From Ignatzschineria sp. RMDPL8A (GTDB lineage Bacteria; Pseudomonadota; Gammaproteobacteria; Cardiobacteriales; Wohlfahrtiimonadaceae): DNA of 64,000 nucleotides. The notes below the pieces were generated by a model that saw only the letters and a program-made list of their open reading frames with translations, was not told the origin of the DNA and did no database searches. Below, one piece after another: positions 1-64,000 of the stretch; the stretch's first letter is position 1; each line of letters opens with the position of its first letter. Position numbers and translations under genes: made by a program. Where the stretch lies: the NCBI RefSeq assembly GCF_029815055.1, contig NZ_JAPPWA010000002.1, positions 62,001 to 126,000 on the forward strand, written 5' to 3'.

Positions 1-550
1 GGGTTGTGGCATACGCGGAATCACTCGCTTCGGTAATTGGCGTATCAAGGAGCATAAAGGAACGCACAATCAAAAGAATAATCGTCACTAATAAAAGCGG
101 CGTCAAGATTTGGCCAACGCGATCCACGAGTTTATGGGGATTGAGGGCTAGGAAAAATACAATTAAGAAGTAGACACCGGCAAAGAGAGTAATCGAAGCG
201 GTTGTCTGCTCGCCACCAGCTAAGAATGGCAAAATTCCCATCTCATAGGATACGGTCGCGGTTCTTGGAATCGCAAAGAATGGTCCGATCGTTAGATAGA
301 TCGTAATCATAAATAATAGAGAGAAGATCGGGTGCACGCGTTTTGCTTCAGCACGATAGCCTTCCTCTGAGAATGATCCCCCAATAACACCTACAAGAGG
401 TAGACCAACTCCCGTCACAACGAAGCCTAGAATCGCGAGTACGAAATTTGATCCACTTAATTGCCCAACCGATGGGGGGAAAATTAAGTTCCCTGCTCCG
501 AAGAAGAGAGCAAACAACATAAATCCAATAAATAATGTCCGTTTATACAT
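1..550 (-). CDS. brnQ: Branched-chain amino acid carrier BrnQ, C-terminal part cut off by the window
   Basis: The reverse strand translates from ATG at 550 into a membrane protein beginning MYKRTLFIGFMLFALFFGAG and continuing into NLIFPP, the hallmark start of the LIVCS (BrnQ) family of cation-coupled leucine/isoleucine/valine symporters. About 183 residues are present, holding roughly the first five membrane segments; the rest lies beyond base 1, so this is a window truncation and not a broken gene. An AG-rich patch just before the ATG can act as ribosome binding site. The gene reads away from the origin-like region behind it. The family is clear; the exact substrate preference is not visible. 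Confidence 0.88.
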   Translation of the reverse strand, partial: MYKRTLFIGFMLFALFFGAGNLIFPPSVGQLSGSNFVLAILGFVVTGVGLPLVGVIGGSFSEEGYRAEAKRVHPIFSLLFMITIYLTIGPFFAIPRTATVSYEMGILPFLAGGEQTTASITLFAGVYFLIVFFLALNPHKLVDRVGQILTPLLLVTIILLIVRSFMLLDTPITEASDSAYATT

Positions 551-719
551 ACTAATTCTCTTTGAAATCCAAAAAAATTGACTTACGAAAAGCGCACTTT
601 TGTTGTTATGAAAAATGCGGCGCTTTATGTCAAATAAGCGGTGAGCTTATTGAGGGTGAGTGTATTAAACGTGGGGTCTGTTTATTTAAAAATCGTGAAG
701 GTTTTGCCTTTGGGATTTA

Positions 720-1250
720 TCACTCAGATACATAATCGATAATAAAGCCCTTTTGGGGCACGTTTATAATTATCAATAAATTTCATTCTAGGCAAATTTT
801 TAAAATAAAACTAGGTTAAAACGGAATATATTGAAATTTTTCTTGTATATATCTTTATCTCTTTATATTAATTTGATGATGATGAGTTTTGTGAGTTATC
901 CACAGGTTGTGCACAGAATCCCATAAAAATGCTCCTTTTCGACGTTTTTTGCTGTGAATAAGATTGCTGAAAAACGATATTACAAAATATTGATAAGTCG
1001 AGCCCTGATTTCTCCACAAGTTATCCACAGTTTTAAGCCGTTTTTATCCCCAAAGTTGTGCATAACGGTTAATCGATTGAATGTTAAATTAAAAAATTCC
1101 CTAAAAAAGCCCCGAAAATGTGAAAACTGGGGCGAAAATTTGGGTTAAGCGGGTCCCAATGGCAAAGTTATCCACAGAAAATGCTTAAAAAACGTGGAAA
1201 AGATGTGGATAAGTTGTGGAAAATTTTTTTGATGAAGTGTGTGGAAAAAT
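720..1250. other. oriC: Candidate chromosomal replication origin (DnaA-box cluster with AT-rich flank)
   Basis: The 887 bases between brnQ and folK-rdgB contain no credible gene. Seven 9-mers match the DnaA-box consensus TTWTNCACA exactly: forward TTATCCACA at 896-904, 1021-1029 and 1168-1176; reverse copies at 1057-1065, 1204-1212, 1215-1223 and 1240-1248. Near matches lie at 907-915 (TTGTGCACA) and 1193-1201. To their left, about 720-895 is strongly AT-rich and could be the duplex unwinding element. Box density and orientation mix are typical of oriC. dnaA, dnaN, gyrB and mnmG are not adjacent, and the head-on orientation of the nearby infB operon is atypical, so this remains a strong candidate only. 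Confidence 0.65.
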
Positions 1251-1338
1251 CAATAAAAAATAAAAAACGCGCTGCGCGCGTTCGTTAACAGAATCAAGAT
1301 GATTAAAAAATAGACAGTTGAGATAAAAAATGAAAACG

Positions 1339-1367
1339 AAAAAGCTCGCGCGATGCGCGAGCTTTTT
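1339..1367. terminator. Bidirectional intrinsic terminator after folK-rdgB
   Basis: A perfect 13-bp inverted repeat (AAAAAGCTCGCGC, 3-base loop) with A/T tracts on both sides. It lies about 70 bases downstream of folK-rdgB on the reverse strand and can also shield the DnaA-box region from that transcription. Confidence 0.85.
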
Positions 1368-1437
1368 AATCTCGATCGGAAAGAACGCTTTCTTTTTAAA
1401 GGATTATCCGGCGCTCTCTTCGTTGATAAATCGTGGT

Positions 1438-2529
1438 TCAACCAAACCGTTGGTTTAATTTGGCAATTAAATCCATCAGGGCTTTTCCGCGGTGTGAATT
1501 GCGATTTTTCTCATCAGGCGTCACTTCGGCAAAACTCTTATTTAACGGCGGGAAGAAGAAGAGCGGGTCATAGCCAAAGCCATTTTCTCCGGACGGCGCG
1601 TCTAAAATCGTGCCGTAGACCTCGCCCTCGCTAATAATGGGTACGGGGTCGTTCGCGTGCTGTAGCAGGACAAGAACGCATTTAAAGTGAGCGCGTCGCT
1701 CGGTATCTCCTGTTTCGGAGAGGTTTTTAAGTAAAAGAGCGTTATTGGCAGCATCGGTCTTTTCAGCGCTATAACGTGCAGAATAGATGCCCGGAGCCCC
1801 GCCGAGTGCGTCAACCACTAACCCAGAATCATCGGCAAGAGTGGGAAGATGAGTAATCTCGGCAATGTGGCGCGCTTTAAGGAGGGCATTTTCTACAAAG
1901 GTGAGTCCGGTTTCCTCCGCCTCGCTCTCAATATTAAGATCAGAGAGCGATAACACCTCAATCCCGAGGGGCGCGAGCAGCGTTTTAAATTCAGCGACTT
2001 TACCGGCGTTGTGGCTAGCGATAACAAGTTGGTGCATAGACGGGATCTCCCAGAGATGAATATCGGTTAATTGATCGGATAGAGGGCTTAGAAGCGATTG
2101 TAACGGTGTACTATCGGGCAGCGTGAGCGTCGGCGCGATTTCAAGGAGTGGCACAATCACAAAAGCACGCTCCTGCATACGCGGGTGTGGCAGCGTTAAA
2201 CGCTTTGTGTCGATCGTAACATCATCATAGAGGAGTAGGTCAATATCGAGCGTACGAGGCCCCCAGCGAAGCGTACGAGTGCGCAGATGACTCTCTTCGA
2301 TCGCTTGCATCGCCGTTAATAGATCGAGAGGGCTTAAGGAGGTTTGCAGCGTAATGGCGATATTTAAAAAATCCGGTTGAGCCGGCCCGATCGGTTTGGT
2401 GCGATAAAAGGAGGAGACCGACACCGACGAAATCTCGGGATGCGCCTTGATCTCTCCTATTGCGCTGATTAATTGATATAGGGGATTGTTTAGATTTGCC
2501 CCGAGAGAGAGGGCGACAAAATGGCTCAT
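1438..2529 (-). CDS. folK-rdgB: Fused HPPK (FolK) - dITP/XTP pyrophosphatase (RdgB)
   Basis: One uninterrupted frame of 363 residues holds two enzymes. Residues 1 to about 155 are 6-hydroxymethyl-dihydropterin pyrophosphokinase of folate synthesis: LSLGANL, FYRTKPIG, RWGPRTLDIDLLLYDD and LPHPRM are all present. Residues from about 165 are the HAM1/RdgB nucleoside-triphosphate pyrophosphatase that clears dITP/XTP: SHNAGK, FVENALLKA, ADDSGLVVDALGGAPG, GENGFGYDP and SHRGKAL. Each half has full family length. Met165 (ATG at 2035-2037) starts the RdgB half exactly and is preceded by GGGAG nine bases upstream, so a separate RdgB might also be made. The start at 2529 is preferred over 2541 because only it has a GGA upstream and matches FolK N-termini. 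Confidence 0.9.
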   Translation of the reverse strand: MSHFVALSLGANLNNPLYQLISAIGEIKAHPEISSVSVSSFYRTKPIGPAQPDFLNIAITLQTSLSPLDLLTAMQAIEESHLRTRTLRWGPRTLDIDLLLYDDVTIDTKRLTLPHPRMQERAFVIVPLLEIAPTLTLPDSTPLQSLLSPLSDQLTDIHLWEIPSMHQLVIASHNAGKVAEFKTLLAPLGIEVLSLSDLNIESEAEETGLTFVENALLKARHIAEITHLPTLADDSGLVVDALGGAPGIYSARYSAEKTDAANNALLLKNLSETGDTERRAHFKCVLVLLQHANDPVPIISEGEVYGTILDAPSGENGFGYDPLFFFPPLNKSFAEVTPDEKNRNSHRGKALMDLIAKLNQRFG

Positions 2530-2634
2530 TGAGGATTCCATAAAAAAATATTTTAAAAAAAAGATGATATAACTCTTGCTTTTATGCCGATTACAGCGTA
2601 ATGTTTCAATTGTCTCTCCGCTTAATGAAGTGTC

Positions 2635-2677
2635 TTGAGAGATGTTTAATTTTAAAAGTATAACGCGTTAGTTATAC
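2635..2677 (+). promoter_or_regulatory. Cold-shock gene promoter with overlapping inverted repeat
   Basis: TTGAGA (2635-2640) and TATAAC (2659-2664), 18 bases apart, form a plausible sigma-70 promoter. The -10 box is embedded in GTATAAC-N6-GTTATAC (2658-2677), a perfect 7-bp inverted repeat, and in the 10-bp palindrome TAACGCGTTA (2661-2670). This could be an operator or a leader hairpin of the cold-shock mRNA. Confidence 0.45.
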
Positions 2678-2703
2678 CATGTTTTATTTTGTTGAGGTTT
2701 TTT

Positions 2704-2907
2704 ATGCGTATTGGAACTGTGAAATGGTTCAATGAATCTAAAGGATTCGGTTTTATTACTCCAGAAGATGGAGGTGCCGATGTATTCGTCCACTTTTCAA
2801 CCATTTCAGGTGATGGCTTCCGTACTTTAGCTGAAGGGCAAAAAGTAGAGTTCGAAGCTAAAGAAAGCGAACGCGGTCTACAAACAGTTGTTTGTAAGCC
2901 TGCATAA
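2704..2907 (+). CDS. CspA-family cold-shock protein
   Basis: A 67-residue single cold-shock domain (OB fold) binding single-stranded RNA/DNA. RNP1 (KGFGFI) and RNP2 (VFVHFS) motifs are intact and the protein starts [10 protein letters not shown]. The start at 2704 is chosen over 2689 because it gives the family N-terminus and has TTGAGG eleven to twelve bases upstream. It is monocistronic, with its own promoter and a terminator at 2969. Such proteins act as RNA chaperones or antiterminators; which E. coli paralogue it equals cannot be told from sequence alone. Confidence 0.93.
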
Positions 2908-2968
2908 GATGATTTTCCCGGCGGTGCGTTAAGCATTCGTAGGAAACATTTTACACATTGAATTAATA

Positions 2969-3003
2969 GGGCTTGTAGCAAACGCTACAGGCCTTTCTTT
3001 TTG
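2969..3003 (+). terminator. Intrinsic terminator of the cold-shock gene
   Basis: GGGCTTGTAGC, a 4-base loop, then GCTACAGGCC, followed by a T-rich run. One wobble pair in the stem. Confidence 0.8.
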
Positions 3004-3068
3004 TCTTGAGTTTAGGACGATAGATTACTCGCGGAGCATTAATTGTTGAATCAAACGATCAAGGCATT

Positions 3069-3113
3069 AAAAAGCCCCCTCCGGTTTGCATTAAACCAAG
3101 GAAGGGGCTTTTT
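3069..3113. terminator. Terminator after icd, bidirectional
   Basis: AAAAAGCCCC is mirrored by GGGGCTTTTT, with a second small hairpin (GGTTT/AAACC) in the loop. It serves icd on the reverse strand and backs up the cold-shock terminator on the forward strand. Confidence 0.8.
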
Positions 3114-3180
3114 CTATTCGTATCATTTCGTCATTCGCCGTTTGTATAAACCAACAAACAAACGAATGATTGATCTGATC

Positions 3181-4434
3181 TTACATTAATTCAATCATAA
3201 GATCGCCAAACGCGTCCGTTGATACTTGCGTTGCGTTTTCCATTTGGCGGGCAAAGTCGCTGGTGACTTTACGTGATGCGATCGCTTTATTGAGCGCGCT
3301 CACTACTAAATCCGCCGCTTCCGTCCAGCCAAGATGACGTAACATCATCTCTGCCGATAAAATTAGCGAACCTGGGTTTACAAGGCCTTTTCCTGCGATA
3401 TCAGGAGCTGTACCGTGAGTTGCTTCAAAGATTGCCACTTTATCTGAGATATTCGCGCCCGGTGCAATTCCGATTCCGCCTACTTGCGCGGCAAGCGCGT
3501 CTGACACGTAGTCACCGTTTAAGTTAAGCGTTGCGACCACAGAGTATTTTTCAGGCTCTAAGAGGATGCGTTGTAAGAATGCGTCGGCGATACTGTCTTT
3601 AATAACAATTTCGTTGCCGGTTTTTGGGTTTTTAAATGAACACCAAGGACCATCACCGATCAGTTTTGCGCCAAATTCATTTTGCGCGAGTGCATAACCC
3701 CAATCGCGGAAGCCCCCTTCGGTGAACTTCATGATATTACCTTTGTGAACGAGCGTTACGTTCGGTTTATCATTGTCGATTGCGTATTGAATCGCTTTAC
3801 GTACAAGACGCTCAGTTCCCTCTTTTGATACCGGTTTAACGCCAATACCTGAGGTTTCTGGGAAGCGAATTTTGGTAACGCCCATCTCGTTTTGTAAGAA
3901 TTCGATCACTTTTTTCGCATCATCTGAGCCCGATTCCCACTCAATGCCCGCATAGATATCTTCTGAGTTTTCACGGAAAATTACCATGTCAGTTTTTTGG
4001 GGCTCTTTTACGGGTGATGGAACGCCTTCAAAGTATTGAACGGGGCGCTGACAAACATAGAGGTCGAGCTGTTGACGCATTGCTACGTTAAGTGAGCGAA
4101 TCCCGCCACCGACCGGCGTCGTTAATGGGCCTTTGATCGATACAACGTACTCTTTTAATGCTTCGATTGTTTCCGCTGGAAGCCATTCGTTTTCGCCGTA
4201 TACTTTAGTGGATTTTTCACCAGCATAGACTTCCATCCAGGCAATGGCGCGTTCGTTGTTGTACGCTTTATTAACCGCAGCATCCACAACTTTTTGCATC
4301 ACCGGAGTGATTTCAGCCCCAACGCCGTCCCCTTCGATAAATGGAATGATGGGGGTGTTGGTGACGTTTAATGAAAAATCAGCGTTGACGGTGATTTTGT
4401 CGCCTTTGGGTACAGTAATGTGTTGATAAGTCAT
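3181..4434 (-). CDS. icd: Isocitrate dehydrogenase, predicted NAD-dependent type
   Basis: 417 residues, collinear with E. coli Icd (416). It converts isocitrate to 2-oxoglutarate in the TCA cycle. The substrate loop with the phosphorylatable serine is present ([10 protein letters not shown], Ser114 = E. coli Ser113). The coenzyme pocket differs: after HGTAP the residues are Asp345-Ile346, where E. coli has Lys344-Tyr345, and E. coli Tyr391 is Ser392 here; Arg395 is kept. Lys344, Tyr345 and Tyr391 hold the 2'-phosphate of NADP, and Asp/Ile is the NAD-type signature, so I infer NAD+ use. A GAGGAG site precedes the ATG. It lies 46 bases after truB on the same strand and may be partly co-transcribed. 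Confidence 0.95.
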
Positions 4435-4480
4435 ATGGTTCTCCTCTCAATTAACCATGAACTAAGGTGTATAATTCAGT

Positions 4481-5407
4481 CTATTCGCGTCGCTGAATTA
4501 TCCGTTTTGCTCCGATAGAAAATGGGGTGTTTGGAGCGCCCACCCCTAAAAATTGTTGGTTATGATCATAGAGTCGGTATAAAGGCTCGGTGAGCTCGGT
4601 CTCTACGCGAATGCGCTGTCCATGAAGGACGCGGGCACTCTCGTCTTCAGTAAATTCCCACTTCGGCAGATCAATGAGCGCTGAATCAACCGGTAATAAT
4701 AAACGATCGAGCGTTTCTAACGAATCCGCGGCTTCAAGCGTCTCAAGCGTGACCATAGTGGGCGTCATAAAGGGATAGATCGCGGTGCGGCGTAGCATCG
4801 TTAAATGTCCAAGCGTTCCCAATTTTGCAGCAATGTCTTCTGCTAATACCCGCACATACGTCCCCTTTGAACAGGTTACTTTTGCATGAAATGAATGGTC
4901 ATTAAATCCGATCAGCTCAAGGCTTAAAATGGTGACCGGGCGTGCCGCTCTTGGCACTTCAATTCCTTCACGGGCGAGCTCATAGAGCCGCTTTCCATTG
5001 TGATGGAGGGCTGAGACCATGGGCGGCGTTTGTAAAATATCACCGGTGAGCGCTTCTAATGCATCCGTTAAAAGGGATTCGCTTAAAGGGGGAATGGCTT
5101 GGGTCTCGATCACCTCTCCCTCTTTATCGCCCGTTGAGGTTTTTTCTCCCAAAGCACAGATAAATTCGTAGGATTTGTGGCTATCGAGTAGCTGGCTGCT
5201 AAATTTAGTCGCTTCGCCAAAGGCAATGGGCAATAACCCGGTGGCCATGGGATCGAGCGTCCCGGAGTGGCCCGCTTTTTCAGCTTGAAAAAGACGGCGG
5301 ACGTGCTGCAATATTCGATTGCTGGTCACGTCCATCGGTTTGTCTAATAATAAAATGCCGTCTAAAGGACGGCGTACAATTTTATTCTTTGTCTGTTTCT
5401 CTCGCAT
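4481..5407 (-). CDS. truB: tRNA pseudouridine-55 synthase TruB
   Basis: About 308 residues. It makes pseudouridine 55 in the T-loop of tRNAs. It shows LDGILLLDKP near the N-terminus, the catalytic-aspartate block SGTLDPMATGLLP, and GTYVRVLAEDI further on, as in the family. The chosen ATG (5405-5407, MREKQTK) has GGGTG just upstream and overlaps the end of rbfA by 26 bases; an in-frame ATG at 5446 would add 13 non-conserved residues. It is the last gene of the metY-rimP-nusA-infB-rbfA-truB cluster; the rpsO-pnp pair that follows truB in E. coli is absent here. Confidence 0.93.
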   Translation of the reverse strand: MREKQTKNKIVRRPLDGILLLDKPMDVTSNRILQHVRRLFQAEKAGHSGTLDPMATGLLPIAFGEATKFSSQLLDSHKSYEFICALGEKTSTGDKEGEVIETQAIPPLSESLLTDALEALTGDILQTPPMVSALHHNGKRLYELAREGIEVPRAARPVTILSLELIGFNDHSFHAKVTCSKGTYVRVLAEDIAAKLGTLGHLTMLRRTAIYPFMTPTMVTLETLEAADSLETLDRLLLPVDSALIDLPKWEFTEDESARVLHGQRIRVETELTEPLYRLYDHNQQFLGVGAPNTPFSIGAKRIIQRRE

Positions 5408-5783
5408 AATCACCCGTATTGAGATCGGCTTTGCGCTCATCATCACGAATTGCTTCAGAGATTAATAAAGAGAGCTCGTTACTTTTTTCTAAGAGGTCAT
5501 CATAGATAAAGAAGAACTTAGGAATGGTGCGTAACCGCAATGTTTTCCCAAGCTGTCTACGAAACTCACCGCCGTAACTCTCTAGCATTTCGATGATCTC
5601 ATCGCGCTCTTCTTTCGGGCCTAAATAGGTCACATAGACTTTCGCTTGAGAATAATCGCGCACAGTGTCCACGAGCGTGACCGAAATCATGCTCGCACGC
5701 GGATCAAATATTTCTTGGCGAATGAGGAGCGAAAGCTCTTGCTTTAACTGCTCATCCACCCGTTTTAATCGTGAATTACTCAT
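5382..5783 (-). CDS. rbfA: 30S ribosome-binding factor A
   Basis: 133 residues with the KH-like RbfA fold: an N-terminus rich in basic residues (SRLKRVDEQLKQELS), then DPRASMISVT and VYVTYLG. It binds the immature 30S subunit near the 5' helix of 16S rRNA and supports cold adaptation. It sits between infB (2-base gap) and truB (overlap), so translation is probably coupled. The length is that of the family. Confidence 0.93.
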   Translation of the reverse strand: MSNSRLKRVDEQLKQELSLLIRQEIFDPRASMISVTLVDTVRDYSQAKVYVTYLGPKEERDEIIEMLESYGGEFRRQLGKTLRLRTIPKFFFIYDDLLEKSNELSLLISEAIRDDERKADLNTGDYARETDKE

Positions 5784-5785
5784 AA

Positions 5786-8419
5786 TTATAGTTTACGCTC
5801 AACTTGAACTTTTTCATAGACTTCAATTTGGTCACCGGCTTGAACGTCGTTGTAGTTCTTCACGCCGATACCGCACTCAAAGCCTGAACGAACTTCGTTT
5901 ACGTCGTCTTTAAAGCGGCGCAGTGACTCAAGTTCGCCTTCATAGATCACAATATTATCACGAAGTACGCGGATGCGGTTATTTCGTTTCACCACCCCTT
6001 CAGTTACCATACAACCGGCGATTGCACCGATTTTAGGTGATTTGAAGACGTCGCGAACTTCAGCAATCCCGATGATCTCTTCTTTAAATTCAGGCGCGAG
6101 TTTACCAATGAGGGCTTGTTTCACTTCGTCGATCACATCATAGATGACGCTGTAGTAGTGAAGGGCAAGACCTTCCTCTTCGATAATCTTACGAGCTGCG
6201 TTGTCGGCACGAACGTTAAATCCAATTACGATCGCATCAGACGATACCGCTAAGTGCGCATCGGATTCGTTGATTCCGCCTACACCGCTTGCAACCACTT
6301 TCACGGTCACTTCGTCATTTGAAAGCTCAGTAAGTGAACTGACTAACGCTTCCACCGATCCTTGAACGTCTGCTTTAAGGACGATGTTAAGCACGTTTTC
6401 ACTACCTTCACCCATATTATTAAAGAGGTTTTCAAGTTTCGATTTATGCTGACGTGCCAGTTTGATTTCGCGGAACTTACCTTGACGGAAGTTGGCAATT
6501 TCACGGGCTTTACGCTCATCAGGAACCACCGTTACTTCGTCACCTGCGTTTGGAACGCCTGAAAGACCGAGAATTTCAACGGGAATTGAGGGTGATGCAC
6601 TCTCAACGTTGTTGCCGTTTTCATCAATTAAAGCACGCACGCGTCCATACTCATAGCCGGCGAGTACAATGTCGCCTTTTTTGAGTAGACCCGATTGAAC
6701 GAGGACGGATGCGACCGCACCACGGCCACGATCTAAGCGTGATTCAATCACCGCTCCGCGAGCAGGGCCTTGGTTGATCGCTTTGAGCTCAAGCACTTCT
6801 GCTTGAACGAGAATTTGGTCAAGAAGATGATCGATGCCTTCACCGGTTTTCGATGACACAAAGGCAAAGAGGTTTTCACCGCCCCACTCTTCCGATACGA
6901 TGCCGTATTGGGTGAGCTCAGACATGATGCGATCTTTATCCGCGGTCGGTTTGTCCATCTTAGTAATGGCTACGATAACCGGAATGTTAGATGCTTTCGC
7001 ATGCTGAATCCCTTCAACGGTTTGTGGCATGATGCCATCATCGGATGCCACCACAAGCACAACGATATCCGTCACTTTCGCACCACGGGCACGCATTGCG
7101 GCGAACGCACTGTGTCCTGGAGTGTCTAAGAAGGTAACGACGCCTTTTTCTGTTTTCACATGATAGGCACCGATGTGCTGAGTGATGCCACCGGCTTCAT
7201 CGCTCGCTACGTGTTCTTTACGAATGTAGTCAAGGAGCGAGGTTTTACCATGGTCAACGTGACCCATGATGGTTACCACAGGTGGGCGTGCCATTAAGAG
7301 TGAATCATCGCCTGATTCAATCGATGCGAGTAACTCATCTTCAAGGGCATTTTCGCTCACGAATTTATAGTCATGACCCATCTCTTCAACCACAATCGCG
7401 GCCGTTTCTTGGTCAAGGACTTGGTTAATAGTGACCATTGAACCCATATTCATCAGCGCTTTAATCACCTCAGCCGCTTTGATCGACATTTTGTGAGCAA
7501 GTTCTGATACGGTAATGGTTTCACCAATTTCCACTTCGATTTTCTTCGCTTCCGTTGGCATTTGGAAGCCGTGTTCTGGGCGGCGACGTTGACTGTCACG
7601 GCCACGTTTACGGCGTCCGGGTTTGAGAGAGATCTCTTCTTTCTCAAACTCATCATCTTTACGACGGCGTTTGCGAGGGGCGCGTTGCTTACGTTCAACC
7701 GCTGGCTCCTCTTTTTTCGCTCGAGCTTTTTTAGGTTTGTGCGCAGCTTCCATCTCCGCTTCGTCCTCTGTGTCGTTTGTATCCTCTACAGGATCATTTT
7801 GAAATTGGATATTAATTTTTGAAACGGTACTTTCGCTGGCAGAACGAGCAGCTTCGGTCAAGCGTTGAATCTCTTCTTGACGTTTTTTCTCTTCAAGTTC
7901 TTTACGGCGACGCTCTTCGTCATCGCGTTTTTTCGCTTCTTCTTCAGCACGGCGTTTCGCTGCTTCCATGCGCGCTTGTTGTGCTTTCGCTTCTTCGTCA
8001 CGTTTTGCGTCTTCTGCATCCCGTTTCGCCGCTAATTTAGCGTCTTGAGCGGTTTTTTCTGCATCAACGGGCGCTTCTTTGGTCGCAACTGCATCGGTTG
8101 AGCGTGAAGATGACTCGGCAGGCGCTGTTGATGAATCGTTAGATTCAGCCTTTGGAGCGTTCTCGTGCGTTTCAACTTTGTCAGCTGGGGTAGTATTCGC
8201 GTGAGTGCTATCGATCACAGGGGCATCTGCAACAGTCTTATTAATGTTGTCAGCCGCTGCTTCCTCAGCATTACGTTTTACATAGGTACGCTTTTTACGC
8301 ACTTCAACAGCTACGGTGCGTGCTTGCCCAGGGGTTGTTTCCACTTGCAACTCAGTATGGGTCTTGCGCTTTAATGTAATTTTACGTGGACTTTTGGTGT
8401 TGTTATCTTTATCACTCAT
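5786..8419 (-). CDS. infB: Translation initiation factor IF-2
   Basis: 877 residues. It brings fMet-tRNA to the 30S subunit and hydrolyses GTP on subunit joining. The N-terminus is a long, highly charged Lys/Glu/Ala-rich region (about 80-300) likely forming a coil. An IF2_N domain ([10 protein letters not shown]) follows, then the GTPase core with G1 GHVDHGKT, G3 DTPGH and G5 SSKTGEG, then domains II-IV. The G4 motif reads TKMD instead of the usual NKxD. The start MSDKDNN at 8419 has GGAAAG nine to ten bases upstream; a longer frame to 8545 would run into nusA and is rejected. It is 40 bases after nusA in the operon. Confidence 0.96.
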
Positions 8420-8459
8420 CTTATATCTTTCCAAGTAGACAAAAATTGTGTCTTGTTGA

Positions 8460-9956
8460 TTATTCTTCGAACCAGCTCTCTCTGGCTGCCATGATATATC
8501 TGCTTGCCTGCTCTTCGTCGATTGCAGCCATTTCACAGAGTTCATCTGTAGAGAGTTCTGCTAAATCGTCAAGAGTGCTGATATCTTTCTTCGCAAGCTG
8601 AATCGCGAGAAGCTCATTGCCATCAAGAAGACGAATAAGGTCGTCTGTCGGCGCCTGATCTCCAAGCGCTTTGATCATATCTTCTTGACGCTCAAGGGCT
8701 TCACGGGCGGCTTCACGGAGAGCTTCGATGACATCTTCATCAAACTCTTCAATTTCAAGCATCTCATTGACAGGCACATAGGCGACTTCTTCGATCGTAG
8801 AGAAGCCTTCGCGGATTAAAATTTCAGCCACTTCTTCATCCACATTGAGCTCTTCAGTAAAGAGATCGGCAATGCGAGTGATTTCTTTGTGCTGTTTACT
8901 CTCCGCATCCTCGCTACCCATGACGTTTAACGTCCATCCGGTAAGCTCTGAGGCTAAACGAACGTTCTGTCCACCACGGCCAATGGCTTGAGAAAGTTTA
9001 TCTTGGCTGACAGCGATATCCATCATGTGTTTGTCTTCATCAACAATCACAGATACCACCTCCGCCGGTGACATTGCATTTATCACATATTGTACAGGGT
9101 TTGCATCCCATAAGACAATATCAACCCGCTCGCCAAAGAGCTCGCGCGTAATGTTTTGTACGCGTGAACCGCGCATTCCGACGCAGGCACCAACGGGGTC
9201 GATTCGTTTGTCATGAGATTTTACGGCGATTTTTGCACGGCTACCGGGATCACGGCTTGCCGCAACGAGCTCAATGGAGCCTTGATGAATTTCTGGAACT
9301 TCCAGTTCAAAAAGGACTTTAATAAGCTCGTTTGCCCGACGTGAGAGAATGATTTGTGGACCGCGTTGCTGGTCATCACGAATCTCCGTTAAGACCGCAC
9401 GAAGCGTATCGCCGACACGGAACATCTCACGAGGAATGGTATTTTCTTTAGGAAGCAATGCTTCTGAGTTATCGCCAAGGTCAATAAAGAGATTGCCGCG
9501 GTCGATGCGTTTTACTGTTCCACGAATCAGCTCGCCAATGCGATCTTCATATTGACGGGCAATATGATGACGCTCAGCCACACGAATTTTCTGTGTGATC
9601 ACTTGTTTCGCCGATTGGGCATCGGTACGGGCAAAAACGATATTTTCGATCTCTTCTTCAATGATCGCGCCCACCTCAATTTCAGGGTCGTCAATGCGTG
9701 CCGCTGAAAGGGTGATTTGGCGGGTAGGGGCTTGCTCTTCTTGCGGAAGATTATCGTCCACCACCGTCCAACGGCGGAAAGTTCTGAAATTTCCAGTCGT
9801 TCTGTCGATTTCAATACGGAGATCGACATCGATGGAGAAGGTACGACGTGCAGCCACCGCTAACGCCGATTCTAACGCAGCGAAGATCTCGTCACGTGAA
9901 ATCCCTTTTTCATTAGATACTGTTTCAGCAACTAATAATATCTCTTTATTATTCAT
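8460..9956 (-). CDS. nusA: Transcription termination/antitermination factor NusA
   Basis: 498 residues, the size of E. coli NusA. It binds RNA polymerase and modulates pausing, intrinsic and Rho-dependent termination. The order is an RNAP-binding N-terminal domain, an S1 domain (about 135-200: [16 protein letters not shown]), two KH domains with [12 protein letters not shown] and [12 protein letters not shown], then two acidic AR repeats of the gamma-/betaproteobacterial type, ending in helical repeats rich in Glu. It sits between rimP and infB. Confidence 0.96.
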
Positions 9957-9977
9957 AGTTGAACTCTCTCAAATGGA

Positions 9978-10454
9978 TTAAAATACGACCACAAGGCGTG
10001 CTCGATCAATGTTTGAAACCGGAATGGTTAACACCTCATCCGTTGCTTCGTTTTTATCGTCAACAATCGTTACGACGATCTCTTCTTCATTTACTCCCTC
10101 AACCACAGCATTAAATTTACGGCGATTGTTAATGACCGATTTCAATTGAAATGCAACAAGGTGATCGGGATAGGCTTTGAACTGTTCTACATCAAAGAAG
10201 ATGCGGTCAAGCCCGGGAGAAGAAACCTCTAACGTATAGGGCATATTGATGGGATCGTGTACATCTAAGAGCCCGGTAATTTGACGACTTACAAGCTCGC
10301 AATCATCGATTGTAATCCCACCTTCTTTATCGATGTAGATGCGCAAAATTGCATTTTTAGTATTTGGATGAAATTCGATTCCCCATAGCTCAAATCCCAT
10401 GGATTCAATCGAGGGCCTTAGAATTTCAGATAGTCCATAGGGATCTTTCTTCAT
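9978..10454 (-). CDS. rimP: Ribosome maturation factor RimP
   Basis: 158 residues. It binds the free 30S subunit and is needed for 16S 3'-domain maturation. The N-terminal domain carries GFELWGIEF, the following part has LRIYIDKEGGITIDDC, then YTLEVSSPGLDR, all characteristic of RimP (DUF150), and a C-terminal SH3-like domain ends the protein. It is the first protein gene after initiator tRNA, 21 bases upstream of nusA, exactly as in E. coli. Confidence 0.95.
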   Translation of the reverse strand: MKKDPYGLSEILRPSIESMGFELWGIEFHPNTKNAILRIYIDKEGGITIDDCELVSRQITGLLDVHDPINMPYTLEVSSPGLDRIFFDVEQFKAYPDHLVAFQLKSVINNRRKFNAVVEGVNEEEIVVTIVDDKNEATDEVLTIPVSNIDRARLVVVF

Positions 10455-10514
10455 AGTCGTGTTCTACTGCCAATCTAATATTGTTAAAGAATTAAAAAAT
10501 TATGCGTAAACAAA

Positions 10515-10538
10515 AAGCCCGATCTAAACGACGGGCTT
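10515..10538 (-). terminator. Terminator/attenuator between metY and rimP
   Basis: On the reverse strand AAGCCCG, a 10-base loop, CGGGCTT and a short T tract follow the tRNA by about 14 bases. Position between tRNA and rimP suggests partial termination, leaving read-through into the operon. Confidence 0.7.
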
Positions 10539-10551
10539 CTTATGCTTAATT

Positions 10552-10628
<77 letters not shown>

Positions 10629-10703
10629 CTAACTAGGTAAACTATTATATCTATTTTTTTGATAATTGCAACTCTTATTTCTAAAGTTTCTTTTTTAACC
10701 CGA

Positions 10704-12071
10704 TCAATTCGGTGCAACATCAATGGTTTGGATTTCAATCGATGGGTTGTTCTCAAAGAGCTTATCCATCTCATCCGCCTCAGTCTCGTCTGATCCGTTT
10801 TCTGAGGTCGTCTCTAACGACGAGGAATGAGTATATAGAGTATCGCCGTCCGAATCAAGTAAATTTATCGATTGCGGTTCGGTGACGTTGATCTCAATCT
10901 GTGGTGAGTCAGCAGAATCTCCTTGATTGTTAGTGAGAATTTCAACGGGGAGCTCGAGTTTTTCCTCCTCAAAATAATCACTTTCGTCGACGTTTGTATC
11001 GATGGTTTTTATAATTAAGCTGTTTTCACTGCGCCATTTATTAAAGGCATCGGTTAACAGATCGCCATATTCATAATAGAAATCGGCATTTTCTGGAATC
11101 CCGTGAATGAGATTGTCGGGGGTATTAGTGAGATAGGGTTCATCGCGCTCTGTAGCAAGCGTCCAGCCGGATTTAAGCGTTGTGCCCGAGGGCGTTACCC
11201 GTGAAAAGCGCAGTTGCTGTTCGGTTTGTGTGGCAAACGAGATAAAGGCGTAGCCTAAATGGGGCGCACTACTTTTCATGGGGATTGCGAGATAATCGAG
11301 ACGATAGAGCATCTCATTGCGATTAATGCCGATTGAGTCACGCTCTCGCTGACTGCCTGTTAAAAGCGGGCCATCCGGCGCAATCGCCATCACCACTTTC
11401 CCATCGCGCAGCCACGCTTGCACCTCGGTAATATGATTCCACCATAAGATATGATCTGTAATCTCACTATATTTATTAAGCGCCCGCTCACGCCCTTTAT
11501 TGGTGGCAAGAAGCTCATAAACTTTATGTTTTGGTACACCATCGGCAAGGAGCGCGATCTCAAAGAGGTGGCGCGCATCATTCGGGAGCGCACGAAGTCC
11601 GGGATATCGCGTGACATTGAAGAAATCTTCCCAATAACTGGGTGCCGTTCCATACAGATGAATGGGTGAGTAGGCAAGCACCGTTCCCGTGACTCGATAG
11701 CCAACGCCACATTTTTCCATGGCGGTAGGATTTAACAGATCATGATGCGGAAGCAGATTCCAATCGAGCGGCAGGAGCGATTGATTATCACACCCTTTGC
11801 GTAATTGGTCTTTCGTGAGCGTTACCGCATTCCAATGATCGGGAAAGTGTTTAGGGGGGTTACTCGCGCTAATTTGGCTCTCACTGATGGCAATTTTCCC
11901 ACGCTCCATAAAGGGCGCAAAGAGTGTACTGCGAAACGCGGTCACTTCATGCTCATTAATCGCAATGCTCGCTTGCTCATTGGCAACGGCATGGAAACTT
12001 GAGAGAGAAAAGAGGGAAACCAACAGCCAATGTTTCATGTGAAACAATGAGTCGTGCGTTTTTTTCATCAT
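10704..12071 (-). CDS. Orphan PotD-like periplasmic binding protein with acidic tail
   Basis: 455 residues. A basic start followed by a hydrophobic stretch and HAVANE indicates a signal peptide. The middle part (about 120-310) resembles spermidine/putrescine-type solute-binding proteins: YWEDFFNVTRYPGLRALP, LFEIALLADGV, WWNHITEVQAWLRDGKV and MAIAPDGPLL follow the PotD pattern of domain 1/2 crossover. From about 360 the protein becomes a Glu/Asp/Ser-rich tail with no recognised domain, roughly 95 residues beyond the usual family length. No ABC ATPase or permease lies nearby. GAGG precedes the 12071 start at a rather long distance; Met12 is an alternative. Family assignment is moderately sure, the ligand unknown. 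Confidence 0.65.
   Translation of the reverse strand: MMKKTHDSLFHMKHWLLVSLFSLSSFHAVANEQASIAINEHEVTAFRSTLFAPFMERGKIAISESQISASNPPKHFPDHWNAVTLTKDQLRKGCDNQSLLPLDWNLLPHHDLLNPTAMEKCGVGYRVTGTVLAYSPIHLYGTAPSYWEDFFNVTRYPGLRALPNDARHLFEIALLADGVPKHKVYELLATNKGRERALNKYSEITDHILWWNHITEVQAWLRDGKVVMAIAPDGPLLTGSQRERDSIGINRNEMLYRLDYLAIPMKSSAPHLGYAFISFATQTEQQLRFSRVTPSGTTLKSGWTLATERDEPYLTNTPDNLIHGIPENADFYYEYGDLLTDAFNKWRSENSLIIKTIDTNVDESDYFEEEKLELPVEILTNNQGDSADSPQIEINVTEPQSINLLDSDGDTLYTHSSSLETTSENGSDETEADEMDKLFENNPSIEIQTIDVAPN
12031..12046. promoter_or_regulatory. parS: parS-like site 1
   Basis: TGTTTCATGTGAAACA matches the ParB site TGTTTCACGTGAAACA at 15 of 16 bases. It lies inside the first codons of the PotD-like gene, about 11 kb from the DnaA-box cluster, where origin-proximal parS sites are expected. 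Confidence 0.45.
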
Positions 12072-12187
12072 GGTAGACGCGACCTCAGTGAGTCAGAATG
12101 GGTTGAGAAGATATTTATACGAATTATCATATTAAATACGCGTGTCGTATATTACAATATCACGAATGAATTAACTAGGATTGCATT

Positions 12188-12517
12188 ATGTCATCACTCT
12201 TAATACTTTTAATCGCCATTGCATTTGAGGTGCTCGGCACTGTATGCATGCGACTTTCAGAAGGATTTGAGGTGATGTGGGCAGCGGGATTGATGCTTCT
12301 TTTTTACGGGGCATCGTTTGTGTCGTTTGTCTATTGCATACGGCGAATTGAGATCTCAATTGCCTATGCGCTCTGGACGGCGCTCGGAATGTTAGCCATC
12401 TCTCTTGTGAGCTTTATCTTTTTTGAAGAGGCGGTAACCTACCCAAAAGTGATTGCGCTCCTCTTCATAACAGCGGGGGTTGTGGGCTTAACGCTTGAGA
12501 GTGTCGAGGAGTCTTAG
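12188..12517 (+). CDS. Small multidrug resistance (SMR) family protein, glutamate-bearing partner
   Basis: 109 residues, four membrane helices. Helix 1 reads IAFEVLGTVCMRLSEGF and keeps the essential proton/substrate glutamate (E14 of EmrE); AYALWTALG keeps the conserved tryptophan of helix 3. AGGA stands before the ATG. It overlaps the next SMR gene by one base, the arrangement of two-component SMR pumps (EbrAB, MdtIJ) in which two oppositely inserted subunits form a heterodimer exporting cationic compounds. The substrate cannot be inferred. Confidence 0.85.
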   Translation: MSSLLILLIAIAFEVLGTVCMRLSEGFEVMWAAGLMLLFYGASFVSFVYCIRRIEISIAYALWTALGMLAISLVSFIFFEEAVTYPKVIALLFITAGVVGLTLESVEES

Positions 12518-12873
12518 TGGAATTTTTTACAGCGCTCCCATTGAGTGATCACAACGCATGGATTATATTGGTCGCCGCTATTTTTTGCAGCGCCATCGGT
12601 ACCACCTGTTTAAAGTTTTTAGCAAAAACGGGACAGTACCGCTACTTAATTGGTGTGATTGGCGGTTATGCCTGTTTTCTTATTTCGATTACGCTCGTTT
12701 TGAAGTGGATCGATATGGGGGTGGGCTATGCGGTGTGGTCCGGATTATCAACGCTCCTGATGACGCTCTCAGGCGTTTTCTTTTTTAAAGAGAAATTGGG
12801 GCTTAGAAAGGTGGGTAGCCTGATCTGTATAATTGTCGGAGTCGTGATTTTAAGCCTTGTAGACTCTTTTTAA
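12517..12873 (+). CDS. SMR family protein lacking the helix-1 glutamate
   Basis: 118 residues, four helices, starting at a GTG that shares its G with the preceding stop codon. Helix 1 is AAIFCSAIGTTCLKF: the position of the invariant glutamate is Ser. Helix 3 keeps GYAVWSGL. It must pair with its upstream neighbour if it works in transport, since an SMR subunit without the glutamate cannot by itself couple to protons. A more distant DMT/EamA-like helper function is the alternative. Confidence 0.8.
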   Translation: MEFFTALPLSDHNAWIILVAAIFCSAIGTTCLKFLAKTGQYRYLIGVIGGYACFLISITLVLKWIDMGVGYAVWSGLSTLLMTLSGVFFFKEKLGLRKVGSLICIIVGVVILSLVDSF

Positions 12874-12998
12874 TATTGTAAAAGAATGTCGATTATTTCC
12901 AAAATAAATGGTATAACGTAAGGGTACGATGAGCTTAATAAAATTTGTAAGATTTTGTTTGTTTCAAGGCAAAATCGAGAGATAAAAGGAGTTACTAG

Positions 12999-13712
12999 GT
13001 GCGTAAAAGACTAAAAGTTGCTTGTGGAGATTGCAGTTTGCAGCGTTTATGTCTGCCTGTTGGATTGGATGAAAGCGAGTTTATCAAACTCGAAAAAGTG
13101 ATTGCGCGGGGGAAGCCCCTGGCCCGAGGTAAACATATTTACTTCCCGGGAGATCCTTTTACCTCACTCTACGCGGTGCGTTCAGGAACGGTCAAAACAT
13201 ATAGCGTTGCCTCAGATGGTACTGAATATGTGACGGGATTTTACCTTCCCGGCGAGATTATCGGTCTTGATGCGCTCTGTACGGGCGTTCATCCTTGCGG
13301 TGCGAAAACGCTCGAAACCAGCAGTCTCTGTGAATTACCCTATGATCATCTTGAAGATTTAGCAGAACGCGTTCCCAATATCGCCAAACAACTGCTCCGC
13401 ATTATGAGCCAAGAGCTCCATTCGGATGAAAAGTTGTTAATGATGGTGGGCTCACAACCGGCGAAATCACGCTTAATTGCGCTGTTTCTAAGCCTTTCAA
13501 CTCGTCTTTATCGACGGGGTTATTCCGCAACTGAATTTACTTTAAGTATGTCGCGCGCGGATATTGGAAGTTATTTAGGCTTAGCTGTTGAAACCGTGAG
13601 TCGCCTGCTTAAAAAGCTGCAAGATCAAAACTTAATTGAGGTGGACCATCGCCAGATTAAACTGCTCGACATTGATCGACTGCGCGAAATGGTTAAACTC
13701 GATTTCGAATAA
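12999..13712 (+). CDS. fnr: FNR/ANR oxygen-sensing transcription regulator
   Basis: 237 residues of the CRP/FNR family. Cys9, Cys12, Cys18 and Cys111 have exactly the spacing of the E. coli FNR [4Fe-4S] ligands Cys20, 23, 29 and 122, so oxygen sensing through a cluster is expected. The cyclic-nucleotide-like barrel (about 25-140) is followed by a dimer helix and a helix-turn-helix with VETVSRLLKKL, carrying the Glu-Ser-Arg that reads TTGAT-N4-ATCAA sites. The start is GTG, placed by AAAGGAG upstream. It stands alone with its own terminator; I see no clear FNR box at its own promoter. Confidence 0.93.
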   Translation: MRKRLKVACGDCSLQRLCLPVGLDESEFIKLEKVIARGKPLARGKHIYFPGDPFTSLYAVRSGTVKTYSVASDGTEYVTGFYLPGEIIGLDALCTGVHPCGAKTLETSSLCELPYDHLEDLAERVPNIAKQLLRIMSQELHSDEKLLMMVGSQPAKSRLIALFLSLSTRLYRRGYSATEFTLSMSRADIGSYLGLAVETVSRLLKKLQDQNLIEVDHRQIKLLDIDRLREMVKLDFE

Positions 13713-13759
13713 TTTTTTGCTCGTCGCCACGATCCTGCTCGATCGAGGCGATGCTTGAT

Positions 13760-13809
13760 AAACGCGTTAATAATGGGAGTTCTCCTGAATTGATTATTAG
13801 CGCGTTTTT
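13760..13809 (+). terminator. Terminator of fnr
   Basis: AAACGCG(T)TAATAAT is mirrored by ATTATTA(G)CGCGTTT and followed by a T run; a GGAG/CTCC hairpin sits in the loop. Confidence 0.8.
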
Positions 13810-13953
13810 TTACGCCCGCTCTCTGATTATTAAAAATTCGTACGCAATAAACACAAAATCATTTTAGATATAATATAACTATTGCATGTAATGATTTGTT
13901 TGGCGTTTTCTTATGTTTGGCTCGCACAAAACCCCACTATCAAAAAGGTCATA

Positions 13954-13988
13954 AAAAAGCCGATCACTCAATAGAGGATCGGCTTTTT
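13954..13988. terminator. Terminator of the aromatic permease gene
   Basis: AAAAAGCCGATC and GATCGGCTTTTT form a perfect 12-bp stem with an 11-base loop, A/T tracts on both flanks; 26 bases past the permease stop on the reverse strand. Confidence 0.85.
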
Positions 13989-14013
13989 GCTTTACTTTTA
14001 AATCCGGTTCAAT

Positions 14014-15234
14014 CTAACCCGTTACGGTCGGTAACACATCGGTAAAGATCGATAAGAGATAGGCGATCATAATCACTACCGCAAAGAGTGTTGCAATCAC
14101 AAGTGCAGGGGTTCCGCCGCGAGTTTGCGTTCCTTCTGGGTGGGCGATACGCGCTTTATAGGTAAGAAGTACCGGAAGAATCACCCCGATAAAGGCGAAA
14201 ATAATGCCCGCAAATGCGAACGCACTTAAGAAGATTTTCGGATAGGTAAATCCAACAATGATCGGCGGTAAGAAGGTGATTAGACCAATGGTGATGCGGT
14301 CGTGACGGAGATTGAAATGCATCAATAGGTCTTTGACGGCACTTGATAAGCCAAGAGCAACACCAATATAAGACGTGATGAGCGCTAAGATTGAGAATAC
14401 GCGAATAATTTCACCTAAATGATTGCTGCCGGTGGTGACTTTAAACGCTTCAATGAGACCGTTTAAGCTCGGATCTTTGTTTAAAATTTCAATTAAGGTT
14501 GATTGCTCAAGGACCCCGTGAGTTGCAAATTGCCACACGATATAGATGATGAAAATGCCGGTAGACCCTAAGAAACACGCAAGTTTCACTTTTTTGTTAT
14601 CGCCCTCGAGATACTCATTGATGGTCGGTGTACAGATGTGGAAACCAAAAGTCATAAAGAAGACCGGCATCGCCGAGAAGAAGAGGAGATTATTCGTTGG
14701 TGAGGCTTGAAGATTCGGCAGCGACACTTTATTAAAGAGCAAAAAGAGGATCGCAATAAAGACGAGTACTTTCAGGGAGAACGAGATACGGTTAGTCACA
14801 TCGGCGACTGAAATCCCGAGCGTGACGATCAGACCAAAGCCAATGGAGAACATCAGTGAGGAGATTTTCCGCGCAAGATCGCCATTTCCCGTCATCGATT
14901 CTGGCAGAAGACCAAAGAGAAGGTCGCCACTTCCGGTTACATACGCCGTGAGCACCGCATACATAAAAAAGAGCAGAATGAAATTGACAAAGAGACGCCC
15001 ATTTTTACCAAAATATTTTTCCGTGAGCGACGCAATTCCCGCATCATTTTTATCATGTTGATGTACTTCCGCATATAAAAGCGCGGTGTAGGTGAGTAAA
15101 ATCCAGAGTAGAAACAAGAGGACAAATGTTAGTCCAAACCCCATTTGTGCTGACGTTAGTGGCATTGCCAGCATCCCCGCTCCGACGGCGGTACCCGCAA
15201 TAATCAGGGTACTCCCTAAAACTTTATTTTTCAC
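14014..15234 (-). CDS. Aromatic amino acid permease (Mtr/TyrP/TnaB type, HAAAP family)
   Basis: 406 residues with about eleven hydrophobic segments. The N-terminus GSTLIIAGTAVGAGMLAMPL is the signature of the hydroxy/aromatic amino acid permease family (proton symport of Trp or Tyr). The start is GTG at 15234, set by AAGGAT upstream; the overlapping ATG two bases earlier is out of frame and ends at once. It is monocistronic. Sequence alone does not decide between tryptophan and tyrosine as main substrate. Confidence 0.88.
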   Translation of the reverse strand: MKNKVLGSTLIIAGTAVGAGMLAMPLTSAQMGFGLTFVLLFLLWILLTYTALLYAEVHQHDKNDAGIASLTEKYFGKNGRLFVNFILLFFMYAVLTAYVTGSGDLLFGLLPESMTGNGDLARKISSLMFSIGFGLIVTLGISVADVTNRISFSLKVLVFIAILFLLFNKVSLPNLQASPTNNLLFFSAMPVFFMTFGFHICTPTINEYLEGDNKKVKLACFLGSTGIFIIYIVWQFATHGVLEQSTLIEILNKDPSLNGLIEAFKVTTGSNHLGEIIRVFSILALITSYIGVALGLSSAVKDLLMHFNLRHDRITIGLITFLPPIIVGFTYPKIFLSAFAFAGIIFAFIGVILPVLLTYKARIAHPEGTQTRGGTPALVIATLFAVVIMIAYLLSIFTDVLPTVTG

Positions 15235-15361
15235 ATTGATATCCTTTTGAAATTTTTCTAATATTTTTATTATTTCTGGGGCAGAAATTAATCTTTAAAC
15301 CTCAATTATTGATAGTAAATGACTTTTGAAATAAAGTCGAAAAAAAAGAATGAAAAAAGAT

Positions 15362-15389
15362 TTGTAATTTAAAAAAAATCGTGTATGAT
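15362..15389 (+). promoter_or_regulatory. Promoter of first tRNA-Lys
   Basis: TTGTAA and TATGAT, 16 bases apart, ending about 40 bases before the tRNA. Confidence 0.6.
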
Positions 15390-15428
15390 TATTTACCTCG
15401 ATTGATTCATCGTTATTGAATCGTATTT

Positions 15429-15503
15429 GGGCTGCTAGCTCAGGGGTAGAGCAGTTGGCTTTTAACCAATTGGTCGAAGGTTCAAATCCTTCGCAGCCCA
15501 CCA
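15429..15503 (+). tRNA. tRNA-Lys (TTT), copy 1
   Basis: 75 bases with encoded CCA. The anticodon loop is CTTTTAA (anticodon TTT); the acceptor GGGCTGC pairs with GCAGCCC. It is identical to copy 2 and has its own promoter. Confidence 0.97.
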
Positions 15504-15565
15504 AATACTTTTTAAGATGGGTGTGATATTCATCTTAAGCGATCAACTTTTATACAGCATTGAGG

Positions 15566-15593
15566 TTGACGCACCACAAAAAAAGTTTATAAT
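15566..15593 (+). promoter_or_regulatory. Promoter of second tRNA-Lys
   Basis: TTGACG and a perfect TATAAT with a 16-base spacer, 14 bases upstream of the tRNA; a strong stable-RNA promoter. Confidence 0.75.
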
Positions 15594-15607
15594 GACTTTC
15601 ACTGTTT

Positions 15608-15682
15608 GGGCTGCTAGCTCAGGGGTAGAGCAGTTGGCTTTTAACCAATTGGTCGAAGGTTCAAATCCTTCGCAGCCCACCA
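15608..15682 (+). tRNA. tRNA-Lys (TTT), copy 2
   Basis: Identical over all 75 bases to copy 1, 179 bases downstream of it. The repeat extends only a few bases (TTT before, AA after) beyond the tRNA, so the spacer and promoter are not duplicated. A terminator follows. Confidence 0.97.
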
Positions 15683-15689
15683 AACATTC

Positions 15690-15723
15690 AAAAGACCTTA
15701 AGCGATTGTTTAAGGTCTTTTTT
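15690..15723 (+). terminator. Terminator of tRNA-Lys copy 2
   Basis: AAAGACCTTAA and TTAAGGTCTTT form an 11-bp stem followed by T residues. Confidence 0.85.
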
Positions 15724-15781
15724 GTTATCTCCCTAAAAATCCTGTACATTCATCTGCATAGTCTCTTTTGCGTGAGTTGTT

Positions 15782-17806
15782 ATGTCGCCTCAAATCCCTT
15801 TTTCTCAAAATTCTGCGCTTATCAATCCCTCTGATTGTTCACTTCAAGCGCCTCCAAATGCGCGCCGTTTACAGCTATTAATGGTCGATGAGGATCATCA
15901 CGATGGCGCGGTCGTTAAGAGTATGATCGAGACGATCTGTCATACGTTACAAGATGACAATGTCGTGGTGCTGAGTGATTTGATATTGAGTGATGAGGTT
16001 CTGAGTGAGGAGGCTCAACCGTATCATCCGCTCCGCCATGGAAAAGCGCTCCTTGGGAGTACCATTAATCATCTCATTTTTGATACGCGTGAGGGAGTAT
16101 CGCTCGATTACCTGCTTTCAAGTCTCTATGCAGTGAAACGCGGCGGATCGGTGTGGCTGATTGTCCCGAAAAACACGCAGTCTGAAATCTATCAACAAGC
16201 GAGTACCCGCTTTCATCGTGAAGCGATCGCAACGCCCTATTTTGATCAGTTTTTTTATGATGGATTAAGAGAGTTTGCTACCATGACTTTAACGCCCGAT
16301 TCATTACCGGAATACCTTGAGGAGTTTGCGCGATGTGACACCGGTGAATCAGACCACTCCGAGCCCTCTTCTGAAAAGCCTTCAGACGCACTCTCATTAA
16401 GTCCCGAACAAAAAGCCATCCTCCACGAATTTACAACCATGGAAGAGGGCATTGCGACCCTTTTTGCGCCGCGAGGCGTTGGGAAATCGGTGGTCGGGAA
16501 TGCACTTATTGAGCAAAAGCCCCATCAATATCTGCTCACCGCACCGAATCAGAGTGCGATCAGTCGTTATCATGATTTTAGAGGCGCACTGAATGCTGGT
16601 GAGACGCTCTTTTATGCGCCGGATATGCTCCTCTCTGGAGCGGTTGAGATTGATCCCGCCAAAACGCTGATTATCGATGAAGCGGCAAAGATTCCTTTAG
16701 CAAAACTTGAGCGGCTCTGTGCGCTGTGCCATAAAACCTTACTGATCTCTTCGGTGGAAAATTATGAGGGGACAAACCAAGGTCTGCGAGAGAAATTCTA
16801 TGAGCTCGTGCCGGTGAAAAAGCACTTTACCCTGACCGAGCTCTTCCGTTTTGTAGTAGGTGATGCAGTTTCACAGCTGTGTGATTATCTGCGCTTTGAA
16901 GGGGATTTCTATCCAAGTGAGCCACTCAAAAGTGATTCGGTTTACGAGGGCATTACGCTTTTTCTTCCGGATGATTGGCATGCCGATGAGGAAAAGGGGG
17001 ATAATCAGATTTGTACGATGGCGGATTTTCGGCAAAACCGAGCGCTCTTTGGCGCGGTCTACCATCTTCTCAATGAAACTCATTATCAAACCAATATTCA
17101 AGACATTCGCCGTCTTTTTGATGATCCAGAAAGTTTGGTGGTGATTTATGTGGAAAATGGGCGCGTTCAAGGGGCAATTTGGGGGCTTTTAGAGGGTGAG
17201 ATTGATGAGGCGTTAGCGATTGCGATCTACCGTGGTCTGCGCCGCCCAAAAGGGAATCTCGTCCCGCAAATGCTTGGTACGCACGGCTATGATTGGGAAC
17301 CGATGTTGATGCGCTCAGTGCGGATTTCGCGGATTTCAGTGGTGGCGGATAAGCGCCGGGAAGGGCTCGCCTCAACGATGATTCGGGCACTTGAAACGCA
17401 TATGAAACAGATCGATTTTCTGAGCGCAAGTTTTGGGCTCACCGAATCGCTGCTTAAATTTTGGGAAGCAGCCGGATTTACTTGGATTCATCTTGGCACT
17501 CATCAAGATAAAACGACCGCGCTCCATGCCGGCGTTGTGATGCGAGCGCTTTCAAAAAGGGGTGAAGATTGGCTTAACAATCGAGTGGAAAAATGGCAGC
17601 ACGATGCCTATGAATGGCAATATGCACCCTTTATTCGCGATGAGATTAAACCTCTGTTAGCGGCACGTGGACGGCAGGGGAAATGGGATGAGGTAGACTG
17701 TGCTGCAATTGATGCGACGACGCAATTTAAGAAGCCAACGCCCGCCCTTTTTGGCGCATTTTCTAGGCAGAAACGGGCGCTTAACAAGGCGGATAAAAAT
17801 AAGTAG
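15782..17806 (+). CDS. tmcA: tRNA(Met) cytidine acetyltransferase TmcA
   Basis: 674 residues, the length of the family. It makes N4-acetylcytidine at the wobble base of elongator tRNA-Met using acetyl-CoA and ATP. An N-terminal DUF1726-like domain is followed by a helicase-type module with Walker A APRGVGKS (about 230) and Walker B LIIDEAAKIP (about 300), then a GNAT acetyltransferase domain with ISRISVVADKRREGLAS and SFGLTESLLKFW, and a tRNA-binding tail. The start has no clear Shine-Dalgarno. It lies between the tRNA-Lys pair and tRNA-Thr. Confidence 0.93.
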   Translation: MSPQIPFSQNSALINPSDCSLQAPPNARRLQLLMVDEDHHDGAVVKSMIETICHTLQDDNVVVLSDLILSDEVLSEEAQPYHPLRHGKALLGSTINHLIFDTREGVSLDYLLSSLYAVKRGGSVWLIVPKNTQSEIYQQASTRFHREAIATPYFDQFFYDGLREFATMTLTPDSLPEYLEEFARCDTGESDHSEPSSEKPSDALSLSPEQKAILHEFTTMEEGIATLFAPRGVGKSVVGNALIEQKPHQYLLTAPNQSAISRYHDFRGALNAGETLFYAPDMLLSGAVEIDPAKTLIIDEAAKIPLAKLERLCALCHKTLLISSVENYEGTNQGLREKFYELVPVKKHFTLTELFRFVVGDAVSQLCDYLRFEGDFYPSEPLKSDSVYEGITLFLPDDWHADEEKGDNQICTMADFRQNRALFGAVYHLLNETHYQTNIQDIRRLFDDPESLVVIYVENGRVQGAIWGLLEGEIDEALAIAIYRGLRRPKGNLVPQMLGTHGYDWEPMLMRSVRISRISVVADKRREGLASTMIRALETHMKQIDFLSASFGLTESLLKFWEAAGFTWIHLGTHQDKTTALHAGVVMRALSKRGEDWLNNRVEKWQHDAYEWQYAPFIRDEIKPLLAARGRQGKWDEVDCAAIDATTQFKKPTPALFGAFSRQKRALNKADKNK

Positions 17807-17825
17807 AATAATTTTTGCGCAGCAG

Positions 17826-17854
17826 TTGACAGGCTCAATTTTGTTGTATAGAAT
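17826..17854 (+). promoter_or_regulatory. Promoter of tRNA-Thr
   Basis: A consensus TTGACA at 17826-17831 with TAGAAT 17 bases later, just after the tmcA stop. Confidence 0.65.
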
Positions 17855-17876
17855 CGTTATCTCAATTGGAGACGAA

Positions 17877-17952
<76 letters not shown>

Positions 17953-17979
17953 TTTACTTAGTCTTCCAATCCAGATTTT

Positions 17980-18014
17980 AAACGCCTTAAGTGATTACGC
18001 TTAAGGCGTTTTTT
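17980..18014 (+). terminator. Terminator of tRNA-Thr
   Basis: AAACGCCTTAAG, 8-base loop, CTTAAGGCGTTT and T run; perfect 12-bp stem. Confidence 0.85.
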
Positions 18015-18065
18015 ATTGCCCAGAATCTCTCGAAAAGTATCTGTAATGCATTAAAATCTATGAGA

Positions 18066-18088
18066 AAAACCCACACGAGGTGGGTTTT
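18066..18088 (-). terminator. Hairpin downstream of sdhE
   Basis: AAAACCCAC, 5-base loop, GTGGGTTTT. On the reverse strand it lies about 70 bases past sdhE and ends in T residues. Confidence 0.7.
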
Positions 18089-18156
18089 AAATATCTGTCT
18101 TTGTTAATGCTTTCTAGTATTTTTAATGTTTCCTAATGGATATTAATTCTCAAACA

Positions 18157-18414
18157 TTAATCCTCAAGCAGGTGGGGATTCATTTTTAATACCAGCGCTT
18201 TAATCGCTTCATTGGGATAGGGCGCTTTATGCATTAAGAGCGCATAGAGTTCAGGGTCTTGCATATCGAGGAGCGAGAGGTAGAGATCTTTCTCCTCATC
18301 GGGCGCTTTCTCAAAATAATTTTCAAGATAGTTGTCACACAGCTGATCTAATTCGCGCATCCCTCGGCGTGAGCGCCATTTGATTTTTCGTAAATCGTAT
18401 TTATCCTGACTCAT
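18157..18414 (-). CDS. sdhE: Succinate dehydrogenase flavinylation factor SdhE
   Basis: 85 residues. The RRGMRELD motif near residue 16 is the diagnostic flavoprotein-contact loop of the SdhE/CptB/YgfY family, which promotes covalent FAD attachment to SdhA. All-helical, typical length. It is alone here; sdhCDAB is not in the window. Confidence 0.92.
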   Translation of the reverse strand: MSQDKYDLRKIKWRSRRGMRELDQLCDNYLENYFEKAPDEEKDLYLSLLDMQDPELYALLMHKAPYPNEAIKALVLKMNPHLLED

Positions 18415-18810
18415 TCCGCGTATCCTCTTTTGATAGGGTGAACGCCCGATGGCGGGCAGTGGAAAGCTAAAAGAAATAGCATACTAAACTTTTCGTCCCT
18501 TTGCATGCGCCGGCGTGATTCCTTCGTCGACAATTGATCTCTGTGGTATCATAACCGGTCGATCAAAGGCGCATTCGCGGAAATTTCTCCCCGATTTTTC
18601 CCGGATTATGCGCGTTTTAATTAGCAAAAATTTAGTCAAAATTGATTGATTTTTGTTATGATCTACTTTCAAATTGGATATAAGTTGATCAGTTTTTCCC
18701 TTGACTTAACGGATTCATTTCCAAAGAAGTTACGCTATTTCGCTTGACGAGAGGGAGCTAAATTGGCTAATATTCATGCCCTTCGGATTTATTAGTGACA
18801 TAGGTATGAT
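18415..18810. other. Intergenic region between divergent sdhE and prmA
   Basis: 396 bases with a likely prmA promoter, TTGACG (18744-18749) and TAATAT (18768-18773) with an 18-base spacer. The AT-rich part at 18590-18700 may hold the sdhE promoter region. A 62-codon reverse frame has no initiation signal or family resemblance and is not called. Confidence 0.5.
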
Positions 18811-19698
18811 ATGAAAAAATGGTTTGAGCTCACCTTAAAGGCGAGCGGGATGGTAACGCCTGAGGAGCTTGATGAAGCTCTGTTTGAAGCGGGCGCGATC
18901 GCAGTCACTATGAAGGATGCCGGTGATGAACCGATCTATGAGCCACTTCCCGGTGAAGTGCCACTCTGGAGCGAAACCTTAGTCACAGGAATGTTTGAAT
19001 ATCCTTGCGATGTTGATGCGATTAAAGAAGCGCTTACTGCCCATCTTAAACAACCATTTTTACCCATTGTTGCCACCAAAGAACTGGAAGATCAGGATTG
19101 GGTCGGCGCGTGGAAAGATCATTATAAGCCCATCAAATTTGGTGAAAATTTATGGATCTGCCCAACGCATTTAGATCCCCCTGAGCCAGAAATTGCCACA
19201 GTGATGCTCGATCCAGGCCTCGCGTTTGGAACCGGCACTCATCCTACGACTGCTATGTGTCTTGAATGGCTCTCGAATAATATCGAAGTCTTTAAAGGCC
19301 AAGCGGTGATCGATTATGGGTGCGGTTCGGGCATCTTAGGAATAGCTGCGAAGTTACTCAATGCCAAAGTGTGCTACAGCACGGATATCGATCCGCAAGC
19401 GCTGTTAGCGACGAAACAGAATGCGTTTCGTAATCATGTGGATATTGAGCCAAAACTCCCCGAGGATTTTAATCCGCCGAAGGTGAAAGTGGTGCTGGCC
19501 AATATTCTCTCAGGACCTTTAATCGAATTAGCGCCCACCTTAACGAAATACGTTGAGCCGGGAGGGCATTTAGTGCTAGCGGGTCTTTTAGATCACGATG
19601 CCGAACGCGTCAAAGCGGCCTATGCCAATGAATTTGATTTTAAAGAGGATAAAACCGTTGAGGAATGGACTCGTCTCCATGGGGTGAGAAAGGCATGA
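18811..19698 (+). CDS. prmA: Ribosomal protein L11 methyltransferase PrmA
   Basis: 295 residues. It trimethylates ribosomal protein L11 using S-adenosylmethionine. An N-terminal L11-binding domain (1 to about 75) is followed by PGLAFGTGTHPTT and the Rossmann-type SAM site DYGCGSGILGIAA, then ANILSGPL and GGHLVLAGLL. Its stop overlaps the dusB start by four bases (ATGA), making prmA-dusB-fis a probable operon. Confidence 0.95.
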   Translation: MKKWFELTLKASGMVTPEELDEALFEAGAIAVTMKDAGDEPIYEPLPGEVPLWSETLVTGMFEYPCDVDAIKEALTAHLKQPFLPIVATKELEDQDWVGAWKDHYKPIKFGENLWICPTHLDPPEPEIATVMLDPGLAFGTGTHPTTAMCLEWLSNNIEVFKGQAVIDYGCGSGILGIAAKLLNAKVCYSTDIDPQALLATKQNAFRNHVDIEPKLPEDFNPPKVKVVLANILSGPLIELAPTLTKYVEPGGHLVLAGLLDHDAERVKAAYANEFDFKEDKTVEEWTRLHGVRKA

Positions 19699-20654
19699 AA
19701 ATTGGTGAGATTGCGTTAGCGTCTCCATTTTTATTAGCCCCCATGGCCGGTGTGACCGATCGCCCCTTTCGCATCTTATGTCGCGAGATGGGCGCTGGGC
19801 TTGCTGTGTCCGAGATGGTCAATGCCAATCCTGATTTAAGAGCGAATGAAGAGACGCTGCTTAAGATGAATTACGAGGGCGAAACCTATCCCATCAGTTC
19901 CCAGCTATTAGGCGTGGAACCCGGTGAGATGGCGTCGCTCGCTCAATTAAATGTTGCGCAAGGTGCCGACATTATCGATATCAATATGGGCTGTCCGGCC
20001 AAAAAGGTGTGTAAGAAAGCCGCAGGATCGGCATTGATGCAAGATGAAGCGTTGGTGGAAGCGATTTTGACGGCGATTGTGGGCGCGGTGGATGTTCCCG
20101 TGACGCTCAAAATTCGCACCGGTTGGGATCGGTCCCATAAAAATGCCGTGACCATTGCACAGATGGCGGAATCCCTCGGGATTCAAGCGCTCACCGTGCA
20201 TGGCCGTACCCGTGAAGATCGCTTTATGGGTGAGGCGGAATATGAAACGATTCGGCAGGTGAAAGCCGCAGTGTCGATTCCGGTTATTGCTAATGGCGAT
20301 ATCGATTCCATTGAGAAGGCAAACAGGGTGCGTGAATACACGAAAGCCGATGGCGTGATGATTGGACGCGCGGCAATGGGCAACCCATGGATTTTCAGGT
20401 CGCTCACAACGGGCACGACTTATATCCCTAATGATGAAGAACGAGTTTCGGTAATCACCAGACATTTGCGCGCGTTGCATGCCTTTTATGGTGAAGCAAA
20501 GGCGCTGCGCATCTCGCGTAAGCATCTGCTCTGGTATTTAAAAGATAGAGATATTCCCCCCCGGTGGCGTGCTCAAATGCTCGCAGCAACGAGCGAGTGT
20601 GAACAATTGAAATGGATTGAAACAATTGTTTTTCGCTCAAAAGAAGCCGCCTAG
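19695..20654 (+). CDS. dusB: tRNA-dihydrouridine synthase B
   Basis: 319 residues. An FMN enzyme that reduces uridines in the tRNA D-loop. It has PMAGVTDRPFR at the N-terminus, the catalytic cysteine block NMGCPAKKVCKKAAGSAL, KIRTGW, TVHGRTR and the FMN phosphate loop IGRAAMGNPW. Start at 19695 (MKIGEIAL) is chosen over an upstream frame because it gives the ATGA overlap and the family N-terminus. It precedes fis as in enterobacteria. Confidence 0.95.
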   Translation: MKIGEIALASPFLLAPMAGVTDRPFRILCREMGAGLAVSEMVNANPDLRANEETLLKMNYEGETYPISSQLLGVEPGEMASLAQLNVAQGADIIDINMGCPAKKVCKKAAGSALMQDEALVEAILTAIVGAVDVPVTLKIRTGWDRSHKNAVTIAQMAESLGIQALTVHGRTREDRFMGEAEYETIRQVKAAVSIPVIANGDIDSIEKANRVREYTKADGVMIGRAAMGNPWIFRSLTTGTTYIPNDEERVSVITRHLRALHAFYGEAKALRISRKHLLWYLKDRDIPPRWRAQMLAATSECEQLKWIETIVFRSKEAA

Positions 20655-20682
20655 TATTGTTTAATTAAGGAGTTTTGTAAGA

Positions 20683-20955
20683 ATGATTTCTCGTGAACGT
20701 ATCAAAGATCATATGCCGTTGCGTGAAGCGGTTAAAGAGGCTATTGATGAGATTTCAAGCATGTTAGATGGAAAATATCCGCCTAACCTTTATCGCTTAG
20801 TGATCAATGAAGTTGAGCGTCCGCTCTTTGAGAAGGTGTTAGATTACACGGATGGTAATCAGTCGAAAGCCTCAGAGATTTTGGGGATTACCCGTTCAAC
20901 GCTGAAAAAGCGTTTAGATTATTTTGATATCGATCCGCGCGACCATAAAGCGTAA
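20683..20955 (+). CDS. fis: Nucleoid-associated regulator Fis
   Basis: 90 residues. A C-terminal helix-turn-helix (NQSKASEILGITRSTLKKRL) as in Fis and NtrC-type activators, with the N-terminal arm and dimer helices before it. It bends DNA and activates stable RNA promoters. AAGGAG lies upstream of the ATG. The dusB-fis order supports the assignment over other Fis-type domains. Confidence 0.92.
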   Translation: MISRERIKDHMPLREAVKEAIDEISSMLDGKYPPNLYRLVINEVERPLFEKVLDYTDGNQSKASEILGITRSTLKKRLDYFDIDPRDHKA

Positions 20956-21002
20956 GATCGATTCGTTGCGCATTGTTGCGCGCTAAAGAAAAGAGGTGAA
21001 CC

Positions 21003-21566
21003 ATGAAAGTAAATGATGTGAGAAAAGGCCAGGTAATTTTGCATAACGGAACGTACTATACGGTGCGTGATGTTGAACGATCCGCGCCCACCGCACGAGG
21101 GGGTAATACCACCTATCGCGTGCAGATGTTCTCAATCCCCGATGGTAATAAACTCGATCTTTCATTGCGCCAAGATGATGAGCTCGAAGAGGCGATTTTA
21201 TCCCGCCGTGAAGCGATGTTCTCCTTTAAAGATGAGGATAATTTCGTCTTTATGGATAACGAAGATTTCACCCAATATTATCTCTCTGAGCGTCAATTAG
21301 GTGAAGATGCGGCATTTGTACTTGAGGGCGTTGAAGGCTATTACGTCTCCTTAATTGAGGGCGTACCGGTTGCGCTTCAATTACCCCAACAAGTGATTTT
21401 AGAAGTGGTCGATACCGCGCCTGAACTAAAAGGTGCGAGCGCGACCCGCCGGACGAAACCTGCAAAACTCTCCACAGGAATCAGTGTGCAAGTGCCCGAA
21501 TATATTGAAAATGGCACCCACATTGTGGTCAACACCGAAACCCGTGAATATGTGAGCCGCGCCTAA
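21003..21566 (+). CDS. efpL: Elongation factor P-like protein EfpL (YeiP)
   Basis: 187 residues with the three-domain EF-P fold. The tip loop reads SAPTARGGNTTYRV, matching the YeiP/EfpL type (SPTARGAATLY) with Arg and not the modifiable Lys loop of EF-P. The C-terminal domain has GASATRRTKPAKLSTG and VQVPEYIENG. EfpL assists peptide-bond formation at proline-rich and similar stalling motifs without post-translational modification. AAGAGGTG precedes the start; it follows fis by 47 bases and ends at a terminator, so it may share the prmA-dusB-fis transcript. Confidence 0.9.
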   Translation: MKVNDVRKGQVILHNGTYYTVRDVERSAPTARGGNTTYRVQMFSIPDGNKLDLSLRQDDELEEAILSRREAMFSFKDEDNFVFMDNEDFTQYYLSERQLGEDAAFVLEGVEGYYVSLIEGVPVALQLPQQVILEVVDTAPELKGASATRRTKPAKLSTGISVQVPEYIENGTHIVVNTETREYVSRA

Positions 21567-21584
21567 GCGGATGACGATTCAGCG

Positions 21585-21616
21585 AAACGCTCTTTAAGCA
21601 ATTAAAGGGCGTTTTT
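21585..21616 (+). terminator. Terminator after efpL
   Basis: AACGC(T)CTTTAA, 4-base loop, TTAAAG(G)GCGTT and a T run. Confidence 0.8.
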
Positions 21617-21673
21617 TATTTTGCCCCATTTAATATTTTTAATAAATTTAATAAACCAACTAATTTCCCATCG

Positions 21674-22741
21674 ATGATTGATTTAACTGCCCCAACTATT
21701 TCAACAGATTCAAATGCCTCACCCAATCCCTTTTTTCAAGCCGATTGTCTCTCGCTTGCGCCCTTTTCAAAAGAGGCGATCTTACAATTAATGACGCTTG
21801 CTCGCGCGATCAAAGCAGGCTTTAACCCAACGCTTCGCCATAAAAAGATAGCGCTTCTGTTTAATCAAACTTCAACCCGCACCCGCTCCGCTTTTGAAGT
21901 GGCGAGCTTTAATTTGGGCGCGATGACCACCTATTACGATATGGGGCGCTCGCAGATGGGCGAAAAAGAGAGCATTGAGGATACGGGCGCGGTGTTAAGT
22001 CGCATGTATGATCTGTTAGTGATGCGTACAGATGATCATAAGATGCTTAAAGAGCTTCATCACGGGGCGCGTGTCCCGGTGATTAACGCGATGACCGATT
22101 GCAATCACCCCACCCAAATGCTCGCCGATCTGATGACGATGCTCGAAGAGACCGCTACGCCGCTTGAATCAATTCGCCTCGTGTTTACGGGCGATGCGAG
22201 TAACAACATCGCTTTTTCCCTTGCGGGACTCGCGCTTAAAATGGGCTTTACCCTCTATTTGGTTTCGCCGTTACAGTATCAGATGAGTGAGGCGCGTTGC
22301 CGAGTCTGCGATGAATTGACGCGTGCGCTCATTGAATCTGGCGAGGGGCATGGGCGCGTGGTGGAGGTGGAATCTTTCGGCGAGATTCCAGATCCCGGCA
22401 ACATCGATTTTATCTATACCGATGTCTGGCTCTCGTACGATTATTCCCTTGAAAATTGGCGTCCGCGGATTGAGGCGCTCTTTCCCTATCAGGTCAATGA
22501 GGCGGTGATGGAACGCTTTCCTAAGGCGAAATTGATGCACTGTTTGCCCGCTTTTCACGATGGAAAAACGCGGGTGGCATCGGAATTAATTGAGGCTTTC
22601 CCTGCGCTTAAAGAGGGAATGGAGGTGACCGACGCGGTGTTTCGCTCTGATCGCTCAATTGTGATGAATGAAGCGGAAAACCGAATGCACGCCATTGAAG
22701 CGCTGCTCTATGCGACGCTCTTTGAGGAAGCATTTTCCTAA
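21674..22741 (+). CDS. Ornithine carbamoyltransferase family protein with atypical ornithine loop
   Basis: 355 residues. The carbamoyl-phosphate site is intact (TSTRTRSAFEVA, QMGEKES, NHPTQMLADLMT) and so is the catalytic HCLPAFHD. The family forms citrulline from ornithine and carbamoyl phosphate. The ornithine-closing loop, SMG in DVWVSMGE of ordinary OTCases, is DVWLSYDYS here: Ser is kept, Met-Gly is replaced by Tyr-Asp. The N-terminus is about 15 residues longer than E. coli ArgI, and no Shine-Dalgarno is visible before the ATG. No other arginine or agmatine gene is nearby. OTCase is likely, but another amine acceptor is possible. Confidence 0.8.
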   Translation: MIDLTAPTISTDSNASPNPFFQADCLSLAPFSKEAILQLMTLARAIKAGFNPTLRHKKIALLFNQTSTRTRSAFEVASFNLGAMTTYYDMGRSQMGEKESIEDTGAVLSRMYDLLVMRTDDHKMLKELHHGARVPVINAMTDCNHPTQMLADLMTMLEETATPLESIRLVFTGDASNNIAFSLAGLALKMGFTLYLVSPLQYQMSEARCRVCDELTRALIESGEGHGRVVEVESFGEIPDPGNIDFIYTDVWLSYDYSLENWRPRIEALFPYQVNEAVMERFPKAKLMHCLPAFHDGKTRVASELIEAFPALKEGMEVTDAVFRSDRSIVMNEAENRMHAIEALLYATLFEEAFS

Positions 22742-22790
22742 ACAATCAGGGTATAATGAGCCATCAGATTTATTATTGAGGAAGAACACC

Positions 22791-23438
22791 ATGAGAGTCG
22801 GATTTAAAAAGAGTCTTTGCCTGTTAGCGCTTATGGGCTTGAGCCAATTTTCCACCGGTTTTGCCGAGGAAGCGGCCTCACAACCGCAGATCGCTGATGA
22901 TCGCATTACGATTGAAAAGGTTACTGAAGATGTGCACATTAAGATGATCACCTCAAAAGGGGTAATTATCGCGAAACTCGATTTCCAAAATGCGCCGATC
23001 ACCGTACAAAACTTTGTGGATTACATCAATGCCGGTTTTTTTGATGGGTTAATTTTCCACCGCGTGATTGACGGCTTTATGATCCAAGGCGGCGGATTTG
23101 ATGAGACGATGAGTCAGAAAAAAGCGCTCTATCCTGCGATTCAAAATGAAGCAAAAAACGGGGTGAGCAATGCTCGTGGAACGTTTGCTATGGCGCGGAC
23201 AAACTACCCCCATTCCGCAACGAGCCAGTTTTTCATCAATTTAAAAGATAATGACTTTTTAGATTATTCGCGTAAAAGCGATGGCTATGCGGTTTTTGGG
23301 CGAGTGATTTCAGGAATGGATGTGGTTGACGCGATCGCGAAAGTTAAAACTGGAAACTCAAGGGGTCACAGTGATGTTCCACGTGAAACGATCAAAATCA
23401 ATGAGATCTATCTGATTGAAACCCCGCTTGTGGATTAA
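22791..23438 (+). CDS. ppiA: Periplasmic cyclophilin-type peptidyl-prolyl isomerase
   Basis: 216 residues. MRVGFKKSLCLLALMGLSQF leads into STGFAEEA, a signal peptide. A spacer to about residue 45 precedes the cyclophilin barrel, with [29 protein letters not shown] and FFIN active-site blocks. It catalyses proline isomerisation of exported proteins. The start at 22791 has GAGGAAG upstream and TATAAT at 22752-22757. It lies next to a cytoplasmic cyclophilin of similar sequence, suggesting an old duplication. Confidence 0.92.
   Translation: MRVGFKKSLCLLALMGLSQFSTGFAEEAASQPQIADDRITIEKVTEDVHIKMITSKGVIIAKLDFQNAPITVQNFVDYINAGFFDGLIFHRVIDGFMIQGGGFDETMSQKKALYPAIQNEAKNGVSNARGTFAMARTNYPHSATSQFFINLKDNDFLDYSRKSDGYAVFGRVISGMDVVDAIAKVKTGNSRGHSDVPRETIKINEIYLIETPLVD
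23375..23390. promoter_or_regulatory. parS: parS-like site 2
   Basis: TGTTCCACGTGAAACG matches TGTTYCACGTGRAACA at 15 of 16 bases, with the whole TTCCACGTGAAAC core. It lies within ppiA, where the codons for Pro-Arg-Glu-Thr spell most of the motif, so chance is a real alternative. Confidence 0.4.
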
Positions 23439-23554
23439 TGCCATAAAAGGATGCGAAATCGGTCTGACTTTAGCGGGCCGATTGACTATAATTACTCTTA
23501 GGTTTGAGGGGCGCGCCTCCTCAAGATCATATTTAAAGGAGATAGAAGGACGTT

Positions 23555-24058
23555 ATGATTAAATTTCATACCTCAATGGGTACATTTACCATTGAATTAG
23601 ACCACGAAAATGCGCCAAAAACAGCGGCGAATTTCTTAGAGTATTGCCGTTCAGGATACTATGTTGATACCCTTTTCCACCGCATTATTCCGGGCTTTAT
23701 GGTTCAAGGCGGCGGCTTAGTCGAAGGCATGATCGATAAGCATGAAGGCCAATTAGCGCCGATCGAAAACGAAGCGGACAACGGTCTTAAAAATGATGTG
23801 GGCACGCTTGCGATGGCACGCACCATGGAGCCACACTCTGCAACGAGCCAATTTTTCATCAACTTAGTGGATAACGATTTTCTTAACTTCAAATCACCGA
23901 CCATGCAAGGTTGGGGTTACTGCGTGTTTGGTAAAGTGGTTGACGGAATGGATGTGATCAACAAAATGGCAGCGGTTGAAACCACCTCACGCCGTGGTCA
24001 CCGCGACGTTCCCGTTGACGATATCGTCATTGATCGCGTTGAGATCATCGAAGAGTAA
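23555..24058 (+). CDS. ppiB: Cytoplasmic cyclophilin-type peptidyl-prolyl isomerase
   Basis: 167 residues, no signal peptide, beginning [20 protein letters not shown]. It has [34 protein letters not shown] and [14 protein letters not shown], the complete PpiB pattern. AAGGAG lies upstream. lpxH follows by six bases, the ppiB-lpxH order also known from enterobacteria. Confidence 0.94.
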
Positions 24059-24064
24059 TCGCGA

Positions 24065-24859
24065 ATGATCCTCTTTGTGAGCGATATTCATCTATGTGAA
24101 AGCCGCCGAGTCATCTCGTCGGCTTTTTTTGCATTTTTGGACCAAATTAATGCCTCGTATGGGGCTGCTGCTGATTCCGCCTCTATCTCTAAAGAAATCC
24201 CGGGGGAATTGGCACAATCGGGAGCAATTGACATCTCCTCTGGAGTAAAAAAACTCTATATCTTGGGCGATCTCTTTAACTTTTGGGCGGGCGATGATAT
24301 TGAATCTCCCATTGCTGCGGAGTTTAGGGAGCATGCGCGTGCGCTTGCTGATCGTGGCGTTGAGCTCTATTTTCAACCGGGAAATCGCGATTTTGCCATC
24401 GGGAAACAATTTGCAAAGTCGTGTCAGATGACGATTATTCCGCCCTTTTACCGGTTATCTGAAGCGCCCGGTCTGATGCTGCTACATGGCGATGAGCTCT
24501 GTACTGATGACGTGGAATATCAGCGCTATAAACGCTGGATTCGCAATCCCATCACCCTCTTTATTTTGCGCCGCACGCCGCGTTCGTATCGCTTAAAGTT
24601 AGCCAATAAAATTCGGGAGACGAGCAAAAATCGCGCCGATAAAGCGATTATTGATGTCTCACAGGAGACCGTCAACCGCGTCTTTAAACGCTATGGTTTA
24701 ACCGAGATGATTCATGGGCATACGCACCGGCCAAACACTCACAGAGAAACTTTCGGAACGCGCTATGTGTTGAGTGATTGGGACAAAACTGGCGATTACC
24801 TTGTGCGCACGGATACGGGTGAAATTTCCCGAATTGGGGTGCCGATTATCGGCTCTTGA
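24065..24859 (+). CDS. lpxH: UDP-2,3-diacylglucosamine diphosphatase LpxH
   Basis: 264 residues. It releases UMP to give lipid X in lipid A synthesis, as a peripheral inner-membrane metallophosphoesterase. Metal motifs are present: SDIHL, GDLFNFWAGDD, GNRDF, LLHGDELC and HGHTHRP. Between SDIHL and GDLF there is an insertion of roughly 25 residues (about 33-60), rich in Ala/Ser/Gly, that E. coli LpxH lacks. It follows ppiB by six bases and is probably co-transcribed. Confidence 0.93.
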   Translation: MILFVSDIHLCESRRVISSAFFAFLDQINASYGAAADSASISKEIPGELAQSGAIDISSGVKKLYILGDLFNFWAGDDIESPIAAEFREHARALADRGVELYFQPGNRDFAIGKQFAKSCQMTIIPPFYRLSEAPGLMLLHGDELCTDDVEYQRYKRWIRNPITLFILRRTPRSYRLKLANKIRETSKNRADKAIIDVSQETVNRVFKRYGLTEMIHGHTHRPNTHRETFGTRYVLSDWDKTGDYLVRTDTGEISRIGVPIIGS

Positions 24860-24988
24860 TGAAGGGTTGATAGATCGCTGATCATTATCAGGGAAATTGT
24901 GGAAAACAATCGTGGGGAAAATATCATTTTCGCGCAAGATAAGGTAGACTTAAGACTTATTATTTAAATTTATGAATAGATCATTTAT

Positions 24989-25417
24989 ATGGATTTTTTA
25001 ACCTTTTTTCAGCAAAACATCTTCTATTTTGGGGCGCTTATTGTCCTTGCCGTTTTAATTGTGGGCAACGAGATCAATATCTCACGCAGCAAACGCTTTT
25101 TAATTTCGGTGCTTGATACGCTCAAAGCATCGAACAATGAAGAGGCGATTATTTTTGACCTCCGTGCGAAAAAGCAATTTAGCGAAGGCCACATTCCGAC
25201 GGCGAAACATCTTGAGATGAAAGATCTTGAGAATAAATTCACCCAACTCGATTCATACCGTGGTAAGAAAGTGATTTTTTATTGTGATTCAGGGGCGCGT
25301 TCAAGCCAGGCGTGCATTAACCTGCGTAAATCCCATAAAGAAGATAATCTTTTCTACTCAATCAACGGTGGAATTGATGCGTGGATTGACCAAAAGCTTC
25401 CCGTGACGAAACGATAA
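24989..25417 (+). CDS. yibN: Membrane-anchored rhodanese-like protein (YibN type)
   Basis: 142 residues. One N-terminal membrane helix (about 11-30), then a rhodanese domain with IIFDLRAKKQFSEGHIP and the active-site cysteine in FYCDSGARSS. The place before grxC and secB is that of YibN. Such domains transfer sulfane sulfur or act in membrane protein handling; the exact role is open. Shine-Dalgarno is not evident. Confidence 0.88.
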   Translation: MDFLTFFQQNIFYFGALIVLAVLIVGNEINISRSKRFLISVLDTLKASNNEEAIIFDLRAKKQFSEGHIPTAKHLEMKDLENKFTQLDSYRGKKVIFYCDSGARSSQACINLRKSHKEDNLFYSINGGIDAWIDQKLPVTKR

Positions 25418-25446
25418 TTTTAGACTAATCCAACAAGGAGAACCCT

Positions 25447-25701
25447 ATGAAAGTTGAAATGTATTACATGGCATCGTGCCCTTACTGCAAACGTGCGCTC
25501 GCACTTTTAGAGAAAAAAGGCGTGAATGTAACGCTTCACGATGTAAATTCTGATCCTAAAGTATGGGATGAGAGCAAAAAACGTTCAGGACGTGGTACCG
25601 TTCCACAAATCTTCATCGGCGATTTCCATGTCGGCGGTTGCGATGATTTAATGGCGCTTGATCGTAAAGGCGAATTAGACGCACATTTAAAAGGCGAATA
25701 A
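25447..25701 (+). CDS. grxC: Glutaredoxin 3
   Basis: 84 residues with the CPYC active site (CPYCKRA) near residue 12, TVPQIFI with its cis-proline and GGCDDL for glutathione binding. It reduces disulfides with glutathione. AAGGAG precedes the ATG; second in yibN-grxC-secB. Confidence 0.95.
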   Translation: MKVEMYYMASCPYCKRALALLEKKGVNVTLHDVNSDPKVWDESKKRSGRGTVPQIFIGDFHVGGCDDLMALDRKGELDAHLKGE

Positions 25702-25732
25702 TTAATTTTTCAAGCAGTCAAAAGGATTCATC

Positions 25733-26200
25733 ATGAGCAATCAACCGGAACAACGTTTCGATATTCAACGCATCTACACGAAAAATATTTCACTTGAGTC
25801 ACCAAACTCACCGGATGTGTTTAAAAATATGCAAAACCCCGATATCTCGGTTCAACTGAGCAATGACTCAGAAAACCTTGAAGGGGATATCTTTGAAGTG
25901 CGTCTACGCGTGACGTTAACGGCAGAATATGGCGAGAAAAAAACTATGTTCTTAGCGGAAGTGGAACAAGCGGGGATCTTTGAGCTTGGCGGATTTACCG
26001 ACGAGCAGCTTGAGCACATGAAAGGTGCCTATTGCCCCAATATCTTATTCCCCTATGTGCGCGAAACGCTCGATAATCTCGTCGTTCGTGCGGGCTTCCC
26101 GCCTGTAATCTTAGCGCCGATTAACTTTGATGCAATCTTTGCACATCGTCAAGCGCAACTGGCAGAAGAAGCAGCAAATAGCGCGGAAACCGATGCGTAA
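25733..26200 (+). CDS. secB: Protein-export chaperone SecB
   Basis: 155 residues. It starts with FDIQRIYTKNISLESPNSP, the first beta strand of SecB, and has GIFELGGFTDEQLEHMKGAY and CPNILFPYVRETLDNLV. The tetramer keeps pre-proteins unfolded and hands them to SecA. A terminator follows 63 bases later. Confidence 0.96.
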   Translation: MSNQPEQRFDIQRIYTKNISLESPNSPDVFKNMQNPDISVQLSNDSENLEGDIFEVRLRVTLTAEYGEKKTMFLAEVEQAGIFELGGFTDEQLEHMKGAYCPNILFPYVRETLDNLVVRAGFPPVILAPINFDAIFAHRQAQLAEEAANSAETDA

Positions 26201-26262
26201 GTAATGCCTTTAATCGTGCATTAAATCGATACGTACGATATAAAAAGTTATAAAAAAGCGAT

Positions 26263-26301
26263 AAAAAACCCGCAAGTGGAAACGGCACTGCGGGTTTTTT
26301 T
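26263..26301 (+). terminator. Terminator of yibN-grxC-secB
   Basis: AAAAAACCCGC, 16-base loop, GCGGGTTTTTT. A separate hairpin GCCTCCC/GGGAGGC follows at 26305-26325, without a T run, of unknown role. Confidence 0.85.
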
Positions 26302-26364
26302 GTTGCCTCCCGTTTGATGGGAGGCGTTTAAAAGCGTTGTAAAAAACCTATTGCTTGATTACTG

Positions 26365-28377
26365 TTACTTCTCGATGAGAACCGCTTGCGGTCTTGAGGG
26401 CGGATTTTCGCGTTGCGCTTTAATAATATTAAAGGCGATCGATCCACCTACGACAATTAGCCCTGCCACATCAGAATAGGTTTCTGGAACGATAAGCATC
26501 AGTGCACCAGCCGCTAAGATGAGGCGTTCGAGAATATTCATGCTTGCTTTAAAGTAGCCTTCCACCGACGCACTGAGCGCGATAATGCCCATGATCGAGG
26601 TGATCGTAATCATCACCATTGAGCTAATGGGTGGGAAGGGGAATTCCGTCACGTTCATGCTCGTTAAGCTCGATACATCGATAAAGAGCATCGCTGGATT
26701 ATAGACAAACATGAAGGGGACGATAAAGCCCGCAAGTGCCAGTTTAAGCGATTGCCAACCGGTCTTCATCGGGTCACCGCCGGCAATGCCTGCACCTGCA
26801 AATGAGGCAAGGGCAACGGGCGGGGTGATATTAGCAAATAGCCCGAAATAGAAGACAAAGAGATGGGCGACAATCACCGGAACGCCCAGCGCTGCGATGG
26901 CAGGTGCGGCCATGGTTGCGGTAATAATATAGGCCGGAATGGATGGAAGGCCCATGCCTAAAATCATCGACGCGATCATCGTTAATAATAGCGTTAAGAG
27001 GAGAGAATCTTTCCCGATGCTGGTGATCATGGAGATCATTACGTTGGCAAATCCGGTGAGACTCACGGTGCCGATAATAATGCCCACCACCGCACAGGCG
27101 GCCATCACTGGAAGGGATTGGCGCGCCCCAGAAATGAGCGCATCGACAATATCTTTAAAACTCATGCGCGTTGATTTTCTAAATTGGCTCACAATCACGC
27201 TGATCACAATGGTATAGAATGCAGCAAAGCTGATCGGTACCGATTTAGAGAGGAAAAAGACCAGCGCAAATATTGGAATCAGAAGATGACCACGTTCAAG
27301 AAGTACCTCTTTTACGCGGGGAAGATCTGCTTTGGGAATTCCTTTAAGATTATCTTTTCCAGCGCGGAAATGGACCTGCGCAATCACGCCAAGATAGTAT
27401 AAAAGTGCGGGGAAAAAGGCTGCCATCGCGATGGTGCTATATTTAACGCCGGTGGTTTCCGCCATAATAAAGGCACTTGCACCCATGATCGGCGGAAGAA
27501 TCTGCCCACCAACGGAGGCACTCGCCTCCACCGCGCCCGCAAAGTTCGCGCTATAGCCCACGCGTTTCATCATCGGAATGGTAAATACCCCGGTTCCCAC
27601 CACGTTTCCAACGGCCGATCCATTAATGCTTCCCATAAAGCCGCTTGAAATCACCGCTACTTTCGCAGGACCGCCCTGTTTATGGCCGGCAAGCGCGAGC
27701 GCTAAATCGTTAAATAGCTGTCCCATGCCGGATTTGGCAAGGAAGGCACCAAAGAGGATAAAGAGGAAGATAAAGGAGACTGATGCCCCGATCGCGGTGG
27801 AGTAGAGTCCTTCGGTTTTAAGGTACATCTGCCCGAAAATATCGCCTAAATCGTACGGACGGGTTAGGAGACGATTGGGCATAAACTCAAAGTGACTGAT
27901 GAAGGGATAGAGCAAGAATGTGAGCGCGAGAATGGGTAAAATCCAGCCCATCACCCGGCGCGCCGCATCGACCACAATCGCCACCGTAATGATTCCAAAG
28001 ACCACATCTAAGGTATTGGGGATCCCACCACGGGTATTCATAATCGCGTCATATTCCATCACCAGATAGCCAAGTGAGGCAAACGCAAGCAGCATTAAAA
28101 TCCAATCATACCAAGGCACTTTCGCACGGTTTTGAGATTGATAGGTTGGGTAGATAAGAAAGATCAGCGCAAGCCCGACCGAGACGTGTGTCGCACGGTA
28201 TAAAAGTTGCGGCATGGGATAATAGGTGGTGTAGAGATGAAAAACGGAGTAGAAAAGCGCGAGCGCGGCAATAAAGAGCGCCACGGTTTTGTTCTGCGGT
28301 GCACGGGTCACCGATTCACGGTCGAACTTTTCTAAAATCGTTTGCTCATCGGCCACCTTCGGGGTTGAATGTGTCAT
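26365..28377 (-). CDS. TAXI-type TRAP transporter, fused small and large permease
   Basis: 670 residues with many hydrophobic segments. The N-terminal part is the DctQ-like four-helix domain, the rest the DctM-like permease, with GGQILPPIMGASAFIMAE and the paired GLPSIPAYI-type loops typical of fused TAXI TRAP permeases. It imports an organic acid or amino acid driven by a sodium gradient together with its binding protein. Its start overlaps the DUF1850 gene by 32 bases, so the three genes form one operon. The substrate is unknown. Confidence 0.9.
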   Translation of the reverse strand: MTHSTPKVADEQTILEKFDRESVTRAPQNKTVALFIAALALFYSVFHLYTTYYPMPQLLYRATHVSVGLALIFLIYPTYQSQNRAKVPWYDWILMLLAFASLGYLVMEYDAIMNTRGGIPNTLDVVFGIITVAIVVDAARRVMGWILPILALTFLLYPFISHFEFMPNRLLTRPYDLGDIFGQMYLKTEGLYSTAIGASVSFIFLFILFGAFLAKSGMGQLFNDLALALAGHKQGGPAKVAVISSGFMGSINGSAVGNVVGTGVFTIPMMKRVGYSANFAGAVEASASVGGQILPPIMGASAFIMAETTGVKYSTIAMAAFFPALLYYLGVIAQVHFRAGKDNLKGIPKADLPRVKEVLLERGHLLIPIFALVFFLSKSVPISFAAFYTIVISVIVSQFRKSTRMSFKDIVDALISGARQSLPVMAACAVVGIIIGTVSLTGFANVMISMITSIGKDSLLLTLLLTMIASMILGMGLPSIPAYIITATMAAPAIAALGVPVIVAHLFVFYFGLFANITPPVALASFAGAGIAGGDPMKTGWQSLKLALAGFIVPFMFVYNPAMLFIDVSSLTSMNVTEFPFPPISSMVMITITSIMGIIALSASVEGYFKASMNILERLILAAGALMLIVPETYSDVAGLIVVGGSIAFNIIKAQRENPPSRPQAVLIEK

Positions 28378-28858
28378 GACAAGAATCCTTTAATAACAAT
28401 GTCCATAGCGGAGATTTTTGAACAGAAAACTCCATTTCTGAATAATCATCAAATTGCTCGTAAAGCGTAAAAGGCGCGTTCCCTAGATAAATCGTTGACG
28501 CCACATTACGCGAGACAATCCAATGGATCTGAGGGATTTTAAGATCCGTTTCATACTCCACAAATCCCTCATAATTTGAAACGAGCGTGCCACTGCTCGG
28601 TGTCCCTGCGCCAAAGGTTTTAAACTTCGAACGCACTAGCCGAAATCCCGCTTTTTCCACACGATAGGACTCAATCCAGCGTTCGCGCTCCACAGAGTGA
28701 ATCCACGCAAGATCAAAGGTCGAATCGGTAAAATAGCAGCGAAAATCGCCTGAGGTCACCTTGGCAATGGTGACGGGATAATTTGACAAAAAAAGAGGGA
28801 ACGCTGCGATCAGCGCCCCCTTCAGTAAACGAGTGCGCTTACTATTTGTTTTGCTCAT
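28346..28858 (-). CDS. DUF1850 protein of the TAXI-TRAP operon
   Basis: 170 residues starting MSKTNSKRTRLLKGAL, a short basic start and hydrophobic segment (signal or anchor). The WIHSVERERWIESYRV block and GAGTPSSG match DUF1850, small exported proteins that are found next to TAXI-type permeases. The start at 28858 overlaps the binding-protein stop by 17 bases; an upstream in-frame ATG at 28894 is less likely. Role unknown; a transporter accessory is the natural guess from context. Confidence 0.75.
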   Translation of the reverse strand: MSKTNSKRTRLLKGALIAAFPLFLSNYPVTIAKVTSGDFRCYFTDSTFDLAWIHSVERERWIESYRVEKAGFRLVRSKFKTFGAGTPSSGTLVSNYEGFVEYETDLKIPQIHWIVSRNVASTIYLGNAPFTLYEQFDDYSEMEFSVQKSPLWTLLLKDSCHDTFNPEGGR

Positions 28859-29825
28859 CGTAGTATTTTTTCGCGCCCGGGTGGATCGGTGCAACCATCC
28901 CGTTTTGAGCCGCTTCGAGTGAGATATCTTTCACCGCTTGGTGAGAGTTTCTCAGCTGGCCTAAGCTATCGAAAAAGGTTTTTGTGAGTTTATACACATC
29001 GTCTTCACTTAAATCGGCGCGTACCGCTAAGGCGTTCATGATCGCAGCCGTTGCAATGGGTTCGGCGTTACCATAGGTGTTCGCAGGAATCTCCATCGCG
29101 GTGAAATAGGGTTTATCTTGGGCAATCTTTTCCACCATTTCAGGACGAATGGTCACAAGTTTTAGGTCAAATCCTTGTTCAAGCTCCATGAGCGACGCAT
29201 TTGGTAATCCGCTGGTTAAGAACGCCGCATCAATTCGGCCCGCTTTAAGCGCATCCGCCGCTTCTGCATAACCTAGATAATCGACGCGAAGATCGTTATA
29301 GGTGATGCCGTGCCCGTTTAAAAGGGTGCGAGCATTCACTTCAACGCCGGAGTTTTGGTCACCAACGGCGACGCGTTTGCCTTTAAGATCATCGAGGGTT
29401 TCGATGCCAGAGCGTTTTGAGGTGACGACCTGCACAAAGTTCGGATAGAGCACTGCCATCTGATTGACGTTCTCAATTTTATTGGGGAAAGGGCCTTCGC
29501 CGTTTACCGCTTGGCTTAATACGTCGCTCATTAAGAATGCCATCTCCGCTTTTCCTTGGTGGATCAAGTTGATGTTCTCAACTGATGCGCCAGTGGTTTG
29601 CGTTTTAGAGTTGGTTTTATGTTTATCGGCGTAAATTTCGCTCAGCGTGGTGGCGATAATGTTATACGGCCCTGATGCACCGCCCGTTGCGATGGTGACA
29701 AAGCGTGAGTTGACTTTGCTTGCGTCCGCGTCAGCACTTGGCGCCGCGTCATCGTTTGAACAAGCTGCTAAAAGCGCTACTGCACTCACCATTAATATAC
29801 TTTTCTTAACAAAGTTAAAAGCCAT
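28842..29825 (-). CDS. TAXI-family TRAP solute-binding lipoprotein
   Basis: 327 residues. The N-terminus has a hydrophobic segment ending in the lipobox LLAAC followed by an acidic linker, so it is predicted to be lipid-anchored. The body has FVTIATGGASGPYNIIATTL, the TAXI signature (TGG-x2-G-x-Y), and GKRVAVGDQNSG. It captures the ligand and delivers it to the downstream permease. First gene of the three-gene operon. Confidence 0.9.
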   Translation of the reverse strand: MAFNFVKKSILMVSAVALLAACSNDDAAPSADADASKVNSRFVTIATGGASGPYNIIATTLSEIYADKHKTNSKTQTTGASVENINLIHQGKAEMAFLMSDVLSQAVNGEGPFPNKIENVNQMAVLYPNFVQVVTSKRSGIETLDDLKGKRVAVGDQNSGVEVNARTLLNGHGITYNDLRVDYLGYAEAADALKAGRIDAAFLTSGLPNASLMELEQGFDLKLVTIRPEMVEKIAQDKPYFTAMEIPANTYGNAEPIATAAIMNALAVRADLSEDDVYKLTKTFFDSLGQLRNSHQAVKDISLEAAQNGMVAPIHPGAKKYYDEQNK

Positions 29826-30234
29826 TGTTTCCCCCCTGAATTGGTTTATTAATTTTTTTGAAGCGTATCTCTCTTATATAACGGATTAATTGCGAAAGAT
29901 CAAAAATAAAAATATTTAATATGGAAAATCAACTGGTTACCCCTATTTTGTGTGAGTTTTTGTAAAAAAAGAAAATTAAAAACATTTTAAATCAACATAT
30001 TAATGGGGTTATTGAAAATAATTCCTAAGTTGCATTGACATTTGAATAAGAATGATAATAATTATCAATACGATTTAAGATTAAATGCTATGTATCACTT
30101 ACATTGTTTATAGAACGATTGGGGTATCGAGGCGATAGGCCATAAACAGTGGGTGAGCTTAGCATTAAGTAAATTTATATATAAGCATTAAAAATTTCAC
30201 GTTAAATGTATTGATAAATGGATAAGGACTTAGC
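29826..30234. other. Divergent intergenic region with Fur box
   Basis: 409 AT-rich bases between the TAXI operon and the TonB receptor gene. It contains TTGACA at 30035-30040 and the Fur site described separately. No convincing gene is present; a 14-codon frame at about 29920 is not supported. Confidence 0.6.
30053..30067. promoter_or_regulatory. Fur box
   Basis: TGATAATAATTATCA is a perfect 7-1-7 inverted repeat matching the Fur consensus TGATAAT-N-ATTATCA. It begins 13 bases after a TTGACA -35 element, so Fur-Fe2+ would cover the receptor promoter and repress in iron-replete cells. The TonB receptor starts 168 bases downstream. Confidence 0.88.
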
Positions 30235-32274
30235 ATGAGTAACGCAGCGACACCGATGAAACGCACCCTTTTGAGCATGATGGTGCTCGGGGCTCTTTTA
30301 ACAGGCGCCGCCCAGGCCGATGAGCCAATTGATGAGCAGCTTGATGATCAGATTGAAGAGAAAAGCACACAAAGCAACAGCGTCAGCACACCGAAAGCGG
30401 ATATTGATCTATCGCGCGTGGTGGTGACTGCGGGCGGATTTGCCCAAGAGGTGAAAGAGGCACCGGCATCGATTTCGCTTGTGTCCAATAAAGAGCTTGA
30501 GACAAAACCGTTTCGCGATGTGACCGATGCGTTAAAAGATATTCCCGGCGTTAGCGTGACCGGCGGTGGCGGAAGTACGGATATCAGCATTCGTGGGATG
30601 GCGCCGCAATATACCTTAATGCTGATTGATGGTCGCCGAATGAGTTCTCGTGCCACTCGCCCTAACAGTGATGGCAGTGGGATTGAGCAGGGCTGGATTC
30701 CCCCGCTTGCGGCGATTGAGCGCATTGAAGTGGTACGTGGACCGATGTCATCGCGCTATGGTTCCGATGCGATGGGTGGGGTGATTAACGTGATCACGAA
30801 AAAAGTCGCCGATGAGTGGGGCGGCAGCCTTCGCTTGGAATCGACGCTTCAAGAAGATTCCGATGCGGGCAATATGAATACGGTGGATTTTTATCTCAAT
30901 GGTCCGATCATGAAGGAGCGTTTGGGGCTTCAGCTCTATGGTAAATATTCTGATCGTTCAGAAGATAAGTATATGACGGGCTTCCCCGAACAGCGCATTG
31001 AAAATTTAAACGGGAAACTCACCTTTGTTCCGGTCGATGGGCATACCCTTGAATTGACGGCGGGCGTTGGGCTTCAAAAACGCTTTGCTACTAAAAACCA
31101 AACCAGTGCGCGCGGCAGTGAGCATAAATCAAAACGTACCCATGGATCGCTTCGTTATTTAGGTGAGTGGGACAATGGCGTGACCAGTGATATCGCGTTC
31201 AGCCACGAAAAAACCGATAACTATGTGCGCAAAATGATTGTGGATAACTACGTTGTCGATGGTAATGTGATCATTCCACTTGGTAGCCACACGGTGACCG
31301 TTGGCGGGCAATACCGTAAAGAGAAATTGGAAGATCAGGGCAATCAATTTAATCCCGATCTTGTGAAGATTGATCGCTATAGCTATGCCGGATTTATTGA
31401 AGATGAGTGGTGGATTACTGATTCCTTCTCATTAACGGCGGGACTTCGCTACGATAAAGATGAAAACTACGGTGGTAACTTAAATCCGCGAATCTACGGG
31501 GTGTGGAATATTAATGATGAGTTCACCATGAAAGGGGGAATCTCAACCGGATTTACCGCACCTGGCCTTCGTCAAGTGGTAGCCGATTGGGGACAAGTCA
31601 CCGGTGGCGGAACTCGCGATGGTATGATCTTAGGGAACCCCGATCTTCAGCCAGAAAAGAGCACCAACTATGAGTTAAGCCTTAACTACTCAAATGATTA
31701 TGGCGTAAACGCAAGTGTAACGGGCTTTTACACCAATTTTAAAGATAAAATCCAGCTGATGACGCTCTGCGATGATGAAAGTAATCAAGGGCAGTGTGTT
31801 GCGCCAAATGGTGAAGGATTTGATCTCATTCAAAAACGTTTTAATATCGATAAGGCTGAGTTAAAAGGGCTTGAATTAGCACTCTCCATGCCGATCAATG
31901 AGTTTGTCAGCGTGAATGGTAGCTACACCTACACCAAAACCAAGCAAAAAACCGGTGAGCATAAAGGTGATCCATTAACGGGCGTGCCTGAGCATCAATT
32001 TAACCTTGGTGTGGATTGGGACATTAACGAAAAAACCCAAGTCTGGGCGAAAGCGCGTTACAACGGTAAAGAGTATCAAATGAAAAAAGGCGTGGCCGGT
32101 AAACGCAATGACAGTTTCACTACGTTTGATCTTGGCGCGTCCTATAAATTTAGCGACGATGCGACGCTTTATGCGGGTATCTATAATGTCGGTAACAAGA
32201 AAATTCGTGAGATCGATCATGGTTATACGCAAGATGGCCGCCGTTATTGGGTGGGTGTGAATGTGGATTTCTAA
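30235..32274 (+). CDS. TonB-dependent outer-membrane siderophore receptor (FepA/IrgA-like)
   Basis: 679 residues. Signal peptide ending AAQADE, a TonB-box-like SRVVVTAG near residue 60, and a plug domain with SISLVSNKELE, DISIRGM and IERIEVVRGPMSSRYG; a 22-strand barrel follows and ends in aromatic VDF as outer-membrane proteins do. The block around the RPNSDG loop and WIPPLAAIERIEV resembles catecholate-siderophore receptors of the FepA/IrgA group. A Fur box upstream supports iron uptake. No TonB/ExbBD or siderophore synthesis genes are in the window. The ligand is an inference. Confidence 0.88.
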   Translation: MSNAATPMKRTLLSMMVLGALLTGAAQADEPIDEQLDDQIEEKSTQSNSVSTPKADIDLSRVVVTAGGFAQEVKEAPASISLVSNKELETKPFRDVTDALKDIPGVSVTGGGGSTDISIRGMAPQYTLMLIDGRRMSSRATRPNSDGSGIEQGWIPPLAAIERIEVVRGPMSSRYGSDAMGGVINVITKKVADEWGGSLRLESTLQEDSDAGNMNTVDFYLNGPIMKERLGLQLYGKYSDRSEDKYMTGFPEQRIENLNGKLTFVPVDGHTLELTAGVGLQKRFATKNQTSARGSEHKSKRTHGSLRYLGEWDNGVTSDIAFSHEKTDNYVRKMIVDNYVVDGNVIIPLGSHTVTVGGQYRKEKLEDQGNQFNPDLVKIDRYSYAGFIEDEWWITDSFSLTAGLRYDKDENYGGNLNPRIYGVWNINDEFTMKGGISTGFTAPGLRQVVADWGQVTGGGTRDGMILGNPDLQPEKSTNYELSLNYSNDYGVNASVTGFYTNFKDKIQLMTLCDDESNQGQCVAPNGEGFDLIQKRFNIDKAELKGLELALSMPINEFVSVNGSYTYTKTKQKTGEHKGDPLTGVPEHQFNLGVDWDINEKTQVWAKARYNGKEYQMKKGVAGKRNDSFTTFDLGASYKFSDDATLYAGIYNVGNKKIREIDHGYTQDGRRYWVGVNVDF

Positions 32275-32370
32275 GCGTGCATTGGCACTACGATGAAATT
32301 TTGTTGGCATCAATCGGTGACAAAATGATATTAAACGATATTTTTTAAATCGGTTTACGCTACAATGTGA

Positions 32371-32397
32371 AGCGGGTACAGAGAGTATCCGCTTTTT
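32371..32397 (+). terminator. Terminator of the TonB receptor gene
   Basis: AGCGGGTAC, 4-base loop region, GTATCCGCT with one G-U pair, then five T. Confidence 0.75.
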
Positions 32398-32516
32398 CGT
32401 TAAGTTTCATCGATGTTTATCGATTTGGCTTCCTGAGAATCTCTCCCTATAATAGAGAATCCTATTTAAATGACGGCGTTAATCGGCCGTTATATTATTG
32501 ACGAGACCCCTCATTC

Positions 32517-33551
32517 ATGCGCATTCAAGCCGATCAGTTACCGCAATTACTTCCCCAAAATTCTGCGTGGCGCGGACTTTTGGTCGCGGGCGATGAACCC
32601 TATTTGGTCATCGAGGCGCAGGATTTTGTACGGCATTTTTTACGGGATCAAGCGGGCTTTTTAGAGCGGGATCTCTTTGAGGTGGCTAGCGGATTTGATT
32701 GGAATGATTTTCGTGAATCAACGCAGAGTCTTTCGCTCTTTTCTGAACGAAAAATTGTAGAACTCCGCTTTCAAAATCGCCCCGATACCGTGGCGCAGCG
32801 GCACCTACTTGAATATTTCGAAAACCCCTCCCCCGATATATTCCTACTAGTGAGCGTTCCGCGCTTAACGAATCAACAGCTGAAAGCCAAATGGGCGGAC
32901 GCTTTTGATAAAAAGGGCGCAGTGATGCCGATCTATCCGCCGCGACCTTATGAATATCCCCGCTGGATTGTCGCTCGTGCCCGTCAAAAAGGATTGAGGC
33001 TTTCGGATGATGCGATCGATCTTTTAGCGGTTCATAATGAGGGGAATCTCTTTTCGGTGATGCAAGAGCTCGATTATCTTGCGCTCTTTTATGGCAATGA
33101 TCCGGTAAGCGGAGAGGGTCTAAAAGAGGCGTTGACGCAAAGCTCGCGGTTTATCACTTTTGATCTTGGCGATGCGCTATTGGCCGGCGATATTGAGCGA
33201 ATTTTCCGCATTATTGATGGCCTTCGTGAAGAGGGAGAGCCGGCCACTCTTGTCAACTGGGTGCTCCACAAAGAGATCGCAACTCTTGGCATGATGAAAG
33301 CGGAACTTGATAATGGTGCACCGATGCAAGAGGTACTGAAAAGTGTGTGGCAAAATAAACGCCCGCTCTATCAAGGGGCACTGAGACGATTTTCGCCCAA
33401 ATTGTGGCAACATTTAGCGGAGATGCTCGTCCAGATCGATGAAGCGATCAAAGGGGAGTTGAAAGAAGATCCTTGGAATGCTATTTTGCGCGTCTCTTTT
33501 GCGTTAGCAGGCAAACGCCTCCTTTCGCTAAGTGCCACGGTGACGCCTTAA
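32517..33551 (+). CDS. holA: DNA polymerase III delta subunit
   Basis: 344 residues. An AAA+-like N-terminal part with LLVAGDEPYLVIEAQDFVR, SLFSERKIVELR and a C-terminal clamp-loader domain including FDLGDALLAGD and LLNWV-like helices. It opens the beta clamp in the clamp loader. lptE and leuS, its usual upstream partners, are absent. holA is followed closely by scpB. Confidence 0.92.
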   Translation: MRIQADQLPQLLPQNSAWRGLLVAGDEPYLVIEAQDFVRHFLRDQAGFLERDLFEVASGFDWNDFRESTQSLSLFSERKIVELRFQNRPDTVAQRHLLEYFENPSPDIFLLVSVPRLTNQQLKAKWADAFDKKGAVMPIYPPRPYEYPRWIVARARQKGLRLSDDAIDLLAVHNEGNLFSVMQELDYLALFYGNDPVSGEGLKEALTQSSRFITFDLGDALLAGDIERIFRIIDGLREEGEPATLVNWVLHKEIATLGMMKAELDNGAPMQEVLKSVWQNKRPLYQGALRRFSPKLWQHLAEMLVQIDEAIKGELKEDPWNAILRVSFALAGKRLLSLSATVTP

Positions 33552-33581
33552 TTAAATCAACCAAAATTGAGGGATAACGCC

Positions 33582-34202
33582 ATGAGTGATGCACTTTTTC
33601 ATGAAACGCACAACAAGGATAGTTTTATGCAGTTAGATGCGATGGTGGAAGCGGTATTAATGGCCGCAAAAGCCCCTCTTACCATTAATGATTTATGCGA
33701 TATTTTTAGAGAAAACGGCATCAGCAATGATGAGATGACCGAGGTGCTCGAAGCGCTCCAAGAGACTTTGTCGGGGCGGGGTGTTGAGCTGGTGGAAGTG
33801 GCAAGTGGTTGGCGTCTTCAAGTGCCGGCGCGCTATAACCATTGGGTGGAGCGTCTTTTTGAAGAGCGTCAAGAGCGCTACAGTTCAGCCCTTTTTGAAA
33901 CGCTTGCGCTTATTGCCTATCAGCAACCAGTTACCCGCGGGGAGATTGAATCGGTGCGCGGCGTTGCGGTGAGTACCAATATTATTCGCACTCTTGAAGA
34001 GCGTGAATGGATTAAGGTGGTGGGCCGTAAAGAAACGCCCGGTCGCCCACTTTTATATGCCACAACTGAAAAATTTCTCGATGATTTTAATCTCAAAAGT
34101 TTGGAAGAGTTGCCACTTCTTGAAGATTCTATTTTGCTCGATGAAGCGAAACAGCGTGAAGTGGAATTTAATGAGACGCAAACACGGCCCGCCTCGGCGT
34201 AA
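33582..34202 (+). CDS. scpB: Segregation and condensation protein B
   Basis: 206 residues with two winged-helix domains: MVEAVLMAAKAPLTINDL and ALFETLALIAYQQPVTRGEIE, the family hallmark. ScpB joins ScpA and Smc in the condensin complex. The ATG at 33582 has GAGGG nine bases upstream and is preferred over a TTG at 33567. scpA is not adjacent, which is unusual. Confidence 0.93.
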   Translation: MSDALFHETHNKDSFMQLDAMVEAVLMAAKAPLTINDLCDIFRENGISNDEMTEVLEALQETLSGRGVELVEVASGWRLQVPARYNHWVERLFEERQERYSSALFETLALIAYQQPVTRGEIESVRGVAVSTNIIRTLEEREWIKVVGRKETPGRPLLYATTEKFLDDFNLKSLEELPLLEDSILLDEAKQREVEFNETQTRPASA

Positions 34203-34273
34203 AAATAAAATCTGCTTAACCGGCTCGATTCTTCTATACTGATTCTTTTAATATCAAACACAACAAAGGGTCT

Positions 34274-35554
34274 ATGTTCAAACCATTATCCCTCTATATC
34301 GGCCTGCGTTACACGGCTGCAAAACGGAAAAACAATTTCATCTCATTTATCTCATTTGTCTCGATTGGAGGCATTGCGCTCGGCGTGATGACGATGATTG
34401 TGGTGCTCTCGGTGATGAATGGCTTCCAAAAAGAGGTGGCTGAAAAGAGTACTGAGATGGCCTTTCATAATCAGGTAATGAGTGATACGGGCAAATTGTC
34501 CGATTGGCAGCGACTGCTCGATCTGCCGGAAAAGATTCCCAATGTGATTGGCGCAGCGCCGTTTGTGAAGAGTCAGGGGCTTGTTAATGCCGATGGCGAT
34601 ATGAAGCCGGTGCTTATTTTTGGCGTCGATGGCGCGTATGAAGGGGCGGTCTCCAATGTTAATGACGCGGTGAAAACCATTGAAGAGGGTGCGTGGAAAG
34701 CGGCGGATTTTACCCTGTTACAGGAGGGGGAATTTGGCATTATTTTAGGCAAGAGTCTTGCGACGGATTTCCGCGTGACGATTGGTGATTATGTCTCGCT
34801 TGTTACCTCCGATATTAATGTCACTGTCGTTGGCGCCTCGCCGCGGTTAAAGCGCTTTAAAGTGGTTGGGCTCTATGAGGCGGGGCTTTATGATTATGAA
34901 AAGAGCCATGTTTTTGTCCATTTAGAGGATGCGGCGCGCCTCGCTAAACTGCCGAAAGGCGATGTCAGCGGGATTCGTCTTAAACTTGAAAACCCGATGC
35001 GAGCCCACGATACGGCGCTTGCGGTACAGCGCTATCTTGGCTTTGATAATGATCTTACGGTCTATACTTGGATCGATCAATTCTCTGCGATCTATAAGAT
35101 GATCGAGATCGAAAAGATCACCATGTTTATTATTATGAGCCTCATTGTGGCGGTGGCGGTGTTTAATGTGGTGTCGATGCTGGTGATGGTGGTGACGGAA
35201 AAACGCTCGGAAATTGCGATTTTACGCACGCTCGGCATGCGCCCGCGCAGCATTATGTTTATCTTTATGGTGCAAGGCACCTTTATTGGCTTTTTTGGGG
35301 CGTTGATCGGGATTGTGCTTGGGGTGTTAATCGCTTCAAATGTACAGCCGATCGTCCATTTTGTGGAAAATCTGCTGGGTAAAACGATCTTTGAACCGAG
35401 CGTCTATCCGGTGTCGGAAATCCCCTCGCTCATTTTGGCAGGGGATGTCTTTTTAGTGTCGGGTATTGCGTTTATCTTAGCGAGCTTAGCGACGCTCTAT
35501 CCTGCGTGGAAAGCGGCACGCACTCAACCGGCGGAGGCGCTACGTTATGAATAA
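34274..35554 (+). CDS. lolF: Lipoprotein-releasing ABC permease, single LolC/LolE type (LolF)
   Basis: 426 residues with the LolC/E plan: helix 1 after a short cytoplasmic start (LYIGLRYTAAKRKNNFISFI), a large periplasmic domain (about 50-275) and three C-terminal helices ending with PAEALRYE. It extracts outer-membrane lipoproteins from the inner membrane for LolA. Only one permease gene accompanies lolD, so a homodimer (LolF) is inferred rather than the LolCDE heteromer. It overlaps lolD by eight bases. Confidence 0.9.
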   Translation: MFKPLSLYIGLRYTAAKRKNNFISFISFVSIGGIALGVMTMIVVLSVMNGFQKEVAEKSTEMAFHNQVMSDTGKLSDWQRLLDLPEKIPNVIGAAPFVKSQGLVNADGDMKPVLIFGVDGAYEGAVSNVNDAVKTIEEGAWKAADFTLLQEGEFGIILGKSLATDFRVTIGDYVSLVTSDINVTVVGASPRLKRFKVVGLYEAGLYDYEKSHVFVHLEDAARLAKLPKGDVSGIRLKLENPMRAHDTALAVQRYLGFDNDLTVYTWIDQFSAIYKMIEIEKITMFIIMSLIVAVAVFNVVSMLVMVVTEKRSEIAILRTLGMRPRSIMFIFMVQGTFIGFFGALIGIVLGVLIASNVQPIVHFVENLLGKTIFEPSVYPVSEIPSLILAGDVFLVSGIAFILASLATLYPAWKAARTQPAEALRYE

Positions 35555-36233
35555 TGAGATCGTATTACGAGCGGTCAATCTCTCGAAATCATACTTTGAT
35601 CAAAAGCATGAGGTGGAGGTGTTTCGCGATATCAATCTTGAAGTGCGCCGTGGTGAAAAGATCGCCATTGTCGGCGCGTCAGGATCGGGAAAAAGTACGT
35701 TGATGCACATTCTTTCGGGGCTTGATCGCCCAACGCGCGGCGATGTCTATCTTAAAGAGGTGCACTTTAATGTGGCATCTGAAGCCAAACGTGGGGTGCT
35801 CCGTAATCAACATTTAGGCTTTATCTATCAATTTCACCATCTATTACCGGATTTTACTGCGCTCGATAATGTGGCAATTCCACTAGTGATTGGGGGATTG
35901 TCGGTTAAAGCAGCGCGGGTTGAGGCGGATCGATTACTCCATCGCGTGGGTCTTTCGCACAGATTAACTCATAAACCTTCCGCACTTTCCGGCGGTGAGC
36001 GTCAGCGAGTCGCGATTGCAAGGGCACTTGTCACAAAGCCCGCGGCCGTTCTTGCTGATGAACCGACGGGGAATCTCGATGAAGAGAATGCGCGGGCGGT
36101 ATTTGAGCTTTTATGTGAAATGAATGATGAATTTGGAACGGCGTTACTGGTGGTTACGCACGATCGCAGCCTCGCGGCGAAGATGGATCGTTGCTGGGAG
36201 ATGCGTGATTTTGGATTATCTCAACAGCTATAA
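35547..36233 (+). CDS. lolD: Lipoprotein-releasing ABC ATPase LolD
   Basis: 228 residues. Walker A GASGSGKST, Q-loop region, signature LSGGERQR, Walker B AVLADEPTGNLD and the H-loop VVTHD. MacB/LolD-type ATPase powering its upstream neighbour, with which it overlaps. Confidence 0.94.
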   Translation: MNNEIVLRAVNLSKSYFDQKHEVEVFRDINLEVRRGEKIAIVGASGSGKSTLMHILSGLDRPTRGDVYLKEVHFNVASEAKRGVLRNQHLGFIYQFHHLLPDFTALDNVAIPLVIGGLSVKAARVEADRLLHRVGLSHRLTHKPSALSGGERQRVAIARALVTKPAAVLADEPTGNLDEENARAVFELLCEMNDEFGTALLVVTHDRSLAAKMDRCWEMRDFGLSQQL

Positions 36234-36269
36234 GATTGGCAAATAAATAAAAAGGACAAAAAAGGCGTG

Positions 36270-36953
36270 ATGGAGCTTTTATCCGGTTGGATCAATGAAT
36301 TTATCGATATTTTCTTAAACATTGATGATCATTTAGAGGTGCTCGCCAATCAATATGGCGCGTGGCTCTATCTTATTTTAATTGTGATCGTCTTTTGTGA
36401 AACGGGGCTGGTGGTGACGCCCTTTTTACCCGGCGATTCGCTCCTGTTTGCGGCCGGCGCACTCTCGGCGATGGGGATGCTCGAGATCTTCATTCTCTGG
36501 GGATCGCTCTTTGTGACGGCGGTGATTGGCGATGCGGTCAATTATCATATTGGGAAGTTTTTAGGGATTAAACCCTTTAAAGAGGATGCGCGGATTTTTA
36601 AATTGAAATATCTGCGTAAAACGGAAGAGTTTTATGAAAAGCATGGCGGGAAAACGATTATTCTGGCACGCTTTATCCCAATTGTTCGAACTTTTGCCCC
36701 TTTTGTGGCGGGCGCAAGCACGATGTGCTATCGTAAGTTTTTCACCTATAATGTGGTCGGCGCTTTTCTTTGGACCACGTTAATGCTCGGGGCGGGCTAC
36801 CTCTTTGGAAATATCGCCTGGGTTAAAGATAATTTTTCAGCAATTGTGCTCGGAATTATCTTTGTTTCCTGTCTACCGATCCTCATTGAAGCTGGGCGTG
36901 CCTATCTTCAGAAACGAAAAAATAAAGTTGCAACCTTACCCGATAATGATTAG
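36270..36953 (+). CDS. DedA-family membrane protein
   Basis: 227 residues, about five membrane segments. PFLPGDSLLFAAGAL and the GDAVNYHIGK and ARFIPIVRTFAPFVAGAS blocks define the SNARE-associated/DedA family, including the Arg essential in E. coli YqjA. These proteins take part in undecaprenyl-phosphate or lipid recycling and pH tolerance. GTG at 36267 directly before the ATG is an alternative start. Confidence 0.9.
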   Translation: MELLSGWINEFIDIFLNIDDHLEVLANQYGAWLYLILIVIVFCETGLVVTPFLPGDSLLFAAGALSAMGMLEIFILWGSLFVTAVIGDAVNYHIGKFLGIKPFKEDARIFKLKYLRKTEEFYEKHGGKTIILARFIPIVRTFAPFVAGASTMCYRKFFTYNVVGAFLWTTLMLGAGYLFGNIAWVKDNFSAIVLGIIFVSCLPILIEAGRAYLQKRKNKVATLPDND

Positions 36954-37109
36954 AATTGCGTCAACTGCCCGTAAAGGGAGTCCCCAAACGCTATCGTTCG
37001 ATGCGTTCGCCTCTTTTATTATCTAATCTCATCTTTAGGTTATTAACAATTTCCCCAATTTATTCCGCGTAAGTGCAGCGGATTACTCAATCTTTATGTA
37101 AAAAAGTCT

Positions 37110-38366
37110 ATGAATTTAACAGAATTAAAACGAAAAACAGCACAAGAACTCATTGATATTGCTGAAGAGATGAATCTTGAAGGTTCAGGCCGTGCGAAAA
37201 AGCACGATTTAGTATTTAGCATCTTAAATACCTACGCAGCGCAGGGCAACGACATCACGGGCGATGGTGTTTTAGAGGTCTTAAATGATGGCTACGGATT
37301 CCTCCGCGGCGTTGATAGCTCGTTCTTAGCAGGGCCCGATGATGTCTATATCAGCCCCTCGCAGATTCGCCGTTTTAATCTCCGTACCGGTGATACCGTC
37401 TCTGGGAAAATTCGTCCGCCTAAAGATAATGAAAAATATTTCGCGCTGGTTAAAGTCCAAGAGATTAACTACGAGCCACTCGAAGCGAGCAAACGTAAAA
37501 TCGCGTTTGAAAACTTAACGCCAATTCATCCAAACGAGCCCTTAAAAATGGAGCTTGGAAATGGATCAAGCGAAGACATCACCGCCCGTTTAATCGATAT
37601 GGTTGCCCCGATTGGTAAGGGTCAGCGGAGTATGATCGTTGCGCCGCCAAAAGCGGGTAAAACCATCATGATGCAAAATATCGCCCAATCGATCGCGATC
37701 AATCATCCGGAAGCCTATCTGATGGTGCTCTTAATTGATGAGCGCCCGGAAGAGGTGACCGAGATGCAGCGTTTAGTCAAAGGCGATGTGATTGCGTCAA
37801 CCTTTGATGAGCCGGCGCTTCGCCATGTACAAGTGGCGGAAATGGTGATCGAAAAAGCTCGCCGTTTAGTGGAACATGGCCGCGATGTGGTGATTCTGCT
37901 CGACTCGATGACCCGTCTTGCACGCGCGTATAATACCGTGGTGCCTTCTTCGGGGAAAGTCTTATCCGGTGGGGTGGACGCCAATGCTCTTCATCGCCCG
38001 AAACGCTTCTTTGGTGCAGCACGTAACATTGAAAATGGCGGCAGCTTAACCATTATTGCTACCGCGATGGTCGATACCGGCTCGAAGATGGATGAGGTGA
38101 TTTTCGAAGAGTTCAAAGGAACCGGTAACTCAGAGATTCAACTTGATCGCCGCATTGCGGAAAAACGCATCTTCCCAGCAATCAACATTAATCGTTCCGG
38201 CACTCGCCGTGAAGAGCTTCTTATCGAACCCGATGATCTCCAAAAAATCTGGATTCTGCGTAAGCTCGTTCATCCGATGGATGAGATTCAATCGATTGAG
38301 TTTGTCCTTGATCGCATGAAAGAAACCGACACAAATGAAGAGTTTTTTAACTCAATGAAGGGTTAG
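37110..38366 (+). CDS. rho: Transcription termination factor Rho
   Basis: 418 residues, as E. coli Rho (419). The N-terminal helical and cold-shock-like RNA-binding domain ([13 protein letters not shown]) is followed by the RecA-type motor: Walker [22 protein letters not shown], Walker [12 protein letters not shown]-loop SGGVDANAL and R-loop GSLTIIAT. It ends Rho-dependent transcripts. Monocistronic; the 156-base leader shows no distinct hairpin. Confidence 0.97.
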
Positions 38367-38498
38367 ACTTGCATTTTGTCTAAAGAGTCAGTAAAATTAC
38401 CGTCTTGAATTATTTTTATGGTAAACACCGATAAGTTGACGAGCTTATCTCGCCATTAAAATAGAACCGGTTTAATTTTAATAATGGATTTAAGAACT

Positions 38499-38738
38499 AT
38501 GTCAAACAAAGAAACAAACTACCGCGAAGTGGTATTCCAAGACGTATCAAGCGATTTTGCAATTTTAACGCGTTCAACCGTTAAAACCTCTGAAACAATT
38601 AAATGGGAAGATGGTAACGAATACCCTCTTTACAAAGTTGAAGTTTCTTCAGCGTCACACCCATTCTTCACTGGTAAGCAAAACATCCTTGACTCAGAAG
38701 GTCGTGTGGATCGCTTCCGTAAACGCTTCGGTCGTTAA
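38499..38738 (+). CDS. rpmE2: Ribosomal protein L31 type B (zinc-free)
   Basis: 79 residues. [20 protein letters not shown] and HPFFTGKQ are type-B L31 features, and there is no cysteine, so the zinc ribbon of type A is missing. The N-terminus (MSNKETN) is shorter than in E. coli YkgM. The start at 38499 gives the family fit; 38484 is in frame but has no better signal. I see no clear Zur site upstream. Confidence 0.9.
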
Positions 38739-38776
38739 TCATTTTGATTATCTAAGACTGATAGTGATGGAACAAG

Positions 38777-38808
38777 AGCATCTTTTCTTCGGAAAGATGC
38801 TTTTTTTT
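38777..38808 (+). terminator. Terminator of rpmE2
   Basis: AGCATCTTT, 7-base loop, AAAGATGCT and eight T. Confidence 0.88.
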
Positions 38809-38897
38809 GTCTAAAATAAAGCTGCGGATAGAGATCTATCTTGGCACATCGGTCTTAATCCATTTACCTATTTAAAATTTAAAAAAGAGATTCTGTT

Positions 38898-39920
38898 ATG
38901 TTGCGCGCTTTGATTCGTTCAATTTTATTTCGCCTTGATCCTGAAAGAGCTCATCATCTCTCGTTGTGGGGCTTAAAAATGTTGGGGCGAGTGCCTTTTT
39001 TAGCAAAGAGAATTCGCCGGCATTATGAGGTCACAGATCCGCGACTTGAGCGAACGGTGCTCGGCATTCAGTTTGCCCATCCGGTGGGGATGGCGGCGGG
39101 ATTTGATAAAGATGCCAAAGTCTTCAATGAGCTCTCGATGCTTGGGTTTTCTTTTGTCGAGATCGGAACGGTGACGCCGAAAGCGCAAACGGGAAATCCG
39201 AAAAAACGCCTCTTTCGACTGGTTGAGGATGAAGCAATCATCAATCGTATGGGCTTTAATAATGATGGGGTTCATGCGGCGAAATTACGCTTGATGAAAA
39301 ATCAAGGCGTGATCGTTGGCGGAAATATTGGTAAAAATAAAGTCACGCCCAATGCCGAAGCGGTGAACGATTATCTCGATTCCTTTAATGAGCTTTTTGA
39401 GGTGGTGGATTATTTTGTGGTGAATGTCAGTTCCCCAAATACCCCGAATCTGCGTGATCTTCAGGATAAAGAGCCACTCACGGCACTTCTCAATGCACTT
39501 CAAACGGTCAATCTTGCCAAAGAGATCCCAAAACCGATTTTCTTAAAAATTGCGCCAGATTTAACGGAATCACAACTCCTTGATATAATAGAGATTGTGG
39601 CAGAGACGCAAATTGGCGGCGTGATTGCGACTAATACCACTCTCGATCGCACTGGACTACAGAGTGCCGACAAGAAGGAAGCGGGCGGGTTAAGTGGCAA
39701 ACCGCTTACCGACAAATCAACGGCGGTGATTCGGTTTTTACATGAGAAGAGTGACGGCGCATTTCCCATCATTGGGGTGGGCGGGATTCACAGTGCCGAG
39801 GACGCGTTAGAGAAGCTCAATGCGGGGGCGATGCTGATTCAACTCTATTCGGGCTTTATCTATGAAGGACCTGCGCTCATTAAAGCCATAAACGAGGCCA
39901 TTTTGAAAGAGTGTGATTAA
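38898..39920 (+). CDS. pyrD: Dihydroorotate dehydrogenase (quinone), class 2
   Basis: 340 residues. It oxidises dihydroorotate in pyrimidine synthesis and passes electrons to quinone at the membrane. An N-terminal amphipathic extension marks class 2; then [19 protein letters not shown], the active-site serine block [26 protein letters not shown] and GVGGI. Typical length. Confidence 0.96.
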
Positions 39921-39961
39921 TAAATTTTATAGGTATCTTTTAATAGAATTTATACATTCGA

Positions 39962-40004
39962 GTATCTTATTTTTTAATAGAGGTGTATTATCAACATAAG
40001 ATAC
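39962..40004. repeat. Inverted repeat upstream of gltA
   Basis: GTATCTTAT and ATAAGATAC form a perfect 9-bp inverted repeat with a 25-base spacer, about 100 bases before gltA. A related GTATCTT stands at 39933. No T run follows, so a regulatory site is as likely as a pyrD terminator. Confidence 0.5.
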
Positions 40005-40104
40005 AGATAATCAATTTAGTGTTTTAGGCATTTGTTCCAAATCGACTACACAGATCGAATGCAAACGGAAACGATGCGAAAAAGCTTCAGTTAGGAGGAA
40101 AGCT

Positions 40105-41379
40105 ATGACTAAAAATACTGTAACTATTACTGATAATAGAGATAATAAAAGTGTTGAGTTACCGATTTTAGAATCGGTTTACGGAAATGATGTAATTGAT
40201 ATCGCGGCATTAAACCGTGATATGCATATGTTCAGTTATGACCCAGGTTACGTATCAACAGCGAGCTGTGAGAGTGCGATCACCTATCTTGACGGGGAAA
40301 AAGGGGAGCTGTTCTATCGCGGTTACCCAATTGAGCAATTAGCAGCGAAAAAGAGCTATCTTGAAGTGGTTTACTTACTTTGGTACGGCGAGCTGCCCAC
40401 CCCAGAGCAAGCGACAAAATTCAAAGAGATCATCATGACGCATTCATTAATGCATGAAAACATGAAAGATTTCCTCCAAGGCTTCCGCTACGATTCACAT
40501 CCAATGGCAATGCTTTCAGGTTCCGTGGCATCAATGGCTGGGTTCTATCACGATAAACTCGACATCTATGACCCTTACCACCGCGAAGTCATTGCACACC
40601 GTTTAATCTCAAAAATTCCAACGATTGCAGCGGCATGTTTCAAACATGGCCGTGGCCAACCTTATCGTTATCCACGTAATGATCTATCATATGCAGGGAA
40701 CTTCTTACAAATGATGTTCTCAACCCCATGTGCGGATTACGAGATTGACCCAATTGCTGAAAAAGCGATTGATACCCTCTTTATCCTTCACGCAGACCAT
40801 GAGCAAAACGCATCGACATCAACGGTTCGTTTAGCCGGTTCATCAGGCGCGAACCCATTTGCAGCGATTGCATCGGGGATTGCAAGCCTTTGGGGTGCGG
40901 CGCATGGTGGCGCGAACGAAGCGGTTCTTCGTATGCTTGAAGAGATCGGTTCTGTGGATAACATTCCAAAATATATTGACAAAGCGAAAGACCGTAACGA
41001 TCCGTTCCGTCTTATGGGCTTTGGTCATCGTGTTTATAAAAACTTTGACCCACGTGCGAAAATCATTAAAGGCATCGCGGACCAAGTATTGGCGAAATAC
41101 GGTAACGATCCATTAATGGAGATCGCGGTAAGACTTGAAGAGATCGCGCTTAAAGATGAGTACTTCATCGAGCGTAAACTCTATCCGAACGTTGACTTCT
41201 ACTCAGGTATCATCTACAAAGCGTTAGGCATTCCTGTTGAGATGTTCACCCCAATGTTCGCCATTGCGCGTACAAGCGGATGGATCAGCCACTGGGCTGA
41301 GATGATCTCAGATCCAAAACTCAAAATCGGTCGTCCACGTCAGCGCTACATCGGTCCTACAAGACGTGACATCGAATAG
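40105..41379 (+). CDS. gltA: Citrate synthase
   Basis: 424 residues, the large gram-negative type II form. It condenses oxaloacetate and acetyl-CoA. Catalytic His in HADHEQNAS, His in [13 protein letters not shown] and Asp in NVDFYSG are present. AGGAGGAAAG lies upstream of the ATG. Type II enzymes are usually hexameric and NADH-inhibited. A terminator separates it from eno. Confidence 0.97.
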
Positions 41380-41411
41380 TTGAATTTTGATGGGTAACAG
41401 TAAATAATAGA

Positions 41412-41445
41412 GGGCGTAGATATAAGGTCTACGCCCTTTCTTTTT
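41412..41445 (+). terminator. Terminator of gltA
   Basis: GGGCGTAGA, 7-base loop, TCTACGCCC, T-rich run; only 20 bases before the eno start. Confidence 0.85.
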
Positions 41446-41455
41446 ATATCGATAG

Positions 41456-42751
<1,296 letters not shown>

Positions 42752-42808
42752 TGGATCCTAATCAAATTTAATCATTTGGTTAGAATTGGTTTAGATTAAA
42801 AAATGAAG

Positions 42809-42837
42809 AGCCCGTCAGCAATGATGGGCTTTTTTTG
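42809..42837 (+). terminator. Terminator of eno
   Basis: AGCCCGTCA, 4-base loop, TGATGGGCT with one G-U pair, followed by seven T. Confidence 0.85.
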
Positions 42838-43044
42838 TGAGCGCGTTTTATCGGTGGGGTTGATGAGGGGTGGAAAATAGTAGACAATTTTTCACATTAA
42901 AACGCCATATCATAAATAGGTGAAGGATGAGCGATCATTCTTACCAAACTTAATTGAGATCAATTCTCAATTAGAAATCATTCTTGCATGAAATCGCCGT
43001 AAAGCCCATCAGAATGGGCTCATAAGAAAATTAAATTTGAAAGA

Positions 43045-43070
43045 GGACTGAAATGGTACTATATTAGTCC
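43045..43070 (+). promoter_or_regulatory. Probable operator of the suf regulator
   Basis: GGACT-N16-AGTCC is a dyad directly before TATATT, with an inner ACT-ATAT-TAGT core resembling half of a type 1 IscR site. Autoregulation by the Rrf2 protein encoded downstream is inferred. Confidence 0.45.
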
Positions 43071-43097
43071 TATATTTATTTTAAGAGGAATACACCG

Positions 43098-43541
43098 TTG
43101 AGAATTACCCGAGAGACAGATTATGCGATTATTATCGCCACGTTCTTAGCAGAAGAGGAGAGTGCGATGAGCGCCTCTGTAATTGCTGAAGCGTGCGAGC
43201 TGAATCTCTCGCTTGCGAGCAAGGTATTAAAATTGCTTGCGCGCGCGGAAATTCTCACCTCCACGCGGGGCGTTTACGGCGGTTATAGCCTCAACCAAGA
43301 TCCCAAAGCGATCTCTCTACTCGATATTATTGTGGCGATTGAAGGGCCGATGGCGGTCAATGCCTGTGTCGATAGCGAGAATCCCTGTGATCGGATCGAA
43401 GAGTGTAATCTTGCCCCTCATTGGCGCATCATCAATCAGAAATTATACGATAACTTTGCCACGGTGAGCTTAGCTGAGCTCCTTGGCAAGCCGGTGAAAC
43501 TTGCGCGTAAATTAGATGGGGAGACTGAGGTACATCAGTAA
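43098..43541 (+). CDS. Rrf2-family regulator of the suf operon (IscR-like)
   Basis: 147 residues. An N-terminal winged helix (MRITRETDYAIIIATFLA, SLASKVLKLLARA) with GVYGGYSL wing, then three cysteines in NACVDSENPCDRIEECNL, spaced like the [2Fe-2S] ligands of IscR. It matches the SUF-system regulator group known from Xanthomonas relatives. The start is TTG, chosen by AGAGGAA upstream and the conserved N-terminus. It stands first in the suf operon, 31 bases before sufB. Confidence 0.88.
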   Translation: MRITRETDYAIIIATFLAEEESAMSASVIAEACELNLSLASKVLKLLARAEILTSTRGVYGGYSLNQDPKAISLLDIIVAIEGPMAVNACVDSENPCDRIEECNLAPHWRIINQKLYDNFATVSLAELLGKPVKLARKLDGETEVHQ

Positions 43542-43572
43542 AACCGATTCTTAAATCAGTAGATGGAATGTT

Positions 43573-45021
43573 ATGAAGACAGAAAGAGAGTTTTTAGAAG
43601 AGGTCGCGCAAGAAGAGTATGCGTACGGCTTTGTGACCGACATTGAGCAGGAGACCTTACCTCCTGGATTGGATGAAGATGTGATCCGCAAAATCTCCGC
43701 GATCAAGCGTGAGCCTGAGTGGTTACTGGAATATCGTCTAAAGGCGTATCGCGCGTGGCTTGAGATGGAAGATCCCGATTGGGCGCATCTTAAGATCGAA
43801 CCGATGGATTATCAATCGATCTCTTACTATTCAGCGCCAAAATCGATGGAAGATGGCCCGAAAAGTTTGGACGAGGTCGATCCTGAGTTGATCGAAACCT
43901 ATAACAAATTAGGGATTCCGCTAGAAGAGCAAAAAATTCTTGCGGGCGTTGCCGTTGACGCGGTATTTGACTCGGTATCCGTTGCGACAAGCTATAAAGG
44001 CCGCCTATTAGAGCAGGGCATTATCTTCTGTTCGTTTAGTGAAGCGGTTCAGGAATATCCTGAGCTTGTGCGTGAATATTTAGGCACTGTGGTCTCTTTT
44101 AAAGATAACTATTTCGCAGCGCTCAATGCCGCCGTTTTTACGGACGGATCGTTTGTCTATATTCCAAAAGGCGTGCGTTGCCCGATGGAACTTTCAACCT
44201 ATTTCCGTATCAATGCGCAAAATACCGGTCAGTTTGAGCGGACCCTCATCATTGCTGATGATAATTCGTATGTCTCATATTTAGAAGGATGTACAGCGCC
44301 CCAGCGTTCTGAAAATCAGCTTCACGCAGCGGTGGTTGAACTCGTTGCCAAAGAAGAAGCGGAGATCAAATACTCTACGGTCCAAAACTGGTATCCCGGC
44401 GATAAAGAAGGTCGCGGCGGAATCTATAACTTTGTGACCAAGCGCGGTATTTGCCAAGGTCGCCGTTCGAAAATCTCATGGGCGCAGGTGGAAACCGGCT
44501 CGTCGATCACTTGGAAATATCCAAGCTGTATCTTAAAAGGCGATGAATCCGTGGGTGAATTCTACTCCGTTGCCCTTGTGAAAGATGCGCAGCAAGCGGA
44601 CACCGGCACCAAAATGATTCACCTTGGGAAAAACACTAAATCCACCATTATCTCGAAAGGGATTTCGGCGGGTGTGGCGCAAAACTCCTACCGTGGTCTT
44701 GTTCGTATGAGCGCAGGCGCAACGGGATCGCACAACTATTCACAGTGTGACTCGCTCTTAATTGGCGATAAATGCGGTGCGCATACCTTCCCCTATATCG
44801 ACGTTCGCAATGCGAGCTCGAAGGTTGAACATGAAGCGTCCACCTCAAAAATTTCCGAAGATCAGCTCTTTTATTGTCAGCAGCGCGGTCTTACCGAAGA
44901 AGATGCCATTAGCCTCATTGTGAACGGCTACTGTAAAGAGATCTTCCAAGAGTTACCGATGGAATTTGCGGTTGAAGCGCAAAAATTAATTGAGATTCGT
45001 TTAGAGGGCAGCGTGGGCTAA
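43573..45021 (+). CDS. sufB: Fe-S scaffold subunit SufB
   Basis: 482 residues. [38 protein letters not shown] and a beta-helix core with EGCTAP and RHNYSQCD-like [12 protein letters not shown] mark SufB. With SufC and SufD it assembles clusters. The 115-base gap to sufC is the largest in the operon and holds no gene. Confidence 0.96.
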
Positions 45022-45136
45022 TCAGCCGCCGTGTTGTCAGCACAATAATTTTTGGTAGCGGCAGGGCGATGGGTGTGATGGATCAGATCCTCGCTCAAAA
45101 GACCGCTAACCCACAGAATAGAGATAAGAGTACAGT

Positions 45137-45907
45137 ATGTTAGAAATTAAAAATTTACATGTCGAAGTTGAAGGCAAAAAAATCATCAACGGTCTTAACC
45201 TCACCATTAATGATGGCGAAGTGCATGCGATCATGGGACCAAACGGTTCAGGTAAAAGTACGCTTGCGAGCGTTATTGCCGGAAATGATACCTATGAAGT
45301 CACAGAAGGCTCGATCACTTATAACGGCATCGACCTTTTAGAGCTCGATCCCGATCAGCGCGCCCATTTAGGCGTCTTTTTAAGCTTCCAATATCCGGTC
45401 GAACTTCCTGGGGTGAACAACCATTACTTCCTTCGCACCGCGCTAAACAGCATTCGTAAAGCACGCGGAGAAGAGGAGCTCGATGCTCTTGAGTTTTATG
45501 AGTCGCTCCAAGAGAAAATGAAGCGCGTTAAGATGGACAGCGCATTCTTAAAGCGTTCAGTGAATGAAGGCTTCTCAGGCGGTGAGAAAAAACGTAACGA
45601 AATTCTCCAAATGCTCGTATTAGAGCCAACGCTCGCGATTTTGGATGAAACGGATTCTGGCCTTGATATTGATGCCCTTCGCGTGATTGCTGATGGTATC
45701 AACGGACTTCGCGATAACAATCGCAGCTTCTTAATGATCACTCACTATCAGCGTCTTTTAAACTACGTTCAACCGGATGTGGTGCATGTGATGACCGATG
45801 GTGAAATTGTAAAAACGGGCGGCAAAGAACTCGCGCTTGAGCTTGAGCAGGAAGGGTATGTAGCGTATCGAGGAGACAATGTCGGCGGTTCAAGAAAAGA
45901 TCAGTAA
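45137..45907 (+). CDS. sufC: Fe-S assembly ATPase SufC
   Basis: 256 residues. Walker A GPNGSGKST, signature FSGGEKKR, Walker B LAILDETDSGLD and TIHY-like ITHYQRLL. ATP-driven subunit of SufBC2D. AGATAAGAG region upstream of ATG. Confidence 0.96.
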   Translation: MLEIKNLHVEVEGKKIINGLNLTINDGEVHAIMGPNGSGKSTLASVIAGNDTYEVTEGSITYNGIDLLELDPDQRAHLGVFLSFQYPVELPGVNNHYFLRTALNSIRKARGEEELDALEFYESLQEKMKRVKMDSAFLKRSVNEGFSGGEKKRNEILQMLVLEPTLAILDETDSGLDIDALRVIADGINGLRDNNRSFLMITHYQRLLNYVQPDVVHVMTDGEIVKTGGKELALELEQEGYVAYRGDNVGGSRKDQ

Positions 45908-45916
45908 GGAGTGGAT

Positions 45917-46996
45917 ATGTTAACTAAATTTAAAGAAAATCAACGTGTTGAGCGTTGGAAAGATACTCCTTTTCGCGATATTTTAGCCGTTGAGTGGGAA
46001 AAACCCACTGCCGTTGATAGCTTAGGCCCGATCAATGCGGTGCTTCCAGAAGATGCGGTGATTTTAACCATCTATAACGGCGTGGTGAGTGAGCGCTGGA
46101 TCAATGAGAAACAGCTTCCCGATTCGCTTTTAGTGCGTTTTGAGAATAACACCTTAGACATCCGTTTAGTCAAAGGGGCAACGCTCGATCGTCCGGTGGT
46201 GATTCATCATATTTCAGAGGCTACTTCGCCGATTCATATTGAGAGCAAAATCTCCATTCACGCTGAAGAGAATACGCATGCGAGCTTCCTTCTGCTTGAA
46301 TCTGGGGAAGGGCACTATTTAGCGACACCTGAGATCGATTTTGAGATTAAAGATCATGCCGATATCGAGTGGGTGCGTGTTGTGCTTAACTCCGATGAGA
46401 GTTTCTCGGTGATGGAGCTCAATTGTGACCAAGCGGAATCGAGTAAGTTCCACGCGGTGAGCTATCAAAGTCGCGGTAAAATCATTCGTTCCAACATCCG
46501 TATGGACGTCAATGGCGAAGAAGCCTACACACAACTTGATGCGCTCAATATCGCAAAAGAGGAACAGCATCTTGCGCACGTGGTGGATATGAGCCACGCA
46601 AAACCTGAGTGCGAGAGCAATCAGCAGATCAAAAATATTGTCAAAGATAAAGCGATGACGCTCTTTGATGGTGAGATTCATGTACATGTGGATTCACAAA
46701 AAATTAATGCCGATCAGATGACGCGAACGCTGCTACTGAACGATGGCGCACGCACGTTGACGATCCCGCGTTTAGAGATCTATGCCGACGACGTTCAGTG
46801 TACGCACGGGGCAACGGTGGGCTTTATGGATCACGATCACATGTTCTATCTGCGCACCCGCGGCCTTAGTGACGATGCGGCGCGCATGCTATTAATGCGT
46901 GCATACGGCGCTGAAATTGTCGCGAGCATTGAAAATGGATCGATCCAAGAGTGGCTCTTCCATATCCTCGATAACGATATCGAAGCGCTTCTATAA
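45917..46996 (+). CDS. sufD: Fe-S assembly protein SufD
   Basis: 359 residues starting MLTKFKENQ. The C-terminal HGATVGFMDHDHMFYLRTRGL is the SufD motif. It partners SufB in the SufBC2D scaffold. The ATG at 45917 is taken because AAGGAG lies directly upstream; GTG at 45911 overlaps that site. It is less conserved than SufB, as is usual. Confidence 0.93.
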   Translation: MLTKFKENQRVERWKDTPFRDILAVEWEKPTAVDSLGPINAVLPEDAVILTIYNGVVSERWINEKQLPDSLLVRFENNTLDIRLVKGATLDRPVVIHHISEATSPIHIESKISIHAEENTHASFLLLESGEGHYLATPEIDFEIKDHADIEWVRVVLNSDESFSVMELNCDQAESSKFHAVSYQSRGKIIRSNIRMDVNGEEAYTQLDALNIAKEEQHLAHVVDMSHAKPECESNQQIKNIVKDKAMTLFDGEIHVHVDSQKINADQMTRTLLLNDGARTLTIPRLEIYADDVQCTHGATVGFMDHDHMFYLRTRGLSDDAARMLLMRAYGAEIVASIENGSIQEWLFHILDNDIEALL

Positions 46997-47025
46997 CGGT
47001 TAACAATAAAGGGAAGGATTGTTTT

Positions 47026-48240
47026 ATGTCATTATCTTCGATTCGGGCGCAGTTTCCGATCTTTAACCAGACAGTTAAAGGGCACGAAATTGCCTTTTTA
47101 GATACCGGTGCATCGGCGCAAAAGCCACAAGTGGTGATCGATGCGGAGCGCAACTGTTATGAAACGTATTACGCCAATATTCATCGCGGGGTTTATCATT
47201 TTAGTGAGAAATCAACGGCTGAATATGAAGCGGTACGGGACATTGTCACGGCGTTTATCGGCGGTAATGATTCACGTGAAACCATCTTCACCCAAGGGGC
47301 GACTGAGAGCATTAACTTAGTCGCTCACAGTTACGGGCGCTTGGTGTTAAAACCGGGCACAAAAGTGATGATCTCTGAGATGGAGCATCACGCCAATATT
47401 GTTCCGTGGCAGATGATCTGCGAGGAAACCGGTGCTGAACTCGTTGTCATTCCGATTACCGATGAGGGCGAACTCATCTATGAAACATTTGAAGCGATGC
47501 TCGATGAATCGGTAAAAATTGTTTCGGTAGCACAAGTATCAAACGTGCTTGGTACGGTGAATGATATCGAACGCATTATCACCGCGGCGCACAAAGTTGG
47601 GGCAAAAGTCTTAATTGATGGCGCGCAAGGCGTGGTGCATCATCCGCTTAATGTGAAAGCGCTCGATGTGGATTTTTACGTCTTTTCAGGCCATAAACTC
47701 TACGCACCGTCCGGCACTGGCGTTCTTTATGGAAAACGCGAGCTTCTCGAGGTGATGCCTCCCTATCAAACCGGTGGCGATATGATCGATTATGTGAGCT
47801 TTGAGAAAACTACCTTTGCACCGCTACCCAATAAATTTGAAGCGGGAACGCCCAACATTGCCGGTATTATTGGTTTAGGTGCGGCGATTAAGTGGATTGA
47901 AGGGATCGGATTTGAGACGATTGTCGCTCACGAGGCAGAGCTTCTTGAGTATGCCACCTCAGAACTTCTCAAATTATCCGGCCTTCGCATTATTGGCACG
48001 GCGCCGGAAAAAGCGGGGGTGATTTCGTTTGTGATTGAAGGAATTCATCCGCACGATATCGGCACACTGCTTGATCATGAGGGTGTTGCAATTCGTGTGG
48101 GGCATCACTGCGCGCAACCGTTAATGCGTCGCATGAATGTTCCGGCAACGGCGCGAATGTCGCTCGGGATCTATAATAATCACGCTGACATTGATCGTTT
48201 AGTCGCAGGGCTTAAAAAAGTGATTGAGCTCTTTGCTTAA
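47026..48240 (+). CDS. sufS: Cysteine desulfurase SufS
   Basis: 404 residues. PLP lysine in FSGHKLYAPSG, EMEHHANIVPWQ and the catalytic cysteine in GHHCAQPLM, of group II type. It supplies sulfur to SufB. No SufE or SufU gene follows before the operon terminator, so the sulfur carrier must be encoded elsewhere. AAGG-rich site upstream. Confidence 0.96.
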   Translation: MSLSSIRAQFPIFNQTVKGHEIAFLDTGASAQKPQVVIDAERNCYETYYANIHRGVYHFSEKSTAEYEAVRDIVTAFIGGNDSRETIFTQGATESINLVAHSYGRLVLKPGTKVMISEMEHHANIVPWQMICEETGAELVVIPITDEGELIYETFEAMLDESVKIVSVAQVSNVLGTVNDIERIITAAHKVGAKVLIDGAQGVVHHPLNVKALDVDFYVFSGHKLYAPSGTGVLYGKRELLEVMPPYQTGGDMIDYVSFEKTTFAPLPNKFEAGTPNIAGIIGLGAAIKWIEGIGFETIVAHEAELLEYATSELLKLSGLRIIGTAPEKAGVISFVIEGIHPHDIGTLLDHEGVAIRVGHHCAQPLMRRMNVPATARMSLGIYNNHADIDRLVAGLKKVIELFA

Positions 48241-48375
48241 TCTGATTCGGAATTTGAGCGTAAAGCAAAAGGTTTCCCGTGAAACCTGAATTAATATCAG
48301 TCAGCGCTTTTCAAGTTCTTCGCGAGATGATATTTTAAGTAGAACAATTAATAGAAAACAGCACAATTTTAAAGA

Positions 48376-48405
48376 GGGATCGCCAACTAGGCGGTCCCTT
48401 TTTTT
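48376..48405 (+). terminator. Terminator of the suf operon
   Basis: GGGATCGCC, 5-base loop, GGCGGTCCC with one T-G pair and seven T; lies just before the convergent gene. A further inverted repeat AGGTTTC/GAAACCT at about 48270-48287 has no T run. Confidence 0.85.
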
Positions 48406-48419
48406 GCCTGTGTTAGGGA

Positions 48420-49364
48420 TTATAAACTCTGCTCGAGCTCGCCCATAAAGTAAAAGTCACGGGTATTAATGGTGATGGTGCGCCCTGATTTTTGCAGATA
48501 AACCCCTTTTTCCCCAAGCCGAAAGCTCTGTTGGTTTTTGCCATTTCGCTCAATATCGCTAAGCGGGAGGCGGAGTGTCGGAAAGGTGTTTGACGGCATA
48601 ATCACAAGTTCTGCACCAAAAGCAGACGCGGTGTAGATTTTAATCTCAATCAGATCCATATCCGGTCCATGATTGGAATTTGCCACGCCGGAATAGAGTC
48701 CTAATATCGAATCAAGATCGCATTGAAGGGGGCGAACAGCCTGCCGATTATTAGCAGATTTTTCGAGCAAAATCGGACGAAATCCTGGCTGATACCATTC
48801 AATAAAATGCGCGCTATGATCATCTCGAAAGAGCGTGAGCGAAGCATGATCGGCAAGATCGTGGCGATATCCGGATGGGATTTCCCCATTTTGGCCCGAT
48901 GGTTTAGGCGCTCCAGTAAATGCTGCAAGGGGCAGTGTTTCATTAATGGTGAGTGTTGAATCGACTTCATCCGCATCATCAAGGGGAGCGGTTACCGGCG
49001 CATCTTCTGGCTCGATCACAAGCATATCAACAGTTTTAAGCGGAGCATCGGTTTCAAGCGATGTTTCGTCGTTATCTGTGGGCTCATCAGCCGTTTCCGT
49101 TGGTGCATGGGCTTCAAGTAATAGTGTGGGTTTAACAAATACTGTGGGCGTTAAATTTCCTGAAAGGGTGAGGGTATTTGCATCGGTTGCCGTCAGATGA
49201 AGGGTATGATCGCCCGAGGTATAGTTACCAAACATCTCACACAGATCGGGAAGATGACGGGGCGCTTGAGTGGCTACTTTAGGATTGCCGGGTGCAGCGT
49301 AGGCCATGGTTCCTGAGAGAAATGGCACGATTAAGAGCGCAATAAGGGGGTAGCGATGAAGCAT
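48420..49364 (-). CDS. Unrecognised exported protein with acidic insertion
   Basis: 314 residues, not assigned to any family. MLHRYPLIALLIVPFLSG followed by AYA is a clear signal peptide. DLCEMFGNYTSGDHTLHL begins a domain that resembles, in spacing only, the later CDLDSILGLYSGVA block, so the protein may hold two related beta-rich halves, each with one cysteine (possible disulfide). Between them about residues 90-155 are rich in Asp, Glu and Thr with several LETDAP/TLTINET stretches. The start at 49364 has GGAG upstream. It is monocistronic; function unknown. Confidence 0.75.
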   Translation of the reverse strand: MLHRYPLIALLIVPFLSGTMAYAAPGNPKVATQAPRHLPDLCEMFGNYTSGDHTLHLTATDANTLTLSGNLTPTVFVKPTLLLEAHAPTETADEPTDNDETSLETDAPLKTVDMLVIEPEDAPVTAPLDDADEVDSTLTINETLPLAAFTGAPKPSGQNGEIPSGYRHDLADHASLTLFRDDHSAHFIEWYQPGFRPILLEKSANNRQAVRPLQCDLDSILGLYSGVANSNHGPDMDLIEIKIYTASAFGAELVIMPSNTFPTLRLPLSDIERNGKNQQSFRLGEKGVYLQKSGRTITINTRDFYFMGELEQSL

Positions 49365-49491
49365 AAGACTCTCCATAACAGATTGAAAATAAAGGAAATA
49401 AAACCATTATGACAAAGGGTTCCGCGAGCGGGTCTGTCAATCATGGCTTTATTGCTTTATATCAATAAGATCTGTTTGGAGAGTCCCTCAG

Positions 49492-49809
49492 TTACGACGC
49501 GAGTTTCATCAGCACAATCCCGCTTAAAATGAGGATAGCTGCGAGGGCGCGTAAAAAGGTAAAGGGCTCACCTAAAATGATTACGCCCACGATAAATGCA
49601 CCCACTGCGCCAATTCCCGTCCAGACCATATACGCCGTTCCGAGGGGCAATAATTTCATTGAATAGCTCAATAAAAAAACGCTGATCGCCATAGCGACAA
49701 CGGTGATAAGTGAGTAGCTGAGAATGGTAAACCCGTGTGAGAGTTTCATCGTATACGCCCAAACGACTTCAAAGAGTCCGGCGATTAAAAGAACAATCCA
49801 TGCATACAT
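49492..49809 (-). CDS. sugE: Guanidinium exporter SugE/Gdx (SMR family)
   Basis: 105 residues, four helices. Helix 1 reads GLFEVVWAYTMKLSHGF: the essential Glu and the W-A-x-x-M-K pattern of the Gdx subgroup, distinct from EmrE-type pumps. GTAYMVWTGIG in helix 3 is conserved too. Gdx proteins exchange guanidinium for protons. The guanidine-II riboswitch in its leader supports this role directly. Confidence 0.93.
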   Translation of the reverse strand: MYAWIVLLIAGLFEVVWAYTMKLSHGFTILSYSLITVVAMAISVFLLSYSMKLLPLGTAYMVWTGIGAVGAFIVGVIILGEPFTFLRALAAILILSGIVLMKLAS

Positions 49810-49831
49810 AATTTAATAATCCAATCAGTGA

Positions 49832-49902
49832 GTATGGGTCGTCCCAAACGATCACATCAGCGCATAATTGCTATGCTAGCTGGCAAACGGCCGTCCATCT
49901 GC
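49832..49902 (-). promoter_or_regulatory. Guanidine-II (mini-ykkC) riboswitch of sugE
   Basis: On the reverse strand two hairpins carry ACGR loops, the defining feature of this class. P1: GCAGATGG-ACGG-CCGTTTGC (49902-49883), 8 bp with wobble pairs. P2: GTTTGGG-ACGA-CCCATAC (49849-49832). A 33-base linker separates them and P2 lies close to the sugE start, so ligand-stabilised kissing loops would free the ribosome site. Confidence 0.88.
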
Positions 49903-49909
49903 AGTAAAA

Positions 49910-49938
49910 ATTATAGCAACTCAAGGAGGCATGGGCAA
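49910..49938 (-). promoter_or_regulatory. Promoter of sugE
   Basis: On the reverse strand TTGCCC (49938-49933) and a perfect TATAAT (49915-49910) with a 17-base spacer, ending just upstream of riboswitch hairpin P1. Confidence 0.75.
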
Positions 49939-49997
49939 GGGTTTGTTTTTGAGAAAAAGCGCGCTATGCTAAAGGGCAATCAGATGAGGAATTAGGC

Positions 49998-50582
49998 ATG
50001 AATGAGACAGATATTTGGAGTAAAAAAACGCTACGCACGCGGTATCGAGCGCGGCGTAAAGCGTTATCGCAAATTGAGGTCTTTCGTCGTTCTTATCGCA
50101 TTAAAACCCACTTTTTTGAGCAGGATTTAACCGGCGTTCAGCATGTTCATCTATTTTTGCCGATGAGTCGGGAGCGCGAGGTAAATACCTACCTGATTAT
50201 TATGGAATTGTGGCGCCGCGGGATTAAAACCTCCGTCTCGAAAGTGGTAGGGGATGATTTGATTCATTTTCCCTTTCAAAAAGAGACTGAACTTAAGCGA
50301 AATCGCTGGCGGATTGTGGAGCCTGTCAATGAAATCCCGCTCACAGATACAGAGCTTAAAACGATCGATTTAGTGATTATTCCGCTTCTCGTGGCCGATC
50401 AAAAAGGAAATCGCGTTGGCTACGGCAAAGGGTATTACGATCGCTTTTTAACACACATTCCCAAAGCGCTCCGAGTGGGCGTGTCACTCTTTCCACCGAT
50501 TGAAGTGATTGCCGATGTCGATCCGTGGGATGCGCCGTTACACGCACTGATTACGCCAAACTTGCTCTACCTCATTGATTAA
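49998..50582 (+). CDS. fau: 5-formyltetrahydrofolate cyclo-ligase
   Basis: 194 residues. It turns 5-formyl-THF into 5,10-methenyl-THF with ATP. The N-terminal KKTLRTRYRARRKALSQ basic helix and the phosphate-binding GYGKGYYDRFL block near the C-terminus define the YgfA family. In E. coli the gene follows 6S RNA (ssrS); here the upstream space carries the sugE leader and no 6S-like structure is seen. Confidence 0.93.
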   Translation: MNETDIWSKKTLRTRYRARRKALSQIEVFRRSYRIKTHFFEQDLTGVQHVHLFLPMSREREVNTYLIIMELWRRGIKTSVSKVVGDDLIHFPFQKETELKRNRWRIVEPVNEIPLTDTELKTIDLVIIPLLVADQKGNRVGYGKGYYDRFLTHIPKALRVGVSLFPPIEVIADVDPWDAPLHALITPNLLYLID

Positions 50583-50685
50583 AATCAGAAAGCGCCGCAA
50601 GGTTTTCCCGCCGACTTTGAATTCATTTTATACTGATTTTATTGATATAACGAATGCATCTTAAGAGGCTGGGAGGTCTATCTTG

Positions 50686-51117
50686 ATGAAGATGAATGAA
50701 TGGCTCACGCGGGCGCTTGCAGTTGCCATTGAGGCGCATGAGGGGCAACTTGATAAAGGGGGATATCCCTATATTTTGCACCCACTGCGCATGATGCACG
50801 AGGCACGAACCATGCCACTTAAAATTGTGGCGCTCCTTCACGATGTGCTCGAAGAGAGTGAGTATACAGTGACCAAATTGCGGGAAAAGGGCTTTCCGGA
50901 AGAGATTTTAGACGCGGTGGTGGCGATCACTCGTGAGCCGGAGGAAAATTATGAGGATTATATCGTGCGGGTTTCACAAAATGAGCTCGCCCGAGAGGTG
51001 AAACTCACCGATCTGCGGGATAATCTCAATCTTGCGCGTCTACGCAAGCTCGATCAAGCGGATATTCAGCGGATTGAACGCTATCATCGGGCACTGCAAT
51101 ACTTAACGACGCTTTAA
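50686..51117 (+). CDS. Single-domain HD hydrolase related to (p)ppGpp hydrolases
   Basis: 143 residues. AVAIEAHEGQLDKGG, PYILHPLRMM, ALLHDVLEES and KLTDLRDNL follow the His/Asp metal-ligand order of the SpoT/MESH1 hydrolase domain, without synthetase, TGS or ACT domains. It could remove pyrophosphate from alarmones or a related nucleotide. GGAGG upstream supports the ATG at 50686. Substrate is an inference from fold similarity. Confidence 0.75.
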   Translation: MKMNEWLTRALAVAIEAHEGQLDKGGYPYILHPLRMMHEARTMPLKIVALLHDVLEESEYTVTKLREKGFPEEILDAVVAITREPEENYEDYIVRVSQNELAREVKLTDLRDNLNLARLRKLDQADIQRIERYHRALQYLTTL

Positions 51118-51161
51118 TAATCGGCGCATCTCGACGAAATTTATCATAAGAATGCTACTAT

Positions 51162-51190
51162 AAGGGGAGTGACAACGCTCCCCTTTTTTT
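51162..51190 (+). terminator. Terminator after the HD hydrolase gene
   Basis: AAGGGGAG, 8-base loop, CTCCCCTT and a T run. Confidence 0.85.
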
Positions 51191-51259
51191 GTGGGCGTGT
51201 GACGCATTTTTCCAGAACTGACCATCACCTTTAACCTTCTGAGGATCGATTGAGGGCAT

Positions 51260-53425
51260 ATGCTAAAGCGGCGCGATTATTACAGCACGGTATTTCTCTA
51301 TTTTTTAAAGATTGCAATTGCGCTGACGGGCGCGGTGATTTTTCCGATCTGGCTTGGTGATGGGAAGCTCAGTATCCCCGTTATTTTGGGCGCGGTGGCA
51401 GCGGGATTAACCGATATTGACGATAGTTTAAAAGGGCGATTGACCAATACAGTCATTATCCTAGTGCTCTTTTTTATCGCGGCACTTGGCGTGGATGCGC
51501 TCCTCCCATATCCCATTTTATTTTTAATTGCGATTATGGCCTCGTCCGCCTTCCTGATCTTTTTGGGCAGTTTAGGGAGCCGGTTTGCCACCATCACCTT
51601 CGGGACGCTCGTCATTGTGGTCTACGCGATGCTCACTTATAAAGCGGAACGGCCGTGGTTTTTGCTCCCTTCACTTCTGGTCTCTGGCGCCTTTTGGTAT
51701 AGCGTCGTGGCTTTTTTATTTAATATTGCGCTCCCCTCTCGGCCGATGCAGGAGGCGCTCGGTAAGTGTTATCAAGAACTCGCGCAATTTTTGGAGGCAA
51801 AATCGCTCTTTTTCGATCCCGATGATGATTCCGATTTGACCGAGTGTAAATTACGCTTAACGCAGATCAGTCAAACGCTTGGCTCGACGCTAGAGACGAC
51901 GCGAATCTCCATTATGCGCCGATTAAAACATGAGCGGGGTCGTCGTAGCGCACGGGCAATTTTAAATTACTATCTCGCAGCACAAGAGATCTTTGAGCGA
52001 GCAGGATCGAGCCACGTTGATTACCAAGAGCTTAAAAAAGAGTTCCCCCATTCTGATCTTCTTTTTCGCTTCCAGAGATTGATGTCGGCGCAAGGCTTTG
52101 CCTGTCAAAAGATTGCAAGCGAGCTCCTTTATAAAGAGCGCTACCATCACGATGGCCATTTTAAAATGATGTTTACCCGCCTTAAAGAGAGTTTGGGCTA
52201 TTTAACGCAGGAATATCAGCAAGAATCCCAGCAGCGCCTGCTCTATTCAACGGGGAGCCTGTTGAAAAACTTAAGCGGGATTGATGAAATTCTGCTCTCC
52301 TTAGACCGGGAAAAAGAGTTGTTATTAACCGCCAAAGAGAGCGCCGTTCTCTTAGCAGAACCCAAAACTGACAGCTCGCCGATGTTAGAGAGTTGGCGTA
52401 AAGTGAGCCGTCATTTCACGCCGGAATCGCCGATTTTCCGCCACGCAATGCGCGTCAGTCTTTTGATGGGGATCGGGTTTATCTTGGCGGAGGGGATGAA
52501 TCTTATCTATTCGGTGATGGAAGGCGAAACGGTGCGTTTAACGACGCCTTATTGGATTATGCTCACCTCGGTATTTGTCTGCCAGCCCAACTATAGCGCC
52601 ACCAAAACTCGTACCATTAAGCGTCTTTCGGGCACGGTGCTCGGCGTTGTGGTGACGATGTTTCTTCTAAAATTGGGGCTCTCGCGCGAGGGGCAAGCGC
52701 TCTTTGTGGTGATTTCTGGCACGCTCTTTTTTGTGATGCGTCAGGCGCGTTATGCCTATGCCACGGCGCTCATTACCATGATGGTGCTGTTTTGTTTTAA
52801 CTTAATTGATGCGGGATTTGTTGCCCCAGAGCGCCTTTTAGATACCTTTGTGGGCTCGCTCCTTGCTTGGGCGGCGGTCACTTATATCTATCCGGAGTGG
52901 CGTTATCGTCAATTATCGGTGAAGATCGATGCGGTGAAAATGGCGAATGTGGCCTATCTTCACGAGATTGCACAGCAATATCATCATGGGCGCGTTGAAA
53001 GCCCGCTCTATATCAAGGTTCGCGATGATGCCGGTGGGCGCGCGGGCGAACTGGTATCGCTCTTTTCGACGCTCACCGTTGAGCCGAAAACGACGCGAGA
53101 AACGCTCGATTATCTCTTTAAAGTGCTGGCACTGAATAATACCTTTTTAAGTTATATCTCAGCGCTCGGGGCGCATCGGGCAGCGCTTGGTGATGCGGTG
53201 GTGCTAGAGATTTTAGATGAGGCGGTGTCGCGGATTGAGTATTATCTCACCAGGGATGAGCCCCTTGATCTCAATGAACATCAGCGTTTTTTAGTGCGCA
53301 TTGAAGAGGAGCGTGAAAAATTATCGGTCGATGAGCAGCGGTTAGAGGAGATTTCACTCCATCAAGTGCAGCTTTTATTGCGATTATTACCCGATTATGT
53401 GGAAGCGATTCAAACGCCTAAATAA
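51260..53425 (+). CDS. YccS/YhfK-type inner-membrane protein (FUSC family)
   Basis: 721 residues, the size of YccS. Two hydrophobic blocks of about six helices each (roughly 10-160 and 400-545) are followed by cytoplasmic parts; the loop LTDIDDSLKGRLTN and TPYWIMLTSVFVCQPNYSATK are recognisable FUSC features. The family includes aromatic acid efflux (AaeB) and YccS, whose substrate is unknown. Monocistronic. Confidence 0.88.
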   Translation: MLKRRDYYSTVFLYFLKIAIALTGAVIFPIWLGDGKLSIPVILGAVAAGLTDIDDSLKGRLTNTVIILVLFFIAALGVDALLPYPILFLIAIMASSAFLIFLGSLGSRFATITFGTLVIVVYAMLTYKAERPWFLLPSLLVSGAFWYSVVAFLFNIALPSRPMQEALGKCYQELAQFLEAKSLFFDPDDDSDLTECKLRLTQISQTLGSTLETTRISIMRRLKHERGRRSARAILNYYLAAQEIFERAGSSHVDYQELKKEFPHSDLLFRFQRLMSAQGFACQKIASELLYKERYHHDGHFKMMFTRLKESLGYLTQEYQQESQQRLLYSTGSLLKNLSGIDEILLSLDREKELLLTAKESAVLLAEPKTDSSPMLESWRKVSRHFTPESPIFRHAMRVSLLMGIGFILAEGMNLIYSVMEGETVRLTTPYWIMLTSVFVCQPNYSATKTRTIKRLSGTVLGVVVTMFLLKLGLSREGQALFVVISGTLFFVMRQARYAYATALITMMVLFCFNLIDAGFVAPERLLDTFVGSLLAWAAVTYIYPEWRYRQLSVKIDAVKMANVAYLHEIAQQYHHGRVESPLYIKVRDDAGGRAGELVSLFSTLTVEPKTTRETLDYLFKVLALNNTFLSYISALGAHRAALGDAVVLEILDEAVSRIEYYLTRDEPLDLNEHQRFLVRIEEEREKLSVDEQRLEEISLHQVQLLLRLLPDYVEAIQTPK

Positions 53426-53559
53426 ATAGGCCATTTAGCTGATTATAAGCGCTATTAATAGCTCAATTTTCATAGTATAATTTTCCTCTTTTGAAGCAAT
53501 TGATTATAACGAATGTTTACCCAATCGCCTCAAATATTACGATTATTGGGAACGTATCC

Positions 53560-54006
53560 ATGATAAAAAAATTGCTTACTGCCGGCCTATTAATGGGGTC
53601 ATTATTATCGTTTAGCCACGCCACCTGTTGGGCGCCGAACTGCTATGGCGCGATTGGATTTGATCCAAAAACCGGCAATGGGGCGGCCTATGTGGATTAT
53701 ACGAGCGCGAATGAAGCGTGGCGCGCGGTAGTTAAAAAATGTCCGGGCTGTGAAAATAGTAAAGGCCTCACCTTTAATAATGGTTGCGGCGTATTGGTCT
53801 ATTCCCCTTCTCACGACTTTGTGGTCTCCTATTACGGCGGGCAATTACGGGATTTAGAGATCCAAGCGGTCAACGCCTGTTATTCAGAAATTCGCGCCAC
53901 CGGCCTTAACAAAACAAGTGGCGATAAACGCCGTTCAAGAGTACGAACCAACGAGAGCGGCACCTGCGAAGTTGTGGTCAGTGCTTGCACCTATCGCGTC
54001 TATTAA
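53560..54006 (+). CDS. Exported cysteine-rich DUF4189-like protein
   Basis: 148 residues. MIKKLLTAGLLMGSLLSFSH then ATCWAP is a signal peptide. The mature part has WAPNCYGAIGFDPKTGNGAA, NGCGVLVYSP and eight or more cysteines, in the pattern of DUF4189 (small secreted domain, function unknown); disulfide stabilisation in the periplasm is expected. The ATG at 53560 is chosen for the signal peptide. A lipoprotein gene follows 14 bases later. Confidence 0.7.
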   Translation: MIKKLLTAGLLMGSLLSFSHATCWAPNCYGAIGFDPKTGNGAAYVDYTSANEAWRAVVKKCPGCENSKGLTFNNGCGVLVYSPSHDFVVSYYGGQLRDLEIQAVNACYSEIRATGLNKTSGDKRRSRVRTNESGTCEVVVSACTYRVY

Positions 54007-54020
54007 TCATTAGGATCATT

Positions 54021-54779
54021 ATGAAAAAACAATTTAAACAAGGCCTCATTGTGCTCGCAAGTGCGGGATTTTTAGTCGGTTGTATCTCGGTGGGTGGCAC
54101 GAGCTTAGGCTTTGCTAAAACTAAAAAATTCCCCGCAGCGGTAACCAGCTCAAGCGTGTCGCAATACCATCATTTAGGCAAATCGTTTTCCTGTAAAACG
54201 CTTGGCGATGTGGTGTCAAAATCGTACAAAATGAGCAAACGCGGAAAGAGCCGAGATGATATCTATTGGGATTTAACGCCGATGGATAGTACCTACGCTG
54301 AGCAAGATCTCTATCAGCTCTTAATTGGTATCGGCATGGATTCCGCGACGGCGAGCAATCACACCGTATTTACCGAAGCGTGTCGCAATAATTTCGCGGT
54401 CTATCAATCGATCCTAGATGATCAATCGGTAGAACACTTTAAGCGCGTTGATTTTGTCTATCGCACCGTTTATGGCGAAGAGACACGCCTTTATGATGAG
54501 TATCTAAAGCGTGAATATTCGAGCATGCGAACCACTAGTCACACCTATGGCGGCTCAAAACGCGATGTGGTGAAAGTGGTAGTGCAAAATAAAAGTAATG
54601 GCGGTTTAGATGAGATTGCCAATGAGATTAATAATCTTATTGTGGAAGATGTGCTCGAGATGCTCTATACGCCGGCGATGATGAAAGCGTATAAAGAATC
54701 CCCTGAAAAGGTAATGCCATCGCTTGAAACGGTTCGTGCGAAAATGGCGCCGGAGCTTGTGTTAAAACTGGTGAAATAA
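54021..54779 (+). CDS. Unrecognised lipoprotein
   Basis: 252 residues. MKKQFKQGLIVLASAGFLVG-C is a lipobox with Cys18 as lipidation site. The mature part is mostly helical with paired cysteines (FSCKTLGD, TEACRNNF) and a Ser/Lys-rich middle. I recognise no family. It starts 14 bases after the DUF4189-like gene, with AGGA upstream, so the two are co-expressed and may act together at the envelope. Confidence 0.7.
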   Translation: MKKQFKQGLIVLASAGFLVGCISVGGTSLGFAKTKKFPAAVTSSSVSQYHHLGKSFSCKTLGDVVSKSYKMSKRGKSRDDIYWDLTPMDSTYAEQDLYQLLIGIGMDSATASNHTVFTEACRNNFAVYQSILDDQSVEHFKRVDFVYRTVYGEETRLYDEYLKREYSSMRTTSHTYGGSKRDVVKVVVQNKSNGGLDEIANEINNLIVEDVLEMLYTPAMMKAYKESPEKVMPSLETVRAKMAPELVLKLVK

Positions 54780-54785
54780 TAAAAA

Positions 54786-54917
54786 CTTGCCTATCTGTGA
54801 AAGATCAGTTGGGAAACTGCAGATAGGCAAGGTGCGCTCCGTCAGGAAGATGTCAGTCTAACGGAGCATTAGAGGCTCGTGATATTCGGCCGCTCTAGAG
54901 ATAGGGCGGCTTTTTTT
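54786..54917 (+). ncRNA. Possible structured RNA: three successive hairpins ending in a terminator
   Basis: Hairpin 1 (54786-54831) has a perfect 12-bp stem CTTGCCTATCTG/CAGATAGGCAAG with an inner CAGTT/AACTG hairpin. Hairpin 2 (54836-54867) is GCTCCGT/ACGGAGC. Hairpin 3 (54889-54917) is GCCGCTC/GGGCGGC plus seven T, an intrinsic terminator. No promoter is obvious, so it may be the 3' UTR of the lipoprotein mRNA or a processed small RNA. Confidence 0.4.
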
Positions 54918-54931
54918 GTGTTGCGTGCATT

Positions 54932-55115
54932 TGGTCGCGCCCATCGAGAGTCCAACTACAAAAACACGGCTGCATTTTTTCTGTAGTTGCTCAAGCGCCT
55001 CTTCCATCTGTCGAATCCAATCGCGGTAACTGACACCAATAAGATCAGCGGGTTCAGTGCCATGACCTTTCAGTAAGGGAACAGACACCGTGGCAGTAAG
55101 ATAATTTCTGTTCAA
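54932..55115 (-). pseudogene. Alpha/beta-hydrolase (carboxylesterase) remnant
   Basis: The reverse strand encodes VSVPLLKGHGTEPADL, SYRDWIRQMEEALEQL and VFVVGLSMGAT, matching the middle of Est30-type carboxylesterases including the nucleophile elbow G-L-S-M-G. The N-terminal oxyanion region is missing, and similarity stops right after the elbow, before the Asp and His of the triad. About 60 of some 250 residues remain. The remaining frame runs into a terminator hairpin. Confidence 0.7.
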
Positions 55116-55275
55116 ACAGATTTACAAAAGGATTGAAATGTAAAGATTTGATGTCAAAAGGGGATATTGAATGGATGTGCTGATTGCGTGAGCTTGCTCA
55201 ATGTAAAATCTTGGGAGAATAAGGTAAAGTGTCTTATTTACATTAGATCGAGGTCGGCAGATAGAGAAGAATGAT

Positions 55276-55455
55276 ATGAGAAAAATATCAGATTTTTTTA
55301 GCGGAATTGCTTTACTGAGTTTTACCTTATTGATGATCGCAATATTTGGCTTTAGTTATGTGGGCGTGTGGATTCAATATACGTTAATCCCCATTTTAGG
55401 CATCTCCCTTTTCTTAGGGTGGCTATTTTCGCCTAAAGAGGATGTTGATGAGTAG
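55276..55455 (+). CDS. Small two-helix membrane protein, 59 residues
   Basis: ATG at 55276 opens a 59-codon frame: MRKISDFFSG, a first hydrophobic segment (IALLSFTLLMIAIFGFSY), VGVWIQY, a second (TLIPILGISLFLGWLF) and a charged tail SPKEDVDE. The amphipathic design and codon usage look real; the ribosome site (AGAAGA) is weak. Family unknown. It converges on groEL. Confidence 0.5.
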   Translation: MRKISDFFSGIALLSFTLLMIAIFGFSYVGVWIQYTLIPILGISLFLGWLFSPKEDVDE

Positions 55456-55467
55456 GCTCCGGACAAT

Positions 55468-55504
55468 AAAAAACCCCGTACCGAATCTCGATACGAGGCT
55501 TTTA
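55468..55504 (-). terminator. Terminator of groES-groEL
   Basis: On the reverse strand CCTCGTATC, 6-base loop, GGTACGGGG with G-U pairs, then six T; 31 bases past groEL. Confidence 0.78.
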
Positions 55505-55534
55505 ATTTAAGCGTTTACGCTAAATGAGGGATGA

Positions 55535-57187
<1,653 letters not shown>

Positions 57188-57253
57188 TTATATGAGTTAA
57201 ATTTAATTCAATCGTTTTTCGATGATATGGATTCAAAGGGGGTTTAAAACCAA

Positions 57254-57544
57254 TTAACCTTCGATCACCGCCATGATTTCATCTTCGCGCATTACGATGA
57301 GTTCATCGTCGCCCACTTTGACTTCTGTGCCCGCAAATTTGCCGAAAAGCACTTTATCGCCAACCTTCACATCAAGCGCTTTTACGTCGCCATTATCGAG
57401 TACTTTGCCTGTACCCACTGCAACCACTTCGCCGCGTGCAGGTTTTTCAGTTGCTGTACCGGGTAAAACGATACCGCCCGCTGTTTTTTGCTCTTCAGCT
57501 TCACGTTTGATGATTACGCGGTCATGTAAAGGACGTAATTTCAT
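57254..57544 (-). CDS. groS: Co-chaperonin GroES
   Basis: 96 residues beginning [20 protein letters not shown], with the mobile loop [20 protein letters not shown] and the DEIMAVIEG end. Caps the GroEL ring. 78 bases upstream of groEL in the same operon. Confidence 0.98.
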
Positions 57545-57667
57545 AATGCTATTTCCTCATAAAAAAATGATTGATATGGTTTTTTCTTCGTTATTAAATT
57601 GGAGGATTGGGGCGTTTTCCTGCAAATATGCGGATTTCGCCACGCAATTTCGCTCCTACATGGCAAA

Positions 57668-57695
57668 TAATGGTGATAGGTTTTTATATTTCAAG
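57668..57695 (-). promoter_or_regulatory. Probable sigma-32 promoter of groES-groEL
   Basis: On the reverse strand CTTGAAA (57695-57689) and CACCATTA (57675-57668) with a 13-base spacer fit the heat-shock consensus CTTGAAA / CCCCATNT. No CIRCE repeat is present. The leader to groES is about 120 bases. Confidence 0.6.
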
Positions 57696-57837
57696 GGGTA
57701 AAAGGGAAAATTTTTACAAAAATTTGCATAAAAAATGATCGATGATGAGAAGTTGGGGATTTTGCGCGATTTCCATTAAACTAGAACGATTCAATCTCGA
57801 TTATTTAACATTAATTTAGCATGAGTTTAGCAAAAGG

Positions 57838-59235
57838 ATGAGTAAAACGATGGGCATCATGACGGCGTGGCGGAATCTCAAAATTCATCAACAGGTGTTT
57901 GCGTTGACGATCCCGATGGTGTTGTCGAATATCTCGGTGCCGCTCGTTGGAACGGTCGATACCATGGTGATGGGGCGGCTTCCCGAGGCGCATAATATGG
58001 CGGCGGTGGGATTGGGCAGTGCGCTCTATCTCTTTTTAGTGGGCTGTTTAAATTTCTTGCGCATGGGGACAACGGGCTTTGCCTCTCAAGCGAAAGGGGA
58101 AGAGAACGGCGCGAAGGTGCGTCAAATTTTGCTTCAAGCGATCCTTTTAAGTTTTGGGCTTGCGATCGTGGTAGCAATCATTGCACTCCCCTTTTCAGAA
58201 TGGGCGCTCAATTTATTGCAAACCAAAGAGAGCGTCGCAAGTGGTGGCGCGATAAGTGAGGCAGCGCAATCAAATGAGGCATTTGTGGAGGGCGCTCGGA
58301 CCTTTTTTAGTTGGCGACTGTGGGGGCTTCCGGCGGCGCTCTTAAATTATACGCTTGTGGGCTGGTTTTTAGGATTGCAAAATGCGCGGATTTCGCTTTT
58401 GATTATGCTGGTAACGAATGTGGTGAATATGGCGCTGTCGGTGCTTTTTGTACTCTATCTTCATAAAGGCGTTATTGGGGCGGCGCAAGCGGCGATTATT
58501 GCGGAGTGGAGCGGAGCGATCGTCGGGCTCTGGGCGCTTAAATTCCCCCTTAGAAAAATGGTGGGCTCGTGGGATTTTTCCGGCTTGAAACGATTGAGTG
58601 AATGGAAGCCGCTCCTTTTTGTGAATCGTGATATCTTTTTCCGTAGCCTAATTTTGCAGATCGCGTTTTTATTGGTATCGATTCGAGGCGGGCGCTTAGG
58701 GGAAGAGACGGTGGCGGCCAATATGATTATCTTAAATGGGCTCCTTATTATTTCTTATTTACTCGATGGATTTGCCCATGCGATTGAGTCGCTTTGCGGG
58801 CATGCAATCGGGGCGAAAAGCCGGACGAAACTCCGCGATACCCTCATTGTCGCCGGTGGTTGGGGGCTCATTGTCAGCCTTATTTTTGCCGTGGGATTTG
58901 TCTTTTTAGGGAAAGGATTTATTAATCTTTTAACGCATATTGAGAGCGTGCGTGAGGCGGCCTATCCGCTCATTCCATATTTGACGATGTTGCCGCTGAT
59001 TGGCGTTTGGAGCTATCTCTTTGACGGGCTCTTTATTGGGGCAACGCGGGCGAAAGAGATGCGCGATTCGATGTTTGTAGCGTTTGCTTTTGCGCTCATG
59101 CTCGGGGCGATCTTATACCCCTTTGGCAATCACGGGCTTTGGATCGCTTTTTTAAGTTTTATGGCGCTGCGTGGCGGTTTACTTGGCTGGATTGCTTATC
59201 GCATTGATCAGCGTGATGAGTGGATTGCAGGCTAA
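57838..59235 (+). CDS. MATE-family efflux transporter (DinF-like)
   Basis: 465 residues with about twelve membrane segments. FALTIPMVLSNISVPLVGTVDTMVMGRL is the MATE N-terminal signature, and the DGFAHAIESLCGHAIGAKS loop resembles the DinF branch. It exports toxic compounds using a sodium or proton gradient. No LexA box or lexA gene stands upstream, unlike E. coli dinF. It has its own terminator at 59273-59320. Confidence 0.88.
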   Translation: MSKTMGIMTAWRNLKIHQQVFALTIPMVLSNISVPLVGTVDTMVMGRLPEAHNMAAVGLGSALYLFLVGCLNFLRMGTTGFASQAKGEENGAKVRQILLQAILLSFGLAIVVAIIALPFSEWALNLLQTKESVASGGAISEAAQSNEAFVEGARTFFSWRLWGLPAALLNYTLVGWFLGLQNARISLLIMLVTNVVNMALSVLFVLYLHKGVIGAAQAAIIAEWSGAIVGLWALKFPLRKMVGSWDFSGLKRLSEWKPLLFVNRDIFFRSLILQIAFLLVSIRGGRLGEETVAANMIILNGLLIISYLLDGFAHAIESLCGHAIGAKSRTKLRDTLIVAGGWGLIVSLIFAVGFVFLGKGFINLLTHIESVREAAYPLIPYLTMLPLIGVWSYLFDGLFIGATRAKEMRDSMFVAFAFALMLGAILYPFGNHGLWIAFLSFMALRGGLLGWIAYRIDQRDEWIAG

Positions 59236-59272
59236 TTGAAGGCTTGAAAATCGGAGATAAAACCTGAAAAGA

Positions 59273-59320
59273 AAACGCCCTGTGAAGTTGACGGTAAGGT
59301 CATTTTTTCGCAGGGCGTTT
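59273..59320. terminator. Convergent terminator between MATE gene and rppH
   Basis: AAACGCCCTG and CAGGGCGTTT form a perfect 10-bp stem with a 28-base loop; usable from both sides. Confidence 0.7.
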
Positions 59321-59347
59321 ATGTGCGATTAACGCTGTATTTAATAT

Positions 59348-59974
59348 TTATGGAGCGCTCCGTTGAGCGGTTTTACGAACGGTTTGTCGGGAAGATTTCC
59401 CTTTTGCAAATCGGTTCTGCTTCACCTTAAACGGCGGACGGGAACGTCTGCGCGATTTTGGCTTATGATACGCTCTACGTGGAGGAATCGATTCCCCAAA
59501 CACAAGTGGCGCGAGCTCCGTTAATGCCCGGTCGTACACCTCTTTTTTAAAATGGATCACCTTATCGATCGGGTGCCAGTAATGAACCCATTTCCAACCG
59601 TCAAATTCAGGAACTTCCGAGGCATCTAGCTGAAGATCCGCTTCGGTACCGACAAATTCCAGCATAAACCAGATCTGCTTTTGCCCGATGCAGGTGCGTT
59701 CATTGGTATGATTGCGACGAATCAAATGATGCGGCAATCGATAACGTAACCAACGCTCCGTCTGTCCTAAAATATTGACATGATTTGGTAAGAGCCCAAC
59801 CTCTTCGTTAAGCTCTCGATACATTGCTTCTTGAGGCGTCTCATTCGCGTCGATTCCACCTTGCGGAAACTGCCATGAATCAAGATGGCCGATGCGATGT
59901 CCCCAAAATAATTTTTGATCCCGATTACACAAGATGATGCCAACGTTCGCTCTAAAGCCTTCATTGTCAATCAT
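59348..59974 (-). CDS. rppH: RNA pyrophosphohydrolase RppH
   Basis: 208 residues. The Nudix box GGIDANETPQEAMYRELNEE follows WQFPQ, and the FRANVGIILCN start is that of RppH, which removes pyrophosphate from mRNA 5' ends to trigger decay. The C-terminal 50 residues are very basic (RRRSRPPFKVKQNRF), a longer tail than in E. coli, possibly for RNA binding. Confidence 0.94.
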   Translation of the reverse strand: MIDNEGFRANVGIILCNRDQKLFWGHRIGHLDSWQFPQGGIDANETPQEAMYRELNEEVGLLPNHVNILGQTERWLRYRLPHHLIRRNHTNERTCIGQKQIWFMLEFVGTEADLQLDASEVPEFDGWKWVHYWHPIDKVIHFKKEVYDRALTELAPLVFGESIPPRRAYHKPKSRRRSRPPFKVKQNRFAKGKSSRQTVRKTAQRSAP

Positions 59975-60165
59975 TGTGATAATCCCTTAATATATTAAAT
60001 AGTCCGTTTTCCATTGTTCCATATTAACGCGTTAAAACCAAATTTATTTTTCATCGATTTAAGGGAAAATGGGCGCGTATTTCGGGATTGATGTGGGGAA
60101 GTAAACGTTTGATTTTAGGCTTGATCCGTTTTAAGGGGCGCTTTTTAAGAATCAAACAAAAATAA

Positions 60166-60206
60166 AAAAGCACTCGCGTTTTTAAAAAGAAAACCGGAGT
60201 GCTTTT
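60166..60206. terminator. Terminator of the MHS transporter gene
   Basis: AAAAGCACTC, 21-base loop, GAGTGCTTTT; A/T tracts on both sides, 33 bases past the transporter stop on the reverse strand. Confidence 0.75.
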
Positions 60207-60238
60207 AATGGGTGCGTGGCATTTATTAGATGGAGCCT

Positions 60239-61510
60239 TTACACATGAAACGGCAGTGATTTCCGTCCGAGATAGAGACTAATAAAGAGCCCAAGTCCGC
60301 AGAGAAACAGGATGTAATAGGCGATAAACATCGGGTTAACATGCTCGGCAATCACGGGGACGGTAAAGGTGGTGAGCCCGGCAAAGAGCGCGTTGCCGAT
60401 ATTATAGGAAAAGCCAATGCCACTTAAGCGAATGTTCGCGGGGAAGAGCTTAATAATAATGATCGGCACACAGGCAACAAGCCCCAAAAAGAGCGAGGCA
60501 AAGGTGTAGAGTAGTCCAATACTGAAATGATCGCCGCCGCTTAAAGATTTAAAAAAGGCAAAGCTCGTTCCGGCAAGTAAAATAGAGTAGAGCGCGATGG
60601 TTTTACGAATGCCAATCCGGTCTGAAATGAGCCCCGCTAAAATACTGCCGATCACATTCATAATGGTGGCCAAAATCGCAATTTTACTCACAAAAGCGGC
60701 ATCAATTTTAAAAATATCGGATTTCATGAGATTTGGCGCCAGCACCACAAGCACCACACCGGTAATAAGAAGCCAAGTACTTAAAATGGAGATCAGCGTT
60801 GCTTCGCGATGGTTTTTTAATACCTCTTTAATGGGCAGATCAACGAGCTCTTTGCGCTCTTTCATCTCAAGGAATACTGGCGTTTCACGGAGATAGCGGC
60901 GCAGATAGACCGCAACGAGTCCTAAAACGCCCCCTAAAATAAAGGGAATTCGCCACGCAAAACTTAAAATCTCCGCGTGATTGAAATTGGCATGCATTAA
61001 GTAGGCAACAAAATGCCCGATCACAACACCAAAGGTGAGGCCGCTCGCGATCATACTATTGGCAATGCCGACGCGATTTTGCGGGACGTGTTCGGTAACA
61101 AAAACGTGGGCACTCGGTACTTCACCCCCAAGGGCAATCCCTTGAAGAAGACGCATCAAAAGGAGAAGGACGGGCGCTAGATAACCGATCTCGGCATAGG
61201 TGGGTAACAGCCCGATTAATAGGGTCGGAATCGCCATTAAAAAGAGCGAAAGCATAAACATCTTTTTCCGCCCAATAAGATCGCCAAAGTGCGCCATAAT
61301 CACCCCACTTAACGGGCGCACAAAGTAGGCCACGGCGTAGGTGAGATAGGTCATCACGCTCGAAAGGAGCGGGGAATCGCTAGGGAAAAAGAGCGTTTGC
61401 AGAAAAGGGGCAAAGGTTAGAAAAACGATAAAATCGTAAAACTCAAGCGCCCCACCTAATGAAGCAAGCGTCAGGGTTTTGCCATCTTGACGCGTTAACC
61501 GATTGGCCAT
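60239..61510 (-). CDS. MFS transporter, metabolite:H+ symporter (MHS) subfamily
   Basis: 423 residues, twelve helices. LASLGGALEFYDFIVF in helix 1, the loop AHFGDLIGRKKMF between helices 2 and 3, and LQGIALGGEVPSAHVFVTEH are MHS (ProP, KgtP, ShiA-like) features. It imports a small organic ion with protons; the substrate is unknown. The start MANRLTR at 61510 has AAGGAT upstream and is preferred over 61537. Confidence 0.88.
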   Translation of the reverse strand: MANRLTRQDGKTLTLASLGGALEFYDFIVFLTFAPFLQTLFFPSDSPLLSSVMTYLTYAVAYFVRPLSGVIMAHFGDLIGRKKMFMLSLFLMAIPTLLIGLLPTYAEIGYLAPVLLLLMRLLQGIALGGEVPSAHVFVTEHVPQNRVGIANSMIASGLTFGVVIGHFVAYLMHANFNHAEILSFAWRIPFILGGVLGLVAVYLRRYLRETPVFLEMKERKELVDLPIKEVLKNHREATLISILSTWLLITGVVLVVLAPNLMKSDIFKIDAAFVSKIAILATIMNVIGSILAGLISDRIGIRKTIALYSILLAGTSFAFFKSLSGGDHFSIGLLYTFASLFLGLVACVPIIIIKLFPANIRLSGIGFSYNIGNALFAGLTTFTVPVIAEHVNPMFIAYYILFLCGLGLFISLYLGRKSLPFHV

Positions 61511-61587
61511 GTCGAATCCTTTTTTTATTGTTATCAATCCACCGTTATAGGCTTAAATGAGCATGATTGTTTAGATGATTGCCTAGA

Positions 61588-62613
61588 TTATTGCTTTGGC
61601 AACAATAACATCGCATCACCATAACTATAGAAACGGTATTTCTCAGTTATAGCATGTTGATAGATATTCTCAATTCTTGATTTACCCATAAAGGTCGAAA
61701 CAAGTACGAGAAGAGTTGATTTTGGCAGATGGAAATTGGTCACAAGCCCGTCAATGACGCGGAAGGTGAAGCCCGGCTTAATAAAGATATGGGTATCGCC
61801 GTGGAAGGGTTTAATTTCGCCCTCAAGTGCCGCCGATTCAAGGGCGCGAACCACCGTTGTTCCAATAGCAATGACGCGATTTCCCGCCGCTTTTGTTGCG
61901 TTAATTTTTTGAACCGTCTCCTCTGATACGTGAATCCACTCTTTATGCATGGTGTGATTGTCGATCTCATCGGTCCGGATCGGTTGGAATGTCCCCGCGC
62001 CAACATGAAGGGTCACTTCCGCGCGATGAATTCCTTTATCGTGAATCGCTTGCAAGAGCTCATCGGTAAAATGAAGGCCTGCCGTCGGCGCTGCAACCGC
62101 GCCTTTTTCTTTACTAAAAACGGTCTGATAGCGCTCCTTATCGGTCTCTTTATCTTGACGGGTGATATACGGGGGAAGCGGCATATGGCCGGAGGTTTCC
62201 ATAATATCGGCAAGGGTCTTATCGCCAACGGTGTGGAGCTCAAAAAACGCATCGTCACGGCCTGCCATCACAAACGCAGGTTCGCCATTAATCAGGACTT
62301 CCTGTCCCTCTTTGAGCGCTTTACTCGCCTTAATTTGCGCCATACATACGGTGGCGCTAATGATGCGTTCAATCATGATTTCAACCTTCCCGCCGGTCAC
62401 TTTTTCCCCATAGATGCGCGCGGGAATGACGCGGGTATTGTTCACAACGATCAGATCACCGGGGTTTAAATAATCAATGAGATCGGTGAAGGTGTGGTCA
62501 AATATCTCATCGGCCACTGCGACTAAAAGGCGCGAGGTTCCGCGGACTTCAGGGGGAAATTGGGCGATTAATTCGTCAGGAAGATCGTAATTATAATCAG
62601 ATAATTTTGTCAT
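61588..62613 (-). CDS. queA: S-adenosylmethionine:tRNA ribosyltransferase-isomerase QueA
   Basis: 341 residues. It transfers the ribosyl part of SAM to preQ1 in tRNA on the way to queuosine. YDLPDELIAQFPPEVR, VVNNTRVIPARIYG, APTAGLHFTDELL, EVTLHVGAGTFQP and NFHLPKSTLL are all present. The start at 62613 (MTKLSDYNYDLP) fits the family; an upstream ATG at 62664 would add 17 residues. tgt does not follow it here. Confidence 0.95.
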   Translation of the reverse strand: MTKLSDYNYDLPDELIAQFPPEVRGTSRLLVAVADEIFDHTFTDLIDYLNPGDLIVVNNTRVIPARIYGEKVTGGKVEIMIERIISATVCMAQIKASKALKEGQEVLINGEPAFVMAGRDDAFFELHTVGDKTLADIMETSGHMPLPPYITRQDKETDKERYQTVFSKEKGAVAAPTAGLHFTDELLQAIHDKGIHRAEVTLHVGAGTFQPIRTDEIDNHTMHKEWIHVSEETVQKINATKAAGNRVIAIGTTVVRALESAALEGEIKPFHGDTHIFIKPGFTFRVIDGLVTNFHLPKSTLLVLVSTFMGKSRIENIYQHAITEKYRFYSYGDAMLLLPKQ

Positions 62614-62666
62614 CGTTGTTGCTCTGTTTTGATGAATTAAAGGGGCGAAGTCCATCTCGCCCACAC

Positions 62667-62728
62667 AAAAAAAGAGCCCCTCGGCGCACTACGATGAGGG
62701 TGAAAATTGTGCGCTAGGTTCGAGGAGC
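62667..62728 (-). terminator. Terminator of lysA
   Basis: On the reverse strand GCTCCTCG pairs with CGAGGGGC and, inside, GCGCAC with GTGCGC, followed by TC and seven T. It lies between lysA and queA. Confidence 0.8.
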
Positions 62729-62738
62729 GTAAAGTAGT

Positions 62739-63959
62739 TTAGTCTAAAAGATGAATCTCATTGGCGTAAAGTGACTCGATGGTTTCACGTTCGCGAATGA
62801 GGCGTGCTCTCCCATTTTCGATCATCACCTCAGCGGCGCGTCCACGGGAGTTGTAGTTTGACGCCATAGTAAAGCCGTAGGCACCGGCGTGAGTGACCGC
62901 TAAAATATCGCCCGCTTTAAGGGCTAGCGCGCGGTTTTTCCCTAAAAAGTCGCCGGTTTCACAGATCGGGCCGACAATATCGTAATTTTCGGTTGGCGCG
63001 TCGTCGTGCTCGGAGAGATTGACGATATTCATCCACGCATCGTAGAGCGCCGGGCGAATCAGATCGTTCATCGCAGCATTCACTACCGCAAAGTGTTTGC
63101 CCTCATTCTCTTTTGTGAGGATCACTTCGGTTAATAAAATGCCCGCATCGCCCACAATTGAGCGGCCCGGTTCAATGTAGAGCGTTAAGTTGCGCTCACC
63201 AATTTTAGCGATCGCCATCTGTAGCCAAACCGCGGGGTCAATGAGGGTTTCATCTTCATAACGAATCCCAAGTCCACCACCGATATCAAGGTGTTTTAAA
63301 GTGATGCCTTTCGCGCTTAATCGGTCAATCATCGCAAGGGTGAGATCGAGCGCCTCTTCATAAGGGGCAATTTCCGTTAGTTGGGAGCCGATATGGAAAT
63401 CGATGCCGTGAATGGCAAGATGAGGCATCGCTGCCATGGTTTCGTACATCGCCTCCGCATCATCCATCTGAATCCCAAATTTATTCTCTTTGAGTCCCGT
63501 TGAGATGTAGGGATGGGTTTTTGCGTCAACATTGGGATTAATGCGAAGCGACACCGGCGCAATCACGCCGAGTTTTTTTGCTACATCATGGAGCATCGTT
63601 ACTTCCGCAAGGGATTCAATATTAAAGCAGCCAATGCCCGCATTGAGTGCAAATTCAAGATCATCTTTTGATTTGCCAACGCCCGAATAGACGATCTTTT
63701 TCGGATCGCCTCCTGCGGCTAAGACGCGTTTTAACTCCCCAACGGAAACAATGTCAAAGCCTGAGCCTTGCTCGGCCAGCAGCTTTAAAATGGAGAGATT
63801 GCTATTGGCTTTAACGGCGTAGCAGATCTGGTGGGGATAGTTTTTAAATCCCGCTTCATAGGCCTTAAAATTTTGGATAATCTGCTCAGCAAAATAGAGA
63901 TAGGTGGGCGAGCCAAATTCGCGGGCGACCGCAAGGCAGAGTGATCGATCGAGCTTCAT
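62739..63959 (-). CDS. lysA: Diaminopimelate decarboxylase
   Basis: 406 residues. A PLP enzyme making lysine from meso-diaminopimelate. PLP lysine in YAVKANSN, HIGSQL, GGGLGIRY, EPGRSIVGDAG and the cross-subunit cysteine block ICETGDFLGK are present. It begins with an ATGA overlap with the preceding gene end, so it is translationally coupled to the LptM gene. Confidence 0.96.
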   Translation of the reverse strand: MKLDRSLCLAVAREFGSPTYLYFAEQIIQNFKAYEAGFKNYPHQICYAVKANSNLSILKLLAEQGSGFDIVSVGELKRVLAAGGDPKKIVYSGVGKSKDDLEFALNAGIGCFNIESLAEVTMLHDVAKKLGVIAPVSLRINPNVDAKTHPYISTGLKENKFGIQMDDAEAMYETMAAMPHLAIHGIDFHIGSQLTEIAPYEEALDLTLAMIDRLSAKGITLKHLDIGGGLGIRYEDETLIDPAVWLQMAIAKIGERNLTLYIEPGRSIVGDAGILLTEVILTKENEGKHFAVVNAAMNDLIRPALYDAWMNIVNLSEHDDAPTENYDIVGPICETGDFLGKNRALALKAGDILAVTHAGAYGFTMASNYNSRGRAAEVMIENGRARLIRERETIESLYANEIHLLD

Positions 63960-64000
63960 TGGCGCACCTCTTCTTGCGAATGATCGGGAAGATAGAGCGG
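63956..64000 (-). CDS. lptM: C-terminal end of LptM-like lipoprotein, cut off by the window
   Basis: The last 14 codons on the reverse strand read PLYLPDHSQEEVRQ and stop at TGA inside the lysA start (ATGA overlap). PLYxP is the short motif after the lipobox of LptM (YifL), which sits directly before lysA in many gammaproteobacteria and helps LptD oxidative folding. Only the tail is visible, so the call rests on motif and position. Confidence 0.7.
   Translation of the reverse strand, partial: PLYLPDHSQEEVRQ

Follow-up and report, generated by a model that had tools for sequence, protein, structure and literature searches.

A guanidine-II (mini-ykkC) riboswitch that would turn on translation of a guanidinium exporter is the reading we favor, at a probability of about 95%, for the element at positions 49902 to 49835 of the minus strand, in the 5′ leader of gdx (sugE). 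Positions refer to the window, the whole 64,000-nt stretch of Ignatzschineria DNA that was analyzed. The anatomy of the element, its conservation and covariation, the type of the downstream gene, and the promoter geometry were established here, and the ligand, the kissing of the loops, the ON control, and the transport are assigned by homology. The same identity had been proposed in the original prediction, and it is supported by orthologous elements that score above the Rfam cut-off, by covariation, and by the paired ACGR loops. The element is an ordinary example of a known riboswitch class, unusual in having a long, hairpin-bearing linker that hides it from Rfam.

Layout of the gdx leader

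The original prediction gave positions 49832–49902 for the element and described two ACGR-loop hairpins preceded directly by a strong promoter. These coordinates were correct; the strand, which had not been given, is minus, and both the hairpins and the promoter were found. The promoter is of the sigma-70 type (49938–49910), with a −35 element TTGCCC (49938–49933), a 17-nt spacer, and a −10 element TATAAT (49915–49910), and it matches the consensus at 10 of 12 positions. Hairpin P1 (49902–49883), defined by its sequence, by the P1 hairpins of orthologs, and by covariation, begins at about the predicted transcription start and has the form GCAGATGG-ACGG-CCGTTTGC, with the loop at 49894–49891 and a stem of eight pairs, two of which are G-U. 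Hairpin P2 (49846–49835), defined by its sequence and by model alignment, is TGGG-ACGA-CCCA, with a 4-bp stem and the loop at 49842–49839. Both loops fit ACGR, each hairpin has two G-C closing pairs, and all of the invariant bases of guanidine-II are present. The 36-nt linker between P1 and P2 (49882–49847) contains an extra predicted hairpin, CAGC..GCATA-GCAAT-TATGC-GCTG (49882–49858).

The 3′ end of P2 lies 25 nt from the gdx start codon at 49809, and a weak putative Shine-Dalgarno sequence, GGA (49822–49820), lies 10 nt upstream of that codon. As is usual in the class, the element thus lies near the site of ribosome binding on the transcript of a predicted guanidine export gene. The folding stability of the whole leader was unremarkable (z = −1.16), and no terminator was found in it. 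Like the members of Rfam family RF01068, such as the leaders of E. coli sugE/gdx and of Pseudomonas aeruginosa SMR genes, the element has two ACGR hairpins with G-C closing pairs, precedes an SMR exporter gene, and lacks a terminator; unlike them, it has a 36-nt linker with its own hairpin and two G-U pairs in P1, and it scores below the gathering threshold.

The downstream gene

The gdx gene (49809–49492, minus strand) encodes a 105-aa protein of the SMR family (PF00893), a predicted guanidinium exporter as judged from profiles and a structure alignment. The SugE model gave by far the best score of the SMR models, 123.4 bits compared with 35–37 for the EmrE models, and this is just under the 126-bit cut-off of the NCBIfam SugE equivalog. 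The closest solved structure is Gdx-Clo (PDB 6wk5; 106 bits vs. 39 for EmrE), and the alignment to it is ungapped over 102 residues. Residues E14, W17, S43, Y60, and W63 correspond to E13, W16, S42, Y59, and W62 of Gdx-Clo, for which the roles of the substrate-site residues have been described (PMC7695847); Trp16 is conserved in Gdx proteins, whereas the Qac subtype has Gly or Ala at this position (PMC7695847). All of the substrate-site residues and the Gdx-specific tryptophan are shared with Gdx-Clo, and the two proteins otherwise differ by ordinary sequence divergence. Judged by these residues, the product belongs to the Gdx subtype of SMR proteins, as had been predicted.

Four other SMR genes are present in the genome, arranged as two adjacent pairs. 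The pair in the window (12188–12873, plus strand) is of another subtype than gdx; its genes overlap by 1 base, belong to no clear subtype, have their best matches to EmrE/EbrB and EbrA/EbrB at about 60 bits, and probably encode a heterodimeric SMR pair. The second pair is at G000:C2:1470673–1471298. Just downstream of gdx and on the same strand, positions 49376–48420 encode a 318-aa protein with no match in Pfam or NCBIfam. Elsewhere in the window, two tRNA genes of identical sequence lie in close tandem on the plus strand (15429–15500 and 15608–15679).

Orthologous leaders in the same family

Close gdx orthologs (63–72% protein identity) were found in three family genomes of other species (G006, G010, and G012). 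Among the other-species genomes of the family, exactly these three had RF01068 matches above the cut-off; the matches lay directly upstream of gdx, scored 33.8–40.1 bits, and agreed in position with the window element. Family genome G002 had only remote SMR relatives (31–42% identity) and no RF01068 match. Failure of the ACGR loops to be conserved in orthologous leaders had been named beforehand as grounds for rejecting the riboswitch; the loops were kept, in canonical form in the three family leaders (L004, L005, and L006) and in many distant orthologs as well.

The promoter spacer was 17 nt in all four family leaders (the window and L004–L006), and in all four the −10 element lay 5–7 nt upstream of the GCAGAT with which P1 starts. 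The four also resemble one another in the placement of P2 beside the gdx ribosome binding site. The three relatives differ from the window in having a linker of 12–17 nt, a longer and perfect P1 (GCAGATGGG-ACGA-CCCATCTGC in L004 and L005), a score above the Rfam cut-off, and another upstream gene. Compared with its closest relatives, the window P1 is one pair shorter and carries the two G-U pairs, and its pairing is maintained despite a 3′ arm unlike theirs. The upstream neighbor in the window is a divergent gene for 5-formyltetrahydrofolate cyclo-ligase, whereas L004–L006 have another gene there, transcribed in the direction of gdx. Because the promoter geometry, the riboswitch, and gdx were constant although the upstream genes differed, they have been retained together as one unit.

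Rfam detection and the long linker

An Rfam scan of the entire window at gathering thresholds found no riboswitch. A covariance-model search had been suggested as a check on the prediction. In a permissive scan, RF01068 scored the element at 12 bits, below its gathering score of 32, which is a search threshold rather than a biological feature, and the register was wrong, with P1 placed on the linker hairpin instead of on the true P1. The low score and the misplacement arise because the 36-nt linker holds an extra hairpin; the linker of the RF01068 model is only about 14 nt. The Guanidine-I and Guanidine-III models had no matches in the genome.

The missed threshold could be taken to mean that the hairpins arose by chance in a short intergenic stretch, which we consider exceedingly improbable. 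Paired ACGR hairpins occurred in only 1 of 5150 shuffled leaders. When both strands of the window were scanned for pairs of ACGR hairpins with at least four base pairs each, the single pair found was the one at 49902–49835. The pattern GGACGRCC-N20..50-GGACGRCC occurred once in the 2.18-Mb genome, and its reversed control did not occur there. In three other genomes, moreover, orthologous elements are found at the corresponding position, and on this evidence the idea that the element is spurious for having failed the Rfam threshold was dropped.

Another reading of the same score is that this is a degraded guanidine-II element with a drifted P1 and a lengthened linker; it would then bind guanidinium weakly or no longer switch, and gdx would be constitutive. 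The two G-U pairs in P1 and the weakness of the GGA ribosome binding site would fit such decay, as would a linker that is the longest among 45 paired leaders (range 10–36 nt). The invariant bases, however, are all intact, including the ACGR loops and the two G-C closing pairs of each hairpin, and P1 has kept its pairing even with a divergent 3′ arm. The linker length is within the published range of 7–40 nt for guanidine-II (PMC7544219), and the ACGG loop is present in the E. coli gdx riboswitch too (PMC13064478). Stems unrelated to that of the window were also found in the linkers of L098 (Paracoccus zeaxanthinifaciens) and of L100 and L103 (Aureimonas), which suggests that folded linkers arose more than once among guanidine-II leaders. 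We therefore regard degradation as very unlikely and retain the intact riboswitch as the preferred reading. Its linker hairpin probably just makes a long linker effectively shorter. A functional role for the hairpin in switching, for instance as a pre-organizing spacer or a second regulatory arm, which would mark a structured-linker subtype of guanidine-II under-detected by current covariance models, seems unlikely.

Wider survey and covariation

We scanned 103 loci encoding Gdx relatives for paired ACGR hairpins and found them in 45; three of these positives were copies from the window's own species, and without such copies the count was 42 of 100, compared with the 1 in 5150 obtained for shuffled leaders. 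Under the strict criterion, many of the remaining loci had just one hairpin, and none was seen at most of the remote SMR relatives (those with less than about 50% identity). At one locus (L094) a clear guanidine-II pair lay about 150 nt upstream of the matched gdx start rather than about 55 nt, so that this locus differs in its start or in its gene order. For 29 aligned hairpin pairs, the covariation score was 0.398, compared with 0.175 for shuffled alignments and at most 0.157 for slid controls; compensatory changes support both the P1 and the P2 stems, far above both controls. The best match in the window to a covariance model (R1) made from 25 relatives, with the window species excluded, was this element, at 16.8 bits and an E-value of 0.017 that is rough owing to shortened calibration. 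The R1 alignment had both ACGR loops in register.

Proposed mechanism

In the class, two kissing ACGR loops bind guanidinium and exert translational ON control (PMC5486947, PMC7544219, PMC9561414). By analogy, transcription would begin at the promoter directly upstream of P1, and guanidinium, when it accumulates, would be bound by the P1 loop (ACGG) and the P2 loop (ACGA), which would kiss through their C-G bases. The kissing loops would keep P2 folded and the ribosome binding site open, allowing Gdx to be made and guanidinium to be exported in exchange for protons. The absence of a terminator from the leader is in keeping with translational control.

A P0 helix has been proposed for the P. 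aeruginosa guanidine-II leader; since P1 begins at about the predicted transcription start, the 5′ flank for such a helix is absent here. Folding with the first 42–45 coding bases suggests a different OFF state, in which P2 would, without ligand, compete with an alternative fold: the 5′ arm of P2 can pair with codons ~4–8, and this pairing would enclose the ribosome binding site and start codon. Pairing of this kind competed with P2 to some degree in 4 of 4 family members (L003–L006, the loci used for this test, as start codons are inexact at the others). The OFF-state fold of the window was indistinguishable from those of synonymous shuffles (21 of 60).

Implications

These results add another well-supported predicted unit for guanidine sensing and export. 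They also show that real guanidine-II riboswitches with long folded linkers escape the standard Rfam model, so that counts of the class are probably somewhat low.
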